From assembly GCA_038043445.1 (NCBI GenBank), contig JBBTBY010000022.1, forward strand, positions 1 to 59,468: 59,468 nt of DNA, given 5' to 3'. Source of the DNA: Spirochaetota bacterium. GTDB lineage: Bacteria; Spirochaetota; Brachyspiria; Brachyspirales; JACRPF01. Shown piece after piece: positions 1 through 59,468 of the stretch. The position numbers were made by a program, and so were the translations under genes. How positions within the stretch are numbered: the first letter of the stretch is position 1; every line of letters starts with the position of its first letter. Below the pieces are notes generated by a model. That model searched no databases. It was not told where the DNA came from and saw only the letters and a list, made by a program, of their open reading frames with translations.

Positions 1-1268
1 GCCTGATATCCATCGGCCATCTGCTTTACGTAGAGCACCGGATAGAGGTTGTGCATTTCCGCATCCTCCATGCCGTTCATCCATTTCCTGTCCGGGTGGA
101 AGCACACGCTGTTCGCGCCGTCCAGCTTGAACGCCGATGCACCGTCGTCCACGAATTTCTCAAGATGTTTGAACCACGGCTCCCCGCGTTTCGTTACATC
201 ATCCATGTATCGGGGGACGAAGTGCGGATCTTTAATGAGATTATCCTCCATGCTGACTGACTCGTCCGCTGTTGGTCCGGATGTCGGCGTATCTTTTCCT
301 TTTATCAGCATTTCCTCATATTCACTGAGATCATAATCACAGCAAAGCCAGAGGCTCATCTTAAAGCCCATATTCCTGAGCGCATCGGTGAATTTTCCGA
401 AGTTGCGGTCCTTGAGCCACACCGGTATATGGAAACGATCATCGCTCCATTTTTTATCTACCGAGAAATCATAATGCTTTTCCATCCAGCCCGGTTCAAG
501 GCCGATCACATCGCAGGGGACCTCATGCCGCCGGAATTCATACGCTTCATAGAGCATGTCCCGCGCCCTGAACTCGCGCTCGTCGCAGACGAACGTCATT
601 CCGTAGCCCCATTTCGGCAGAAGCGCCGGCCGCCCGGCGATCTCAGTGTAGACGGACAGAAGTTCCCGAAGGCTGTCGCCGACAAATAAAAAATAGTCCA
701 GTGTCCCTTTTTCGGAGCTGAACACTGCGGTATTCCTGTCGGTCGCGCCGAGATCGGCATAATGATACCACGTCGTGTTGAGGAAAAGGCCCCAGCCGCG
801 CGTGCTCATCACGAACGGCATCGGCTCATAGGTAGCAACGTTCGTCACCACCATTCTCGCCTTATGCCCGCGCTTGGACACACACTCTCGATTCTCATCA
901 CCCAATCCGAACAAACGCTCGGTCGCATCCAGCCTGAATGCCAATCGAGATCCGCTTTCACGATCTGAAACAGGCGCGTCCTTCTGGTCAAGTACGATGC
1001 CCTTTTCGTTTTTGAGCGTGACACTCCCGTCCGCAAGCGACACGGCAAGCGTTGCCTTTGCGGTCTGAAGCTCTATCGTCCCCGTTTTTTTACGAGTATC
1101 GCATGTACATTCCGGCCAATCCGTCTTAAGAATTCCGTACCGGGAAAGTCCGCTGTCGCGGAATTTTCCATCAGCGCTTATCCGCACACGGAATATCGAT
1201 TCGGACACTGCATTGACAATGAGAGCATTACCATTTTCGATTTTAATGGAGGAAAGATCGGTATTCAT
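1..1268 (-). CDS. Glycoside hydrolase family 31 (alpha-glucosidase/alpha-xylosidase type), 3' end cut by window
   Basis: Reading back from the ATG at 1268 gives about 422 codons that stay open to the window edge, so the C-terminus is missing. The N-terminal part contains FGLGDENRE, the usual GH31 N-domain turn. A (beta/alpha)8 barrel begins near PALLPKWGYGM, and the segment FKLDGANSV places the predicted catalytic nucleophile at Asp383. The family cleaves alpha-linked glucose, xylose or galactose from non-reducing ends with retention; the substrate cannot be read from this sequence. There is no signal peptide, so it probably acts in the cytoplasm on imported oligosaccharides. It lies 34 nt downstream of the CBM9-TIM-barrel gene with GGGG before the ATG and is probably co-transcribed with it. 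Confidence 0.88.
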   Translation of the reverse strand, partial: MNTDLSSIKIENGNALIVNAVSESIFRVRISADGKFRDSGLSRYGILKTDWPECTCDTRKKTGTIELQTAKATLAVSLADGSVTLKNEKGIVLDQKDAPVSDRESGSRLAFRLDATERLFGLGDENRECVSKRGHKARMVVTNVATYEPMPFVMSTRGWGLFLNTTWYHYADLGATDRNTAVFSSEKGTLDYFLFVGDSLRELLSVYTEIAGRPALLPKWGYGMTFVCDEREFRARDMLYEAYEFRRHEVPCDVIGLEPGWMEKHYDFSVDKKWSDDRFHIPVWLKDRNFGKFTDALRNMGFKMSLWLCCDYDLSEYEEMLIKGKDTPTSGPTADESVSMEDNLIKDPHFVPRYMDDVTKRGEPWFKHLEKFVDDGASAFKLDGANSVCFHPDRKWMNGMEDAEMHNLYPVLYVKQMADGYQ

Positions 1269-1302
1269 GTGTCCCCTTTACTTTTTTTGATTGTATCAGA
1301 GC

Positions 1303-4300
1303 TCATTTGATATATACGGCCGTCACATCACCGGCAGGCACTAGAGCATTCATCTTTTCCGGAGCGCTTATCTTCTCCGGACTTCCATACACCGAAGCAC
1401 TTTGCCCTTTCAGCTTTTTGTTGTTCAGCTGCACGACCAGTGGCGTGTCTGATTCATTGAACAACAATACCAATCGATCATCGCCTTTTGTGAGAACCAA
1501 AAGATTCGGATATTTCAACTGCTCAGATTCCGCCAAATCGTCCTGCCGTTTTCCGTCGTAGAAAAGGTCTTCGTATTGAGATATCATCCGCGTTGCTTCA
1601 CCGATGTAATACAGCTGACCCGCAACACGATTTACCGCACAGCCAAGATCAACGCCGCCGTGAAAGGCTGCCACAATTCGCAGAATTTGAGATTTTAAAC
1701 CTTTTGCATCGATGAACCCGTCTTTCGTCGAACCTGAGCGTTGTATCCAGCTGCTCCCGGGTTTCGTAAAGCTGATCTCCCATACCGTCGCGAACAACTG
1801 TCCGCGCATTTGATTCGCTCCCGCTTTTTCACGAAAGAAGCTCATGCGCTCGTCAAGTGACTGCTGCGTCACAGGAAAGTCTTTCGTGGTAGAATATCCT
1901 CCATTGCCGACCGCCGTGCCGTCACCCGGCCATCCCGGGAAAGCGATATCGAATCTGTCCTTACTTGCTTCCCAATAACCATTATTGAATACATCATCGT
2001 ACAACATATATTTAAGCCCAAGCTCGCCGCATACTTCGCGAATGATCCCATTAATGAGCCCTTCCTGTTGCTCGCGAAATGACTTCCAATCACCATTGTA
2101 GTTCTTTTGAATAGAGCCGTCGGACATATCCGCCGCGGACGGCAGTGAGGCATAGGTGCGAAATGCGCTTTTGCAGTTGTCGCAGAAGCAATAGCTTTTA
2201 TCGCGCCAGATATTCTGCTCCCAATCGATATAAAAAACAGCCGCTTTGGGGAATCCGATATATTTCAATTCCGCAGACCCGTTGAGCATAGAACCAATAT
2301 CCTTTGTAACCGCCGCTTTGAACTGCGCCGAACCTTCACCGGCAGCGAACGTTCGACAGAACTGAGCATTGTCTTTACGTCTTTCTGCTTCATTGAAAAA
2401 TCGGGCACGCGACTCCGGCGTCCCTTCCATCAATTGACCAAGGGCAAAGTTCGTTCTAATACCTCCGTGAAGCGGATAGTTGTTCGGCGACCAAAGTACG
2501 ATCTCCCCGCCTTGCTCGATCACCCGGGAATAAATATCTTTCACATACGCATCACCAGACGGGGGAATGATCCATGAATTAAACCCGTTATCAAGCGTTT
2601 GGCGCATATAAAAATCCAATTGTTCCGGAAAAAATGAACTGCCGCCTAAGCCGCCTAAAAGCCAGGGGAGAATATACTGCTGTATCACGACCTTCTTCGG
2701 CACACGCCCGTTGATCGGCGGCAGAACGCGCACGGGCAGCGTCTGTTCGATCTCAGTCAGATTTCCGGATGCCGAACGCCTGAAATAAAATTTGCATTGC
2801 TTATCCGCTCCCGTGTACTCGTTCAATACCAGCGGAATAAGTGATGCCTGGCCCTGCTTGTTAATCGCGATGATCTCACCACTCTGCCATGTCACTTTGC
2901 TGTTCGTGTCATCCGGCTGCACGAACTCGGGATTATACGACAACCGATATCGGGTATATGGCTGACCATCACGTTTCACTTCCTCCGCCGCGACTTTCTG
3001 CGGGCGACGGGTAACTCTTCCGCTCTTTGTCTCGTTGGTCGATCTATCCTCAAGCAAACGAAACCCCTTCGGCACATCAAGAATGAACTCATAGTCTTCA
3101 AGGGCAAACGTTAGCGGCGGCGGTGAATAGAGATTGTGGATAAGATTTTCCATACTCTTCTCGGAAAAGCACCATTCGCGCACCTTCGGCTGAATGCAGG
3201 AAAGACTGCTGTAATGATTTTCGCTCCAAAGAACGATCTGCCGGAAGCACACATCACCGGTTATTCCATCCGGCACGCGCAGATAACCGTCCTTGTCGGT
3301 CTCGGCTTTCTTCCAAGTGCGGTCATCAAAGGATGAGGTGAGCCAGCCGTCATTATCGGCAGTACCGACACGCCAGCGGCTTTCCAGCTCCATCTGACCG
3401 GCGATACTGAGCCGCACGCCGGGATTTCCTCCGCGTGCGACTACTTTCAAGCCGATCACATTTACGCCTTCTTTCAATCCGACACTGCATTTACCGGAAG
3501 CGTCCGCCGCAATTTCTTTGCCGTTGCCGAAAATTTTTGTCTTTGCATCACGATCCTTGACCGCAACAGAAAGCAGTTTCACCAGTGTGCCGGTTTCGCT
3601 GATGCGCTTTTCATACTGCATAATAAGCTGCAATGCCCCGTTCGTGATTTTACTTTCAAGTATTGTTTTCGCCTGCTGTTTCAAGGCTGCAATGTCCCTG
3701 ATATTATCATCGACCTGTCGGTCAACGAGAATGCCCTCTTTGACATTGGCGATCTTCCATAACCGATAGGACATCCAATTCCTCAACGGATTCAGATATT
3801 TTTGCATCTCAGCCAGATCATCCGGTGCAGTCTCTTTGAAGGACGTCAACAATGCGAATTTGTCAACATCACCAAAACCGTCTTTCACCGAGGCGAAACT
3901 TGAAAGTTGTTCATTTTCCGGATTTCTGTATGCGGCACGTGCCAGATTGAACATGAATAGTTCCGAAGTAACATCACCGCTGATACTAAGCAGAGAGAAT
4001 GGAATTTTTATCTCCACACTCCAGAAGTCGTCGCCTCTATATGCTGCAGCCTGCCATGCCCCGTCAGCATTGGGAACATTACACCACCGGGCAGCACTGC
4101 TGTTGACGACGAATTGCTTAAAAACACGCGGGGTTCTGTCGTGAGTAAAAAAGAATTCAAGATTATCGTCCGGATACCAGCCTTTGCTGTAATTGTCCGG
4201 ATCGACCTTGATCTTGTCCGGTTCCGGCTCCTTGCATTTTACCGCGATGTAAAGGTTCTCACCGTACGCCCCCGTTTTGAATCCGGTCTGCCGCTCGGTT

Positions 4301-5016
4301 ACCGCACTGCCGTTCTTATAATTCCTGAACCCGGCCGTGACGGGAATATTTTTCCAGACACTTTCATCCCATTTGCCGTCCATCTCCGGAGACTGCGCTA
4401 ACGCATATACCGAACAGACCGGTTCTGCGCCGGTCAGCGACGCCCCGGGAGCGACAATACATCGCTCGCCCTTTTTTATTATCTCTGCCGTAACGTCCGC
4501 GAACTCGATCGACGAGCCGGGTGTAATGCCGAAGACTACGAATATTTCCTTGATCACAGGATCGGCGGCATAACCGCTGATCTTCGGGATTGTAATTTCC
4601 GATGTATATTCCGTCCATACTTCGGTCGCTTGGAATCCCTTCAGCAACGCCCCGCCGCCCGGATAGAAATAAACGCCCAGATCAACGCCCCCTTTGCCTT
4701 TGACGATCGCTTTGACAAAGCATTTATCTTCAGGAGCGATCGCCCACTTTTTACCGTAATAAAGCTGCATCTTTTTTGCTTGTGAGGTCATGCGCAGCAT
4801 TTTTTTATCGAGATCAGGAATAACAGCAAGCGAGGGAACTATCGAATCATCCCAGCTTCCGGGTGCGTTCGGCACCCAACCGACAGGGATGCCGTCTTTG
4901 CCGGCAACTGAACCCAGTTTTGTGAAATTGCCTTTGACTTCCAGCTTCTCCCCTGCGAATATCGGAATACAAAACCCGATCACGACCGTGATGATTAATA
5001 ACATTCTCGTTACCAT
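1303..5016 (-). CDS. Large exported protein: CBM9/DOMON-like domain plus TIM-barrel glycosidase-like domain
   Basis: The 1237-residue product starts with a signal peptide (about residues 1-21) after an AAAGGAG ribosome site. Residues about 200-385 (starting SPEMDGKWDESVW, with later DNLEFFF) resemble a CBM9-type carbohydrate-binding module. A beta-rich linker follows. From about 750 onward the sequence looks like a (beta/alpha)8 barrel (FNSWIIPP, AVFYIDWEQN, LKYMLYDDVF). The motif YCFCDNCKSAF near residue 940 has paired cysteines of the kind seen in GH42-like or DUF4838-like barrels, probably a metal or structural site. I cannot assign a numbered GH family. It is the first gene of a two-gene unit with the GH31 gene, downstream of the AraC gene at 5163-6071, which may regulate it. 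Confidence 0.7.
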   Translation of the reverse strand: MVTRMLLIITVVIGFCIPIFAGEKLEVKGNFTKLGSVAGKDGIPVGWVPNAPGSWDDSIVPSLAVIPDLDKKMLRMTSQAKKMQLYYGKKWAIAPEDKCFVKAIVKGKGGVDLGVYFYPGGGALLKGFQATEVWTEYTSEITIPKISGYAADPVIKEIFVVFGITPGSSIEFADVTAEIIKKGERCIVAPGASLTGAEPVCSVYALAQSPEMDGKWDESVWKNIPVTAGFRNYKNGSAVTERQTGFKTGAYGENLYIAVKCKEPEPDKIKVDPDNYSKGWYPDDNLEFFFTHDRTPRVFKQFVVNSSAARWCNVPNADGAWQAAAYRGDDFWSVEIKIPFSLLSISGDVTSELFMFNLARAAYRNPENEQLSSFASVKDGFGDVDKFALLTSFKETAPDDLAEMQKYLNPLRNWMSYRLWKIANVKEGILVDRQVDDNIRDIAALKQQAKTILESKITNGALQLIMQYEKRISETGTLVKLLSVAVKDRDAKTKIFGNGKEIAADASGKCSVGLKEGVNVIGLKVVARGGNPGVRLSIAGQMELESRWRVGTADNDGWLTSSFDDRTWKKAETDKDGYLRVPDGITGDVCFRQIVLWSENHYSSLSCIQPKVREWCFSEKSMENLIHNLYSPPPLTFALEDYEFILDVPKGFRLLEDRSTNETKSGRVTRRPQKVAAEEVKRDGQPYTRYRLSYNPEFVQPDDTNSKVTWQSGEIIAINKQGQASLIPLVLNEYTGADKQCKFYFRRSASGNLTEIEQTLPVRVLPPINGRVPKKVVIQQYILPWLLGGLGGSSFFPEQLDFYMRQTLDNGFNSWIIPPSGDAYVKDIYSRVIEQGGEIVLWSPNNYPLHGGIRTNFALGQLMEGTPESRARFFNEAERRKDNAQFCRTFAAGEGSAQFKAAVTKDIGSMLNGSAELKYIGFPKAAVFYIDWEQNIWRDKSYCFCDNCKSAFRTYASLPSAADMSDGSIQKNYNGDWKSFREQQEGLINGIIREVCGELGLKYMLYDDVFNNGYWEASKDRFDIAFPGWPGDGTAVGNGGYSTTKDFPVTQQSLDERMSFFREKAGANQMRGQLFATVWEISFTKPGSSWIQRSGSTKDGFIDAKGLKSQILRIVAAFHGGVDLGCAVNRVAGQLYYIGEATRMISQYEDLFYDGKRQDDLAESEQLKYPNLLVLTKGDDRLVLLFNESDTPLVVQLNNKKLKGQSASVYGSPEKISAPEKMNALVPAGDVTAVYIK

Positions 5017-5088
5017 GCAGCAGCTCCTTTCACTTACATAACATTCCCATCATATGGCCGCTACGTCATATCGGTGCATCCTAATCTC

Positions 5089-5100
5089 CGAATCGATTCG
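5089..5100. promoter_or_regulatory. 12-bp perfect palindrome in the leader of the CBM9-TIM-barrel gene
   Basis: CGAATCGATTCG is a perfect palindrome lying about 10-20 nt downstream of the predicted transcription start for the gene at 1303-5016. It may be a regulator site. No second copy was found in the window. Confidence 0.3.
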
Positions 5101-5117
5101 ACCATCTTCATCACCAT

Positions 5118-5147
5118 AGTATAAACTGCGGCACTGCTTTTTCCTAA
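5118..5147 (-). promoter_or_regulatory. Predicted promoter of the CBM9-TIM-barrel/GH31 unit
   Basis: The -10 box is TATACT (5118-5123) with an 18-nt spacer to a poor -35, TTAGGA (5142-5147). A good -10 with a weak -35 is typical of promoters that need an activator, and an AraC-family gene ends immediately upstream. Confidence 0.5.
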
Positions 5148-5162
5148 CACAAAACGGTAATT

Positions 5163-6071
5163 TTATGACACTTTTTTCATACGCATTTTCGCCGACCGAT
5201 ACCCCTTCGGCGTGGTGTGCATGAGCTTCTTGAACATTCTATTGAAGAATGTGATGTTCTGGTAACCCACGGCCCGCGCTATCTCGATAACTATTTTGTC
5301 CGAGTGCTCCAGAAGGTCGCATGCTTTGAGGATGCGCATCTCATTGAGGTATTCGATGACACGATAGCCGGTATGCTTTTTGAAAAGACGCGAGAAATAT
5401 TCCGGACGCAGCGGCGGTACTGCTATCTCCTGCAATGTGAGGTCGCGCGTGTAGTTGCTTTGAATGAATTCCAATGCCGAAATGATCGCCTGTTTTTCCC
5501 GGCCGTATTCATTATCGATGCGCGCGATTTTCCGCGCATGGAAGCGATGGAGCACTATGAGCAGACGGGTAAAGAGCGCTTGTATGCTTATTTCGTAACA
5601 GTCGGACTGTTCGTCATATTCGGACAGCATGGATTCAAATATCGATCTGACCTCAAGTGACTGCCCGGCAAGAAGCGGTATGGAGAAAAATCCGTTTTGT
5701 CTGCCTTCGGCGAAATCCAGAAGACATGCGTCCTTCAGGAACGGCTTGAACGGAAGCGCAGATAATATTCCCGTCACGAACGATCGTTTGAAGTAGAACG
5801 TGATGTTCCTGACGCCGCTTTTCACGAGCCACCGATGCGGTTCACCGGCGTTCAGGAAGTATACATCGCCTTTCTTTACCGACTTCTGCCGCTTCGATGT
5901 CTTGTACGTGCCCGATCCCTCGAGGATATACACCATCGCGAAAAAGTCATGGACCATCCAGGGACGGTTGTCATCGGCGCTGTTCCGAACGATATGGAAA
6001 CGGCGCTTCGATGCGAAAAAACTGTCGCTGCTGTACCGGACCGGATGAGTTTTCGTTTTTTCCGTTTTCAT
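5163..6071 (-). CDS. AraC family transcriptional regulator (cupin sensor)
   Basis: The 302-residue protein has an N-terminal cupin-like sensor (FAMVYILEGSGTYKT, then GDVYFLNAGEPHRW) and a C-terminal AraC double helix-turn-helix from about residue 195 (LTLQEIAVPPLRPEYFSRLFKKHTGYRVIEYLNEMRI, then IEIARAVGYQNITFFNRMFKK, described here in short pieces). Proteins of this type bind a sugar in the cupin pocket and activate neighbouring catabolic genes. It sits between the GH28 gene and the CBM9-TIM-barrel gene, all on one strand. Its own promoter puts the -10 box 6 nt before the ATG, so the mRNA should be leaderless. No Shine-Dalgarno sequence is present. Confidence 0.9.
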   Translation of the reverse strand: MKTEKTKTHPVRYSSDSFFASKRRFHIVRNSADDNRPWMVHDFFAMVYILEGSGTYKTSKRQKSVKKGDVYFLNAGEPHRWLVKSGVRNITFYFKRSFVTGILSALPFKPFLKDACLLDFAEGRQNGFFSIPLLAGQSLEVRSIFESMLSEYDEQSDCYEISIQALFTRLLIVLHRFHARKIARIDNEYGREKQAIISALEFIQSNYTRDLTLQEIAVPPLRPEYFSRLFKKHTGYRVIEYLNEMRILKACDLLEHSDKIVIEIARAVGYQNITFFNRMFKKLMHTTPKGYRSAKMRMKKVS

Positions 6072-6077
6072 ACGCGT

Positions 6078-6106
6078 AGTATATTCCCGCAGCGAAAATG
6101 CGTCAA
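6078..6106 (-). promoter_or_regulatory. Promoter of the AraC gene, predicting a leaderless mRNA
   Basis: TTGACG (6101-6106), a 17-nt spacer and TATACT (6078-6083) form a near-consensus sigma-70 promoter. Exactly 6 nt separate the -10 box from the ATG at 6071, so the normal +1 is the A of the start codon. Confidence 0.8.
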
Positions 6107-6162
6107 CGCCGTCGCAGGCAGCAGAGCGGACGAATGACAGCGCAGCAAAGTTTTCCGCATCC

Positions 6163-7317
6163 TCAATGCGCAGCGGCGTCCATTATGATGCTATTCCTGT
6201 TATCGCCTTCGAACAGGGTGCGTTCGCCATCGGGTCTTGCCTGACGGATGTTCTCAAAGCGCACATTACTGACATCAGCCTTGACCATGACCGCATAGCG
6301 GGCACCGCGGGAGACCACATTCGCGACGGAAATATTCCGCAGATTTTCTTTCCTGTACCCCGTGCCATATCCGGTATATATCTTCACGCATGATTCACGC
6401 GATGACGGCGCTTCTTCAATGACGTTCTCTATCGTGATATCATATACCGACGGTGATGTCGCAAGGCAGATCACCGCGTGATGCTGCCCGCCTGTGAAAA
6501 TGTTCCGCACGACGATATCATGGATGTCCGGATCGTCGGATGCATGCTTCATTCCCATCGGCTGCATGGGGTATATATATCTTGATCCCGGACCGGAAAC
6601 AACGCTCTCGTCCAATGCGGTAAGGGCTATCGTATCATCGCTGGTAGTGCCGGAGATGTTCTCTACAAGGCAGTGCGCGCAGCCGTTCCTGAAGTCGATA
6701 CCATCGCCGTTCTTCACATCCGTGTTGAAGACGATATCATGCAGCGCTCCGTGCGTGCAGCTGTCCTGAGAGATCGCCCAGCAGTGCGTCTTCTGCATGG
6801 TAAAACCGGAGATATCGTAGTTATGCGCACCCGAAAGGAGTATGCCGACCGTACGCCAGCCGAAAAAATCGCCCACCCACGGTTCGACGACACCGGTCTT
6901 CGGGTTCGGTGCGGAGTACGGATGATCGGCCCCTTCTATCACCGCGCCATTGCGTCCGATTATCCTGATGTTCTCCGTCGGCTGTATCGATCTGCATATG
7001 CCGTTGGGGTCGTTGGGGTTCGGCGTGATGCCCGCGACGCGTATGATATTGTCGAATACGCCGTCGGCGAGCTTGAGCGTGCATCCGTCGATAGTGAGGT
7101 CCGTGTTCGACGGCAGACGTATCGCCCTGTCTATTATCCAATCCTGTGTGTCCAAGACGATCTCTGCAATCGATCCTGATAGTTCCGCCGAAGCGATAGC
7201 GGCCGCGATCGCCTCGGTATGCGATCGTCCGGGAATGAATTCGACAGCCTTGATGCGGGTCGACACGCTTTTGTGTATGAAGTGCGTGATAAAACCTTTT
7301 GTTGATGTTTTTTTCAT
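6163..7317 (-). CDS. GH28-like parallel beta-helix enzyme (polygalacturonase family)
   Basis: The protein (384 residues from the chosen start) shows the repeating beta-helix pattern of polygalacturonases. It retains recognisable GH28 motifs: NTDVKNGDGID, then SDDTIAL with the paired catalytic aspartates, then GGQHHAVICL and CVKIYTG as the HG and K-containing substrate loops. Family members hydrolyse galacturonan or related uronic-acid backbones. An ATG at 7347 overlaps the upstream stop, but I chose 7317 because GAGGGA lies 6 nt before it. No clear signal peptide is visible, so the location is uncertain. It is the last gene of the operon that starts at 18803. Confidence 0.8.
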   Translation of the reverse strand: MKKTSTKGFITHFIHKSVSTRIKAVEFIPGRSHTEAIAAAIASAELSGSIAEIVLDTQDWIIDRAIRLPSNTDLTIDGCTLKLADGVFDNIIRVAGITPNPNDPNGICRSIQPTENIRIIGRNGAVIEGADHPYSAPNPKTGVVEPWVGDFFGWRTVGILLSGAHNYDISGFTMQKTHCWAISQDSCTHGALHDIVFNTDVKNGDGIDFRNGCAHCLVENISGTTSDDTIALTALDESVVSGPGSRYIYPMQPMGMKHASDDPDIHDIVVRNIFTGGQHHAVICLATSPSVYDITIENVIEEAPSSRESCVKIYTGYGTGYRKENLRNISVANVVSRGARYAVMVKADVSNVRFENIRQARPDGERTLFEGDNRNSIIMDAAAH

Positions 7318-7339
7318 CCAAAATCCCTCGCGGTCGGGT

Positions 7340-9775
7340 TCACTCATCGCGAATAAGCATTATCCTGTCGACGATCACTTCTTTCACATTCTCCGGGTTC
7401 TTCGTCGGCGCGATATAGATGAACACCCCTGCGTCGAAGATCATCGATCCGATGAGATAGGAATGATAGTCCGCACCCTTTACGTCCTGAACGTTCAGCG
7501 TGACCTTCGCCGGGTACTTCTTCGTATACGTGTCATAGACGCCGGCTTCGAACGCAGAACCGGCATCGCCCGTCTTTTTTATCTTTATCTCAGCATATAT
7601 CTTCCACTTGCCGGAAGCCCCTTCCTTCGGAGGCATTATCGCGAGCGGCACCTGCACAGCCCATTCTGTATGCGTTGAAGGCATCGATACCGCATATCCA
7701 TCCGATGCCTTCTCATCGTTCACTATAAAAGAAGATTTTCCTGGTTGATGCAGCCGGAACAAGTCATCCTGTATCTCGCGTTTGTCCGCCGCAGCGATAT
7801 GCTTGAACTCTTCGGCCGGTTTTCCCACTCTTTTCGCTGTTAGAGACTCTCCCGGTTTGCCGACACGAAGACCGGCGCGGTATTTCTCCCCCCACTGTTT
7901 TGTGGTCTCACCCGCTTCATTGGCTTTCACAACATTATTCTCGCTGCAGATGCGTATATACTCATCCGCGAGAGCGGCTGCTTTTTCCGGGAACGGCCAG
8001 GGTTTTCCCTCGCATTCCTGTCTGAGCACAGGCCAGTTCACCATGACGGCGTTCAGCACCGGCATGAAGGCCAGCTCAAATCGCTTGAGTGATTGTGCAT
8101 CGTTCTTCACCGCCATTCTTCCCGCGGTATAGAGCGCGTACGCTTTGTCCAAGAAAGCGGCCTTGATGTATTCATCACCGAGAGGATCGCATGCATACAG
8201 GATATCGATATACCGTTGTACATACGGCGCGCCTTCTGCGTAATAGCCGCTGATGAATTCCTTTATCAGCGCTTTCTCGTCGAGCTGCTGGTCCCAGAGT
8301 ATTTTTGCATATATCCAGTGTTTCAGATCGGTCATATCCCCGGCGCGCGTATTAAAGCTGCTCTGCAGCAATACGGACTTCACTCCGTTCCTGGCGAACA
8401 GACGCATATTGTAACACGTCGCGAAGATGCTCGGGAATTGTTTGCTGTAATTCCAAAAATCGGTCGTATAATCCCAGATATGTATCGCCGGGGCTATCTT
8501 GCTCCAACCAATGATCGCACTCCCGAAACGCTCGTTCACTTTCGAATCATACGGCGCAAGATTGATCGTCCTGTTCCACGCGCACAACCGCACGACCACG
8601 TTCGCGCGCGGTTTGGTTATCGCTGGCGGTTTTTCGCTGTACTGATATGCAAGCGTATCGATCTTCGCCTGTGGGAAGTCTTTTTCTATGTCAGCAGCGA
8701 TGATGTTCACGAATCGCAGTATCGGCCCAGACGGACTTCCCTCCTCCTTTTCAACAGCAGCACAGTCGACACATTCGCATTTTCCCGAACCGTCACCATC
8801 GTTCTGCGAAAGGCTCACGATGGAATCCGGCGGAGCATCCTTCAAGTATCCTCTCACTTTGCTGATGATAAGCTCGATGAGATCGGTGTGATTCGTGCTC
8901 ATGCAGAGCTGACTGTTATCGACATGACCGGCGCTCTTCCCATCCCATTTTCCGAATTGACGCTTGCCGTTCACCTCGGCGAACCATTGCGGATGTGTCG
9001 CCGCATATTCCTTGCAGGAAACGATCTGGCCGAACGTGTGAACGAAAAATGGCCCCTTGTACTCGACCCTGCCGCCGCGATCCTCGGGGATCTTGTATTC
9101 ATTGCCGTTGAGCTTGTTATATACGGCAAAATTGTTCATGAAATATGAATGAACATCGCGCATATCCAGTGCCGGGCGATATTTGAGTTTGTAGAATGGA
9201 ATAGTTAGTTTGGATCTCTGCGGCACGAACGATTCGGTATCAGTCCACCAGCGGCAGCCGATGTTCTCAAGGAATGTAATGACCGCATACACCGTTCCGC
9301 GCCGCGATGTCGGGGCGCCGGTAAGGAGAAGGTCCGCACCCTCGGTACGCAGTGCAATGCCGTCATGACCGAGCGTTTCAAAGTCGGGTATCGACGGGAA
9401 CACATGCATCGCCGCATCCGGACCGACGGCGATGACCGGCGTATTCGCGGGCCGGACTTTCACGACCCTGAACTCCGCCTTCGTTATCTGTTTCAGATAG
9501 TCGGCGAGCGTGTTCGCAGCATACTGTTCCGCCGGCGTCGCTTTGGCATCGACATGGATAACGTATCGTGTCGAACCGTTCTCCGCAAGGACGATAACGT
9601 TCTTCCCCTGCTGAAATGCGGCATAGTCCCTTATCCCGGATAACTGTGAGCGGTCGTAGCTGCTTTCATCGGGTTTCTGGTACGGCTCCACTGCGATCTT
9701 CGTCTGTCCGTCGATACTGGATACGGCAAGACTTCCGAAACCGATCATCAGCACGATACTTCGTAATGATTTCAT
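7340..9775 (-). CDS. Exported DUF4838 domain protein with GH67-type N-terminal domain
   Basis: The protein has 811 residues with a signal peptide (about 1-23). Residues about 70-190 look like the alpha-glucuronidase N-terminal domain (YVIHVDAKATPAEQYAANTL, ending near NIGCRWW), and residues about 200-560 match the DUF4838 pattern (TFGQIVSCKEYAATHPQWF; VSLSQNDGDGSGKCECVDC). This architecture is common in glycan-degradation loci and is thought to be a glycoside hydrolase, but the reaction is not known. The C-terminal 150 residues look like a beta-sandwich module. Its start overlaps the stop of the upstream gene by 4 nt (ATGA), indicating translational coupling. Confidence 0.8.
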   Translation of the reverse strand: MKSLRSIVLMIGFGSLAVSSIDGQTKIAVEPYQKPDESSYDRSQLSGIRDYAAFQQGKNVIVLAENGSTRYVIHVDAKATPAEQYAANTLADYLKQITKAEFRVVKVRPANTPVIAVGPDAAMHVFPSIPDFETLGHDGIALRTEGADLLLTGAPTSRRGTVYAVITFLENIGCRWWTDTESFVPQRSKLTIPFYKLKYRPALDMRDVHSYFMNNFAVYNKLNGNEYKIPEDRGGRVEYKGPFFVHTFGQIVSCKEYAATHPQWFAEVNGKRQFGKWDGKSAGHVDNSQLCMSTNHTDLIELIISKVRGYLKDAPPDSIVSLSQNDGDGSGKCECVDCAAVEKEEGSPSGPILRFVNIIAADIEKDFPQAKIDTLAYQYSEKPPAITKPRANVVVRLCAWNRTINLAPYDSKVNERFGSAIIGWSKIAPAIHIWDYTTDFWNYSKQFPSIFATCYNMRLFARNGVKSVLLQSSFNTRAGDMTDLKHWIYAKILWDQQLDEKALIKEFISGYYAEGAPYVQRYIDILYACDPLGDEYIKAAFLDKAYALYTAGRMAVKNDAQSLKRFELAFMPVLNAVMVNWPVLRQECEGKPWPFPEKAAALADEYIRICSENNVVKANEAGETTKQWGEKYRAGLRVGKPGESLTAKRVGKPAEEFKHIAAADKREIQDDLFRLHQPGKSSFIVNDEKASDGYAVSMPSTHTEWAVQVPLAIMPPKEGASGKWKIYAEIKIKKTGDAGSAFEAGVYDTYTKKYPAKVTLNVQDVKGADYHSYLIGSMIFDAGVFIYIAPTKNPENVKEVIVDRIMLIRDE

Positions 9776-11985
9776 TGGGCGATCTCCTTCAGTGCCTTAA
9801 CAACTTTTATCAGCGTTGATCTCGTTACCGCTATTTTATCATCTATCTTCTTCACCGTATAATCATACCCATATGCCTCGCCGTGGAAACCAAGCATGGG
9901 ATTCTTCACCGCGAGCGTCCTGCATAACTTCGCGTTCGCTATCTCATCGCGTGCGATAACGGCCATCCGCGATAGAAGCCCGCGCTTGGTCTTGGTATCC
10001 TTTGCTTCGAGATACGCATTCCTTGTATCGATGAACTCAGTAACGTTCGCCGCCGTCAGTATCTGCGAGTGCACCGCAGCCGATACCGTGTATTCGCGGA
10101 TATAGTTCGTCTTGAGCGCGGCAGGAACTTTCTCTACTGCCTTCCTGATAAGCGCAAGCCCCTTCGCCCAGTCCGCGCAGAAATTCCTCAGGCATGAAAC
10201 GAGCTTCTCCGCCGTGAACGGTCCAAGATAACCCTTGATGTCATCGCCGAAATCAACGCGCTCCATGAGCGTATGATCCATGTCATATTTCACTTCGGCC
10301 GGAAGCAGCCACGCCACCGGTGTCGGCTTGCTGTTCTTTTCGAACATGAGCGGATATGCCGGCCCGAAATGCATCGGTCCCCAGTAGAGGAAGGGAATGC
10401 TGAACGGATAATGCGTCGCCGCGCGGTTGAAATGATCCCAAGCTTTCACGAACGATACTGCCGCCTTCGCCCCGAATTCCTTTGCCGCGAACGATGACAG
10501 ATAGCCATCGATGCTTGCCGGGAGGGGATCCCATGAGAATGCGTTTGCAAGCTCGGTGTTCGGGGAGAGTATATTCCCGAAATTCCAGCATTCCATCGCA
10601 CCGGTGACGCCGTGCTCCTTCGCGCGCAGGAACTTCTCCGCAAGATTGCGGTAGAGCGGGAAATACGGCACCGAGCCTATCTCATGCGTCGTGCCTATCT
10701 GCAGCTTCGCGAATATCTCGCGCCCGCCGCTCTTCGCTTCGCGCGCCGTCCCGATGAAGCGGTCAGCGGGTCCGACGAAGGTAAGGCTGTATTCATCGAT
10801 AAGATGCTCGAACCCATCCGTCACACGTTTCGAACCGCGGTCGAAATCGCCCATAACGATGACGTCCTTTGGGAGAGCGCGTATCATCTCCGACTGCGGG
10901 TCCGGATAGAACATGCTCCAGCTCCAGTTCCAGACAATGACCCGCGCGTTGGGATTTGCTGATCTCACTCCTTCATTGATGAGCGATACCAGTTCACCGA
11001 TGACTTCCTCAGGCTTCCGATCGCGGCAGCGCGGGCACTGCATCCGATCGTTCTTCCCTTCGAATTGTGTAGCGCGCGTTGAAAAATGTGAATAGCAATG
11101 GGTATGATGCTCCGACGCGGTGATGAGTATGACGCCGCCGAGATCGGCAACGTTCGAGAACACATACTTCATCCCTTCGCGAAGGAATGACTTCACCTCC
11201 GGCGTGCTCGTGCAGAGCGCCGCCGCCTTCTCGGGCGCATGGTGCTCACCCTTCACCTGCGGATATTTCTGAAAGAATGGATCATCTTCTCGCTTAAAGA
11301 GCGGTTCGTTGAAATAGATAAAGACCTTGATGCCGTACCGTGCCGCCCGCTGGACAAGATCATTGAGCCCGGCGATCTTTTCATCCGAGCCCGCGCCGAA
11401 TTCGGGGAAGACATCGACCTTTGCAAGATCGGCCAATTTGCCGCGGAGCCACACGCCGTTGAATCCCTGATGCGCTATCTTCCTGAGATAATTGTCCGGA
11501 TATGCGGTTCGTACGCGCGTGAATTCATCCGCGTAGAAGAACGCCATGGGGGAGCGGAGAATGCGTGTCGTGAGCGACGGGCTTTTCGCTATTGTGCCGA
11601 TCGGCAGTATCGGGGCCTCGCGTCCTCGCATAATGTCTTCGAGATGGAAGAGAGCATACATGATGCCGCTGTCATCGCCCGCAATGCGTATCGCATCGTC
11701 CGTGATGGTTCTCGTATATGCTTCCGGTTTTTCTCCGTTCTCCTGCACAAGCGATATCGTGTACTTCGCATCGGTGCGCCGCTGCCGTATGGTCACTCCG
11801 GACGCTTTCATGAACTCTCGCCATCCTTTGACCGCCGCGTTCACCTGCGGGGATGTACTTTCGGTGAATATCCCCCATGTGCCGGAAAGGCGGATCTCAC
11901 CCTTCTTCGGCATTGCCTTTCGGAAGCGAGGGGTGTCCGCCGTCATCGATTCTCGAAGATCGGCAAAGAACGGTATCGTTTTCAC
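9772..11985 (-). CDS. GH20-like hexosaminidase-fold protein
   Basis: The 737-residue protein has an N-terminal zincin-like fold (about residues 45-140: GIMYALFHLEDIMRG) followed by a TIM barrel (about 145-480). This is the order seen in GH20 and GH67 enzymes. The barrel includes GFNGVWLRGKLADL, VFIYFNEPLF, HHTHCYSH, a CPRC pair and VIVWNWSWSM. The canonical GH20 Asp-Glu catalytic pair is not obvious, so the activity is open. The remaining 250 residues are mainly helical. No signal peptide is seen, unlike most neighbours, which suggests cytoplasmic action. It starts 17 nt after the stop of the gene at 12003 and overlaps the DUF4838 gene by 4 nt. Confidence 0.6.
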   Translation of the reverse strand: MKTIPFFADLRESMTADTPRFRKAMPKKGEIRLSGTWGIFTESTSPQVNAAVKGWREFMKASGVTIRQRRTDAKYTISLVQENGEKPEAYTRTITDDAIRIAGDDSGIMYALFHLEDIMRGREAPILPIGTIAKSPSLTTRILRSPMAFFYADEFTRVRTAYPDNYLRKIAHQGFNGVWLRGKLADLAKVDVFPEFGAGSDEKIAGLNDLVQRAARYGIKVFIYFNEPLFKREDDPFFQKYPQVKGEHHAPEKAAALCTSTPEVKSFLREGMKYVFSNVADLGGVILITASEHHTHCYSHFSTRATQFEGKNDRMQCPRCRDRKPEEVIGELVSLINEGVRSANPNARVIVWNWSWSMFYPDPQSEMIRALPKDVIVMGDFDRGSKRVTDGFEHLIDEYSLTFVGPADRFIGTAREAKSGGREIFAKLQIGTTHEIGSVPYFPLYRNLAEKFLRAKEHGVTGAMECWNFGNILSPNTELANAFSWDPLPASIDGYLSSFAAKEFGAKAAVSFVKAWDHFNRAATHYPFSIPFLYWGPMHFGPAYPLMFEKNSKPTPVAWLLPAEVKYDMDHTLMERVDFGDDIKGYLGPFTAEKLVSCLRNFCADWAKGLALIRKAVEKVPAALKTNYIREYTVSAAVHSQILTAANVTEFIDTRNAYLEAKDTKTKRGLLSRMAVIARDEIANAKLCRTLAVKNPMLGFHGEAYGYDYTVKKIDDKIAVTRSTLIKVVKALKEIAQ

Positions 11986-12002
11986 TGCATGCCCCCGCGG
12001 TT

Positions 12003-13388
12003 CTATTCCTGCTGTATGACTATCTCATCGAAACAGACGCTGTCTTTGGAATTCACATTGTAGAGGACAAGTCCGGCACGCTCGGTAAGATTCGTGCTCG
12101 CCGTGAATGTGCTGTTGTACGCATGCCATTGCCCGTCGCAGGGCGCTGTATCGCCGATACGCCCGAACGTTTCGAGCACATTGTTCGGCGTGTAATTCAT
12201 GACCGACACCATCGCATGGGTCGGTACTGCGGATGCACCGACGCCTTTTTTGATCGCGCCTGATATCGAATACCGGACACCGGGAACAAGCGTGAGCGGG
12301 AATTTTTTATATTTATACGAACCGTCACCGGCAAGCATAAGACATCCCGCACCTTTGAACGCGTCTTTCGCTATCGATTCACCCGTGCCGAGTTTCATAC
12401 CCTCCGCGGTATCAAAAGAAAAGCGGAATGATGCGGGCGCGTCAGCCTTCGCCGCCGACAAGACCTTTTCACCGAGCATGGCGGACACGACATTCGATCC
12501 TGCCGCTTCCCATGTCTCTGCCGGCGCATCGAACGCCCGTACGTCTATCTCGTAAGAGAATGACGCACCGGGTGTGCGTGCCGGGTCAATCTGCAGATAC
12601 AGCTTATTGTCGTACGTGCGATTCCAGAATGAATTCCAGAAACCGGCACGGCCTTCATACACGCGGGGATACACCAATGCTATCCCGATGTTCTCGATCG
12701 GATCATGGACGAGCGCATAGCGGATGTTCTTCCTGAGCGAGAACGAATTGTCATCGCCGAATTCCCCGCGGACGTACGCGCCTTTGTCATCGAGCACGAT
12801 CCATGCGCGTGTCGTGTTCGTGAATATATGCATGAACATATACATATAGTTCACATTCGAGCAGCCGTCCGACGCTGCGGTGAACGAGTACTCCTCATGG
12901 ATGCCGCTCGGCGATATCGTTACCCTCGATTCATGTGAATAGAGAAAGCCGCTGATCGCAGATACGAATCGGCTTTTTTTTCTGATCGTGAACGCATCAC
13001 CCTCGATGCGCAATCCTTCCTGTACGGGATGCACGGCCGCCATGCCGTTATTCGAAACGATACAATCAATGGCATCGACCTCTTCCGGCCTATGACCGGT
13101 GCCGAGAAAGGGATCGATGCCTTTGGGGACGACCTTTTCATTGAGCACCGGCTGCATGAAGCCCGACGGCACAAAAATGCATTTGCCGCGGTAGGATGTT
13201 TCGCGGAATGTCCAGCCCGTTTTCTGCGCAAATCGCATTTTGTAATCGCCCGCCGAGACGATGAGCGACGGTCCTTCAGGATGGACTTTTACAAAAACAG
13301 CCGCTGCATCCGAACAGAATGCGAACGCCGCCGAAACAAGTACAGCAAGAACGACGACTGCACGATCAGGCATGATGTATCGCTTCAT
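12003..13388 (-). CDS. Exported protein of unknown function with C-terminal carbohydrate-binding-like module
   Basis: I do not recognise the family. The chosen ATG at 13388 has GGGGGA 6 nt upstream and gives a 461-residue protein with a signal peptide ending near AFAFCSDAAA. Residues about 25-310 are beta-rich with many aromatics (NYMYMFMHIFTN, YALVHDPIENIGIALVYP, AGFWNSFWNRTYD), as in catalytic-site-free beta-sandwich proteins or heparinase-like accessory proteins. Residues about 320-460 have the layout of a CBM4/CBM16-type jelly roll (GCLMLAGDGSYKY; DGQWHAYNSTFTA; ERAGLVLYNV; CFDEIVIQ). It sits in the operon between the pectate-lyase-like gene (16 nt upstream) and the GH20-like gene. Confidence 0.55.
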   Translation of the reverse strand: MKRYIMPDRAVVVLAVLVSAAFAFCSDAAAVFVKVHPEGPSLIVSAGDYKMRFAQKTGWTFRETSYRGKCIFVPSGFMQPVLNEKVVPKGIDPFLGTGHRPEEVDAIDCIVSNNGMAAVHPVQEGLRIEGDAFTIRKKSRFVSAISGFLYSHESRVTISPSGIHEEYSFTAASDGCSNVNYMYMFMHIFTNTTRAWIVLDDKGAYVRGEFGDDNSFSLRKNIRYALVHDPIENIGIALVYPRVYEGRAGFWNSFWNRTYDNKLYLQIDPARTPGASFSYEIDVRAFDAPAETWEAAGSNVVSAMLGEKVLSAAKADAPASFRFSFDTAEGMKLGTGESIAKDAFKGAGCLMLAGDGSYKYKKFPLTLVPGVRYSISGAIKKGVGASAVPTHAMVSVMNYTPNNVLETFGRIGDTAPCDGQWHAYNSTFTASTNLTERAGLVLYNVNSKDSVCFDEIVIQQE

Positions 13389-13404
13389 TCGTATCCCCCG
13401 TATT

Positions 13405-15462
13405 CTATTTTCGAAGCGCGCGGAGATCGACAGCATGCTTCCACTCCCCCGGTGCGGTAATGAGCGAACTGCGAACGAGCCGCCAGAGATCCGGTGTTTT
13501 CAGCTTCTCGATGCCATCGGTCTCTGCATACGAGATCTGATCGCCGAATACATTGTCGATGATAAGAACCCCGCGCCGCTGTTCAGTAAATCCCTGAATA
13601 TTCCCAAGAATAACGGCATTCGTATTGTTCGGTATGGAAATATTCCGAATATTCACATTCATGCCGCTGCAGAGCACGCCGAGCGGCGACTCGAGTTTCG
13701 TTGCGGACGTTTTTTTCCATACGACACAATTCTCGATGTTTATCTGCGCGTTGAGCGTACCGTCATCGACGGCGTCAAAAAGGAGCGGCTCATCCTTATC
13801 CCATTCGAACCGGACATTATTGATATTGAACTTTCCGTTGCTTCTGTTTATCGACGGCCCGCCGCCGGCACCGTCGCTGTATATCCTGTTCGGCCTCAAC
13901 TTCAGTGCCGACCCCATGCCGATCATCGCACCGCCGAATACGCTGATATGGCCGCCCGCCTCAACAAGGAATGCGGTAGCACGGCCGGTGTTCTCAGGGC
14001 GCGGCATTCCCCACCAGTCGCAGCCGAAAAAGTCGAGGCTCATAGCCTGCGCATTTCGCAGATGGAGCGCGATCGCGTTATGGATGAAACGGCACGAATA
14101 GAACTGCTGCGTGTCTCCCATGTCGGTGCCGGCGACATCGACTGCCTGATAGAATCCGACAATGCCGATATTATCGTATCGTATCTGGAACGCCGATGGT
14201 CGGCCTTTGCTGTTCGGGTCTTTCAAGAATGAATTGACAATATAGAAACCGGTCGATCTGTTGTCGCGGCGATGCTCGGTACCGGCGGTGATGGTAAAAT
14301 CGCGGAATGCGAGCGTGCCGGCGTACTGCACCCAGAAGAGCGGCTCGGGCTTCGTGAAATAGAGCACCGTGAGCCAGCCGCGGCCTGCGCCGGACAAGGT
14401 GAATCCACGGAAGTCCTGGATCTTCACGGTACGGTTGATGATATACTGGCCGCTCGGCATATACACCGAGCTTGAGCCGTATTGATATTCTTTTTTCCAC
14501 GACAGATCTGCGGAGACTTTTTCATCCGTCGCTTTTCCGATGTAGCGGTACGCCCGGGCATAACGGATCGCCTCGCAGAGCCCGAGAAGATCGCGTTCAT
14601 CGTCGAGGAGATAATTGCCTTTCCCGTACCGCGCATCCAACTCGTTCTGGCTTTTGTATTTCTCACGCAGGGGATGCGATGTTCCGTCTCCCACTGCGCC
14701 GAAATCCCGTATGTTCAGAACGCTGAACGCCTTCTCTTCGCTCACGCCGGGGAGATTCGTTTCGGGAACATACGGCGGTGTATTCCCGAATTCGTACGGC
14801 TGTCCAAGCGGCAGCGGCATCGACACGATGGAGAACACCGTCGACGGTTCATATCCGGGATCTTTTCTCACGATGAGGACAGCATCGATCTTAAGCCCGT
14901 CTTCCCGGCTCTTAAGCGTCAGCGAATGTCTTCCCTTTCCGAGGGTGAATGTACGCCGCTGTTTGTAATCGACCGCTTCGCCGATACGCTCGCGGACGCA
15001 GTCGTACGACCATGTGTGAGAATTCTGAACGTCCCAGACGGCGGGAGCGGAATTATCCATAGACACGAAGATAGAGTCATCCCTGCTGTCTTCTGCGATA
15101 AGCCGCGCAAATATAATATGATCACCCGCGTCCTTTATATCGAATGTGAACGTACATCCCCCTGTGTTCAGACCCGTCTCATTCGGGACGACGATATATC
15201 TTCCCCCGGAAGCGTCTTCATCGTTCTCTACGATCATCGGCGATTCGATAACACCTGATTCGGCTTCGATGAATATTACCCCGGGCTTTGCCGGATCGAG
15301 CGATACCGATCTCTGCCCCAGTACGATCGCGCCTGTGCAGCATGCTATGACTATCGCGATAATGATACGGCTCGTGATCCTCTGCGGTAGAGATGCTTCC
15401 CGACAAACATCAGATGCGACAATGCTCTCCGTCCACCGGCATTCCTTCAAGCGCTTCATCAT
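13405..15462 (-). CDS. Membrane-anchored or exported pectate-lyase-superfamily beta-helix protein
   Basis: The start chosen is the first of two adjacent ATGs (15462 and 15459), directly after GGGAGGT and overlapping the upstream stop. Longer open frame upstream lies inside the previous gene and is discounted. The 685-residue product has a hydrophobic segment near residues 32-50 (IIIAIVIACCTGAIVLG). A CBM6/35-like jelly roll follows (about 60-190: FIEAESG, GDHIIFARLI, LKIDAVLIV). Then comes a Pectate_lyase_3 type right-handed beta-helix starting with INIRDFGAVGDG-like sequence (NIRDFGAVGDG). Such proteins are polysaccharide lyases or hydrolases acting on pectin-like chains; catalytic residues cannot be assigned by eye. 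Confidence 0.75.
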   Translation of the reverse strand: MMKRLKECRWTESIVASDVCREASLPQRITSRIIIAIVIACCTGAIVLGQRSVSLDPAKPGVIFIEAESGVIESPMIVENDEDASGGRYIVVPNETGLNTGGCTFTFDIKDAGDHIIFARLIAEDSRDDSIFVSMDNSAPAVWDVQNSHTWSYDCVRERIGEAVDYKQRRTFTLGKGRHSLTLKSREDGLKIDAVLIVRKDPGYEPSTVFSIVSMPLPLGQPYEFGNTPPYVPETNLPGVSEEKAFSVLNIRDFGAVGDGTSHPLREKYKSQNELDARYGKGNYLLDDERDLLGLCEAIRYARAYRYIGKATDEKVSADLSWKKEYQYGSSSVYMPSGQYIINRTVKIQDFRGFTLSGAGRGWLTVLYFTKPEPLFWVQYAGTLAFRDFTITAGTEHRRDNRSTGFYIVNSFLKDPNSKGRPSAFQIRYDNIGIVGFYQAVDVAGTDMGDTQQFYSCRFIHNAIALHLRNAQAMSLDFFGCDWWGMPRPENTGRATAFLVEAGGHISVFGGAMIGMGSALKLRPNRIYSDGAGGGPSINRSNGKFNINNVRFEWDKDEPLLFDAVDDGTLNAQINIENCVVWKKTSATKLESPLGVLCSGMNVNIRNISIPNNTNAVILGNIQGFTEQRRGVLIIDNVFGDQISYAETDGIEKLKTPDLWRLVRSSLITAPGEWKHAVDLRALRK

Positions 15463-18400
15463 CGCACCTCCCACACAGTAACCGAACGCGGCGGCACAGT
15501 GAACGTTCGCGTCACATTCGCCGGGATCTTTTCTCTCTTTGTGCCCGACTCGTTCTCCGTTACGATAAGTTCGAGCTCTTTTTTCTGCATGCCATAGCGT
15601 GCGGCTGAGAACGGATAAACCGCCGTGACAGCATTCGGCGAGACATTGACGAACAGAATGAGCGATCCCTGCTTTGACTTCCATGCACCGGTCATAAGCG
15701 CATCAGCGGTCACCGGCGGCTGCTTCTGCCAGCCCCAGTCGGCGGTCATCGTCGGTATGGGTGATGTGATCACGGGGGGATGCTGCATCTCTCCTGCGCT
15801 GAAATATTCCCGATATTTATAACGGATGCGCGCCGCCATGGCGATGAACGGCCCCGCTTCGTTCTCAAGCACTATCTTCGGATCGAGCCAGCCGATCTGT
15901 TCGCCGAACACGAGGGACTGTCCCGCTTTTGCGAAATGCCCGTTCACATCCTTGCCGTAATAGGCGCGCCCGAAAACCTCTACCGCGCCCGCATAGACCG
16001 CAGCGAAGAGGGGTATCGCATTCTCTTTTTGGAACGCCCACCCGAGGGCGCCGTCGAAGCATTTTGCATACACTTCCGCATTGTCTTCCGATGTCAGTAT
16101 GCCGCCCTTCGGCGCTAACTCATCACGGATACGTTTTATGAGCGGCCAATAGCCCTGCTCTGTCCACCATGAACCTCCGCCGACGGGATGGCCGTGTGAT
16201 GCATCGAAGCAGTGTACCGGCCGGGCTGCTGCTATCTGGTCCATATAAACGCCGTCAACGCCCACCTCGTCCACGAGTTTTTTCACGGTATTGTACATCG
16301 TATCCTGCCATATCTTCGATGCGGGACACATCACGGCGAGGCGCACAGGACTTCCGTCCTTTTCCTTGGAGCTGTACGATTCAGCGTAGATGCCGTTCGT
16401 AGCATCTTTCGCCGCGCCCGCCAATCCCTTCGACGTGAAAGAAAAGTCCTCTGATTCCTTATCCCGTGTATCCCACAGGCGTCCGTTGATGTAGGGCATC
16501 ACACGTACTTTCGACGCATGCAATCGCGCAAGCCCTGCGGTAAACAGAGGCTTCGGCGGAAAATAGTTCGGATAATCATTGTCGAACGGAGCGTTATGCC
16601 AGCTGTACCAATGTATCGCTGCGGGTACTTGTGCGTATTCCGCCATGCGTGCGGTGTTCGAGGCGAGCGTATCCGATGTGTTTCCGAGCGCCCATATGCT
16701 GATATCCTTGAACCATTGCGGTGTATCGGCGCGTCCATTCTCATTCATGGGGGGCATCCACTGCGCTTCGCGCCGCACCCAGGATCTGTACATCCGCGCG
16801 GCGTCGAACCAGTCGCCGGTAAAAACGGCGAGCGCCGCCTTGCCGGGCATGGCAAAGCTGTTGCCTGCCGACATGCCGCCGATGGTCCATCGCACGGAAT
16901 GACGTATCTCTCCATTCCCGGTCTGCACCTCAAAATATTTGAACGAACCCTTCGGGTCCTCGGCTGCAAAATAGATGCCGCTTTTCGCATCATAGAGCGC
17001 TGCGAAGGCCATATTTATCTCGCCGGTGGGGTAGGAATGTGTTACACCGAACGACACGGGCTGTATCGACGGTGAACGGGAGAGCGTGCCTGACCGCTGC
17101 GGGAGCGCGAGCACATCGTCATCGGCGCCGTCAAGCGCGCGGAAACTCCAACGCGGGAACACGACCTCCGAAAGCACCGCATCCGCAACACCCTGCACCG
17201 AAAGCCCGAGCAGCAACTTTCCGTCGGAAGGTGTTATTTCGGATCGTACCGTAAGCGGCCATTGATCGTACGTCCAGGTCAGCACAAGTCCTTTTTTTTC
17301 GGGCGTTGCCGCGACAGCGCAGCGTACCGCAGGTGACATTGCATCCAGAGAACGGGTCTCCTTGCCGGCGGTGCATTGCAGCGCCCATATCGGCGTCGGC
17401 CGCGAAAGCAGTTCGCGCTGCGCGAGAAGATCGAATATGCTTACAATGCTTGCCGTGCCGTTCGTTTTACGGATACCGATACCGATCTTCCCGTCATCGA
17501 TAAGGACGATGTCGTCTGACGAAACGGAGAACCATGGCAGCGATCGAAGGGGCGCGCGCTTCGCATCGATAGCCTGTATCTTCGATAGCGTGTCGATAGC
17601 GCCGCGATAATCGCCGACAGCGGCCTGTGCGCGTACAAGCGAAAGCACCCATCCGCGCTGCCCGTCTTTTTCCGCGACGCGCAAACATCCTTGTATCTTT
17701 TCATCGATGCTGTCAAGCGATATCCGCGCCGAGGGCGGTGCGACTACCGAGGTATCAATGCGGGAGAAAGCCGCATCATCGGTCGCGCCGATATAGAGGA
17801 TCGTATCATAGGACAGATCGCCGCCGCTCCACATAGTAATGCCGCCGTCCTTGATGTATGTCCCGTAGCCGCCGCGTCCGTCGTACATGATCTGCCTGCT
17901 CCCTTTGAGCGCAATGACATTGCTGTCCGTGATAAGACCGGCCCAGCGGCTCGTCATGTTCACCTTTTTATCCGCAAGCAGTTTTTTCCGTTCCACCATC
18001 CCGCCGCCCTGCCATTCGGAAACACTGTCATCGGCGACATTGATCTCCATGAAATGTATCTCTTTCCATGGCCCCGACGAATTGCCGCCCACCTGCGAGG
18101 ACACGCGTATATAGGGCGAGTTCGCACAGTAGGTGAAGCGGTATTTCGCGCGGGGGCCGCCCGGTGCGGCAACGCCCCGTTCATTCATATACTGCGCCGA
18201 TGTTTCGATGATGGCAACGATGGGTCCCTGTGCTATCATCTGCACTGCCGCGTCCTTGTCACAGCGCAGCCAGTAGACGCCGCCCTTTTCTTTCTGGAAC
18301 ACACGGTCATTGATCTGGAAATTCGTCAGTCTCTTCCCGCTCTTCGGGAAGGATATTTCCGTGGGCATGCCGCCCATGCGTGCAGTATGGGTGACGATGA

Positions 18401-18803
18401 AGAATTCATTTTCGACAACAATTGTCCCGTCGCCCGCGGTGACGCGGACCGGCGTACCCGTGAACTGCATCGCCGCAGCCTGGCTCACGAGATCGATCGA
18501 GAACTTCCCTGCAATGCTGCCGCTCGGCGGCATGAGCGCAAGTATCCCGCGCTCTGAACCGACGGGACTGAACTGCACGGGAACACTTGTCTTCCCGGAA
18601 GTATCGACCCACGCAGCGGCGACAGTCTCCGTTCTTATCTCGTTGCGTATCCCCAATGCATCCCGTATGTCGGAAATATCTATAGTGACAATGACCGGGA
18701 GCGGCTCACTGCTTGAGACCGCATCGACAGTGATGCTCATGCGGTCGGATTCTCCCCCGAGGGCGACGGCGGCAAAGCATAATGAAGCGATGATCTGTTT
18801 CAT
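15459..18803 (-). CDS. Exported DUF6259-type TIM-barrel glycosidase-like protein
   Basis: The product is about 1114 residues with a signal peptide (KQIIASLCFAAVALGG). The first 500 residues are beta-sandwich. The region from about 640 on is a barrel with IHWYSWHNAPFDND and DGVYMDQIAAARPVHC (near residue 850), followed by GGILTSEDNAE. These match the DUF6259 family, which resembles clan GH-D/GH-K glycosidases; the Asp in GVYMD and the Glu in SEDNAE are candidate catalytic residues. The ATG at 18803 is preceded by GGAG with 7 nt; an ATG at 18815 is also possible. It is the first gene of the operon, 15 nt downstream of a LacI-type operator, and its stop overlaps the next start. Confidence 0.75.
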   Translation of the reverse strand: MKQIIASLCFAAVALGGESDRMSITVDAVSSSEPLPVIVTIDISDIRDALGIRNEIRTETVAAAWVDTSGKTSVPVQFSPVGSERGILALMPPSGSIAGKFSIDLVSQAAAMQFTGTPVRVTAGDGTIVVENEFFIVTHTARMGGMPTEISFPKSGKRLTNFQINDRVFQKEKGGVYWLRCDKDAAVQMIAQGPIVAIIETSAQYMNERGVAAPGGPRAKYRFTYCANSPYIRVSSQVGGNSSGPWKEIHFMEINVADDSVSEWQGGGMVERKKLLADKKVNMTSRWAGLITDSNVIALKGSRQIMYDGRGGYGTYIKDGGITMWSGGDLSYDTILYIGATDDAAFSRIDTSVVAPPSARISLDSIDEKIQGCLRVAEKDGQRGWVLSLVRAQAAVGDYRGAIDTLSKIQAIDAKRAPLRSLPWFSVSSDDIVLIDDGKIGIGIRKTNGTASIVSIFDLLAQRELLSRPTPIWALQCTAGKETRSLDAMSPAVRCAVAATPEKKGLVLTWTYDQWPLTVRSEITPSDGKLLLGLSVQGVADAVLSEVVFPRWSFRALDGADDDVLALPQRSGTLSRSPSIQPVSFGVTHSYPTGEINMAFAALYDAKSGIYFAAEDPKGSFKYFEVQTGNGEIRHSVRWTIGGMSAGNSFAMPGKAALAVFTGDWFDAARMYRSWVRREAQWMPPMNENGRADTPQWFKDISIWALGNTSDTLASNTARMAEYAQVPAAIHWYSWHNAPFDNDYPNYFPPKPLFTAGLARLHASKVRVMPYINGRLWDTRDKESEDFSFTSKGLAGAAKDATNGIYAESYSSKEKDGSPVRLAVMCPASKIWQDTMYNTVKKLVDEVGVDGVYMDQIAAARPVHCFDASHGHPVGGGSWWTEQGYWPLIKRIRDELAPKGGILTSEDNAEVYAKCFDGALGWAFQKENAIPLFAAVYAGAVEVFGRAYYGKDVNGHFAKAGQSLVFGEQIGWLDPKIVLENEAGPFIAMAARIRYKYREYFSAGEMQHPPVITSPIPTMTADWGWQKQPPVTADALMTGAWKSKQGSLILFVNVSPNAVTAVYPFSAARYGMQKKELELIVTENESGTKREKIPANVTRTFTVPPRSVTVWEVR

Positions 18804-18817
18804 TGTGTTCTCCATAA

Positions 18818-18829
18818 TGTAACGTTACA
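18818..18829. promoter_or_regulatory. LacI-type operator at the +1 of the DUF6259 operon
   Basis: TGTAACGTTACA is a perfect palindrome with the central CG typical of LacI/GalR operators. It covers the predicted transcription start (about 18827) and lies between the LacI gene at 18859-19863 and the operon it probably controls. Confidence 0.75.
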
Positions 18830-18833
18830 CCAT

Positions 18834-18862
18834 ATAGTAGTACATCGAAGGTGCACTGTCAA
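18834..18862 (-). promoter_or_regulatory. Promoter of the DUF6259-to-GH28 operon
   Basis: TTGACA (18857-18862), a 17-nt spacer and TACTAT (18834-18839). The -35 box overlaps the stop codon of the LacI gene. The operator at 18818-18829 covers the start point, so repressor binding should block this promoter. Confidence 0.75.
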
Positions 18863-19863
18863 CCAGCCTCGGTCCTGCGTGTTACCGAAGACCGCTCGAT
18901 GATCTTTGCCGGGAGATATGTCTTCTCATCGATGGTTCCGCCCGCAATGCTCGCAAGCATGAGCGACATGATGCGTTCCCCAAGCTGGCGTGTCGATTGA
19001 TCGACGGTAGTGAGAGGCACGGCAAGCATGCGCCCAAGCGCGAGATTTCCAAAGCCCATGATGGATATAGCATCGGGTATCTTCACGCCGCTTTCAATGA
19101 GCGAGAGCTCTACGCCTGCGGCGACCTGATCATTGATGCAGAGGACGGCATCGGGACGTTCCGCGATGATATGCGCGGCACATGCACGCCCGCCATCCTC
19201 AGTGATCGCGGATGAGAACACCTGCGGCTGCGTCAGCTTCACATCAGTGATCGCGCGAGTAAGCCCTTTACAGCGGAGCACGGAGCAGCCGTTCTTCTCG
19301 TCGTACCCGGCGAACGCTATCTTTTTCATCCCTTGATCGATGAGATACTTCCCCGCATCGTATCCCGCGCGTTCGTCATCGATACCGACCCACGGTAATT
19401 CGCCGTTATCCGCAAGGGACATGTGTTCGTCAAAGCATATCAAGGGACGATCGAATCTTTCCATTTCCTTAAGCACAGTTTCGGCGGCGACACACCCGGC
19501 AGGCACCACGCAGAGGCCTTCCACCTGATATTGATTGTATAACCCGATGAGTTCGGCAAGCTTGGCATCGCGCATATCGTGCTTCGCGATGAGTATATGA
19601 TATCCCGCCGCATGCGCTGCCGTTTCAAGTCCGTCAATTATCTCCGGGAAAAAGCTGTTGGACAGTTCAGGTACGATGACGCCGATGAGATTTGTCTTTC
19701 CCGTTATCATCGCGGCGGCAAGCGCGTTGGGGCGATAGCCAAGCTCGTTAGCAAGCGTGCGTATGCGCGCTTTCGTGTCCGCACCGATGTCCGGGAAGTC
19801 ATTGAGCGCGCGGCGCACCGTACTGACGGATACGTTCGCGCGTTTTGCGATTTCCTTTATCAT
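18859..19863 (-). CDS. LacI family transcriptional repressor
   Basis: The protein has 334 residues. Residues 2-50 form the LacI helix-turn-helix and hinge helix (IKEIAKRANVSVSTVRRALN; ELGYRPNALAAAMITGKTN), and residues about 58-330 a periplasmic-binding-protein fold (IGVIVPELSNSFFPEIIDGL; DAVLCINDQVAAGVE; SIMGFGN; TTVDQSTRQLGE). Such proteins lose DNA affinity when a sugar or phosphosugar binds. The ATG shares a base with the upstream stop (TGATG), so it is coupled to the LamG-DUF6067 gene. As the last gene of the 27130-18859 operon, it probably represses both that operon (operator 27153-27180) and the next one (18818-18829). Confidence 0.95.
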   Translation of the reverse strand: MIKEIAKRANVSVSTVRRALNDFPDIGADTKARIRTLANELGYRPNALAAAMITGKTNLIGVIVPELSNSFFPEIIDGLETAAHAAGYHILIAKHDMRDAKLAELIGLYNQYQVEGLCVVPAGCVAAETVLKEMERFDRPLICFDEHMSLADNGELPWVGIDDERAGYDAGKYLIDQGMKKIAFAGYDEKNGCSVLRCKGLTRAITDVKLTQPQVFSSAITEDGGRACAAHIIAERPDAVLCINDQVAAGVELSLIESGVKIPDAISIMGFGNLALGRMLAVPLTTVDQSTRQLGERIMSLMLASIAGGTIDEKTYLPAKIIERSSVTRRTEAG

Positions 19864-22800
19864 CAATGATTACCCATTTCGACGCGCATTAAACGAAGCC
19901 ATTTCTTCTTCATCGGTACCGAAAAAGAGCTCCCATTCGGCTTGAACCGCTCCCCGGTAACGCCGTCTATAAGCCCTGTCGCCCTAGCGAAACCGATCTT
20001 TTCGAGATCGACGATGACAGTTGCATCGGTATTGTTCGATCCGAGATTGGCGACCGCCAGCAGACATGAGCCGCTTTTTTTCACCCATGCGCTTATCTTA
20101 ATATCCACGCTTTTCGTCATAAAAACATTTCCGTTGGACCAGTACGGAATGAATTCAACTGTGGCATCCATGCCGAAAGCGTCCTTCACCGCGCGATACT
20201 TTTCGACCGCCTGTCCGTTGCACCAGATCGCCCACACATGCATGTCATGAAGGTATAGGCGCGCGAGCATGCCGACGGTCGGTGCTTCCGTTTTGTCATT
20301 GCCGGAAAAATGAAGATCACGCCCCGGGAGAAATACAGGAACAAGACCGAATTGCCGCATCGTGAACTGCGCACGCATCATATCCAGGGGCAGGAACTCG
20401 GTGTAGTCGTCCTTCACGCTGAGCGCGAACTGCTCTCCGTCGAGCACTGCATCTGAAAAAGAATGGATCGGCGGCTCAATGCATCCGGACATATGAAAAA
20501 TGATGAACGGGTTACGACACCGTTCCCTCGTGAGCGTATACATGCGCTTAGCAAGTTCACGATGTGCGAAAACAGGGAATGTCGGCTGTATCGTATCATC
20601 ATCGTCGATGAACCCGCAGCCATGCGCGATATTCGTGCATGGCTCCACCCAGCCGATATCGTAGTAAACGCCGTCGATGTCGAATTTGTCGAGCGTCTGC
20701 TTGTACGAATGCATTACAAAATCACGCCACGAACGGGTATTGACGCACATTCCCATGACAACATCACCGATGGCCATGACATCAGAACTGGCAGCATCGT
20801 AGTGCTGTGGGTTCCAGCAGTTCGCCCCGACAAAATATTTATACTCGGGCACACCCGACGACAGCATGTTGAGTATCGTATACGGCACCGCGCGCACGCC
20901 CTTTTCGTGATACTGCTTAAGCGATTTCTTGAACACGTCCTCATCACGCACTGCGGGCATATAGCCGTACCACTTTTGTATACCGCTCGGCCAGACGATC
21001 TTGATCGTCTCGTTCTTTCCCGGGGATATGCGCCACTGCCTCCAATCGGACGGCATCGGCCGCATCGGCGTCGCCATAAGACCGAATGTATAGGTGACGG
21101 GTTTTGATATTTCTGCCCCCGCATCGATCATATTGACGGTAAGGGCTGCATTTCCATCTTTGCGGAATATTTCGATACCCCGTGATTTATTTTTGAGTTT
21201 CCAATCCTTTGCGGACTCGCAAAACCACGTAAGCCCGCGTTCATCGTCGCCGAACCAGACAAATGGGCGAAACTTGAAATTTGTCTCCTGAAATCCGCCG
21301 TAGTACGATTTCCCCCCAAATCCCTGCGCAAGGATCAAATATTTTGCGAACGGCTCTTTAACGACAATGGAAAGAGATAGTCTGTCCAGCCTCAGCGGTT
21401 TCGCCGGAGTAAGCGTTACGTCCACACGCATCATCCCGTCGTATTCAACGACCACTCGGGAATGGAGCTTCAGTTCACCTGACGCATCCGTTGATTCATA
21501 TACGGCTTCGATATCCTTCTTTCCGATAAAAGAGCCGGCCGTGCTCTTCAATGCGATTTCCGCGCCGTCTTTTACGACGGAAAGCATTACCGGCGAAGCC
21601 AACACCTCGGCCCCGCGCGTCACGATACTTGCGGGGAGGCCGAAACCGCTGAGACGATATTCCCGTCCGATGCATTTCACCGAATTCCCCTCAACAACGA
21701 TGGGCGTCCACGGTGAGGGCACCTTCTCGCTGCAGCCGATCGTATTCCCGAGCCAAATCGACTCGTCGGGCTTGTGCAGCATCTTAGTTGTCCCGGATAT
21801 TTTTTCACCATTTTTATCTATAACCGCAGCAGAAAGCTGGTAATCGCCGGGCGCGAGATCATTGATCGGCAATCCCATTTTGATCACGTGTGCGGCAACT
21901 GCGGAAGTCTTTTCAGCGATGATCACCCCCGATGCATCGGCGAGTACTGCACTCACTTTCGCCCCGTCACGAAATCCTGAGGGCAGTCCGATCGTATCAA
22001 GCGAGACCTTCAGTGTTTTAAGTTCATCCGCGTAGTCGTACGCCGTGATCATTACCGGCGGTGATATAGTCACGGGAATACGCGAATAGCAGAGCATGCC
22101 GCCGTTCACCCCATCCCGGACCTCGAACGTTATGAAATCGGTCTTTTGGTCACGTATTTCCTGCTCTTTCGTCAGCATTATCCGCTCACCCGGCTTTACT
22201 GCAAGTTCCCGAACATCCTTGTCGATGATCTTGTTTTTCGATTCGAATTGGCAGGAGAATTGAACCGTGCCGGGCTTTTCCGCACGACCGGCAATACTGC
22301 CCGTAAATCGCAGCTCCCCGGCCCGTAGATTACCGAAGCTGTTAAATCGTACCGAGGGTGCGTCATTAAGAAATGTCAATTCGCCGAACTCGGCAGGATT
22401 ATGAAAATTCTTGGCATGTGACCAGGACGTCCAAACGACCGGCGTGCTTTTCTTCCAGTCGCGGCAGAAATTGGCGCCCCATACCTCTCCGTCTTTTGGA
22501 GTCGGCATCCCGAGTGCGGAGAATGGCATGCTTAATTCCGCTGTCCACACATTGTTCGAAACACCGCACCGGTACTTCCATGCACCGTTCCACGATTTGT
22601 CCTTTCCCCTGCCGTCGAATATGGTGTCCTTTACATTACCGATGAACTGATAATATGCGCTTGCGTTCTTGCCGGGGCATAAAAAAACTTCAACCGCGTC
22701 ATCTTCCCACACCGGTCCATCGCGTTCCTGCACCAGAGCGACAAGCGGCACGTCGACGAGCGATCGGAAACAACAGTAGATATTATTATTGTCGAACGTG

Positions 22801-23705
22801 ATGTACACTTTCGTCTGTTCTGTCGCAGGCTCACCGTCCGTTGAGCGCAGGAACCCCGATATGCCAGATGTATTCTTCCACTCGTCTTCGGAAAAAGCAC
22901 CGTCGATCACCGGCGGGGCCGCGCAGCGAATTACTGCTATCTTCGGCGTCTTGTATCCCTCGGTGGTGATACCCGCCGCCTGCTTGAACATCGACTTTAT
23001 CTCGGCAGGAGAGAGCGCCCTGCCATAGATGGTAAGTTCATCGATCGCGGTCTTTGCTTCCTCGCCGCCTTTTGCAAAGCTGAGGTCCCCGCCGATGAGT
23101 ATCGTTGCAAATGACTCCGGACGGATGCTGCTTTTCATGGCTGCGGAACTTTTCTGTTCGCCGTCTAAATACAGTTCGATCGTATCATCGCGCCAGACAA
23201 GCGTGACAAAGTGCCATTCGCCGCGCTTCCAAGAGGAAAAGTCCGCCGGTGCGACCACAAACTTGTCTTTACTGCTGCTCTTCCCTGCGAGCGCCATAAG
23301 CGAACGCGCGTTGTAATATTTATACAGGAGAAGCCGCCCCTCCTCTTTTCCCGCAGTACCCGCCGCCTCAAAAAAATAGTGATAAAATCCGTCGGCAGCA
23401 TCCCAGTCGATCATTTTCATCCAGAATGTGACCGTTCCCTGTTTGACGCTGATATTGCCCGCCGCATTGAATCGCAGCCAACTCGACCCATTAACGACAG
23501 CGGCTTTTCCCTTCTTCCCGTCGATGTATTCAGAGATAGCGCCCTCGATCGCATCTGGATTTCCTTGTGCGGCTATTGCCTTTGCACTCCCATTGAAAGG
23601 GATATAGAACAGCACGTTCTCATCGACAGCAAAAAGTGCTGCGGTAAGGAATATTCCAATCGCAATGTGGAGATTGTACATATTGAATTGCACTCGTGCC
23701 TTCAT
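19863..23705 (-). CDS. Exported LamG - CBM9-like - DUF6067 (GH123-like) protein
   Basis: The product has about 1280 residues. I chose the ATG at 23705 because AAGGA lies 8 nt upstream; ATGs at 23738 and 23714 are in frame. A signal peptide (LHIAIGIFLTAALFAVD) leads to a LamG/concanavalin-like domain (about 30-240: GTVTFWMKMIDW, LYLDGEQKSS, IDELTIYGRALS). A CBM9-type module follows (about 255-440: VIDGAFSEDEWKN, WEDDAVEVFLCP). The C-terminal half contains the DUF6067 signature FRPFVWFGDDERGLTWF and a barrel with FDIDGVYYDIGWVEPC. DUF6067 proteins are related to GH123 hexosaminidases and are thought to act on glycans. The gene overlaps the LacI start. Confidence 0.75.
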   Translation of the reverse strand: MKARVQFNMYNLHIAIGIFLTAALFAVDENVLFYIPFNGSAKAIAAQGNPDAIEGAISEYIDGKKGKAAVVNGSSWLRFNAAGNISVKQGTVTFWMKMIDWDAADGFYHYFFEAAGTAGKEEGRLLLYKYYNARSLMALAGKSSSKDKFVVAPADFSSWKRGEWHFVTLVWRDDTIELYLDGEQKSSAAMKSSIRPESFATILIGGDLSFAKGGEEAKTAIDELTIYGRALSPAEIKSMFKQAAGITTEGYKTPKIAVIRCAAPPVIDGAFSEDEWKNTSGISGFLRSTDGEPATEQTKVYITFDNNNIYCCFRSLVDVPLVALVQERDGPVWEDDAVEVFLCPGKNASAYYQFIGNVKDTIFDGRGKDKSWNGAWKYRCGVSNNVWTAELSMPFSALGMPTPKDGEVWGANFCRDWKKSTPVVWTSWSHAKNFHNPAEFGELTFLNDAPSVRFNSFGNLRAGELRFTGSIAGRAEKPGTVQFSCQFESKNKIIDKDVRELAVKPGERIMLTKEQEIRDQKTDFITFEVRDGVNGGMLCYSRIPVTISPPVMITAYDYADELKTLKVSLDTIGLPSGFRDGAKVSAVLADASGVIIAEKTSAVAAHVIKMGLPINDLAPGDYQLSAAVIDKNGEKISGTTKMLHKPDESIWLGNTIGCSEKVPSPWTPIVVEGNSVKCIGREYRLSGFGLPASIVTRGAEVLASPVMLSVVKDGAEIALKSTAGSFIGKKDIEAVYESTDASGELKLHSRVVVEYDGMMRVDVTLTPAKPLRLDRLSLSIVVKEPFAKYLILAQGFGGKSYYGGFQETNFKFRPFVWFGDDERGLTWFCESAKDWKLKNKSRGIEIFRKDGNAALTVNMIDAGAEISKPVTYTFGLMATPMRPMPSDWRQWRISPGKNETIKIVWPSGIQKWYGYMPAVRDEDVFKKSLKQYHEKGVRAVPYTILNMLSSGVPEYKYFVGANCWNPQHYDAASSDVMAIGDVVMGMCVNTRSWRDFVMHSYKQTLDKFDIDGVYYDIGWVEPCTNIAHGCGFIDDDDTIQPTFPVFAHRELAKRMYTLTRERCRNPFIIFHMSGCIEPPIHSFSDAVLDGEQFALSVKDDYTEFLPLDMMRAQFTMRQFGLVPVFLPGRDLHFSGNDKTEAPTVGMLARLYLHDMHVWAIWCNGQAVEKYRAVKDAFGMDATVEFIPYWSNGNVFMTKSVDIKISAWVKKSGSCLLAVANLGSNNTDATVIVDLEKIGFARATGLIDGVTGERFKPNGSSFSVPMKKKWLRLMRVEMGNH

Positions 23706-23772
23706 CGATCCCATCCTTTTCGCGAACTCTTTTATCATGGCAATAACTCAACAGTAGATAGCGGCATGCATC

Positions 23773-25182
23773 TCATCGCCGCTTGGAGACGAGAGGCTCA
23801 GTCCCTGTCGGTGCAAGGATCCACACACCGGCCTTCGATGTTGATTTCCCCGGCTGAAAGATCTTCCCTCCCGGAATAACGATCGACACATCGTGCACCA
23901 TGAATGTAAGCGGCTCATTCTTCGTTACCGTTGACATCGCATCGCCCCCCGGTGTAAGATCAGGCGTGTAACGCCAGACAGATCTGCCGAAAGCGTTCAT
24001 GCCAGTCAGCACGAACGAACCGTACCAGTCGGCAAGCGTTTTAACAAGCGAGACACGACCGGGGTCTCCTGCGATCTCATCGAGCTCGTGTAATACCGCA
24101 CTCACCAGCGCGTCTTGATCATCGTCCGCCATTTCATCGGGTTTTGAACCCGACTTTAACCTCGGGTTCCAGTAGAGAAATAATTCAGGCCTGCACAGTC
24201 CATTATGGAAGATCGATTCCTGATAATAATCAGTATCTTTTATCATCGTGTCGCAGATCTTTGCCCAACCCTTCCCAAAACCACGATATGCTATCCATGG
24301 CATGAAGGGGACATCGGACGATAACCGCATTGCCCGGGCTTGGTTGACGCTGAAAATGAACGAAGCGAATGGCGAATCAGGGAATGGCCGCTCGCCGTCG
24401 ATCTTTCTCCCCTTCATATACTGCAGACGTCCATAGCATTCGCGTGATTGATGCGTCCCAAGAAGCGTGCCTTTGGTGTGGTGTATCAGATGCTCGAGCT
24501 CACCGGTCATGCCCGTAAGCAGGAAAAAGTCATTGTAATTCCCCATACGTACGCCGGAAAATACCGATGCAACTGGTTCAACGATAGCTTTCGTGAGAAT
24601 ATGCGTACGGCGCTCCCACATGGCGGCGTTCCATGCGGCATGCGCCGCCAAGTCATAGCTCTGAATAAATGTTCGATAATGCGGAAGCATTACATTGAGT
24701 CCCTCGGCAGAAAAACGGGGGTCCCCATATATTGCCTCAAATGTTTTCTCATCGCGCTTCAGATCCCAGATCGTGAACCCTTCTTCAATGTCCATAATAT
24801 AATAGTTAAGCGCTCCGCCGATGCGCTTATACTCCGCAAAGAATTTCTTATATCGTTCCTTCGCTTCAGAGATCCCGTTCTCGCACCATATCCCCCGAGC
24901 ATTGGAACCGGTGGATGTCGTCAAACGGTCTTTCGGATGAACGAGTATTGTGCGGTAATACTCACTGTCGAATATCGCCCGATTCTGCGCCGGATAACGG
25001 TCAAGGAATTCCTTTGCCTGCTCAGGTGTCGAATTATTTTTGAGCCAGTAAAACGGGATGATATTATCGCACCGATAATTGCTTGCTGCAGCCCACGAAA
25101 GCGCAAAGAACGAGCCCCTTTCGCCAACAAGACTTGCAGCAGCCAGTATCGCTGCGATGAGTATGCATGATGCTGTTTTCAT
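23773..25182 (-). CDS. Exported protein of unknown function, probable TIM barrel
   Basis: I do not recognise the family. The ATG at 25182 gives 469 residues; AAGGAG is 12 nt upstream, and a GTG three codons earlier (25191) would sit too close to it. A signal peptide (TASCILIAAILAAASLVG) is present. The body shows a spaced set of hydrophobic strands ending in polar residues (IGGALNYYIMDIEEGFTIWDL, VFSGVRMGNYNDFF, FMPWIAYRGFG), consistent with a (beta/alpha)8 barrel. The acidic cluster DIEE near residue 130 could be catalytic. It lies 16 nt after the creatininase stop and 67 nt before the DUF6067 start, in the LacI-terminated operon. Confidence 0.5.
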   Translation of the reverse strand: MKTASCILIAAILAAASLVGERGSFFALSWAAASNYRCDNIIPFYWLKNNSTPEQAKEFLDRYPAQNRAIFDSEYYRTILVHPKDRLTTSTGSNARGIWCENGISEAKERYKKFFAEYKRIGGALNYYIMDIEEGFTIWDLKRDEKTFEAIYGDPRFSAEGLNVMLPHYRTFIQSYDLAAHAAWNAAMWERRTHILTKAIVEPVASVFSGVRMGNYNDFFLLTGMTGELEHLIHHTKGTLLGTHQSRECYGRLQYMKGRKIDGERPFPDSPFASFIFSVNQARAMRLSSDVPFMPWIAYRGFGKGWAKICDTMIKDTDYYQESIFHNGLCRPELFLYWNPRLKSGSKPDEMADDDQDALVSAVLHELDEIAGDPGRVSLVKTLADWYGSFVLTGMNAFGRSVWRYTPDLTPGGDAMSTVTKNEPLTFMVHDVSIVIPGGKIFQPGKSTSKAGVWILAPTGTEPLVSKRR

Positions 25183-25198
25183 AAATATCACTTTCTCC

Positions 25199-25939
25199 TT
25201 ACGGGCGGAGGATCATTCGAAGCGACTCAAGTGTATCACGTTTCGCCGCATTCCCATAGCCGATGTTCGCATCCTTCGCGCTTTCCACGAACCAGTGCTC
25301 GCCTTTATAGCGCTTCATATCAACGCCCTCAGGACAGAACGCCATCATGAGCGACGTTTCCTGTTTGCCCGCATGATCGACAGGATACTTTTTCTGCACG
25401 TCGTCCGCCATGAACGGGTGCATCTGTATCCAGCTGAACGGATCGCTCCCTGCGTCGTGCTGAGAGTAGTAATCACGCATCTCATCCTTGCCCCACCATC
25501 CTTCCCCGCGCTCCTTCTCGATGTACTCGAACACCGCCTGACGGCTTGCTGTCTTGAACGCGAGATCGGTAGGCATGCCGACGGAGAAATTCTCGCTTTG
25601 ATGATGAACGAAGCCGTGTATGTTCGTGAAACCGATGCGCAGGAGATCCGTGAACACTTCCTTGGCGAACGGCATTATCGTTTCGGGGCGTACGTGCACG
25701 GTGCCGTTGCGCTCCGGTGCTCCGACGGCATAGCTTGCCGCGCCGAAATAGAACGGCGGGAATATGACGATGTTCATCTCCCGCTCAAGCTCCTCGAATG
25801 CGCGTATCACTACGAGCGTATCGACGCCGTTACAGCAATGCGATGCATGATACTCGAGCACGCCGATAGGCCATACGAGCGGCCAGCGCTCATCGATGGC
25901 TTTTCTCAGCTGATCGGGATACATCATTTCGTAACGCAT
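25199..25939 (-). CDS. Creatininase family protein
   Basis: This 246-residue protein has the family length. The N-terminal metal-binding region WPIGVLEYHASHCCNGVD keeps the Glu29, His and Asp40 positions, and HAGKQETSLM near residue 190 matches the conserved HAGxxETS metal loop. The usual GHGGN motif is replaced by VHHQSEN, so one conserved loop is altered. Family members are metal-dependent amidohydrolases acting on cyclic or formyl amides (creatininase, MftE, FAPy deformylase); the substrate here is unknown. GAGGAG lies 5 nt before the ATG. It sits between the M24 protein and an exported protein in a glycan operon. Confidence 0.82.
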   Translation of the reverse strand: MRYEMMYPDQLRKAIDERWPLVWPIGVLEYHASHCCNGVDTLVVIRAFEELEREMNIVIFPPFYFGAASYAVGAPERNGTVHVRPETIMPFAKEVFTDLLRIGFTNIHGFVHHQSENFSVGMPTDLAFKTASRQAVFEYIEKERGEGWWGKDEMRDYYSQHDAGSDPFSWIQMHPFMADDVQKKYPVDHAGKQETSLMMAFCPEGVDMKRYKGEHWFVESAKDANIGYGNAAKRDTLESLRMILRP

Positions 25940-25969
25940 ACTCGCTCCTCATCCATGTGTGCATACGTG

Positions 25970-27130
25970 TTACGCGAGTTCGATAAGCTCCGTCCTGTAC
26001 TTCGAGAGCATCTCATTGCCGTTCTCCGTTATCCGAACACCGTTCTCCCAGCGCAAACCGAAATCCTCAGAAAGAAGGAACGTGTCCACTTGGAACGTCA
26101 TATTCGCCTGGAACGTATATGTCGATGATGCTTCCACCCACGGTTCTTCGACCTCTATCATGCCGAGACCGTGCGCAGGACCGTAGAGATAGTTCTTCTC
26201 GCAGCCCTTCGCTTTGACGAAATCGTAGAACTTTGCCGTCATTTCGCTCGGCGATCCGCCGCCCTTTATCCATTCATACGATTTGAAATGCGCTTCCAGG
26301 CCCACCTCAAGGAGCTTTCTCATTTCGGGTGTCGCTTTGCCCATGACGATAGGGCGTCCGATGGACGGCGAATAGCCGTCGATGCGCGCACCGAGATTGA
26401 ACTGCACAAGATCGCCCTTTTCGATGACCTTATGCGTGGGACGTCCTATCGCATTATTGCTGTTCTTTCCGGAAAGCACATAGACCGGATGCGCTTCATA
26501 CTCGCCGCCGAACTCGTAGATGTAGCGCTGTACATGACCGACGACCTCGGTCTCGCGCATGCCGGGCTTGATGATGCCGAGTACTTTCTCGAACACCTTT
26601 TCCGAAACGGCGAATCCCTCTTTGAGCGCCGCTATCTCTTCGGCGCTTTTTATCTTCCGCATCTCTGATACTATGCCGGAGCGTGCTATCTCAGCGTTCG
26701 GGAATGACTTTTTAAGCGCTTCATATATGGTGATCGGCAGTATCGAATAGCCGCAGACGCCGATCTTCTTGAATGCGCTTACGCCGCCGAGTTTCCCGGC
26801 AATGCTCGCAAAGGTGTCCAGTTCGAGGCCGGGATAATTCGGATCTGCAGATTCGCGGTACTCGAGGATCTTGGCGATGTTCTTTGTGGTGGTCGTACGT
26901 CCCATAGCGAATGTTTCCGATTCCGGGCCGATAATGAGCACCGGTTCACCGCTTTTCGGAATGAACATGCCGGCAGTCTCAAAGATAGGCCAATAATTGC
27001 AGAAATATCGGATATTGGCAAAATCCGCTTCATTGCTGTGGACAAGGATCGCATCCAGCCCGCTTTCTTTTACACGTTTCTGGACCTCAGTAAGGCGTCT
27101 TTTGTACTCATTTTCGGTGATCTTGAACAT
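25970..27130 (-). CDS. M24 family (creatinase/Xaa-Pro aminopeptidase fold) protein lacking metal ligands
   Basis: The start at 27130 has GAGG 8 nt upstream and gives 386 residues. Residues 1-135 are the creatinase N-terminal domain, and residues about 145-380 the pita-bread fold (LKEGFAVSEKVFEKVLGIIK, GPAHGLGMIEVEEP, ENGVRITENG). In metalloproteases of this family the strand after KGDLV carries two metal-binding aspartates. Here that stretch reads QFNLGARIDGYSPSIGRP, with Asn and Ser in their place. A metal-free hydrolase of the creatinase type, or a non-catalytic relative, is therefore more likely than an aminopeptidase. It is the first gene after a LacI-controlled promoter. Confidence 0.8.
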   Translation of the reverse strand: MFKITENEYKRRLTEVQKRVKESGLDAILVHSNEADFANIRYFCNYWPIFETAGMFIPKSGEPVLIIGPESETFAMGRTTTTKNIAKILEYRESADPNYPGLELDTFASIAGKLGGVSAFKKIGVCGYSILPITIYEALKKSFPNAEIARSGIVSEMRKIKSAEEIAALKEGFAVSEKVFEKVLGIIKPGMRETEVVGHVQRYIYEFGGEYEAHPVYVLSGKNSNNAIGRPTHKVIEKGDLVQFNLGARIDGYSPSIGRPIVMGKATPEMRKLLEVGLEAHFKSYEWIKGGGSPSEMTAKFYDFVKAKGCEKNYLYGPAHGLGMIEVEEPWVEASSTYTFQANMTFQVDTFLLSEDFGLRWENGVRITENGNEMLSKYRTELIELA

Positions 27131-27152
27131 AAAATACCTCGTTTTTTGAATA

Positions 27153-27180
27153 ACTACATCGTTACCGGAAACGATGTAGT
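27153..27180. promoter_or_regulatory. 28-bp LacI-type operator at the +1 of the M24-creatininase-DUF6067-LacI operon
   Basis: Arms ACTACATCGTT and AACGATGTAGT flank ACCGGA, forming a palindrome with one mismatched pair and a central CCGG. It starts 3 nt downstream of the -10 box and spans the predicted start point (about 27177). In the RNA it would also fold into a hairpin in the leader. Confidence 0.7.
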
Positions 27181-27183
27181 AGT

Positions 27184-27211
27184 AATATACTGCAAATCCA
27201 TCGGAAGTCAA
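27184..27211 (-). promoter_or_regulatory. Promoter of the M24-creatininase-DUF6067-LacI operon
   Basis: TTGACT (27206-27211), a 16-nt spacer and TATATT (27184-27189). The LacI-type palindrome follows immediately. Confidence 0.72.
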
Positions 27212-27317
27212 ATTCCGTCGATAGCTCGATAAAGACAGATCATTATTCCGGAACGGAGCTGGAACGAAGGTGATACGAAGCTGTTCAAGAGCCTTTCTGT
27301 CACTCAGCCGATCTAAT

Positions 27318-28523
27318 TTATGAAGCGCTCCGATACATGGCTATTATCTTCTCCGGCGGTATCTCGGCGAGTACATTGTGTATCGCGCAGAACACAAAGC
27401 CGCTGTCCTGTGACAGATATCCGGCCACTTCGCGTGATTCCCGCTCGACATCGGCAACCGACCCGAGGGGGAGCGTTACCTGCGTATTGACGCCGCCGCC
27501 CCAGAGCGCGATGCGCCCGCGGCATTTGTCCTTCCACTCGCGAAAGCTCCGTCCGCCGGCAGACCACTGCACGGGATTGAGCGCATCGAAACCGGTGCTG
27601 ATGATATCATCGAGTATATCGTAGATCGCGCCGCAGGAATGAAGGAATGTCTTCACGTTCGGCGCCAGTGCATGGACGATCTCATTCGCCCGGCGATAGA
27701 ACGGTACATAGAGCTCGCGGAATACCCGTGGCGGCAGTATCGGCGCGTTCTGCGTACCCTGATCATCGGAGGCAAGCATGATGACATCGATATGCGGCGC
27801 TATTTCGGGGAGAAGGCGCTTTGCGTTCTCAACATTGCGCTCGGTCATGATATCGAAATACTCCTTAACATAATCCGGGTCGGTGAGGCAGAGCATTGAC
27901 CACGCAGCCATGCCGTGCGGAAACCCGAGACCGAACGATAATCCGTTGAAGAAAATGGCGCGATCGGTCGATGACCGTGCGCGCTTACAATATGCCGCGA
28001 TGCTCCGTATCCGTTCATCGGAAAGGAGATGCCCCCGGTATGTTCGCGCTTGAGCAAGATCGATGCGGGGGAGCTCCCCCATGAGATCGAGCGGCTGACC
28101 GCCGTGCGCGGCATCGAAAACATGCGCACCCTCCGGCATCGTGAGCGTGTTCGGTTCGCGCCCGAGCACGACCGTTGTCCCCGATATCGAATAAGCCAAC
28201 GGGTCCTTTACGCGAGCTTTCAGCCGGCCGTTGAAATCGTACGGTTTCCAGGAGGCACTGTCATCGAACGCATTGGTATCCGTATCCATGGTCACTTCGG
28301 CCACATCGCAGTCAAGTGCATCGAGGACATCGGCGTCCGGCAGCGCGAGCATCTGGCTTGCATCGTGAATGACAGGCGCTCGATACGGGAGCCCCAACGC
28401 TTTGACGAGCGAAGGATACGCGAAACAGCTCACCCCGGTAGAGCGCATCCCGCCGAGGTCCTTCGGAAGCCGGTCCGGTTTTCTGAACGAGAGCGAGGCA
28501 AGTACCCGTTCGCGTCGTGTCAT
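27318..28523 (-). CDS. Uroporphyrinogen decarboxylase (URO-D) family, methyltransferase-like
   Basis: The start at 28523 has AAGGAG 6 nt upstream and gives 401 residues. Upstream open frame crosses the divergent promoter and is discounted. The N-terminus (MTRRERVLASLSFRKPDRLP) is typical of the corrinoid-dependent branch of the URO-D superfamily (MtaA, MtbA, MtgB-like) rather than HemE. LHSCGAIYDIL near residue 294 holds the HxC part of their zinc site. Such proteins move methyl groups between small molecules and a corrinoid protein, which is not in this window. It is transcribed divergently from the AraC gene at 28632. The role beside glycan genes (for example demethylation of methylated sugars) is only inference. 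Confidence 0.8.
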   Translation of the reverse strand: MTRRERVLASLSFRKPDRLPKDLGGMRSTGVSCFAYPSLVKALGLPYRAPVIHDASQMLALPDADVLDALDCDVAEVTMDTDTNAFDDSASWKPYDFNGRLKARVKDPLAYSISGTTVVLGREPNTLTMPEGAHVFDAAHGGQPLDLMGELPRIDLAQARTYRGHLLSDERIRSIAAYCKRARSSTDRAIFFNGLSFGLGFPHGMAAWSMLCLTDPDYVKEYFDIMTERNVENAKRLLPEIAPHIDVIMLASDDQGTQNAPILPPRVFRELYVPFYRRANEIVHALAPNVKTFLHSCGAIYDILDDIISTGFDALNPVQWSAGGRSFREWKDKCRGRIALWGGGVNTQVTLPLGSVADVERESREVAGYLSQDSGFVFCAIHNVLAEIPPEKIIAMYRSAS

Positions 28524-28597
28524 GGGGAACTCCTTAGGGAATGATGATACGATATACATGCGGGTCAGAAAAGGCCATGACGGGAAAGGAAATAAAA

Positions 28598-28625
28598 TTG
28601 ACAAATTCGGCAATGGGCGTATACT
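28598..28625 (+). promoter_or_regulatory. Promoter of the second AraC gene, predicting a leaderless mRNA
   Basis: TTGACA (28598-28603), a 16-nt spacer and TATACT (28620-28625). The -10 ends 6 nt before the GTG at 28632, so +1 coincides with the start codon. Confidence 0.8.
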
Positions 28626-28631
28626 ACCCCC

Positions 28632-29552
28632 GTGAAGCATGAGAAGCACCGTGATTGCCTTATCCCTGCGTCATTCGACGAATTGTACGGGAAATACCGG
28701 GTCCGGGTGAGCACCGGCGCCTACTGCTCATTCTCCGAGCGCACGACGAATTCACCCCATCTTCATTCCGCATATCACGAGATCTGCTATGTGATATCCG
28801 GGCAGGGTGATTACTATTACGGCAACGACCACTATCCGCTTCAGGCAGGCGATGTGTTCATCGCCGATCCGGGCATCGTACATGAGATCACTTCGCACAG
28901 GACGAAAGACCTCTACCTCGTGTTCTTCACGTTCACCGTGACGCCCATCGAAGTCGCAGTATCCGAGCGCTTCGAGGACATGCTCCTCGATTCGTTCTTT
29001 GCCGCGCATACGATCGTCATACACGGGCGCGACGACATCATGCGGCTCCTCCCCGCGGCCGGCGTATCCGTGCGCGGCGGGAGCGGCGGCCAGATACAGA
29101 ACACCGTCATACGCACCATAGTGCTCGCGCTCATCGATGCGCTCACTCCTTCGCGCGTGCGCCCCGGTAATACGCAGACGGACCACGCAGTGCAGCGTGC
29201 GGTCGATTTCATCAGCGGGAACGTCCGCCGACACATCTCCGTGAAAGAGGTCGCCCTCGCCGCGGGAACGTCCGAACGCAATCTCCGCTACCTTTTCAGG
29301 CGATCGCTCGGCAAACGTGTCATCGATATCATCAACGAGCGGAAGATCAATCACGCGGCGCATCTTCTGTGCATGCACTTCAAGGTATACGAGATAGCGT
29401 CGGCCATCGGCATCGATGACCCGGCGCAGTTCACACGGCTTTTCAAGAGAACGTTCGGCGTTTCGCCCAAGGAATACCAGCGGACGAACGCGCCGGAGAA
29501 TTCCGTACGGCGGACAACGTTCGTCGCATCCATGGGGAGGCGGTATGCGTAG
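28632..29552 (+). CDS. AraC family transcriptional regulator (cupin sensor)
   Basis: This 306-residue regulator starts with GTG and has no Shine-Dalgarno sequence. The cupin sensor is at about residues 40-110 (HSAYHEICYVISGQGDYYY; GDVFIADPGIVHEI). The double helix-turn-helix is at about 190-290 (ISVKEVALAAGTSERNLRYLF; VYEIASAIGIDDPAQFTRLF; FGVSPKEYQR). It probably senses a small ligand and controls the divergent URO-D gene, itself, or the GGDEF pair that follows. Its stop lies 8 nt inside the first GGDEF gene, so the three genes form one transcript. Confidence 0.92.
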   Translation: MKHEKHRDCLIPASFDELYGKYRVRVSTGAYCSFSERTTNSPHLHSAYHEICYVISGQGDYYYGNDHYPLQAGDVFIADPGIVHEITSHRTKDLYLVFFTFTVTPIEVAVSERFEDMLLDSFFAAHTIVIHGRDDIMRLLPAAGVSVRGGSGGQIQNTVIRTIVLALIDALTPSRVRPGNTQTDHAVQRAVDFISGNVRRHISVKEVALAAGTSERNLRYLFRRSLGKRVIDIINERKINHAAHLLCMHFKVYEIASAIGIDDPAQFTRLFKRTFGVSPKEYQRTNAPENSVRRTTFVASMGRRYA

Positions 29553-30582
29553 GCATGTCATAACGATCACCATCGTCGCGGTCGCCGGCATCGTGTTCGC
29601 GGCGCTTAACGGCGTGTTCCTCTACCTCTATTCGGAGAACGCGCACCGCTATCCGTCGCTCGTAACGTCGCTCTCGACCATCTCGGCCCGGGTGCAGCGT
29701 GCGGCGAAATTGGAGCTCGCGGGGCTGCACGATGAAACGCTCGAAAAGGACATCGATGAACGCCTCTCCGTCATCCTCGAGGACCTGCGCCGCATCCGTT
29801 CCGCCGCCACCGATGAGACGCATGAGCGTGCGCTCGAAGTGAAGAAGATGTGGATCGACATCAAGGGTGCTGCCGCCGAGTACCGCGAAAAGAGGACGGA
29901 CACGGCACGCGATGCGCTCATGCAGGCGAGCGAAGAATATCCATCGACGCTCTCGAACGTTCCGGTGTCGCGCGCGTTGTCGGGCCGCATCTCGGTGACC
30001 ATCATGCTCCTCGGCGCGCTTATCATCGTCAACTCGTTCCTCATGTACATCGTCATCTGGCGGCTGCGCCTGCGCATCATCGATCATGTCACCCATTTCC
30101 TCACGCATGATCAGCTCACGGGAATACTCAACCGCGTCTCCTTCGAGCAGCTCCTCGACCGCGAGATAAGCGGCCACGGCGACCGGTATCCGGCGCACCG
30201 CTCATCGCTCATCATGCTCGATCTTGACTGTTATCTGCCGATCGTAAAATCCGCCGGGCGGGATGCCGCCGAGCGGCTTCTCAAGGATTTCACCGCCGTC
30301 ATACGGGCGCATATACGCCGCACGGACATCTTTTCCCGATTCACCGATGACCGCTTCGTGCTCGTTTCTCTCGGAAGCGACGGCGAGCGGGCATGCGCGC
30401 TCGGCGAAAAACTCCGCGCCATGGTCCAGGAACATTCATTTTCCGTCGGGCGTGCGGTCACCATGAGCGTAGGCGTGAGCGAGCTTAAGGCGGATGACAC
30501 CTCCGCCTCCGCGCTGTCGCGTGTGCACAAGGCGCTCTCGGAAGCACAGCGGGACTCCGGCAATAAGACGGTGCTGAAATGA
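29545..30582 (+). CDS. Membrane protein with degenerate GGDEF domain that keeps the I-site
   Basis: The ATG at 29545 follows GGGGAGG and gives 345 residues. There is a TM helix at about 6-28, an extracytoplasmic helical segment (about 30-150), a second TM helix (about 152-173) and a GGDEF-fold domain (about 185-345, starting THDQLTGILNR). The active-site loop reads RFTDDRF instead of RxGGDEF, and the GTP-binding motif FKxINDxxGHxxGD is replaced by YLPIVKSAGRDAAE, so diguanylate cyclase activity is unlikely. The inhibitory site RxxD is intact (RRTD, 5 residues before the loop), so it may bind c-di-GMP as a receptor. It is a paralogue of the next gene and overlaps it by 4 nt. Confidence 0.88.
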   Translation: MRRHVITITIVAVAGIVFAALNGVFLYLYSENAHRYPSLVTSLSTISARVQRAAKLELAGLHDETLEKDIDERLSVILEDLRRIRSAATDETHERALEVKKMWIDIKGAAAEYREKRTDTARDALMQASEEYPSTLSNVPVSRALSGRISVTIMLLGALIIVNSFLMYIVIWRLRLRIIDHVTHFLTHDQLTGILNRVSFEQLLDREISGHGDRYPAHRSSLIMLDLDCYLPIVKSAGRDAAERLLKDFTAVIRAHIRRTDIFSRFTDDRFVLVSLGSDGERACALGEKLRAMVQEHSFSVGRAVTMSVGVSELKADDTSASALSRVHKALSEAQRDSGNKTVLK

Positions 30583-31625
30583 GTGTGAACATGAAGTCCC
30601 GTTCCGTACATATCGTCATCATCGCCGTTCTTGCGGTCGTGTTCGCTCTCCTGAACGGCATGATGCTCGTACGGTATCTCAACGACACGAAGCATTATCC
30701 CGAATTCATCACCGCGATCGGCAGGCTGCGCGCCGGCATGCAGCGAAGTGCCAAGCTTGAGATGAGCGGCACCCGTGATGATGCGCTCCTTACGGCGGTC
30801 GATACCCTGCTCGAAACGATAGCATCGGAAAAGCGATCGCTCGGGGCGTCGAACCCCGCGATCGATCGTCATACCACCGAGCTCAAAGAGGCATGGGAGC
30901 GGATGCGCACCGCTATCCATGCGTTCCGGGAAAGCCCCACGGCGGCGAACCGCGAGGCCCTTCTCAGGGAGAGCGAATCGTATACGGATGCGGCCCGCGG
31001 GCTGTCGTTCGAGGCGCAGGCAATGGCGGAGAACTCCAGGCGGACGCTCGTGTTCTCCATCCTGCTCATGGCGTTCAATGCCGCAGCGCTTTCGGGCGCC
31101 GTCATCTGGATAAAGATACGTGTGACCGACAGGCTTGAGCATTCCGCGACGCATGACCATCTGACGGGCATCTACAACCGCCGCATCTTCGAACAATTCC
31201 TTGAGAACGAGATACGCATCTGCGAACGCCAGAACCGCGAGGGCTACCGTTCGGCGCTCATTCTGTTCGACATAGACCGCTTCAAGAGCATTAACGACAC
31301 GGAGGGGCACCCCGCAGGCGACGCCGTCCTTAAGTCCATTGCGAACACGGTACGCACCCGCATCCGCAAGGGGGATGTCTTCGGTCGTTTCGGCGGCGAT
31401 GAATTCGTCATCATTTCATCGGGGAGCGACGATAAGCGCGCGCTCGGGCTCATGGAAAAGCTCAGGAAATTCATCCGAGAGATACCCGCACATGAAAAGG
31501 TCGATGTAAGCGCCGGTGTGACCGAGCTTATGCCCGGCGATACGCCCGAATCGGCCCTTGCCAGAGTGGATAAAGCGCTCTATGCGGCGAAAGAGGACGG
31601 ACGCGGACGCACGGTACGGATCTGA
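30579..31625 (+). CDS. Membrane diguanylate cyclase (GGDEF)
   Basis: This 348-residue protein has the same layout as its upstream paralogue: TM helices at about 8-30 and 155-177 with an extracytoplasmic helical sensor between them. The GGDEF domain at about 190-348 has every catalytic motif: HDHLTGIYNRR, DIDRFKSINDTEGHPAGD, RFGGDEFVII. An RKGD inhibitory site lies 5 residues upstream of GGDEF. It should make c-di-GMP from two GTP at the inner membrane, with product feedback. The start overlaps the previous stop (ATGA). It ends 22 nt from the convergent transketolase stop. Confidence 0.95.
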   Translation: MSVNMKSRSVHIVIIAVLAVVFALLNGMMLVRYLNDTKHYPEFITAIGRLRAGMQRSAKLEMSGTRDDALLTAVDTLLETIASEKRSLGASNPAIDRHTTELKEAWERMRTAIHAFRESPTAANREALLRESESYTDAARGLSFEAQAMAENSRRTLVFSILLMAFNAAALSGAVIWIKIRVTDRLEHSATHDHLTGIYNRRIFEQFLENEIRICERQNREGYRSALILFDIDRFKSINDTEGHPAGDAVLKSIANTVRTRIRKGDVFGRFGGDEFVIISSGSDDKRALGLMEKLRKFIREIPAHEKVDVSAGVTELMPGDTPESALARVDKALYAAKEDGRGRTVRI

Positions 31626-31646
31626 GCGGTCAGGATCTGAAAAGGC

Positions 31647-33743
31647 CTATCGTTTTATCTTTGCGTACACGCTCTCCGCGGTGAGTCCCATCTTATCGGC
31701 GACCTTCTTTGCAGGGCCGGAATGGCCGAACGTTTCTATGCCGATAAGCGTGACATTATTGCCGTAGAGCGCGCGGACACCGCGATGGGATGCCGCTTCG
31801 ATATACACCACCGGTATGGTGCCGTCGCCGAGAACGAATGAACGATAATTCGCATCGCTTTCGGCGAAAAGCTCGAGCGACGGAACGCTCACCACGCGGA
31901 CCTTCTTATTGTCGCGCGTTTCAAGGAGCGCACCCGCGCCCATGGCGAGCGAAAGTTCGGAGCCCGACGCCGCGAGTATCATATCCGGCTTGTCATTGGG
32001 CTTCGTCTCGTGGAATACATACGCACCCTTCTTGAAATCCTCGTAGAACTTCGCGTGGTCCTTGATGACCGGATACGCCGACGGCTCGATGTTCTGCCGT
32101 GTACAGAGAATGGTCACCGGGCCCTTCGCCTCTTCAAGAAAATAGAGATAGGAAAGCGCGGTCTCGGCATCGTTGCCCGGGCGGAAGACGGTAAGATCAG
32201 GAATGAGCCGAAGCGCATTGAGATGCTCTATCGGCTGATGCGTCGGGCCGTCCTCGCCGACATAGATGGAATCATGCGTGAAGATGAACAGATGCTTCAA
32301 TTTCATTATCGCCGCGAGGCGCACCGGCGGCTTCATATAATCGAAGAACGTGAAGAACGTCGACGTGAACGGTATGAGCGAGCCGTTCAGCGCCAGCCCG
32401 TTGCCGATGGAACCCATCGCGTGTTCGCGCACACCGAAGGCGATATTGCGTCCGGTAAAATCGTTCTTCGTAAGATAGGGAGAGCCCTTTACCGTCGCTT
32501 TCGTCGATTCGATGAGGTCGGCCGAGCCGCCGATGATCTGCGGTATCGCTTCCGCGCAGAGATTGAGCACACGGCCGCTTATATTGCGTGTCGCATCCGG
32601 CTTCTCTTCCCTGTAGGAAAGAAGCTTTTCTCTGAGGTCCGCCGGTATCGAAAAGTCCATGTACTTTGAGAGCGCATCGAAATCCTTGGGGAACTTCGTC
32701 TTGTACGAGGCGAGCATCACTTCCCATGCATCGTAGGACTTTTTATTCTCCTGCGCACGCTCCTTCAGGAACGCGTATTCATCCGCGCCTTCGACGGGAA
32801 GCTTTTTCTCATTGACGGCCTTCTCACATACTTCCTTGAGCTTCGCGGCATCGTCGACGATATTCTTGCCGAACGTCTTCTCGAAGAGCCTCCGCACCGT
32901 CGATGTCTGTATGAAGTGTACGATCTCGTCCACACCGGCAGGCGCGCCGTGCACCTTGTTCGAACCGCGGAGCTTCGCGAGCCCCTCGCCGATGACCGTG
33001 GTGACGATGCAGAGCTTCGGCTTGCCCTTGACGTTGCGGATCTTCTCGATGGTCGTGTAGAGGCAGTTGAGATCGTCCGCGGCACAGCGTTCGACGTGCC
33101 AGCCGAGCGCTTCATAGCGGCGGCCCACGTCCTCGGTGAACGTGATATCGGTCTTGCCGTCGATGGTTATGCTGTTGGAATCATAAATGGCGATAAGGTT
33201 ATCGAGCCCGAGATGCCCCGCAACGGAAGCCGCTTCGTAACTGACGCCTTCCATATTGCAGCCGTCACCCATGAGGGTTATCACATTGTAGGTGAAGAGC
33301 GGGAAGAGCTCGCGATTGAATTTCGCCGCGAGCATTTTCCCTTCAATGGCGATGCCGACCGCGTTCGCGAAACCCTGCCCGAGCGGGCCGGTCGTCGTCT
33401 CTATACCGAGATTGATATCGTATTCAGGGTGGCCGGGCGTGAGACTTTCGAGCTGCCGGAAATTGGCGAGATCGTTCAACGCGATCTTATATCCCGCCGT
33501 ATGGAGAAGCGAGTACAGGAGCATGGACCCGTGACCGGCCGAGAGTATGAAGCGGTCGCGGTTTATCCACTTGGGGCTTCCCGTATGATAGCGGAGCACA
33601 TAGCGATAGAGTATCGCGCCGAGATCCGCGCAGCCGAGCGGGAGTCCCGGGTGGCCCGATTTGGCGTTCTCAACGCCGAAAAGCGCGAGATAGCGGATAT
33701 AATCGCCGGCTTGTTTTGTACGCGTGGTGTCTATCGATGCCAT
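31647..33743 (-). CDS. tkt: Transketolase
   Basis: At 698 residues this is a full-length bacterial transketolase (EC 2.2.1.1), which moves two-carbon units between sugar phosphates in the pentose phosphate pathway using thiamine diphosphate. The substrate His and TPP sites are visible: AKSGHPGLPLG near residue 30, GHGSMLLYSLLH, TTTGPLGQG, and the cofactor motif GDGCNMEG...YDSNSITIDG near 155-190. The pyrimidine-binding half includes FGVREHAMGSIGNG and EDGPTHQPIEHL. AAGGAG lies 7 nt before the ATG, downstream of a single promoter. It looks monocistronic. Confidence 0.97.
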   Translation of the reverse strand: MASIDTTRTKQAGDYIRYLALFGVENAKSGHPGLPLGCADLGAILYRYVLRYHTGSPKWINRDRFILSAGHGSMLLYSLLHTAGYKIALNDLANFRQLESLTPGHPEYDINLGIETTTGPLGQGFANAVGIAIEGKMLAAKFNRELFPLFTYNVITLMGDGCNMEGVSYEAASVAGHLGLDNLIAIYDSNSITIDGKTDITFTEDVGRRYEALGWHVERCAADDLNCLYTTIEKIRNVKGKPKLCIVTTVIGEGLAKLRGSNKVHGAPAGVDEIVHFIQTSTVRRLFEKTFGKNIVDDAAKLKEVCEKAVNEKKLPVEGADEYAFLKERAQENKKSYDAWEVMLASYKTKFPKDFDALSKYMDFSIPADLREKLLSYREEKPDATRNISGRVLNLCAEAIPQIIGGSADLIESTKATVKGSPYLTKNDFTGRNIAFGVREHAMGSIGNGLALNGSLIPFTSTFFTFFDYMKPPVRLAAIMKLKHLFIFTHDSIYVGEDGPTHQPIEHLNALRLIPDLTVFRPGNDAETALSYLYFLEEAKGPVTILCTRQNIEPSAYPVIKDHAKFYEDFKKGAYVFHETKPNDKPDMILAASGSELSLAMGAGALLETRDNKKVRVVSVPSLELFAESDANYRSFVLGDGTIPVVYIEAASHRGVRALYGNNVTLIGIETFGHSGPAKKVADKMGLTAESVYAKIKR

Positions 33744-33770
33744 TGCTCAACTCCTTGCGAAAGTCCGGCA

Positions 33771-33798
33771 ATTGTATCGAAACGGGGGGTTTTGTCAA
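33771..33798 (-). promoter_or_regulatory. Promoter of transketolase
   Basis: TTGACA (33793-33798), a 16-nt spacer and TACAAT (33771-33776), giving a leader of about 21 nt that contains the AAGGAG ribosome site. Confidence 0.82.
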
Positions 33799-33933
33799 AC
33801 GAGCAGTCTCGAAAAGCGTATCGAAAAGCGCATGCGGTAAAACGCGTACACTTATGCGGGAATGGGGTGAGTGTGTTTTGCGACACGTAAATTTCTATTG
33901 CGGGAAATGTCAGCAGCGGAAAAACACTGGATG

Positions 33934-36900
33934 TCAGGAGATCGAAAATTCCTTCTCGAGCAGCCGCTGCAGCAATGCGATACGGGCTATCGCCGAGCGG
34001 AGCGTATCATGCTCGAATTCGTTCATGCCCTTTACCGCGATACGATTATCCGGCTCGCGGCGTTCTCGTATGCATCGCATCTGATGACGGATGCGCATGT
34101 CCATGAGCGCGTCGTATGCATCGATGATGGCCTCACCATCGGAGGGCGCACAGATGCCGTTGTCCTTCATCCACGCGATGCGTGTACGCGTGTCCATAGC
34201 GGATAGCCCCGCATCAAGCGCGAACACACGCGCCGTATCCACCGCTGCGAGCATGATCTTCTTGAGATCGATGACATCGATACCGTCAACGGTCTCCGAC
34301 AAGAGCGCACCGAGCCCACCGACAGGAAGCCGCCGCCCATGTGCGATGCGCGCGAGGTGATGCATGAGCGGTTTTTTTCCGGGCAGGACACGCAGTATAT
34401 GCGCACGCAGATCATCGGCAAGGGCGCTCTCAGCGCTCACGGCGCGGAGATCGAAGAAAATGCTGAGATCAAGGATATCCTCGGGGTCGCCGGTCGCCGC
34501 CCACGCGGAATAATATTCCTTCCAGCGGGAAAGCGGTGCGCACCATCGTTCGCTCTTGGCCATGATGCGCCCGTCGCAATAGGCATATCCCGTTCTGTTA
34601 AGGAGCACGCACACGCGCTGACCGAGCTCCTGGAAATAGCCGCCGCTTCCGCCGTCCTGATATATTATCGCATTATCCTGATCGCTCACGAGCGTCTGCT
34701 CCCCGCGCGCAACGCTGCCGAGCGTTATGAACGAGTACGCGCAGGGAGGAGCGCCGACATCGGCTTCTGCGAGCGCGCAGTACCGTTCGATTATCGTACA
34801 GGCAACAGCGGTACAGATGCGGACGAGCATGCGCGGTGCGATGCCGGCATCACACTGCTCTCCGGCGATGAGCGGTAAACGGTCATGGAGCGAACGTATC
34901 TCTTCAGCGCTCCTTGCTTCCCGTATCGCCTGTATCAATCCTCCGGGTGATGTGTTCCGCCGCGACGGATCTCGATAGGACAAGCCGGTGACGCCCTGTG
35001 CACTGCGGAGGGCGACCCAATCCGTACGCCCCCTGTCCGCTGCGATATCGGCCTCGAACGCAAGCGCTCCCTCCGGCACGACGGCCACCGGCGCGCGCAT
35101 GATCTCATACGCAGCCGCATCATCCCCGCCGCGAGCGGCCCATTCTCGTATAGTACGATCGGTGATGATGCCGAGCATTGCCTGTTCTTCGCCGGCCACG
35201 ATGACCACGCCGAAATCGGACGCATCCATCTGCCGGACAATATCCTTAACGCGGTCGGTATATCGGACGAAAAGCGCCTGCGCACTTGCTGCGACCGGCA
35301 TGCACGCAGATACCGTACGATCATCGCCCGCGGGACCGTCGTGGCCTGTCGGCGAGTGATCATACGCGGTACGCGCCGGGGCATCGCCGGCCGCCGTGCT
35401 CCTGAGGATGATGATGACGCCGTCGCGGTCCGCGAACGACACCGGTGTTGCGATGACAAGCGCGTCGAACGGTATGCCGCTTTTTGTGCGTACGGGGGAT
35501 TCGAACCGTGCCGGCATGCGTTTCCCCGCTGCCGCCCAGGCGGATGCCGCATCAGCCGTGAAGAGACCATCGGGATCGAGCGCGGCGAATTCCTCCTCGC
35601 TCCACCCGAGCATGGTACGCGCCTGCGCGTTCGAGAATATGATGCTCTTCCCCGAGCACATGAGTATGCCTTCGGTGGACGCTTCGACGAGGAGGCGATA
35701 TTTTTCCCGTGCTGCACGGAGGCTCTCCTCGGTAAGCATCCTTCGGCGGTCCAATCTGAACCCGACGCGCGCAAGATAGGCGAGTATCAGCGCGACGATA
35801 ATGGTAATGCCGAACGAGATGAATATCAGCCGCTGTTCTATCCGCGCGATCTCGGCCTTCACATCCTCGATGTACATGCCGGTGCCGATTATCCAGCCCC
35901 AGGGAGCGAACCCTTCGACATACGAGAGCTTGGGCACAACGTTCGCCGGGTCATCCTTCCATTGCCAGCGGTAGTCGACATACCCGCCGCCGTTGGAACG
36001 AACGACCGCGACAAAAACATTGAAAAGCTTTTTCCCGCCGGGATCGGTGAAGCCGGCAAGATCGGTGTCGTTAAGGTCGGTGCGGTAGGGATGGATGATC
36101 ATGCGCGGGTGCATATCCGTTATCCAGAAATAATCCTTCACTTCCGGTCCATAGCGCATCTGTCCTATGAGCTTCGCCGCTTCACGGCGGGCGTCATCGT
36201 CTGTCATGCGCCCGGCGCGTGCATCCTTTTCAAGGCGTGTCGCCACGCTCACCGCAGAACGCACAAGCTCGCGTATCATCTCCCGTTTTCGGTCCATGAT
36301 GATGTCCTCGTATTTCGGTATGATGAAACCGAATATGAGCGCGCTGAAGAGCGACAACGCCAAAGCGGCGGGGAGCGCTATCTGCATCAGGAACGTGCGA
36401 AGCTGCTTGAGCGTCCCTGTGTTCGCTGATGATGACACGTTACCGAGCGCCGCGCGCAGCCGCCCCGCCTCTCGGCGTATGAGCTCGGCGGACATCTCGC
36501 GATACTCGAAGGAGATCGCCGGGACAAGATCGTGATCGGCACAGAGCCCGATGAAGCGGCGCAGTGCTGCATCACCGATCGGGTCATGCGCATCATCGGC
36601 ACCGTCATTCGTGTGGATATGGATGTGACGGATATGATGCGACAGATTGAGAAGCCATTCCTCGATGACCTGTTTTGAATTAAGGTGATGATGGCCGAGG
36701 TCAAGACAGATGCCGATGCGCGGGGAATCGACCGCGCGTATGAGCGAGAGGAGCGGCCGATAATCGTCCTCAAGCACGTTCTCAAGCGCGGCGGTGATCC
36801 CTGCCGATTCGATGTCGGTGCGGATGCCGCGCCAGAACTCGGTAAGCCGTTCGATGTCGCCGGGCGTGGAAGCCGCAGGATCGATACCGCTGTGAAAGAT

Positions 36901-37230
36901 AATGGTCGAAGCGCCGAGCGTCTTCGCTGCCGCGGTCATACGGCGGTAACGGTCGAGAAGCGTCTGCTCGCTGATGCTGTCCGCTCTCGGCGGGACGCAG
37001 GCATGGAACGCAACAGGGCCGTGAAAGCGTAGAAGCCGTTCACGATACCGTTCCGTTATCGATGCGGCGGCGTCATCGTCCAGGTTAAAGTGCAGAAGGT
37101 CCTGTATCTCGACACCGACGCCATGCTCGTCGAAATAGTAGGGATCGAACTGATCGATGCTTTGTACGGCGACAAAGATACGCAGATCGGAGACGGTCCT
37201 GCGATACTGATGATTGCGCACGGCCTTCAT
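33934..37230 (-). CDS. Fusion protein: AP-endonuclease-2/sugar-isomerase TIM barrel - TM - Cache - TM - PAS - CBS - DUF294 nucleotidyltransferase
   Basis: One uninterrupted 1098-residue frame. Residues about 15-262 are a xylose-isomerase-like barrel with its metal ligands in place (IIFHSGID, ALENVLED, CLDLGHHHL, HIHIHTND, HDPIGD, ISFEYR). A TM helix (about 278-302), an sCache sensor (about 310-455: YFWITDMHPRMIIHP, WGWIIGTGMYI) and a second TM (about 467-487) follow. Then come a PAS domain (about 505-612), one good and one degenerate CBS motif (about 650-750), and a GlnD-like DUF294 domain with GSVARGEQTLVSDQDNAI near 836-853 and its helical C-terminal partner (to 1097). DUF294/CBS proteins often accompany ActP-type symporters, and here the symporter operon lies just upstream. 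A separate promoter 11 nt before the ATG supports the start. Confidence 0.85.
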   Translation of the reverse strand: MKAVRNHQYRRTVSDLRIFVAVQSIDQFDPYYFDEHGVGVEIQDLLHFNLDDDAAASITERYRERLLRFHGPVAFHACVPPRADSISEQTLLDRYRRMTAAAKTLGASTIIFHSGIDPAASTPGDIERLTEFWRGIRTDIESAGITAALENVLEDDYRPLLSLIRAVDSPRIGICLDLGHHHLNSKQVIEEWLLNLSHHIRHIHIHTNDGADDAHDPIGDAALRRFIGLCADHDLVPAISFEYREMSAELIRREAGRLRAALGNVSSSANTGTLKQLRTFLMQIALPAALALSLFSALIFGFIIPKYEDIIMDRKREMIRELVRSAVSVATRLEKDARAGRMTDDDARREAAKLIGQMRYGPEVKDYFWITDMHPRMIIHPYRTDLNDTDLAGFTDPGGKKLFNVFVAVVRSNGGGYVDYRWQWKDDPANVVPKLSYVEGFAPWGWIIGTGMYIEDVKAEIARIEQRLIFISFGITIIVALILAYLARVGFRLDRRRMLTEESLRAAREKYRLLVEASTEGILMCSGKSIIFSNAQARTMLGWSEEEFAALDPDGLFTADAASAWAAAGKRMPARFESPVRTKSGIPFDALVIATPVSFADRDGVIIILRSTAAGDAPARTAYDHSPTGHDGPAGDDRTVSACMPVAASAQALFVRYTDRVKDIVRQMDASDFGVVIVAGEEQAMLGIITDRTIREWAARGGDDAAAYEIMRAPVAVVPEGALAFEADIAADRGRTDWVALRSAQGVTGLSYRDPSRRNTSPGGLIQAIREARSAEEIRSLHDRLPLIAGEQCDAGIAPRMLVRICTAVACTIIERYCALAEADVGAPPCAYSFITLGSVARGEQTLVSDQDNAIIYQDGGSGGYFQELGQRVCVLLNRTGYAYCDGRIMAKSERWCAPLSRWKEYYSAWAATGDPEDILDLSIFFDLRAVSAESALADDLRAHILRVLPGKKPLMHHLARIAHGRRLPVGGLGALLSETVDGIDVIDLKKIMLAAVDTARVFALDAGLSAMDTRTRIAWMKDNGICAPSDGEAIIDAYDALMDMRIRHQMRCIRERREPDNRIAVKGMNEFEHDTLRSAIARIALLQRLLEKEFSIS

Positions 37231-37240
37231 GATACGAAAA

Positions 37241-37268
37241 AGTATACGCCTTCGGAACGAAATAGCAA
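37241..37268 (-). promoter_or_regulatory. Promoter of the TIM-Cache-DUF294 fusion gene, 4-nt leader
   Basis: TTGCTA (37263-37268), a 16-nt spacer and TATACT (37241-37246). The predicted start point (37234) is only 4 nt before the ATG at 37230, so the mRNA is almost leaderless and has no Shine-Dalgarno site. Confidence 0.65.
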
Positions 37269-37290
37269 TGTCGTCAGCAAGCGCGCGGGG

Positions 37291-38916
37291 CTATTCCGCC
37301 CCGTGTCCGAGGTATGTCCTTAACTTTTCATCCTCGAACTTTTCCTCCGCCTTCTTTTCCTTCGTCACGAGCGACGCGACGATGCCCGCGATGAACGCCG
37401 CCGTCATTGAGATGATGGCCGGGTTCTTGAGCGGGAATATCGGCGATGGGTTCTTCATGATATCGACCCATACCGTGGGGCTCAGTATGATGAGCCCGAC
37501 CGAGAGTATCGCACCGGTCAGTATCGACCAGACCGCCCCGGCGGTGGTGAACTTTTTCCAGAGTATCGACATGAGAAGCGCCGGGAAATTCGCGCTGCAG
37601 GCGATGGCGAACGCGAGACCCACCATGAACGCGACGTTCTGCCCTTTGAAGAGGATACCGAGGAGCACCGCGATGATGCCGAAGATACAGGTGGCTATAC
37701 GCGCTACCCTGACCTGCTCTTTTTCGGTCGCCTTCCCTTTTTTTATCACATTGACGTAGATGTCATGTGAGAACGCCGATGCGCCTGCGAGGGTAAGTCC
37801 GGCAACGACGGCAAGTATCGTTGCGAACGCTACTGCGGCGATGAAGCCGAGGAACGGTGTGCCGCCGAGAAGTTCAGCCACAAGCGGTGCCGCCATGTTG
37901 CCGCCCTTGTCTATCTTCGAGATGATATCCCTTCCGACAAGCGCAGCAGCGCCGAATCCGACGATAGGGATGATTATATAGAAGTACCCGATGAAGCCGG
38001 TAGCGTAGAGCACCGACTTGCGGGCGGCCTTCGCATCGGGAACGGTGTAAAAGCGCATGAGAATATGCGGAAGCCCGAGCAGTCCGAACATGAGCGCGAG
38101 CCCGAGCGATATCGCATCGATCGGATTTGATATCAATCCGCCGGGCTCAAGTGCCGCCTGGCCGTACTGTGTCGCTACGGCGCCATAGAGCTCGCCGGGA
38201 TTGAAATGGAATTTCGCGAGAACGATGAAAGCGAGCACCGATACACCGAGGACGAGGAGCACCGCCTTGATTATCTGTACCCAGGTGGTGGCGATCATGC
38301 CGCCGAAGAGCACATACGCAAGCATGATGATGCCGACGATGACGGCGGCTATCTCATACGGAATACCGAACATGAGCTTGATGAGATTGCCCGAGCCGAC
38401 CATCTGTGCGATGGTGTAGAAGAGGACGGTCAGAATGCCGCCGAAAGCCGCGGCTATGCGAATGGGGGTGTTCTTCAGGCGGAATGCTACGACATCGGTG
38501 AACGTGAATTTGCCGAGATTGCGGAGCGGCTCGGCAATGAGGAACATGAGCGCGGGCCAGCCGACAAGCCAGCCGACAGCGTATATCATGCCGTCATATC
38601 CCTTGAGGGCGACAAGACCGGCGATGCCGAGGAACGATGCGGCGCTCATATAGTCGCCTGACAATGCGAGCCCGTTCTGGAGGGCGCTTACGCTTCTGCC
38701 CGCGGCATAATATTCGGAGGATGTTTTCGTTTTCTTCGCCGCCCAATAGGTTATCACAAGTGTAATGGCAACGATACCGAAAAAGAACAGAATGGAGGGG
38801 AGCGTGGGAGAGCCGAGCGTGGTAGCTTTCGCCGCTGGTGCGGCGGCGGCGGCGGCATCTGCGAACAGAGAAAGCGATGATATGCCGGCAAGTATGACGA
38901 AGAATGCCTTTTTCAT
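37291..38916 (-). CDS. actP: Sodium:solute symporter, ActP (acetate/monocarboxylate) subfamily
   Basis: The ATG at 38916 (GGA 8 nt upstream) gives 541 residues. The first 20-25 residues are a signal-like hydrophobic start (AFFVILAGISSLSLFADA), a hallmark of ActP, followed by about 13 TM helices. Family motifs include SSEYYAAGRSVSALQNGLALSGDYMS (quoted in two parts: SSEYYAAGRS and NGLALSGDYMSAASFLG), the sodium-binding region, and GLPHILMRFYTV. The family takes up acetate or other short monocarboxylates with sodium. It starts 4 nt after the DUF485 stop, the standard ActP partner. Substrate is inferred from family only. Confidence 0.9.
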   Translation of the reverse strand: MKKAFFVILAGISSLSLFADAAAAAAPAAKATTLGSPTLPSILFFFGIVAITLVITYWAAKKTKTSSEYYAAGRSVSALQNGLALSGDYMSAASFLGIAGLVALKGYDGMIYAVGWLVGWPALMFLIAEPLRNLGKFTFTDVVAFRLKNTPIRIAAAFGGILTVLFYTIAQMVGSGNLIKLMFGIPYEIAAVIVGIIMLAYVLFGGMIATTWVQIIKAVLLVLGVSVLAFIVLAKFHFNPGELYGAVATQYGQAALEPGGLISNPIDAISLGLALMFGLLGLPHILMRFYTVPDAKAARKSVLYATGFIGYFYIIIPIVGFGAAALVGRDIISKIDKGGNMAAPLVAELLGGTPFLGFIAAVAFATILAVVAGLTLAGASAFSHDIYVNVIKKGKATEKEQVRVARIATCIFGIIAVLLGILFKGQNVAFMVGLAFAIACSANFPALLMSILWKKFTTAGAVWSILTGAILSVGLIILSPTVWVDIMKNPSPIFPLKNPAIISMTAAFIAGIVASLVTKEKKAEEKFEDEKLRTYLGHGAE

Positions 38917-38920
38917 AGTG

Positions 38921-39226
38921 TTATCCTTTGACAAGCTTGGTTTTCAAACGTTTGACTTCGGGGTCATGGGCATTGTTCGCCCAAATGATATAGATGAACG
39001 TGAATATCCATGACAGCACAATAACGCCGATGCCGATGGGTATGCCGATAGTGGTGAACTTGGCTATCTTCTGAGACATCAGCGGTTTATTTACCGAGAT
39101 GAGGATAATGTAGCCGTAGTACAGGATGAATTCGAGGACGGTCAGCGTGAAGGCCACCATCCATCTGCTTTTGACAAGCTTCTTGAAGTCAAACGAGTCC
39201 AGCATTTTTTTTGCCGCAGCATTCAT
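38921..39226 (-). CDS. DUF485 membrane protein, partner of ActP symporter
   Basis: The ATG at 39226 has AAGGAG about 9 nt upstream and gives 101 residues; the frame extends further upstream, but that part overlaps the 5' leader. Two TM helices (MVAFTLTVLEFILYYGYIIL and IGIPIGIGVIVLSWIFTFIY) and the preceding KKLVKSRWM match DUF485 (YjcH type). DUF485 genes almost always precede ActP, as here with a 4-nt gap. The function is not established; a small subunit or assembly factor for the symporter is the usual guess. Confidence 0.88.
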   Translation of the reverse strand: MNAAAKKMLDSFDFKKLVKSRWMVAFTLTVLEFILYYGYIILISVNKPLMSQKIAKFTTIGIPIGIGVIVLSWIFTFIYIIWANNAHDPEVKRLKTKLVKG

Positions 39227-39319
39227 GCGATATGCTCCTTGCACCCATTGTGGCGCGTCGTAACGCAACGGCGTGCAATTGCATACGCATTTCTGCATCG
39301 CCCCGAACATAAAAAACGA

Positions 39320-39348
39320 ATTAATACTATCGGCATGATAGCATTAAT
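39320..39348. promoter_or_regulatory. 29-bp dyad overlapping the -10 box of the DUF485-ActP operon
   Basis: Arms ATTAATACTATC and GATAGCATTAAT are complementary except for one base and flank GGCAT. The dyad covers the -10 box and start point, the position expected of a repressor operator. Confidence 0.55.
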
Positions 39349-39363
39349 ATGAATTTATGTCAA
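39335..39363 (-). promoter_or_regulatory. Promoter of the DUF485-ActP operon
   Basis: TTGACA (39358-39363), a 17-nt spacer and TATCAT (39335-39340). The leader would be about 100 nt; apart from the AAGGAG site I see no known riboswitch in it. Confidence 0.75.
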
Positions 39364-39462
39364 AACGCGCATGGCGAATGCCGCGAAAACAACATGCGAT
39401 ATTCCCTGTACGCCCATGAACAACGAGACTTCATCTGGGCCGATGTCAAGGTCGGATATACT

Positions 39463-40746
39463 TCAGCGCCAGTGCTTCTCAATAAGCTCGCGGAGTATGC
39501 GCACCGCTTTTCCCGGGCGGCTTTTCTCTCCGGAGATGGAATACACATCGCGGAATACAACCTCAAGCGTACCGCCCTTGGCCGCGGTCAGTGTTTTCGC
39601 CATATGCTCACGATATCGCGCTTCGTCAAAGGCACCGACACCGATGAGCGTCGGGTCGGGTTTCCGTGAGTAGATGATGCGTGAACCGCGAAGCCGCTCG
39701 CCCATGAAGTTCTCGTTGCACCATGCCGATATCGATACTTTGCGGAGATTCGGGAGCTTTGAAAGACAATCGTCCCAGATGGTGTGCACCGGCTCGCAGC
39801 AGCCGTAATAGACAAGCCCGCATTCGGCGGCAAGCTCGCGGTATGTGGGGAAGATGAGATCAGCGTACATGGACGGCGACACGGATATCGTTTCCTGGGA
39901 GTTCATGTTCACCCAGAGGTCAGAAAGTTTCACCCCGGCTGATACATCGTCTTTCGGGAGTTCATCGGTGAAGCCGTAGCTCCCGGCACCCGCGTACTGA
40001 TTGCCGTTGTTGAGCGTAAGGAGGCCCTCATACTCGAGCCAGCGAATGAAGCGCCGCGCATCGTCGCGAAGGAAGCGATAGAGATCGCGTACGGCATCGG
40101 GCGTGTCTATGAGCGCCATGCAATAGCGCTCCATGCCCATGAGCCGTATACACTTCGCGGAAATCCCCAGATACCAGTCAAGTATGCGATTGGTACGCCG
40201 AAGGGGGAGTATATCGCCGAGAACGTCTTCAGCGAAGGCCATACGCTGTGCCGCCATTTCTCGGTTCACTGAGAAAACGGACGGCTTGAGGATGTGAAAG
40301 TCGCGGATAAGGTCGGTGATGGGACTTTCATCGTGATAGCCGAGTTCGAGTCCGCGCGCGTCTTTTACCCGTGAGCGCGATATGTTCAGATCGAATTCTT
40401 TGAACGAAATATCCGCTTCATCAATGGCGAGCCATGGCGAGATGACCTTATCATCGTCGATGAGCTCGTGATTGAGTATCGGTTCGATGAGCTTACGCTC
40501 GATACGCGCTGCCTCGGGGCTTTCACAGCGGAGCGCAGGCAGGAAATCGGCGGCAAAAGAACCGACTTCCATGACTATCATGGGGCTGCCGGCCGATAGT
40601 GAATTATGCGCATACCAGCGCTTTTCACGTTCGGCCATCACGGGAAGCGCGGCATAGTCGCGGTACTTTTTCGCCAGATCGCGCAGATACACGCGTTCAC
40701 TTTCGGTTATGGTGAACATACTTGTTCGTTCCGCTGCTGCTTGCAT
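39463..40746 (-). CDS. URO-D-fold protein, second copy (CCEP subgroup)
   Basis: This 427-residue protein lacks similarity to HemE but has the layout of a distant URO-D subgroup: LVYYGCCEPVHTIWDDCLSKLPNLRKVSISAWCN (given in parts: YYGCCEPVHTIW near residue 313, then VSISAWCNENF), followed by YSRKPDPTLIG. The paired cysteines with His could bind zinc as in corrinoid methyltransferases. The function is unknown. The ATG is preceded by AAGGAGTTCCCC, identical to the site before the other URO-D gene at 28523. It is divergent from the AraC gene at 40843, so the arrangement of the first URO-D/AraC pair is repeated here. Confidence 0.7.
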   Translation of the reverse strand: MQAAAERTSMFTITESERVYLRDLAKKYRDYAALPVMAEREKRWYAHNSLSAGSPMIVMEVGSFAADFLPALRCESPEAARIERKLIEPILNHELIDDDKVISPWLAIDEADISFKEFDLNISRSRVKDARGLELGYHDESPITDLIRDFHILKPSVFSVNREMAAQRMAFAEDVLGDILPLRRTNRILDWYLGISAKCIRLMGMERYCMALIDTPDAVRDLYRFLRDDARRFIRWLEYEGLLTLNNGNQYAGAGSYGFTDELPKDDVSAGVKLSDLWVNMNSQETISVSPSMYADLIFPTYRELAAECGLVYYGCCEPVHTIWDDCLSKLPNLRKVSISAWCNENFMGERLRGSRIIYSRKPDPTLIGVGAFDEARYREHMAKTLTAAKGGTLEVVFRDVYSISGEKSRPGKAVRILRELIEKHWR

Positions 40747-40767
40747 GGGGAACTCCTTGAAATTCTT

Positions 40768-40844
40768 GATATGTGATATATAATAGCTTTATATTTATCG
40801 AATAATAGGTGCATATCGTGATAATATGTATGGATATGTGATAT
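40768..40844. repeat. Direct repeats GATATGTGATAT in the AraC/URO-D intergenic region
   Basis: GATATGTGATAT occurs at 40768-40779 and again at 40833-40844, with start points 65 bp apart. The second copy overlaps the ATG of the AraC gene. Spaced direct repeats between divergent genes are typical AraC-family binding sites. Confidence 0.5.
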
Positions 40845-41682
40845 GGTCATTCATCACTGGGGCGTACATATAGCGACCGCGGGGGATATAGCGCTTCCCC
40901 GCACCCGGCTTATCTATGAAAGCACGGTGACCGGTACCCCGTATCGATACGCGGGCAAAGATAGAAGCGATACAATTTCGCTTTTCCAGTATACGATATC
41001 CGGCAGCGGCATGTTCTCAGATGAGCGGGGCGAGCGATCATTGTCCGAAGGTGAAGGATTCCTCGTCAATCATAACGACCCCTCGTATGTGTACTGGTAT
41101 CCGAAGGAATTCCGCACGCCGTGGGTAGTGCTCTGGGCCTCGTTCGAGGGCGGCGGTTATCGCGATATGGTCGCCGGGCTTAATCGCGCTTTCGGCCGCG
41201 TGTTCTCCCTCCCGAGAACGTCCCCGATAATACGCAGTATGCGCACGTATAATCCCGGGGCGGTACGTACGATACAGCAGAGCGCATCGGAAAGTGCGCG
41301 CATCGCTTTCGATCTGCTCATCGCACTCGCCGCATCCACCGGGGCGTCGCTCGCACACGACGCCGGCGATATACTCATCCGGCGTGCGCTCGAATTGCTC
41401 AATGCGGATGCCGGACGGCTTTTTACATCGTCCGAACTGGCAGCGCGGCTGTCGGTGTCCCGCGAGCATTTAAGCCGCGTATTCCGTGAACGTCTGAAGA
41501 CATCGCCCTATGACCACATCATCAGGCAGAAGATGGAGCTCGCGAAAATAGATCTGCGCTATGGGGGGGCCACGGTGCAGGAAATTGCGCGTCGATACGG
41601 CTTTCCGGCCGCAGCGCGTTTTTCGTCGTTATTCCGAAGCATTATGGGAATGACACCGCGCGAGTGGCGCAAGCGGGGCTGA
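40843..41682 (+). CDS. AraC family transcriptional regulator
   Basis: The protein has 279 residues. The N-terminal sensor is cupin-like (SLFQYTISGSGMFSD, SEGEGFLVNHND, WVVLWASFEG). The C-terminal double helix-turn-helix is at about 180-279 (FTSSELAARLSVSREHLSRVF; VQEIARRYGFPAAARFSSLFR; MGMTPREWRKR). No Shine-Dalgarno sequence precedes the ATG, and a possible AraC site overlaps it. It probably controls the divergent URO-D-like gene. Confidence 0.92.
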   Translation: MVIHHWGVHIATAGDIALPRTRLIYESTVTGTPYRYAGKDRSDTISLFQYTISGSGMFSDERGERSLSEGEGFLVNHNDPSYVYWYPKEFRTPWVVLWASFEGGGYRDMVAGLNRAFGRVFSLPRTSPIIRSMRTYNPGAVRTIQQSASESARIAFDLLIALAASTGASLAHDAGDILIRRALELLNADAGRLFTSSELAARLSVSREHLSRVFRERLKTSPYDHIIRQKMELAKIDLRYGGATVQEIARRYGFPAAARFSSLFRSIMGMTPREWRKRG

Positions 41683-41707
41683 ATCCTTTCACTCGTGTCG
41701 TAAGCCA

Positions 41708-41735
41708 TTGACGGGGTGCTCCCGGGGAGTATACT
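41708..41735 (+). promoter_or_regulatory. Promoter of the small PAS gene
   Basis: TTGACG (41708-41713), a 16-nt spacer and TATACT (41730-41735), giving a start near 41742. This excludes the longer frame beginning at 41716 and favours the ATG at 41800. Confidence 0.72.
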
Positions 41736-41799
41736 GAGAACAGTTGTTCCGTCGCGATCGGCTGCCGTGTTCTATGTTGAGTTGAGACAGGGGTGGGCA

Positions 41800-42183
41800 A
41801 TGCCGGAAGAGATATCATTCGTTGTCAACACGATGATGCTCCACGTCAGCCGCGAGGGCTTCGTCGATTACTGCAACAATGCATTCATAAAATTCGTCGG
41901 TCTCCCAAAAGAACAAGTCATCGGCGCCGTATTCGAATCGATAACACGTCTTCCCGGCGGGGAGATATTCAAGGGCATTGAGCTCCCCGGCCCGAAGGAA
42001 AAAAAACTATTCAGCGGCACGAACGCCGGCCGGACATTCGAGATAAAAGCGATAGGCGGCGGTGCCGATATCACGATAAATAAAAAGAAGAAGCAGGACT
42101 GTAAGCCGCATTCTGTCGCGCATGAACATTTATCTATGCGGTCTACCCGGACTTACGGAAAGGATACCGAACGTCCTGTTTAA
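41800..42183 (+). CDS. Small single-PAS-domain protein overlapping rnpB antisense
   Basis: From the ATG at 41800 (GGGGTGGG upstream) the product is 127 residues. Residues about 3-95 are a PAS domain (FVVNTMMLHVSREGFVDYCN, FIKFVGLPKEQVIGAVF, then RTFEIKAIGG). No output domain follows. The last 33 codons (from KKKKQDCK onward) are read from the antisense strand of the 3' end of the RNase P RNA and have no PAS character. This suggests a gene whose original 3' end was lost, or a genuine small sensor that uses the first stop available. The frame is preserved, so it may still be expressed. Confidence 0.6.
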   Translation: MPEEISFVVNTMMLHVSREGFVDYCNNAFIKFVGLPKEQVIGAVFESITRLPGGEIFKGIELPGPKEKKLFSGTNAGRTFEIKAIGGGADITINKKKKQDCKPHSVAHEHLSMRSTRTYGKDTERPV

Positions 42184-42405
42184 CCTTGCCTCGGGCGGGG
42201 TTTACCATGCCGCAACGGATCGCTCCGTGCGCGGTGCGCTCTTACCGCACCATTGCACCCTTACCGTTTCCGGCGGTCTGTTTTCTGTTGCACTTTCCAT
42301 CGGCTCACGCCGTCAGGCCGTTAGCCTGCGCCCATCCCTTTTGAGGTGCGGACTTTCCTCAGCGGACCATTGGCCCGCCGCGTTCATGCATCCTGCTTCT
42401 TCTTT
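42083..42405 (-). ncRNA. rnpB: RNase P RNA (bacterial type A)
   Basis: The reverse strand carries the conserved blocks of RNase P RNA in order: GAGGAAAGTCCG (CR-I), ACAGAAAACAGACCGCC, AAGGGTGCAA, GTAAGAGCGCACCG, GGTAAACCCC, GGGTAGACCGC and ACAGAATGCGGCTTACAG (CR-V). The 5' and 3' ends pair through TCCTGCTTCTT and its complement to form P1 (42391-42405 with 42083-42098), which fixes the boundaries. It is the catalytic subunit that trims tRNA 5' leaders. P1 is followed by TTTTT, which may serve as terminator. No -10 box is visible directly upstream, so it may be processed from the tRNA-rpsU transcript. Confidence 0.96.
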
Positions 42406-42427
42406 TGTTTCAGAGAACGTCAAGCTG

Positions 42428-42455
42428 TGTGCCCGGAGCGGAATTGAACCGTGCC
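42428..42455 (-). other. tRNA 3'-end relic
   Basis: On the minus strand GGTTCAATTCC followed by GCTCCGGGCACA looks like the T-loop, T-stem 3' strand and acceptor 3' strand of a tRNA. The matching 5' half (D-arm, anticodon arm) is absent, and the T-stem 5' strand is disrupted by a GC-rich repeat. It looks like a tRNA fragment rather than a working gene. Confidence 0.4.
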
Positions 42456-42462
42456 CCGAGCC

Positions 42463-42501
42463 GTTGCCCCGAGCATGTCGAGGTGGGAGCCGAGGGGCAA
42501 C
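42463..42501. repeat. GC-rich inverted repeat after rpsU
   Basis: GTTGCCCC (42463-42470) pairs with GGGGCAAC (42494-42501). TGCCCCGAGC occurs twice nearby (42452-42461 and 42465-42474). The motif resembles short palindromic intergenic repeats (CGACATGCTCGGGG type) found in many bacterial genomes. It lacks a U-tract, so it is a poor terminator. Confidence 0.45.
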
Positions 42502-42710
42502 TACGAGAGACCCAACCGGCGCTCTTTCTTGATCTTGCGCTTCAGGCGTTTTTCCGCCTTCTCGCGTTTCATCTTGCGCTCGAGCGAGGGTTTCTTGTAG
42601 AACTGCTTCTCCTTGATGTCCTGGAGAATGCCTTCGTTCTCGCACTGACGGCGAAAGCGCTTGACCGCTGATTCGACCGACTCGCCTTCGTTGATGACGA
42701 CTTTGGCCAC
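42501..42710 (-). CDS. rpsU: 30S ribosomal protein S21
   Basis: The 69-residue protein is typical S21: VVINEGESVESAVKRFRRQ followed by a very basic tail (KREKAEKRLKRKIKKERR). S21 binds the small subunit near the 16S 3' end and helps start-site recognition on mRNAs. It lies 29 nt downstream of tRNA-Met and upstream of rnpB, rather than in the common rpsU-dnaG-rpoD arrangement. Confidence 0.96.
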   Translation of the reverse strand: MAKVVINEGESVESAVKRFRRQCENEGILQDIKEKQFYKKPSLERKMKREKAEKRLKRKIKKERRLGLS

Positions 42711-42739
42711 TGTAAATCACCTGCTTTTTTTAAGGTTAT

Positions 42740-42812
42740 TAGCGGAGAAGGGACTCGAACCCTTGACACTCGCCTTATGAGAGCGATGCTCTACCGACTG
42801 AGCTACCCCGCC
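42740..42812 (-). tRNA. tRNA-Met (elongator, anticodon CAT)
   Basis: Reading the minus strand, GGCGGGG starts the acceptor, the D-arm is GCTCAGTCGGTAGAGC, the anticodon loop CTCATAA gives CAT, and the T-arm is AAGGGTTCGAGTCCCTT with discriminator A. The 1-72 position can pair (G-U), as expected of an elongator. CCA is not encoded. A lysidine-modified Ile tRNA with the same anticodon is less likely given the GGCGGGG acceptor. Confidence 0.9.
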
Positions 42813-42864
42813 GCATTCACGGGAACAACGGCCGTGGCCCGAACGCTTCCAGACCACGACCGAT

Positions 42865-42937
<73 letters not shown>

Positions 42938-42967
42938 GTATTGAGGTGCCCCTGAAAAGGGTATTCG

Positions 42968-42996
42968 AGTATACTATTGTAAAAAAATAATGTCAA
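42968..42996 (-). promoter_or_regulatory. Promoter of the tRNA-fMet/tRNA-Met/rpsU unit
   Basis: TTGACA (42991-42996), a 17-nt spacer and TATACT (42968-42973) about 30 nt before the initiator tRNA. This is the strongest promoter seen in the window. Confidence 0.88.
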
Positions 42997-43087
42997 GCGC
43001 GAAATGATCGAAAACGGAGAGTATTGCGAAAATGGCGTACGCACGAGTATATGTAGAAATGGTGTAACAAAGCGAGAGAAAGGAACA

Positions 43088-43111
43088 GAACAAGGTCATG
43101 ACCCCTTGTTC
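43088..43111 (-). terminator. Intrinsic terminator of the FlgA-YggT operon
   Basis: GAACAAGG and CCTTGTTC form an 8-bp stem around an 8-nt loop. A pyrimidine-rich run follows on the minus strand, and TCTCTCTTTT follows on the plus strand. It lies about 55 nt after the YggT stop. Confidence 0.55.
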
Positions 43112-43165
43112 TCTCTTTTCGCGACAGTCTCAATGTTTAAGGTGCGGCGATTCGGAATGCTGTTA

Positions 43166-43510
43166 TCAGCCGCCGAAACCGCCGGAGATGATAGCGCGCT
43201 TCAGGAGCATGAACAGCCAGGTAAGCACCTGCGGCAGTATGTTCGCAACGACGAAGAGGAATATGAAGGGCGATATATCTATCACGCCGATGATGAGCTT
43301 CTCACGAATGCTGCCGAACACGCGGTCGATGACGCCGTCGGTAGCCGCGCTCACGATGCGTATGAGCGTATTGTCGGGATTGATCTGCACGACGCCGAAG
43401 GCCTGAAGCCAGCTCATGATTATCCATGCGAGCCAGAGGAGCGAATAGAGATAGAGCCCCCCGATGACGATGTACTGTACGATATCGATGATGGTGATGA
43501 TGATGCCCAC
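43166..43510 (-). CDS. YggT family membrane protein
   Basis: The 114-residue protein has two hydrophobic helical blocks (IVQYIVIGGLYLYSLLWLAWIIMSW in parts: VQYIVIGGLYLYSLLWLAW; and FIFLFVVANILPQVLTWLFML) around a polar loop with NTLIRIVSAATDGVIDRVFG. This is the YggT/YlmG layout. The family is linked to osmotic tolerance and cell-division or membrane organisation; the molecular role is not known. It is the last gene of the operon with STAS, REC-kinase and FlgA, 11 nt after the STAS stop. Confidence 0.85.
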   Translation of the reverse strand: MGIIITIIDIVQYIVIGGLYLYSLLWLAWIIMSWLQAFGVVQINPDNTLIRIVSAATDGVIDRVFGSIREKLIIGVIDISPFIFLFVVANILPQVLTWLFMLLKRAIISGGFGG

Positions 43511-43521
43511 GGGAATTCCTG

Positions 43522-43854
43522 TTATTTCATTTCAGCGAATGAGGCATCGCGTGTCGCATCGATGCCGACGATGGAGGTGAACTGCATGGTCTCGAACACG
43601 CCCTTGAGCTTGCCGCCGACGGCGCAGAAGCGCACCACGCCGCCCTGTTCAAAGACCTTTTTCAGAAGCTGCGCGATGACGCCGAGCCCATAGGAACAGA
43701 TATAGTCCGTATCGCTGAAATCCACAATGTACTTTCGCGAACCGTTGTCGAAGGCGTCATTGAGCTTTGCCTCAAGGATATCCACATCGTCGATAAGGAC
43801 ATTCCCGCCCAGCGCGACGACCGATATCCCGTTCACCGAAATCACCGTTATCAT
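43522..43854 (-). CDS. STAS-domain anti-anti-sigma factor
   Basis: The 110-residue protein is a single STAS domain (VVALGGNVLIDDVDILEAKL; KYIVDFSDTDYICSYGLGVI). Ser54 in CSYGLG is at the position of the regulatory phospho-serine of SpoIIAA/RsbV. In partner-switching systems the unphosphorylated form binds the anti-sigma kinase and frees the sigma factor. The upstream gene encodes a matching HATPase kinase, 31 nt away, which makes a working pair likely. Confidence 0.88.
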   Translation of the reverse strand: MITVISVNGISVVALGGNVLIDDVDILEAKLNDAFDNGSRKYIVDFSDTDYICSYGLGVIAQLLKKVFEQGGVVRFCAVGGKLKGVFETMQFTSIVGIDATRDASFAEMK

Positions 43855-43885
43855 TGCGCACTCCTCGAACGGGGCATATTCTAGC

Positions 43886-44680
43886 TCACTTCCTGTTTTT
43901 TATCAATACGATGCGCCGCCCGCCGTTCTCATAGCGGTATTCGTCGGTGTACATCTCGATGAGGGCGATGCCCCGACCGCTCCCGCGATAGATATCCGGC
44001 GCTTTCCGTTCGTCCGCCGCGCGTGAGGCGTATTGAAAACCTTCACCGTCATCCTCTATCGTCACCGTTACGCGCACCGCATCGATGGCGATGTTCGCGC
44101 GTATGTGGTTCTTTTCATCGCTTTTATTGCCGTGCAAGTGCGCGTTCATCATGGCCTCTTCGCAGGCGACGGAGAAACCGCTCCCGGCACGCCCGAGGCC
44201 GTGGAGGGCGAACATATCCGCCGCATAGGTGGAGAAAAGCCCCACGCTCTTCACGCGCGAGGGGAAGTCGAAACTGAAGCTCGCGGTGAGGTAGGGGAAG
44301 ATGTCCTTTTTCTGTTCGCGCTTGAGATAGATATCGCGCGCCGCGGCAACGACGCGCTTGACCTCGTCGAAATCGTAAGGCTTGACGATGAGGTCGTACA
44401 CATTCTGCTTTATGGGAAAAAGCGTATCCTCGATGCGCGATACGTCACAGGTAAGCACGATGGGCACATGCGCCGCCTCAACGAGCTTCTCCCGCCAGAA
44501 ATCGGAAAGCTCGGATATGCGGTTCACATCGGCTATGATGACGGCGTAGCGGTTCTTTTCAAGTTCATGCACCGCTTCGCGCGGGTCGTTCTTCTCTACG
44601 GCGACGAACCCCGCAGCCTTGAGCGGTGCGAGGAGGTTGCCGGCGAACGATTCATCCTCGATGATGAGAACATCTTTCAT
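43886..44680 (-). CDS. Response regulator fused to RsbW-type HATPase (anti-sigma kinase)
   Basis: The 264-residue protein has a receiver domain (1-120; acidic pair Glu8-Asp9, phospho-acceptor Asp51 in VIIADVNR, Lys in DLIVKPYD). A GHKL ATPase follows (about 140-262; N box EEAMMNAHLHGN, G1 DDGEGF, G2 GSGRGIAL). There is no dimerisation/phospho-His domain, so it is not a classical histidine kinase. The ATPase resembles RsbW/SpoIIAB serine kinases, whose target would be the STAS protein encoded next. Phosphorylation of the receiver by a histidine kinase elsewhere would then gate the partner switch. It starts 5 nt after the FlgA stop. Confidence 0.85.
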   Translation of the reverse strand: MKDVLIIEDESFAGNLLAPLKAAGFVAVEKNDPREAVHELEKNRYAVIIADVNRISELSDFWREKLVEAAHVPIVLTCDVSRIEDTLFPIKQNVYDLIVKPYDFDEVKRVVAAARDIYLKREQKKDIFPYLTASFSFDFPSRVKSVGLFSTYAADMFALHGLGRAGSGFSVACEEAMMNAHLHGNKSDEKNHIRANIAIDAVRVTVTIEDDGEGFQYASRAADERKAPDIYRGSGRGIALIEMYTDEYRYENGGRRIVLIKNRK

Positions 44681-44685
44681 GCGGA

Positions 44686-45699
44686 CTATCTGCTGACGTA
44701 GACGATGCCCTTTCGCACGATGCCGGCGAACTCGCGTTTCGTCGTCGGGTTCATGAGCTTCACGCGCATGTTCTCGCCGGCGTCGGCGAGCGCGGTCGCT
44801 TTCACGGAAAGCATTATCGCGCCGTCGTTCATGTGCACGTCAACCGTATCCCCTTTGTGCACCGCGATCGTATCTGCGAGGTGGAAGCGGCGCACGATAT
44901 TATCACGTTTAATATAATACTTCGTCATGCGATTTGCAAGCTCGGCCGCATCGGTCACGCTGTCCGCCGGTATGCGGTCAGAGCGATATTCCCTGGCCTC
45001 GCAGAGGTCGCTCGTCATCGCCGTGTTCTTATCGATATACGCCTTTGCCGTGAGCACGGTCTTGACGGTATACACTTCCACGAGCGTTTCGAACCAGTTC
45101 TCGCGTTTGCCGTCGCGCGAAAGCACGTCCACACGTATGCGCTGTGTGCCGACCATTTTTCCCTGACCGAACACGAACGAGAGCGTATTATCGTTGCGCA
45201 TCGTTATCACGGGGAGCTTATAGAGGAATTTGACGCGGAACTCGCTTTTCTTCGCGCCACCCGGGACGATAGCATCGAGGAGTTTATCGGCAACGAATGC
45301 TCTCCAGGGATCGGTATCTGTTGTGTTCGCATCGTCACGCGTCGGCATATCCGTTCCTGTCGATATGCTGCGGGGTGCGGCGGAAGCTGCTGCGGGCGGC
45401 GTCTCGGACCCTGAGGCTCGTGATGCACCGGGTGAGATCACGATACGGGACCCGACCGCATCAAGGTCGATGCCGGAAAGCTCGCGATTGACCTGTGCAA
45501 GCAGGAATGCAAGTGTTACCGTCGTCGTTGTCGTCGGCCTCGGCATGAGCACCGGGTTCGCGATGTCGCCGTCGGAATGGAATGCATCGAGAAGTCTGAC
45601 ATCGCCGGAAACGGAGATATGCTGCCTGAGCGTGAGCGTGAGCGCAAAAACGTATGCTGGTATTATCGTGAGAATGATGATAAGGCAAAGCCGACGCAT
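44686..45699 (-). CDS. flgA: FlgA-like flagellar P-ring chaperone (SAF domain)
   Basis: The ATG at 45699 follows GGAGGG at 5 nt and gives 337 residues with a signal peptide (CLIIILTIIPAYVFALTL). The C-terminal 130 residues are a FlgA-type SAF domain (VLTAKAYIDKNTAMTSDLCE, ANRMTKYYIKRDNIV, MLSVKATALADAGENMRVKL). FlgA helps FlgI assemble in the periplasm around the flagellar rod. The region at about 90-130 is a low-complexity Ser/Ala/Thr stretch that looks like a linker. No other flagellar gene is in the window; the operon partners are regulators. Confidence 0.82.
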   Translation of the reverse strand: MRRLCLIIILTIIPAYVFALTLTLRQHISVSGDVRLLDAFHSDGDIANPVLMPRPTTTTTVTLAFLLAQVNRELSGIDLDAVGSRIVISPGASRASGSETPPAAASAAPRSISTGTDMPTRDDANTTDTDPWRAFVADKLLDAIVPGGAKKSEFRVKFLYKLPVITMRNDNTLSFVFGQGKMVGTQRIRVDVLSRDGKRENWFETLVEVYTVKTVLTAKAYIDKNTAMTSDLCEAREYRSDRIPADSVTDAAELANRMTKYYIKRDNIVRRFHLADTIAVHKGDTVDVHMNDGAIMLSVKATALADAGENMRVKLMNPTTKREFAGIVRKGIVYVSR

Positions 45700-45812
45700 A
45701 ACTACCCTCCGAGAACGACTACACTGTCGATTATCGGCCTGCACACCGGCAGCTTAAGCGCTTTTTCTGCGGCCTTATTATGGAAGAACATCATAATCGG
45801 CATGCCCCGGTA

Positions 45813-45840
45813 TTGACGATATATCCAATCGGGGTATACT
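45813..45840 (+). promoter_or_regulatory. Promoter of the DUF3108-like/LuxR pair
   Basis: TTGACG (45813-45818), a 16-nt spacer and TATACT (45835-45840), giving a start near 45847. Frame upstream of that point is not translated from this transcript. Confidence 0.75.
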
Positions 45841-45872
45841 GGCGCACCCTGTTGATGAGGAGAAACGGCCGT

Positions 45873-46646
45873 ATGTATCGTCAGCTCGCCTTGATCTTCA
45901 GTCGTCTCGCGGTGCCTGCCGTGCTGCTTTTCACCGGTATGTCCGCCTTCGGTACGGGCGAAGAATATCGGATGAAGATCGCATATAATGGCAGCATTAT
46001 CGGTTCCAACCATGTGCGCATCACCCATCGCCCGGGGGGCGAGGCTGATTATATCGTGAAGATAAATGCCGTTATGCCGATATTGTTCCTCACCTTCACG
46101 CTGGACCGCACATCATATTTCACGCTCGATAAGAAACACATGCTCGTCACCTACAGCAATGTATCGCGTACCACATTCCCGGGATATGAATACGATATGT
46201 ACGCGACGAATTTCGGTTCCAATGTCGTCATTCATATCATACGCGGCACATCCACTGAAACACGGGTGGTGAACGCCGATGCATACGATTATCTGACCGG
46301 CGGACGGTATGCCGATAAGATCGGGCCGGAACGCACGAACGCAACACTGCGCTTTCTTGATCTGGACAGCATCGATGTCTATCCAGCCGATTTTTCGTTC
46401 GTAACCAACTACACGAAATTTATCGGCGGGAAGAAAGAGGAGATATACGAATTATCCATGCGGTCGGGCTTCCTCTCGCAGCGGGTGACCGTTATGACGC
46501 GCGTCGATATACCCATACTGCTCGAGCTCTATCTCCCGTTCATCGGCTGGACGCGTACCGAGCTTACGGGGACGACGATAGCTGATTCGCTCATGCCGGT
46601 ACTTCCTGCAAGTGCCGGCAAGGATGCCGACCGTGTTCAGCATTGA
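45873..46646 (+). CDS. Exported DUF3108-like protein
   Basis: The ATG at 45873 (GAGGAG about 9 nt upstream; 45855 is a weaker option) gives 257 residues with a signal peptide (LALIFSRLAVPAVLLFTGMSAFG). The body is all-beta with the DUF3108 layout: RMKIAYNGSIIGSNHVRI, DYIVKINAVMPILFLTF, DRTSYFTLDKKHML, and a later second set of strands. DUF3108 proteins are periplasmic or outer-membrane-linked with unknown role. The end overlaps the start of the membrane LuxR gene by 23 nt. Confidence 0.6.
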   Translation: MYRQLALIFSRLAVPAVLLFTGMSAFGTGEEYRMKIAYNGSIIGSNHVRITHRPGGEADYIVKINAVMPILFLTFTLDRTSYFTLDKKHMLVTYSNVSRTTFPGYEYDMYATNFGSNVVIHIIRGTSTETRVVNADAYDYLTGGRYADKIGPERTNATLRFLDLDSIDVYPADFSFVTNYTKFIGGKKEEIYELSMRSGFLSQRVTVMTRVDIPILLELYLPFIGWTRTELTGTTIADSLMPVLPASAGKDADRVQH

Positions 46647-47430
46647 AGAAAGCATACACAAGAATTTCCGTTTTCGCACGCTCTTTGCCGCGCTCTTCCT
46701 TTCTATTTTGAGCCTGCTCCTGTTCCATTTTTTTCCCGGGCTGAACGACCAACTCATGTACCCGGCATGGTTCCCGGCATCGATCGCAGCGTTCGGACTT
46801 GTCACATTCCTTATCCCGCTGGCTATCGTGAAGGCGCTCGGTGCGTCGCATCGGGTAGCGCATGCAGCGTATTTCTTCAATGCGACGACATCGTTCATCG
46901 TGATACCGATACTGCTCCTTGTTTTTTCAAGGACGTTCACCTCGTTCATCTGGATAGCGCCGAGCATTTCATTCCTCATCGTACGCATGTATCACAATAA
47001 TAAGCGGTGGATGCGTGTGCTCTCGCTCCTGACGCCCGGCATCGCCTATTGCGGGCATGCGCTCTACTGGAACCTTATCGTCCGTGATCCGTTCCGTCCC
47101 GAGGCGCTCATATTCGCCGCCGGCGTCACATTCCTCTACATCTATTCGGTGTACTATTTCATGGAAGTGCGCCGCGAGAACAGATTGTCGGCCATCTCCC
47201 CGAAGGAGAAGAAGCGATTCTTCGCGAGCTTCAATCTCACCCCTCGCGAAGAGCAGATCGTCGAGGAGATACTCACCGGATACTCGACGAAGGAGATCGC
47301 CGCTCGCTTTCCGATAGCCGCCGGCACGATCAAAACGCATACGAAGAATATCTATAAAAAAATGGGTGTGAACACCCGCCTCAAGATCATCACGAAATTC
47401 CTCGATTTCTCACCCGACGAGAAGCAGTGA
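46624..47430 (+). CDS. Membrane-bound LuxR-type transcriptional regulator
   Basis: The ATG at 46624 gives 268 residues (a GTG at 46612 is also in frame). Six hydrophobic helices fill residues about 18-190 (FAALFLSILSLLLFHFF, IAAFGLVTFLIPLAIV, FIVIPILLLVF, ALIFAAGVTFLYIYSVYYF). A LuxR/GerE helix-turn-helix follows at about 205-262 (NLTPREEQIVEEILTGYSTK, then AAGTIKTHTKNIYKKMG). Membrane helices replacing the usual soluble receiver suggest that it senses something in or near the membrane. It overlaps the DUF3108-like gene, which points to a common function. Confidence 0.87.
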   Translation: MPTVFSIEESIHKNFRFRTLFAALFLSILSLLLFHFFPGLNDQLMYPAWFPASIAAFGLVTFLIPLAIVKALGASHRVAHAAYFFNATTSFIVIPILLLVFSRTFTSFIWIAPSISFLIVRMYHNNKRWMRVLSLLTPGIAYCGHALYWNLIVRDPFRPEALIFAAGVTFLYIYSVYYFMEVRRENRLSAISPKEKKRFFASFNLTPREEQIVEEILTGYSTKEIAARFPIAAGTIKTHTKNIYKKMGVNTRLKIITKFLDFSPDEKQ

Positions 47431-47588
47431 GGAATGTCCTACCCCATCAGGGATAGATGAAAACTACCCCCTTTGGGGTATTGTCCACTTTTCAGAATCA
47501 GATACCATGGCCGGCATAGCATGGAATAGGTATAAAATCATCTCATGGGAATGCCGGTCAAATGGAACGGAATTCCGAGGAAGAAATC

Positions 47589-48812
47589 ATGAAGATCGCA
47601 ATGGTTGTTGATGCGTATAATAAGGGGAACGGCGGATGCGTCGCCACGATGCGCCTGGTCGAAGGGCTCAAAAAGCGAGGGCATGAATTCAATATTGTCG
47701 CGACAAAATCCCTTGAAAAAAAGAACTTTTTCCCGGTGAAGGGATTTTACATGCCCGGCACCGAGGAATCGCAGGCGAACATGGACTTTCAGTTCGGCCT
47801 CGCCGATAAAAATGTCCTTAGAAAAGCATTTTCAGATGTTGATCTGGTCCAGATACAGTTCCCGTTCTTTCTCGGGCACGGCGCTGCCAAGATCGCGAGA
47901 TCAATGAAGAAAAACGTCATCGGCGCCTACCACGTGCAGCCGCAGAACATTCTCGGGGCCATGGGCAAAGAAAGCAGGTTCTTTGAATTCGTGATCGGGA
48001 AGCTTTTCAACTTTTTCCTTTTTAATCGGGTGCCCCTCACGCAATGCCCGTCGCAGTTCGCGGCCGATCATCTGAGGAAAAGCGGTTGCAGGAAAACACT
48101 GAAAGTGGTGTCCAACGGCATACCGGCGGATTATGCCGCAAAGAAACACGCCCGCCCGAAATGGTTCGGCGATAAGCTTGTGCTCATGAATGTCGGCCGC
48201 CATGCGCTTGAAAAAAGGCAAACGCTCCTGGTCGAAGGAGTGAAGCGCTCGAAATACGCCGACAAGATACAGCTCTTGCTCTGCGGCAAGGGAGAGATGT
48301 CTGAAACACTGATCAAGAACGGCGCGGAACTCCCGGTAAAACCGTTCGTTCAGTATGTAACGCATGAAGAGAAGCTTGAGTATCTGAACACTGCCGATCT
48401 GTACGTCCACGCTTCCATGGTGGAGCTCGAGAGCCTTTCCTGCCTCGAGGCCATCGGCTGCGGGCTTCCCTGCCTTATCGGCGATTCCAGGTACAGCGCT
48501 GCGCCGCAATTCGCACTTGACAAACGCTTCATCTTTACGTTCGATGATGCGGACAGCCTCGCCGCGAAGATCGACTATTGGTATGAGCACCGTGGTGAGC
48601 TTAAGACCTCGCGGAAAAAAGCACTGGAAATGGCGGAAAAGTATCGCTTCGAAAAATGTCTTGATGAGATGGAAGCGATGTACGCGGAAGTCCTGCGGAC
48701 AAGCAAATATGCAAAGCAGCTTCCGAACAGCGGCGGGGCCGGCGTACTTGCCCCGGAAGCGGGTACACAGCAATTCCACCATACGACACGGGGCGGGAAA
48801 AAGGGGCGATGA
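47589..48812 (+). CDS. Glycosyltransferase family 4-type (GT-B)
   Basis: The ATG at 47589 (GAGGAA 7 nt upstream) gives 407 residues. The N-terminal Rossmann domain has a glycine-rich loop (AYNKGNGGCVATMRLVEGL), and the C-terminal donor-binding domain has NVGRHALEKRQTLLVEG and the E-x7-E motif in VELESLSCLEAIGCGLP. Enzymes of this type transfer a sugar from a nucleotide sugar to lipid or glycan acceptors. It overlaps a PlsC-like acyltransferase by 4 nt, and with the likeness to diacylglycerol glucosyltransferases this suggests glycolipid synthesis (inference). The last 30 residues are low-complexity. Confidence 0.9.
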   Translation: MKIAMVVDAYNKGNGGCVATMRLVEGLKKRGHEFNIVATKSLEKKNFFPVKGFYMPGTEESQANMDFQFGLADKNVLRKAFSDVDLVQIQFPFFLGHGAAKIARSMKKNVIGAYHVQPQNILGAMGKESRFFEFVIGKLFNFFLFNRVPLTQCPSQFAADHLRKSGCRKTLKVVSNGIPADYAAKKHARPKWFGDKLVLMNVGRHALEKRQTLLVEGVKRSKYADKIQLLLCGKGEMSETLIKNGAELPVKPFVQYVTHEEKLEYLNTADLYVHASMVELESLSCLEAIGCGLPCLIGDSRYSAAPQFALDKRFIFTFDDADSLAAKIDYWYEHRGELKTSRKKALEMAEKYRFEKCLDEMEAMYAEVLRTSKYAKQLPNSGGAGVLAPEAGTQQFHHTTRGGKKGR

Positions 48813-49633
48813 AAGACAACAGCCAGCGGCGCTCGATACCGAAAGAAAAGCTCTTCGTCGTAAAGAACAACAAGATGAAGATTGACTTTGCGCAGAAGTT
48901 CACCTACATCTATTTCGACTGGTGGTTCGAGCTTCTTGTACTGCCGTGTTTTCTATTTTGTTATGTGCTCGCGACACTGAGCGCTCTCTACTTCGGGCTC
49001 ACGGTGAGCGGCAGGGAGAATCTGCGCATACTCAAGAAAAAAGGATGCGTAGTCATTTCCAATCACTGCCACTACTTCGATACGGTATTCGCGAGCTATA
49101 CGTTCTTCCCGCGGCATCTCTATACCTCGGTAGCCCAGAGGAATTTCGAGGTTCCCATAGTCCGGCGGATACTGCGCCTCCTCAGGGCTTTTCCCATTCC
49201 GAACCATTCCCTCGGATTCAAGATGATAGCTAATTCGGTCGGCGAAGCGCTCAGGAGAAGGCATAGCATATTGGTTCTCCCCGAGGGGGATCTCTGCTAT
49301 ATGAGCCAGGAGATATTCAAATTCAAACCCGGTGCATTCTACATGTCATACATGCATCAGGCGCCGATACTGCCGATGGTCTATGTTCTCACGAAACGCG
49401 AGAAGAACGGTGTTGAGAAGAAGCATCGCCCGCGGATACGTCAGGTGTTCGGCGAACCGATATGCCCGCCGCCGCTCCGTCCCGACGGTGCTTTCCCCAA
49501 AGAAGAGCTCGATGCCATGATGGAAAAGGCTGCTCGATGGATGGAAGGTACGCTTGCGGCATATCACAAGGACGAAGTGGCTCCGTCCTTAAGCACCAAT
49601 ACCGTCAGCGATACTGCGATGCCTGCGCAGTGA
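48809..49633 (+). CDS. PlsC-type 1-acyl-glycerol-phosphate acyltransferase
   Basis: The 274-residue protein has a membrane helix at about 36-62. The acyltransferase motif I is NHCHYFD (H-x4-D) and motif III is LPEGDL. The conserved basic block between them is weaker than in E. coli PlsC. Family members acylate lysophosphatidic acid or other glycolipids at the inner membrane. It is translationally coupled (ATGA) to the glycosyltransferase. Its 3' end overlaps the convergent ABC transporter by 29 nt. Confidence 0.88.
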   Translation: MKDNSQRRSIPKEKLFVVKNNKMKIDFAQKFTYIYFDWWFELLVLPCFLFCYVLATLSALYFGLTVSGRENLRILKKKGCVVISNHCHYFDTVFASYTFFPRHLYTSVAQRNFEVPIVRRILRLLRAFPIPNHSLGFKMIANSVGEALRRRHSILVLPEGDLCYMSQEIFKFKPGAFYMSYMHQAPILPMVYVLTKREKNGVEKKHRPRIRQVFGEPICPPPLRPDGAFPKEELDAMMEKAARWMEGTLAAYHKDEVAPSLSTNTVSDTAMPAQ

Positions 49634-51449
49634 ACATCGATGCATACACGCCTTTCTTCTTCATGAGACGATCATGACTCCCCGCTTCCACGATGCGCCC
49701 CTCATCGAAGACGAGTATATTGTCCACGGTGCGCACGGTGGAAAAGCGATGCGACACGATGACGGTCATCCTCCCCTCGGAGACATGCGATAATCCCTTG
49801 AAGATCTCCGCCTCGGCGAACACATCGAGCGATGCGGTCGGCTCATCGAGCACAAGTGCCGGGCTTTGGCGCATATAGCCGCGAGCGAGCGCTATCTTCT
49901 GCCATTCCCCGCCGGAAAGGTCGGCCGAATTCCCCGTTGTGCCGAAGAGCCGCCCGAGCCAGGTATCATATCCCTTCGGCAGGCGCCCTACGAGCGAGGC
50001 GATGCCCGCATGCGATGCGGCATGTTCGATACGCGCGCTGTCGTCCGCGTGCGATAGATCGCCGAGGGCGATGTTCTCGCGCAGGGTGAGGCTGTAGCGG
50101 ACATAATCCTGGAATACGACGGAAAAGAATTTCCGAACGCTTTCGATGCTGTAGGTACGGAGGTCTTTCCCTTCGAGAAGGATGACGCCCTCGGCAGGGT
50201 CGTATAGCCGCGCAAGCAGTTTCACGAGCGACGTTTTTCCTGCGCCGTTCTTCCCGACAAGTGCGGTCGATTGCCCCGGGAGCAGACGGAAGTTGAGGTT
50301 CGAGAACACCATACGTTCGCTTCCCGGATAACGGAACGAGACGTTGCGGAATTCAACGCCCTTCACGAGCGTTTCAGGAGCGATGAGCGTTCCCCATCGC
50401 GGCTTCCCCTTCGGTCCGCGGAGCGCACCGCCTATTTTTTCATTGGTGATGTCGAGGAGCGCATAGAGGTTATCGAGGAAAAGACTTTGCCCGTAGATAT
50501 TCCCGCCTGAAGTGAATATACCGCGCGCATTACCGCGGCAGCTTTCCACGGCGCTCGTGAAGAGGACGATATCACCGATGGTGAGCGTATGCGATATGAC
50601 ACGCATGGCTATGTACGCCCACACGAGTGCCGAGCCCGCGACCTCGATGAGCGTGAACGCGGAATCGACGAGGCGTTCGCGTATACTGAGCTCGGTCTCC
50701 TGTTTCCAGAAGCGGGTGGCGCTTTCCTGATAGCGGCCGAGAAAGAGCTCGGCAAGCCCGAGGGTGCGTATCTCTTTGGCAATACCGCGGTCGGTAAGTA
50801 TATGGGAGTAATACCAGCGCAGACGTTCATCAGGCGTACGGTCGCGCTGCATCTTCCAGCGCAGGCGCGCGAAATATCCGCCGAGGAACGCCTGGGGAAG
50901 GGTTATCACCACCACGAGGATGACGGCCGCCCAGTGGAGCCTGAACAGCACGAACAGGAATGACGTGAGCGTGAGCGTCTGCCGGACAATGCTGATGAGG
51001 TACTGCAGTATCGACCATGCGCTCGATGAGGCGCCGCGCTGCGCGTTCTGCAGTATGTCGAAATGCTCCGGGTTCTCGAAGAACGCCATATCGAACGAGG
51101 CACATTTGCGCATGATGAGGAAATTGCAGTGTATATCGACGCGGGAACGAATGAGCGCGGTGAGAAGATTATTCGCCGCATCCAGCCATCGCCCGGTGAA
51201 CCAGGCGGCGGAGAGCACGATAAGATAGGGAACAAGGTCGGCAAGGGAGCGTATCCCCTGCGGGTTGTTCACGAGGAGCATGATATGATCGATGAAGAGC
51301 TTCGTCGAATAGACGGTTACGAGCGGCACGAGACCGATGACCATGTTCGTGACAAGCGCAAGAAGTGCAAGGGCGGGTGACGCGTCGAATACGAGTTTTG
51401 CCGCACGCGCCATCGAACGGAATATACGGCTTATTTTTTCGAGATCCAT
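49605..51449 (-). CDS. ABC transporter, fused permease-ATPase (exporter type)
   Basis: At 614 residues this is a half-transporter of the MsbA/multidrug class: six TM helices in about residues 20-310, then the ATPase with Walker A GKNGAGKTSL (near 398), Q-loop VFQDYVRYS, signature LSGGEWQK (near 512), Walker B ALVLDEPTAS (near 531) and H-loop VSHRF. It would act as a dimer at the inner membrane; the substrate is unknown. The -10 box lies 6 nt before the ATG, predicting a leaderless mRNA, and there is no Shine-Dalgarno site. The adjacent lipid-synthesis genes suggest a lipid or glycolipid cargo (inference). Confidence 0.93.
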   Translation of the reverse strand: MDLEKISRIFRSMARAAKLVFDASPALALLALVTNMVIGLVPLVTVYSTKLFIDHIMLLVNNPQGIRSLADLVPYLIVLSAAWFTGRWLDAANNLLTALIRSRVDIHCNFLIMRKCASFDMAFFENPEHFDILQNAQRGASSSAWSILQYLISIVRQTLTLTSFLFVLFRLHWAAVILVVVITLPQAFLGGYFARLRWKMQRDRTPDERLRWYYSHILTDRGIAKEIRTLGLAELFLGRYQESATRFWKQETELSIRERLVDSAFTLIEVAGSALVWAYIAMRVISHTLTIGDIVLFTSAVESCRGNARGIFTSGGNIYGQSLFLDNLYALLDITNEKIGGALRGPKGKPRWGTLIAPETLVKGVEFRNVSFRYPGSERMVFSNLNFRLLPGQSTALVGKNGAGKTSLVKLLARLYDPAEGVILLEGKDLRTYSIESVRKFFSVVFQDYVRYSLTLRENIALGDLSHADDSARIEHAASHAGIASLVGRLPKGYDTWLGRLFGTTGNSADLSGGEWQKIALARGYMRQSPALVLDEPTASLDVFAEAEIFKGLSHVSEGRMTVIVSHRFSTVRTVDNILVFDEGRIVEAGSHDRLMKKKGVYASMFTAQASQYR

Positions 51450-51455
51450 ACGGAA

Positions 51456-51483
51456 ACTATATCCTACACCCCGAGCGTGTCAA
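51456..51483 (-). promoter_or_regulatory. Promoter of the ABC transporter, predicting a leaderless mRNA
   Basis: TTGACA (51478-51483), a 16-nt spacer and TATAGT (51456-51461). The 6-nt distance to the ATG at 51449 puts +1 on the start codon. Confidence 0.82.
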
Positions 51484-51506
51484 TAGAAGTTTTGGCGGGA
51501 TGCGCC

Positions 51507-51536
51507 TTGACAAAAGCAGCCCGGATGGCGTATACT
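51507..51536 (+). promoter_or_regulatory. Promoter of the LacI-GH141 operon
   Basis: TTGACA (51507-51512), an 18-nt spacer and TATACT (51531-51536). The predicted start (about 51543) lies inside the palindrome at 51540-51559. The -35 lies 23 bp from the divergent ABC transporter -35. Confidence 0.82.
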
Positions 51537-51539
51537 CAT

Positions 51540-51559
51540 TTAGTCTAACGTTAGACTAA
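51540..51559. promoter_or_regulatory. 20-bp perfect palindromic operator of the LacI-GH141 operon
   Basis: TTAGTCTAACGTTAGACTAA is a perfect 20-bp palindrome with the central CG and TAACGTTA core of LacI-type operators. It lies at +1 of the lacI promoter and ends 3 nt before its ATG, which indicates autorepression. Confidence 0.82.
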
Positions 51560-51562
51560 CAC

Positions 51563-52576
51563 ATGCACAGGGAATCGGTGACAGTCAAGGATATCGCGCG
51601 CCGCGTCGGCGTGCATTACACCACGGTGGCTACCGTGCTTCGGGACAATAATACATCGCGGGCGTCGGAAAAAACACGCCGCGCCATCCTCAGGACCGCG
51701 CGGACGCTCGGGTACCGCGGGAACATACTCGCGTCGAACATGCGCCGGGGGCTTAAGCGGCTTGCCGTCATCATCTGCGCAGAGGATCAGGAAATGATCT
51801 ATTACCCCTACTATCAGGAGATCATAGCGGGTCTTCAGGATGTGTTGAGCCGCGAGGGCAGGACGCTCTCCTTCCACTTCTACTCGCACGTGACCAAGGG
51901 GCATATTCTCAAGAACATCGACAGCTCGCTCTATGCGGGGCTTATCGTCCTCGGGAATGAGAAGTACAATGAGATAGAATCGCTCGCGGCGCATATCCCG
52001 ACACTGCAGATCAATTACCGCATACCGTCGAAGCACCGGCACTATCTTCTCCGCGACGAGGAAGCGGCGGCACGCACCACGTTCTCCTACTGCGCAGAAA
52101 AGGGCCGGCGGCGGGTGACCGGCGTATTCCTGTACGCGACCGATGTGCAGAAGCACCGTCAGGATATCTACGAACGCATCGCGAAGGAATTCCTCGCGAT
52201 CACGTTCAGCTGCACATCGATAGCGGCCGTCGACCGTCAGCTCTATACCTATGATATGGCCCGCTCATTGTACAACAGCATCACCGATGATATGATACGC
52301 CGCATCGTGCGTTCATCGGATGTCATACTCGGACTTTCGACGTACTGCGAACTGCTCTATCGCCGCATGTGCGCCGTCGGCATCCGTATACCCGAGGATA
52401 TCGGATTCCTCATGGATGGCGCCATGTACGCGGAACGTGTGTATTTCCCCGAGGTAAGCCGCGTCGGCGTGAGAACAAAGGAAATGATCGATGCGATAAT
52501 ATCGTTCTTCGAGACAACGCCCCGCCCGAAAACGATAGAACTTGCATCCCATATTTTCGAAGGGGCAACAATGTGA
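51563..52576 (+). CDS. LacI family transcriptional regulator
   Basis: The 337-residue protein has the LacI helix-turn-helix at about 6-50 (VTVKDIARRVGVHYTTVATVL; TARTLGYRGNILASNMRRG) and a ligand domain (about 63-325: LAVIICAEDQEMIYYPYYQE, YAGLIVLGN, DIGFLMDGA). The usual DxxG sugar-binding motifs are less clear than in the repressor at 18859. The leader is about 20 nt and is mostly the operator, with no Shine-Dalgarno site. It heads the operon with the GH141-like enzymes. Confidence 0.93.
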   Translation: MHRESVTVKDIARRVGVHYTTVATVLRDNNTSRASEKTRRAILRTARTLGYRGNILASNMRRGLKRLAVIICAEDQEMIYYPYYQEIIAGLQDVLSREGRTLSFHFYSHVTKGHILKNIDSSLYAGLIVLGNEKYNEIESLAAHIPTLQINYRIPSKHRHYLLRDEEAAARTTFSYCAEKGRRRVTGVFLYATDVQKHRQDIYERIAKEFLAITFSCTSIAAVDRQLYTYDMARSLYNSITDDMIRRIVRSSDVILGLSTYCELLYRRMCAVGIRIPEDIGFLMDGAMYAERVYFPEVSRVGVRTKEMIDAIISFFETTPRPKTIELASHIFEGATM

Positions 52577-52590
52577 AACGGAGCAGCGGC

Positions 52591-55287
52591 ATGAAAAAAG
52601 AACTGATCGTGTTCATCACCATCGCATCCGCAGCGGCGTTCGCCGCCGATATCTTCGTTGCACCGACCGGCAGCGATGCTAACCCCGGCACGCGGGAAAA
52701 ACCGTTCGCCGGGATTGTGCGCGCGCAGACGGCAGCACGCGCCGAAAAGCATAAGAATCGGAGCGAGGCGGTAACCGTATGGCTTTCCGGGGGCACCTAT
52801 CGTCTTCTTGAAAAACTCGTGTTCACGGCGGAAGATGCCGGCTCTGAGAACGCGCCGGTAGTGTATCGATCGCTTGCGGGAGAACGCGCCGTCGTAAGCG
52901 GCGGCATGCCGATCACCGGGACATGGAAGAAGATCGCGGGCAAACCGTTCTATGAGATATCCGTACCCGATGTTGCTTCCGGAAAATGGTTTTTCAATTC
53001 ATTGTACGTGAACGGTGTGGGGAAAACACGCGCGCGCAAGCCCAATGAGGACCAGGTGATGCTTCGCGCCAAAGGACGCGCATACGGGGAAGCATCCAAC
53101 AAAGCGTTCGTGTTCTACCCCGGGGATATCGACGCGCAGTGGAGGAATCTTGCCGATGCGGACATCGTTCTCATCGGCTCATGGACACCGACGATTCATG
53201 CGATAGCGTCCGTTGACACAGAGAAGGGCATCGTAAAATTTGAGAGCACGCACGGTCGCCCCGTTGATTTCTGGGAGAAGAATTTCAGGTACTACGTGGC
53301 GAACGTATTCGAAGCGCTCGACACGCCCGGAGAATGGTATCTCGACCGGAAGTCAGGCACGCTCTATTATTATCCGGAAGCGACTGAGGATATGTCGAAA
53401 GCAGAGGTGATCGCGCCGAAACTCATGACGACCATCATGGAGATCGTTTCATCCGATGCAGCAAAGCCCGTCGCGCATCTGGAATTCCGCGATCTCATGT
53501 TCGCTCACACCGACGGCGATATGGAAAAGCATAACGGCGTGTACCGGCAGGGACATATGTTCCTGAGCGCAGCTATCTATGCCAAAAATATGCGCCGCTC
53601 GATATTCTCCAACTGCGAGATAGCGCATCTCGGCGAATATGCGATGGAGCTCGACACCGGGTGTCAGGAGAACACCATCGTCCGCTGTCATATCTGGGAC
53701 ATGGGTGCCGGCGGTATACAAATAGGGATCACCGATCTCAAGACTCTGCAGATGCTTGAGCAGTCGAAAAAAAAGGAACTCATACGCGTACAATCGAATA
53801 TTGTCGATAACAGCATCGTGCATCGCCTCGGAACGATATGGCACGGCTGCTACGGGATACTCAATCGCTTCGCCTCGTACTCGAAGATCACCCATAACGA
53901 AATATTCGATGTGCACTGGGATGCGATAGCCTCCGATGCGCGGTGGACGTACAAGGGAGAGGATCATTCCGGCGGTCATGAGATAGCATACAATTACATG
54001 CATTATCTCGGCCTTGGCTATCACGGCGATGCGGCGGGGTATTATCAATTCGGTCCACTCGACACGTGGGTGCATCACAACATTACACACGATACGGTAG
54101 CGTATCCGTTCATACACGCAGGTTTCGCAGGCTATTATCTCGACGAGCAGTCGCGCGCTGCCGTTGTGGAGAACAATATCGCGTACAATATCGACTGGTC
54201 GTCGTATTTCCAGAACCGCGGATCGAACAATGTGTTCCGCAACAATATCGGTGCATTCACCCGCAACGGCTTCATCTGGCGCGGAGCGATACTCAGGAAC
54301 GGGCTCAATCATTTCGCCGCGTCGAACAATATCTTTATCGCATCGAATACCACAGCCATCGGCGAGTCGTGGGAGGCAGGTCCGATGCCGCCGGAGCTGT
54401 CAAAGAACATCTACTGGAATATAAACGGCGACGCAAACATGCGCTTCTTCTCGCGATATTCTCTCGCGGAATTCCAGAAGCTCGGCTACGAGCACGATTC
54501 ACTCATCACTGACCCCGGCTGCCGCGATCCGAAAAAATTCGATTTCACCGTCGATACATCCTCCGCTGCAATAAAGCTCGGTTTCGTGCCGTTCGATGAT
54601 GAGATTAGAAAAGCAGGCGTGTACGGCGATGAGACGTGGCGCTCGCTCGCGAAAAGATTCACCGTTCGCTCGCGTCTGCCTGTTGAAGACCCGAATTCAC
54701 CGTCGCGCCGCCCACGCATTGACCTCGATTTCGAATCGATGCCCGCGGGGACGGAACCTGCCGACCTCACGATACGAAAGGAAGGGGCGGCTACCTTCAT
54801 GGTCAGCGAAGAGGCGGCATTCGGCGGGAGACGCTCGCTCAAATGCATAGACCGCAAGGATATTTCAAAATCATATAATCCGCATTTTTTCGTCGCGTAC
54901 AGGAATATCGAACGCGGGGTGTTCCGCGCGTCATTCGATGCGATGATCAGCCCCGATGAGCCGATCAGTTATCGCTTCGAAGTGCGCGGGAAAGGCTCCG
55001 TGGATGAGACAGGGCCGCGGCTTGACTGCAATGCCGACGGGGGTGTGCTCGTATGCGACACAAAAGTGGCGGACATTCGCCCGGGGACATGGGTGCATGT
55101 GGAGATTGCATTCACCATCGGCAGCGGCGAATTTTCACTTCTGCTCAAGTACGACGGCGGTGAGTTGAACAAGTCATTCCCGTTCCTGCACGCTCATTTC
55201 AGATCGGTGTCCTGGGCAGGGATCACCGCAGGATTGATTAAGGACGGCAGTGCGTATTTCGACAATCTGAAGATGTCCATCGAATGA
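52591..55287 (+). CDS. Exported GH141-like right-handed beta-helix glycosidase
   Basis: The ATG at 52591 follows GGAG at 8 nt, 14 nt after the LacI stop, and gives 898 residues with a signal peptide (ELIVFITIASAAAFAA). The N-terminus (IFVAPTGSDANPGTREKPFA) and the segment GEWYLDRKSGTLYYYPE are marks of the GH141/alpha-1,3-galactosidase-like beta-helix group; helix repeats run to about residue 680. A C-terminal jelly roll (about 715-898: DLDFESMPAGTEP ... YFDNLKMSIE) is probably a carbohydrate-binding module. Characterised GH141 enzymes include an alpha-L-fucosidase for rhamnogalacturonan II and a xylanase, so the substrate is open. Confidence 0.78.
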   Translation: MKKELIVFITIASAAAFAADIFVAPTGSDANPGTREKPFAGIVRAQTAARAEKHKNRSEAVTVWLSGGTYRLLEKLVFTAEDAGSENAPVVYRSLAGERAVVSGGMPITGTWKKIAGKPFYEISVPDVASGKWFFNSLYVNGVGKTRARKPNEDQVMLRAKGRAYGEASNKAFVFYPGDIDAQWRNLADADIVLIGSWTPTIHAIASVDTEKGIVKFESTHGRPVDFWEKNFRYYVANVFEALDTPGEWYLDRKSGTLYYYPEATEDMSKAEVIAPKLMTTIMEIVSSDAAKPVAHLEFRDLMFAHTDGDMEKHNGVYRQGHMFLSAAIYAKNMRRSIFSNCEIAHLGEYAMELDTGCQENTIVRCHIWDMGAGGIQIGITDLKTLQMLEQSKKKELIRVQSNIVDNSIVHRLGTIWHGCYGILNRFASYSKITHNEIFDVHWDAIASDARWTYKGEDHSGGHEIAYNYMHYLGLGYHGDAAGYYQFGPLDTWVHHNITHDTVAYPFIHAGFAGYYLDEQSRAAVVENNIAYNIDWSSYFQNRGSNNVFRNNIGAFTRNGFIWRGAILRNGLNHFAASNNIFIASNTTAIGESWEAGPMPPELSKNIYWNINGDANMRFFSRYSLAEFQKLGYEHDSLITDPGCRDPKKFDFTVDTSSAAIKLGFVPFDDEIRKAGVYGDETWRSLAKRFTVRSRLPVEDPNSPSRRPRIDLDFESMPAGTEPADLTIRKEGAATFMVSEEAAFGGRRSLKCIDRKDISKSYNPHFFVAYRNIERGVFRASFDAMISPDEPISYRFEVRGKGSVDETGPRLDCNADGGVLVCDTKVADIRPGTWVHVEIAFTIGSGEFSLLLKYDGGELNKSFPFLHAHFRSVSWAGITAGLIKDGSAYFDNLKMSIE

Positions 55288-55303
55288 TACGAGGAGCGAT
55301 GCA

Positions 55304-56551
55304 ATGACATATGTGAAAGAACCTGAGCGCGACGTCCCGGTGAAATACGACGTCGATGTCGTCGTAGCCGGCGGCGGAACGGCAGGCGTCGCCGCGGCGG
55401 TGTGCGCCGGACGCATGGGCCTTCGCACCGTGATGGTGGAACAATCATGCGCGCCGGGCGGGCTCGTTACGCAGCTCGGCTGGTCGAACGATTTCACGAA
55501 CAAGGGCGGCTTTACGCGCGAATTCTTCGAGCTGCTCGAGCGCGACGGCGTCATGGTGCGGAATAAGACCATGTGCAATTACGATCAATTCCGTGTAACG
55601 CCGTATCTCGACACATTCCTTGCCGCGGCGAACGTACGGGTACTTTACCGCGCAACGGTGGCGAACGTGATACAGAACGACGGAACGGTTTCCGGCGTTT
55701 TTATAGAAACGAAGGAAGGGCGCATCGCCGTAAAAGCACGCGTCGTCATCGATGCAACCGGCGATGGCGATGCGGCGGCGCAGGCAGGAGCGAAATTCAC
55801 CAAGGGGCGCGCGAAGGACGGCGCCATGCAGGCGATATCGCTCAGCCATACGTTCATCAATTATACTGCAGGCACGATATCGATGGAGGACATTGCGAAA
55901 GAAGTGCGCGACACGTCACCCGATTTCATGCTTCCGTATGTGCACGGCACGTGGAAGAACCAGACCGGCACGAAAAGCACGATGACGAACGGCACCATGC
56001 ATGTGTGCGGGTATGACCCCGTTTCAGCCGAGGGGATATCGGATGCGCTTATCGCACTGCGCGCGCAGGCGGTCGATGTTTTCAACGCGCTAAAAAAGAC
56101 GACGTCCATGCGCGACATCGAGTTCGGCCCGTTCATGCCGCTGCCCGGCATACGCGAGAGTAGGCGCATCACCTGCGATTACACCGTAACGAAGGATGAC
56201 ACGGTGCGCGGCGCGCGTTTCGATGACGGGCTCTTCACAGTAACCCAGCCGATCGATATACATAAATGCACGGAAGCGGAACCGTGCATCATCGTTGAAA
56301 AGGTTACGCCGTATCATATCCCGTACCGATCGCTCCTGCCGCGCGGCATAGAGAATCTCATGGTCGTCGGCAGATGCATCGGGGGCGAACACGAGGCGCT
56401 CGCAAGTTACCGCATCATCGCCGATTGTTTCGCCATGGGCGAAGCGGCCGCTATTGCCGCTCAGCAGGTGGCAAAGGGCGCGCGTTCACTTCGTGCAGTC
56501 GATGTCGGAACGGTCACCGCAGAGATGGAACATCGGGGATATTCCCGTTAG
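55304..56551 (+). CDS. FAD-dependent oxidoreductase (FAD_oxidored family)
   Basis: The 415-residue protein has the dinucleotide motif VVAGGGTAGVAAAVCAGRMG with MVEQ at the end of strand 2, ATGDGDAAAQAGA for the second FAD contact and GRCIGGEHEALASYRI...MGEAAAIAA at the C-terminus. These match the FAD_oxidored proteins common in polysaccharide loci, where the substrate is usually unknown (oxidised sugar or sulfated glycan intermediates are guesses). No signal peptide is present, so it is cytoplasmic. GAGGAG is 7 nt upstream of the ATG. It sits between two GH141-like genes. Confidence 0.88.
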   Translation: MTYVKEPERDVPVKYDVDVVVAGGGTAGVAAAVCAGRMGLRTVMVEQSCAPGGLVTQLGWSNDFTNKGGFTREFFELLERDGVMVRNKTMCNYDQFRVTPYLDTFLAAANVRVLYRATVANVIQNDGTVSGVFIETKEGRIAVKARVVIDATGDGDAAAQAGAKFTKGRAKDGAMQAISLSHTFINYTAGTISMEDIAKEVRDTSPDFMLPYVHGTWKNQTGTKSTMTNGTMHVCGYDPVSAEGISDALIALRAQAVDVFNALKKTTSMRDIEFGPFMPLPGIRESRRITCDYTVTKDDTVRGARFDDGLFTVTQPIDIHKCTEAEPCIIVEKVTPYHIPYRSLLPRGIENLMVVGRCIGGEHEALASYRIIADCFAMGEAAAIAAQQVAKGARSLRAVDVGTVTAEMEHRGYSR

Positions 56552-56577
56552 CAATAGTGAAACATAGGGAGGGTAGT

Positions 56578-59468
56578 ATGAAAGCATTCATCGCAGTAAT
56601 AGTCTGTTCGGGAATGGTACTGTGCGCGGCGGATATCCACTGGACCGGTGATGAAGTGTCAGGGACATCGATCAAGGTGCGCTCGAGCATCGGGGCATTT
56701 GTAACGAAAGCGAACGGAGTAACGCTTGCCGAAGGAAAATTCGGCAAGGCCCTCTCCTTTGAGGGCACATCCGCACACGCCGTCATTGCACTTGCCCCAG
56801 GCGAACAGGCCGTCTTCAATCGCGATTCGTTCACCGTCATGCTCTGGGTCAATCCGGATTCGGTCACCGGCAGGCGTCCGCTCGTGGTAAAACGGACCTC
56901 GAACAATGCAACGAGCATGGCACTCACGATACGCGGAAAGCTCCTTGTCTTCGAAGCATGCGATAAAAGCGGAAAATGGTCGTACATCTGCAATTCGGAC
57001 AAGACACAGATCAACCCCGGCACATGGACGCATTGCGCTGCGGTCATAGAAAGCGCCAAAGCGGTACGGCTCTATATCAACGGATCGCTCGTCAAGACAC
57101 ATGCGGTGAACGTGCCGCTTGCTTTCAATCAGGAAGGGATATGGATCGGCATGGATGCCTGGGGCGGCGATCCGGAATCGGCGACAAAGCCGGGATTCTT
57201 CAAAGGGCGCATGGATGAGATGCAGTTCTTCACACGCGCATTGTCCGACAGCGAGATCGCAGCAGCGATGGACGGATCCGCGGCTGTACCCGTCGATACC
57301 ACTGCGGGGATATTCTACGTATCGCCCACCGGTTCCGATGCGAATCCCGGGACGAAAGAAAAGCCGTTCGCAACAGCGCAGAAAGCGCGCGATGCTTTCC
57401 GCACAGCACCGAAAAAGGGCGATGCGCCTGCGGTCGTTGAATTGCAGGGTGGTATGTATTTTCAGACGGAAACACTCCTCTTTACACCGGAGGACAGCGG
57501 CACGGCGAACGCACCGGTGATATGGCGTTCGGCACCGAATGAAACGGCGGTCATAAGCGGCGGACGCATGCTTACGGGTTTCAAGGAGGCGGCGATAGCG
57601 GGTAAACGTGCATGGGTCATCGACATCCCGGATGTGAAGGAAGGGAAATGGTATTTCCGCCAGCTTTTTGTGTCCGCGGGCGGCAAGCCGCTCGAACGCC
57701 GATTCCGTCCGCATATCGGGATGAAACGTGTCGACGGGCTTACGTACTCTGCGCGGAGAAAAGCAGCACCCCACCGCGCAGCGCAGATCGATTTTGTTTT
57801 CGCCCCCGGCGATATCAAGGACTGGCAGAACATCGCCGATGTGGAAGTCGCCATTCTCCATGTGTGGAGCTCTTCGCGCCTTCGCATCGAGAGCGTGGAC
57901 ATGAAGAAGAACATCGTCACGTTCACCGGCATGCCGACATTCGCCGTCGATCAGGGGGGACTGCAGCCGTACTTCATCGAGAACGTGAAGGAAGAACTTG
58001 ATGAACCGGGCGAATGGTATCTCGATCGCGGTAAAGGCAGGATGGCGTATCTCCCGTACGACGGGGAAACGCTCACGTCGGTGAAAGTGATTGCGCCGTA
58101 TCTTAATACCGTCGTTGCATGTAAGGGAGACTACTCGAACGGAAAATTCGTATCGCATATCATGTTCAGCAACGTGACGTTCTCGCACAGCGAAACGCCG
58201 CTCCCGCGCGAGGGCTACGGCGGATCGCAGGGACATCCCGATCTCCCCGCGGCTATCGAGCTCACTGGCGCAAAGAACATCACATTCATTCGGAGCACCG
58301 TTTCACAGACCGGTAATTACGGCATCGGTATCGGCATGGGATGCGCGGATAACCGCGTCGTCGGCTGCAGGCTATACGACCTCGGCGGCGGCGGCGTGAA
58401 AGTGGGCGATATACGCATGAACAGCAAGGCGGATGCGCCGGAACTCCCCGTTGGGAATATCGTGAACAATTGCGCGATATTCGACACGGGCATTATGTTC
58501 TTTTCGGCGAACGCGGTGTGGGCGGGGATAACCCGCGGTACCGAGATAACGCATAACAAGATATGGAACTGCGCATACTCAGGGATCGCGGTCGGATGGT
58601 CATGGAGTGACAGCCCGACATCATGCGCATCGAACATCATTGCGCACAACCATATCAGCAATGTGCTCACCCTCGTCGCCGACGGCGCGAGCATATACAC
58701 GCTCGGACGCCAGCCGGGCACCGTGATACGCGGCAATATTCTCCGCGATAATGTGAAAAGCCCGTTCGCCAAGGAGTACTGGCAGCTCGGGCTCTATCTC
58801 GACGAGGGATCGGCGGAAATGCTCGTGGAGAACAATCTCTCGTTCCGCATCGGCACGCACGGCTTTAACATGAACGGCGGCGCACAGAACATCATCCGCA
58901 ACAATATCTCCGGGCCGGTGACCGGCAATCACGCGCCGTACATACGCTGCTACAAGAAAGCGTTCTCTAAGGACAATATATTCGTGAACAATATCGCCTG
59001 GTGCGATGGTGAGAACATGATCGATGAGGCATGGGATCGCTCCGTCTTTGACTGCCGATCGAATGTGTACTGGAATTTCGCCGGGAAGACCATGCAGTTC
59101 AAGGACAAGACATTCGCCGAATGGCAGGCGGCAGGACAGGATACCGCATCGCGCGTTATCGATCCGCAGTTCATCGACGCTGCGAACGATGACTATCGCC
59201 TGAAGCCGTCATCACCCGCGATAGCGCTCGGCTTCAAACCATTCGCGTTCGATGCGGGGCTTGAAGCTGCATACCGTGATATCGCCGCAAGCGTGTTCGT
59301 CTCCGAGATGCCGGTATACCGCATGATGCTCGCCCCCGTCCGCGAGAAGCCTGCCGACTTCTCGCTCGATTTTGAGGATGTACCGCTCGGCACGACGCCG
59401 GGGTTCTCCTGCAACGGCTGTACACCGGAAGCGAATTTCACCGTGAGCGAAGAGGACGCGAAAAACAG
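56578..59468 (+). CDS. Exported LamG - GH141-like beta-helix protein, 3' end cut by window
   Basis: From the ATG at 56578 (GGGAGGG upstream) the frame stays open for about 963 codons to the window edge. A signal peptide (FIAVIVCSGMVLCAA) is followed by a LamG domain (about 45-230: FTVMLWVNPDSV, RLYINGSLVKTH, GRMDEMQFFTRALS). A GH141-like beta-helix comes next (IFYVSPTGSDANPGTKEKPFA near 245; GEWYLDRGKGRMAYLP near 480). The last residues (SLDFEDVPLGTTPG ... FTVSEEDA) start the same C-terminal module as in the enzyme at 52591, so the two are paralogues that differ by the added LamG domain. Confidence 0.8.
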   Translation, partial: MKAFIAVIVCSGMVLCAADIHWTGDEVSGTSIKVRSSIGAFVTKANGVTLAEGKFGKALSFEGTSAHAVIALAPGEQAVFNRDSFTVMLWVNPDSVTGRRPLVVKRTSNNATSMALTIRGKLLVFEACDKSGKWSYICNSDKTQINPGTWTHCAAVIESAKAVRLYINGSLVKTHAVNVPLAFNQEGIWIGMDAWGGDPESATKPGFFKGRMDEMQFFTRALSDSEIAAAMDGSAAVPVDTTAGIFYVSPTGSDANPGTKEKPFATAQKARDAFRTAPKKGDAPAVVELQGGMYFQTETLLFTPEDSGTANAPVIWRSAPNETAVISGGRMLTGFKEAAIAGKRAWVIDIPDVKEGKWYFRQLFVSAGGKPLERRFRPHIGMKRVDGLTYSARRKAAPHRAAQIDFVFAPGDIKDWQNIADVEVAILHVWSSSRLRIESVDMKKNIVTFTGMPTFAVDQGGLQPYFIENVKEELDEPGEWYLDRGKGRMAYLPYDGETLTSVKVIAPYLNTVVACKGDYSNGKFVSHIMFSNVTFSHSETPLPREGYGGSQGHPDLPAAIELTGAKNITFIRSTVSQTGNYGIGIGMGCADNRVVGCRLYDLGGGGVKVGDIRMNSKADAPELPVGNIVNNCAIFDTGIMFFSANAVWAGITRGTEITHNKIWNCAYSGIAVGWSWSDSPTSCASNIIAHNHISNVLTLVADGASIYTLGRQPGTVIRGNILRDNVKSPFAKEYWQLGLYLDEGSAEMLVENNLSFRIGTHGFNMNGGAQNIIRNNISGPVTGNHAPYIRCYKKAFSKDNIFVNNIAWCDGENMIDEAWDRSVFDCRSNVYWNFAGKTMQFKDKTFAEWQAAGQDTASRVIDPQFIDAANDDYRLKPSSPAIALGFKPFAFDAGLEAAYRDIAASVFVSEMPVYRMMLAPVREKPADFSLDFEDVPLGTTPGFSCNGCTPEANFTVSEEDAKN

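Follow-up and report, generated by a model that had tools for sequence, protein, structure and literature searches.

In a 59,468-nucleotide stretch of a Spirochaetota genome (the window), we identified a membrane receptor in which an extracytoplasmic sensor and a predicted DUF294 nucleotidyltransferase share one chain with an N-terminal barrel that is predicted to be of the phosphodiesterase type. We propose, with confidence that is about evenly balanced, that this protein acts as a transmembrane two-way nucleotidylation switch, with DUF294 as the writer and the barrel as the eraser. More tentatively, with confidence somewhat short of even, DUF294 receptors may constitute a class of one-protein transmembrane enzymes, spread over many phyla, that write and erase a nucleotidyl mark controlling organic-acid symport and in which the eraser fold (PHP, calcineurin, DEDDh, endonuclease IV and perhaps DUF6915) is freely exchanged; the window protein would be the first seen to have an eraser of endonuclease IV type fused to its writer. 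The observation behind the original prediction was confirmed, and its interpretation is partly supported.

The gene is a single open frame from ATG to stop on the minus strand (Table 1), and the same frame is present in the whole genome (contig C22, open frame 1118) with no internal stop, so that the predicted unbroken union of barrel, Cache/PAS sensor and DUF294 over 1098 residues was borne out by ORF translation, the whole genome and Pfam. The source genome is a 5.1-Mb draft in 178 contigs, 97% complete. From the N- to the C-terminus, Pfam and hydropathy delineate an AP_endonuc_2 barrel, a transmembrane helix, sCache_2, a second transmembrane helix, PAS, CBS, DUF294 and DUF294_C; the PAS and CBS domains are present but weak. 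Because barrel, linker, receptor and actP resemble one another in GC and GC3, and inspection of the sequence between barrel and receptor found neither a stop nor a Shine–Dalgarno-like start, there is no sign of an assembly join at this junction; fusion by misassembly or frameshift is unsupported, the frame being continuous in the whole genome and GC3 even. None of the PADLOC anti-phage models matched the window protein.

Table 1. Features of the receptor gene, in protein order, and of its upstream neighbours (positions in the window).
Feature	Coordinates	Strand	Evidence
Whole gene, barrel-Cache-PAS-CBS-DUF294 receptor, 1098 aa	33934..37230	-	ORF and translation, whole genome, Pfam
N-terminal AP_endonuc_2 TIM barrel, residues about 15-262	36445..37188	-	Pfam 44-259, 4e-21; ligand mapping to E. 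coli Nfo; TIM-barrel model, pLDDT 70
Transmembrane helix 1, residues about 280-302	36325..36393	-	Hydropathy peak near residue 286
sCache_2 extracytoplasmic sensor, residues 312-464	35839..36297	-	Pfam 6e-38; NCBIfam MctS sensor region 1e-23
Transmembrane helix 2, residues about 464-493	35752..35841	-	Hydropathy peak near residue 468
PAS domain, weak, residues 509-609	35404..35706	-	Pfam PAS_9 520-609, 7e-6, just under cut-off
Remnant CBS, residues 653-697	35140..35274	-	Pfam 1e-3, under cut-off; strong CBS pair in relatives
DUF294 nucleotidyltransferase, residues 788-917, GS and DQD motifs intact	34480..34869	-	Pfam 3e-37; invariant columns
DUF294_C, putative substrate-binding domain, residues 955-1095	33946..34368	-	Pfam 2e-27
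ActP-class SSS monocarboxylate symporter	37291..38934	-	Pfam SSF 5e-102; NCBIfam ActP models, under curated cut-offs
DUF485 small membrane partner of symporter	38921..39310	-	Pfam 8e-25

The barrel had been read as sugar-isomerase-like, an identity against which its ligand set and curated models speak. Profile alignment with E. coli Nfo (L209), whose metal-ligand positions we take to be those of the 1999 endonuclease IV structure, recovers all nine residues of the endonuclease IV set in the window barrel (H76, H113, E150, D177, H180, H204, D213, H215 and E242), corresponding to H69, H109, E145, D179, H182, H216, D229, H231 and E261 of Nfo, with the residue identities checked in the alignment. 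This nine-residue set is of the three-metal endonuclease IV type; the epimerase UlaE (L210) has five of the nine, with A, N, F and N at the other four positions. AP_endonuc_2 matches occur at 28 places in the window's own genome, and only two of the 27 aligned proteins, the window's and L191, keep all nine ligands. The closest NCBIfam family is the phosphodiesterase CbiR (NF041277), which scores 39 bits, far under its cut-off of 105; the fructoselysine epimerase model reaches 22 of the required 305 bits, and the curated Nfo models (TIGR00587) give no match at 1e-3, scores that rule out membership in the endonuclease IV or CbiR families proper. Given the complete endonuclease IV ligands and CbiR as the nearest curated family, we predict a barrel of the phosphodiesterase type. 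The AlphaFold model is a TIM barrel of moderate confidence, for which Foldseek ranks sugar (ketose) epimerases first, a result at the level of fold only that does not separate endonuclease IV from epimerases. CbiR itself is inhibited by EDTA and loses activity on mutation of the conserved ligands (PMC7733943). Searches of plasmids with the barrel and with the receptor yielded no full-length relative.

The predicted transferase belongs to the DUF294 family: PF03445 and PF10335 match with 128 and 96 bits, against curated cut-offs of 21 and 22.5, and the pol-beta motif GS...DxD is intact (G838-S839, D850-Q-D852), as the original prediction had stated, and invariant over 12 relatives. DUF294 relatives are remotely similar to the protein-modifying enzymes GlnE and GlnD, the sole family similarity found for this domain, with none to RNA-acting transferases; PDB searches with the DUF294 part returned no solved relative. 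DUF294_C has been assigned to the HEPN/KNTase_C clan (PMC3710099). In Pseudomonas fluorescens, Pflu5625, with cAMP-binding, CBS and nucleotidyltransferase domains, is controlled by CrbS/R together with actP, and its deletion hardly affects growth on acetate (PMC5715377). A DUF294-dnaQ operon is mentioned in passing in Bacilli (PMC3412718). The papers found contain no biochemistry for any DUF294 protein, those searched give no product or target of these long-predicted nucleotidyltransferases, and no description of a Cache-DUF294 receptor or of partner exchange was found in open-library papers.

A pattern search across 84,980 species genomes, which was seeded with the window's own peptides and hence samples window-type receptors, yielded 75 relatives from Spirochaetes, Bacteroidetes, Ignavibacteriae, Kiritimatiellae/Verrucomicrobia, Actinobacteria, Acidobacteria, Hydrogenedentota and other phyla, nearly all matching from about residue 278 onward, that is, without the barrel. 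The window protein has the layout of this family, sCache_2 between two transmembrane helices followed by PAS, CBS and DUF294, and its barrel, with a complete metal set, corresponds to the phosphoesterase that is fused or adjacent in many other members. The notion that only this protein joins Cache with DUF294 is ruled out: the sensor-nucleotidyltransferase part recurs in about 70 loci of many phyla, most with an SSS symporter nearby, but the exact fusion was not found elsewhere in the 75-locus pattern scan or in 393 Spirochaetota genomes. In the latter, the barrel search detected no second barrel-receptor fusion, the free-standing barrels most similar to that of the window protein being encoded by single genes of about 250 aa, and a DUF294 search found the domain in only 18 genomes. 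Thus, the barrel fusion is a singleton within what was searched. It had also been suggested that sensor and enzyme replace the CBS input of DUF294 proteins, which does not hold, as strong CBS pairs are retained in relatives with this Cache-PAS layout and the window protein keeps a decayed one.

The N-terminal slot, or the adjoining gene, varies between PHP, calcineurin-like phosphoesterase, endonuclease-IV-like barrel, DEDDh exonuclease and DUF6915-like domain. Among 73 Cache-DUF294 receptors, PHP is fused in 31 and adjacent in one, the DUF6915-like domain is fused in 17, a calcineurin phosphoesterase is adjacent in 13, an endonuclease-IV-like barrel in four (with one more at 1.2 kb) and a DEDDh exonuclease in one (L078); five have no nearby partner. 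Overall, a partner is fused or lies within 450 bp in 67 of the 73 receptors (50 of 56 with DUF6915 left out), distances being approximate as they derive from stop-to-stop frames. Receptors with a short N-terminus are not partner-less, as they adjoin the gene of a calcineurin-like phosphoesterase, an endonuclease-IV-like barrel or a DEDDh exonuclease. The PHP, DEDDh and calcineurin partners show little or no variation at their metal or catalytic residues, and the adjacent-gene barrels, like that of the window, keep all metal ligands. In the Pfam background, no phosphoesterase family of these kinds appears with two members among the top 25 families listed for 110 genes that lie in these loci but do not adjoin the receptor, so that each accounts for at most one of the 110, a sample that includes the L052 barrel itself; the partner-gene profiles, built from partners first seen adjacent, under-detect distant copies, a bias that the Pfam scan does not share. 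The counted rows are not independent, since L165 is apparently the same as L077 (its frame is as long and scores alike), L035 hardly differs from L036 and several metagenome-assembled genomes come from one sediment study. The DUF6915-like domain, of 140 residues, has its best match (2.7e-6) in a free-standing gene of L168; its AlphaFold model is weak (pLDDT 65), with no fold match in the PDB.

The association extends to DUF294 proteins without a Cache domain: of 11 examined, six have an adjacent and one a fused DEDDh exonuclease, and one adjoins a DUF6915-like gene; in those of the window's phylum, the exonuclease is mostly directly downstream or fused (as in L013). On annotated plasmids, Ruegeria TM1040 has the order DUF4212-SSS-DUF294-hypothetical-exonuclease, DUF294 and an exonuclease occur together in Hymenobacter and Vibrio pelagius, and a Skermanella plasmid carries DUF4212-SSS-DUF294 with no annotated exonuclease nearby. 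In a tree of 67 receptors, the partner labels require 12 changes, compared with a minimum of seven for eight labels and a mean of 36 after shuffling; the DUF6915 fusions form one group, and the PHP fusions and the calcineurin and barrel neighbours form several. The window protein groups with PHP-fused receptors (SH-aLRT 88), so that the barrel is likely to have taken the place of PHP, although the long branch keeps this short of proof.

Directly upstream of the receptor gene, on the same strand, lie the genes for an ActP-class SSS symporter and DUF485. The sCache_2 region resembles MctS, which we take to be the sensor kinase of a monocarboxylate transport system, and this resemblance, together with the monocarboxylate class of the symporter, makes a carboxylate the likely outside signal. 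Pfam, NCBIfam and the loci support the prediction of a membrane receptor that combines a Cache sensor of carboxylate type with a nucleotidyltransferase and is linked to an SSS symporter.

We envisage that the Cache domain would bind a small carboxylate outside the cell and that the signal would run through the second transmembrane helix, PAS and CBS to DUF294, which may attach a nucleotide to a partner protein bound through DUF294_C, the first candidate target being the co-encoded symporter or its DUF485 subunit. The barrel, a putative metal phosphodiesterase of endonuclease IV type that would face the cytoplasm as DUF294 does, would cleave the nucleotidyl bond again. GlnD offers a precedent, as it combines a pol-beta transferase with an unrelated HD phosphodiesterase on one sensor-gated chain; the barrel would be the counterpart, of unrelated fold, of its uridylyl-removing HD domain. 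In relatives, the slot of the putative eraser is occupied, by fusion or in the adjoining gene, by PHP, calcineurin-like, DEDDh-exonuclease or DUF6915-like partners, and the presence of several unrelated metal phosphoesterases in the slot of one transferase suggests that it is phosphodiester formation that is reversed or kept in check. The switch draws its support from the domain layout, the nine of nine ligands and their rarity among the barrels of the genome, the partner pattern over 73 receptors, the conserved catalytic residues, the low background, the SSS link, the examples in Ruegeria TM1040 and Vibrio pelagius and the similarity to GlnE and GlnD. It is weakened by the lack of a growth phenotype on loss of Pflu5625 (PMC5715377), by the DUF6915-like domain, which has no fold match and is only putatively a hydrolase, by the five receptors with no nearby partner and the singleton status of the barrel fusion, and by the fold-level ranking of sugar epimerases first for the barrel model.

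A phosphodiesterase partner would fit a nucleic-acid or nucleotide product equally well, which further weakens the switch and makes such a product its main rival. DUF294 might extend RNA 3′ ends or make an oligonucleotide or second messenger, with the partner phosphoesterase trimming or destroying it. The DEDDh, PHP, endonuclease IV and Mre11/SbcD-type calcineurin families each have 3′-5′ exonuclease or 3′-phosphodiesterase members, DEDDh genes directly adjoin DUF294 genes, and the HEPN/KNTase_C affiliation of DUF294_C points the same way; nevertheless, the only family similarity found for DUF294, to protein-modifying rather than RNA-acting transferases, argues against this possibility, which we consider rather unlikely.

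Less probable still is that the barrel works as a sugar isomerase or epimerase, producing or detecting an intracellular sugar. Isomerases fall under the Pfam family name, the genome abounds in AP_endonuc_2 domains and ketose epimerases are the best structural matches, but the ligands include D213-x-H215 and H113, absent from UlaE, CbiR scores above the epimerase model, and what occupies the corresponding slot in relatives is a phosphoesterase rather than a sugar enzyme. A barrel that is inactive or only binds a ligand, for example one that is cobamide-like or a nucleotide, and so tunes the transferase as an input domain would be in keeping with the CbiR similarity and the N-terminal position in a sensor protein; yet, some metal ligands would be expected to be lost from such a domain, and their retention in the window and in the adjacent-gene barrels renders it very improbable. 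The least probable reading is that a nearby gene for a sugar enzyme, with no signalling role, was fused by chance or joined in the assembly, which the singleton status and the 178-contig draft rich in such barrels might suggest. The original prediction had itself raised an erroneous joining of two genes: separate-gene barrels do lie beside the receptor in L060, L063, L070 and L091, but the continuous frame and even GC3 give no sign of such an error here, PHP and DUF6915-like domains occupy the same N-terminal position in dozens of relatives, and the adjoining of receptors by the same barrel class in four loci likewise speaks against accident.

The value of the window protein lies mainly in the family pattern that it exposes, a hint that on/off signalling switches of this kind may be widespread next to organic-acid transporters. 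If unrelated phosphoesterases indeed trade places, on the chain or in the adjoining gene, the product would be a phosphodiester that must be undone, and a confirmed case would be a membrane receptor whose signalling relies on reversible nucleotidylation rather than on phosphorylation.

The barrel shares its fold and all nine metal ligands with endonuclease IV (Nfo), but is distant in sequence and is fused to a membrane receptor; CbiR, its best curated relative, is likewise an AP_endonuc_2 phosphodiesterase, whereas the window gene adjoins a symporter and a transketolase rather than a cobamide cluster. As in GlnD, a pol-beta-type transferase, an unrelated metal phosphodiesterase and sensors share one chain, but GlnD is soluble and carries HD and ACT domains, neither of which was matched in the window protein by Pfam at E up to 1. 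The cytoplasmic cNMP-CBS-DUF294 proteins with a DnaQ-like (DEDDh) neighbour beside DUF4212/SSS symporters (Ruegeria TM1040; Bacilli, PMC3412718; Pflu5625, PMC5715377) have in common with it DUF294-DUF294_C, the symporter link and a phosphoesterase partner; the window protein differs in its input, Cache-PAS through the membrane instead of cNMP, and in its partner, a same-chain endonuclease-IV-like barrel instead of an exonuclease gene. The PHP-Cache-PAS-CBS-DUF294 receptors (L034, L051 and L058), from spirochaetes and further phyla, share about 820 residues of receptor and transferase, the N-terminal metal-phosphoesterase slot and the symporter neighbour with the window protein, but in them the slot is occupied by PHP, a different fold, and CBS is intact.

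Within the window, the receptor's ATG lies about 11 bases past the end of a sigma-70-like box pair, with no obvious ribosome site, and the gene could possibly be expressed from these boxes as a leaderless transcript of its own. Upstream of the DUF485 gene, the 427-residue ORF had no Pfam match at E values up to 1. The two GGDEF-type genes suggest, from their motifs, a pair of inactive and active diguanylate cyclases, because the motif is degenerate in the first (RFTDDRF) and intact in the second (RFGGDEF).

Coordinates of features in the window and at relatives' loci (L numbers)
Feature	Position	Strand	Basis
Pair of membrane GGDEF-type paralogues, in tandem and overlapping	29416-31625	+	sequence
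Sigma-70-like box pair, TTGCTA-16 bp-TATACT	37231-37275	-	sequence
427-aa ORF upstream of DUF485	39463-40746	-	ORF
PHP domain, separate frame overlapping the receptor, just upstream	L057:5115-5957
DUF6915-like domain	L081:5557-5952; L168:6006-6353

Among relatives, the DUF6915-like domain, fused to DUF294 proteins or immediately following them, retains invariant H, D and E residues and may represent an undescribed metal hydrolase; a fold search with it returned no match. The separate PHP frame is either translationally coupled to the receptor or split off by a frameshift in the metagenome-assembled genome. One 16 kb locus (L180; G051 contig C63) carries two Cache-DUF294 receptors on opposite strands together with two SSS symporters, and no phosphoesterase partner was recognised in it.

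PHP-receptors on contigs labelled Anaerolineae/Thermoflexales (L038, L039, L044 and L099) nest among spirochaete receptors, through either lateral transfer or wrong binning. On a Vibrio pelagius plasmid (L214), a DUF294-exonuclease pair adjoins kdgR, kduD and oligogalacturonate genes, and the module is therefore not confined to acetate.
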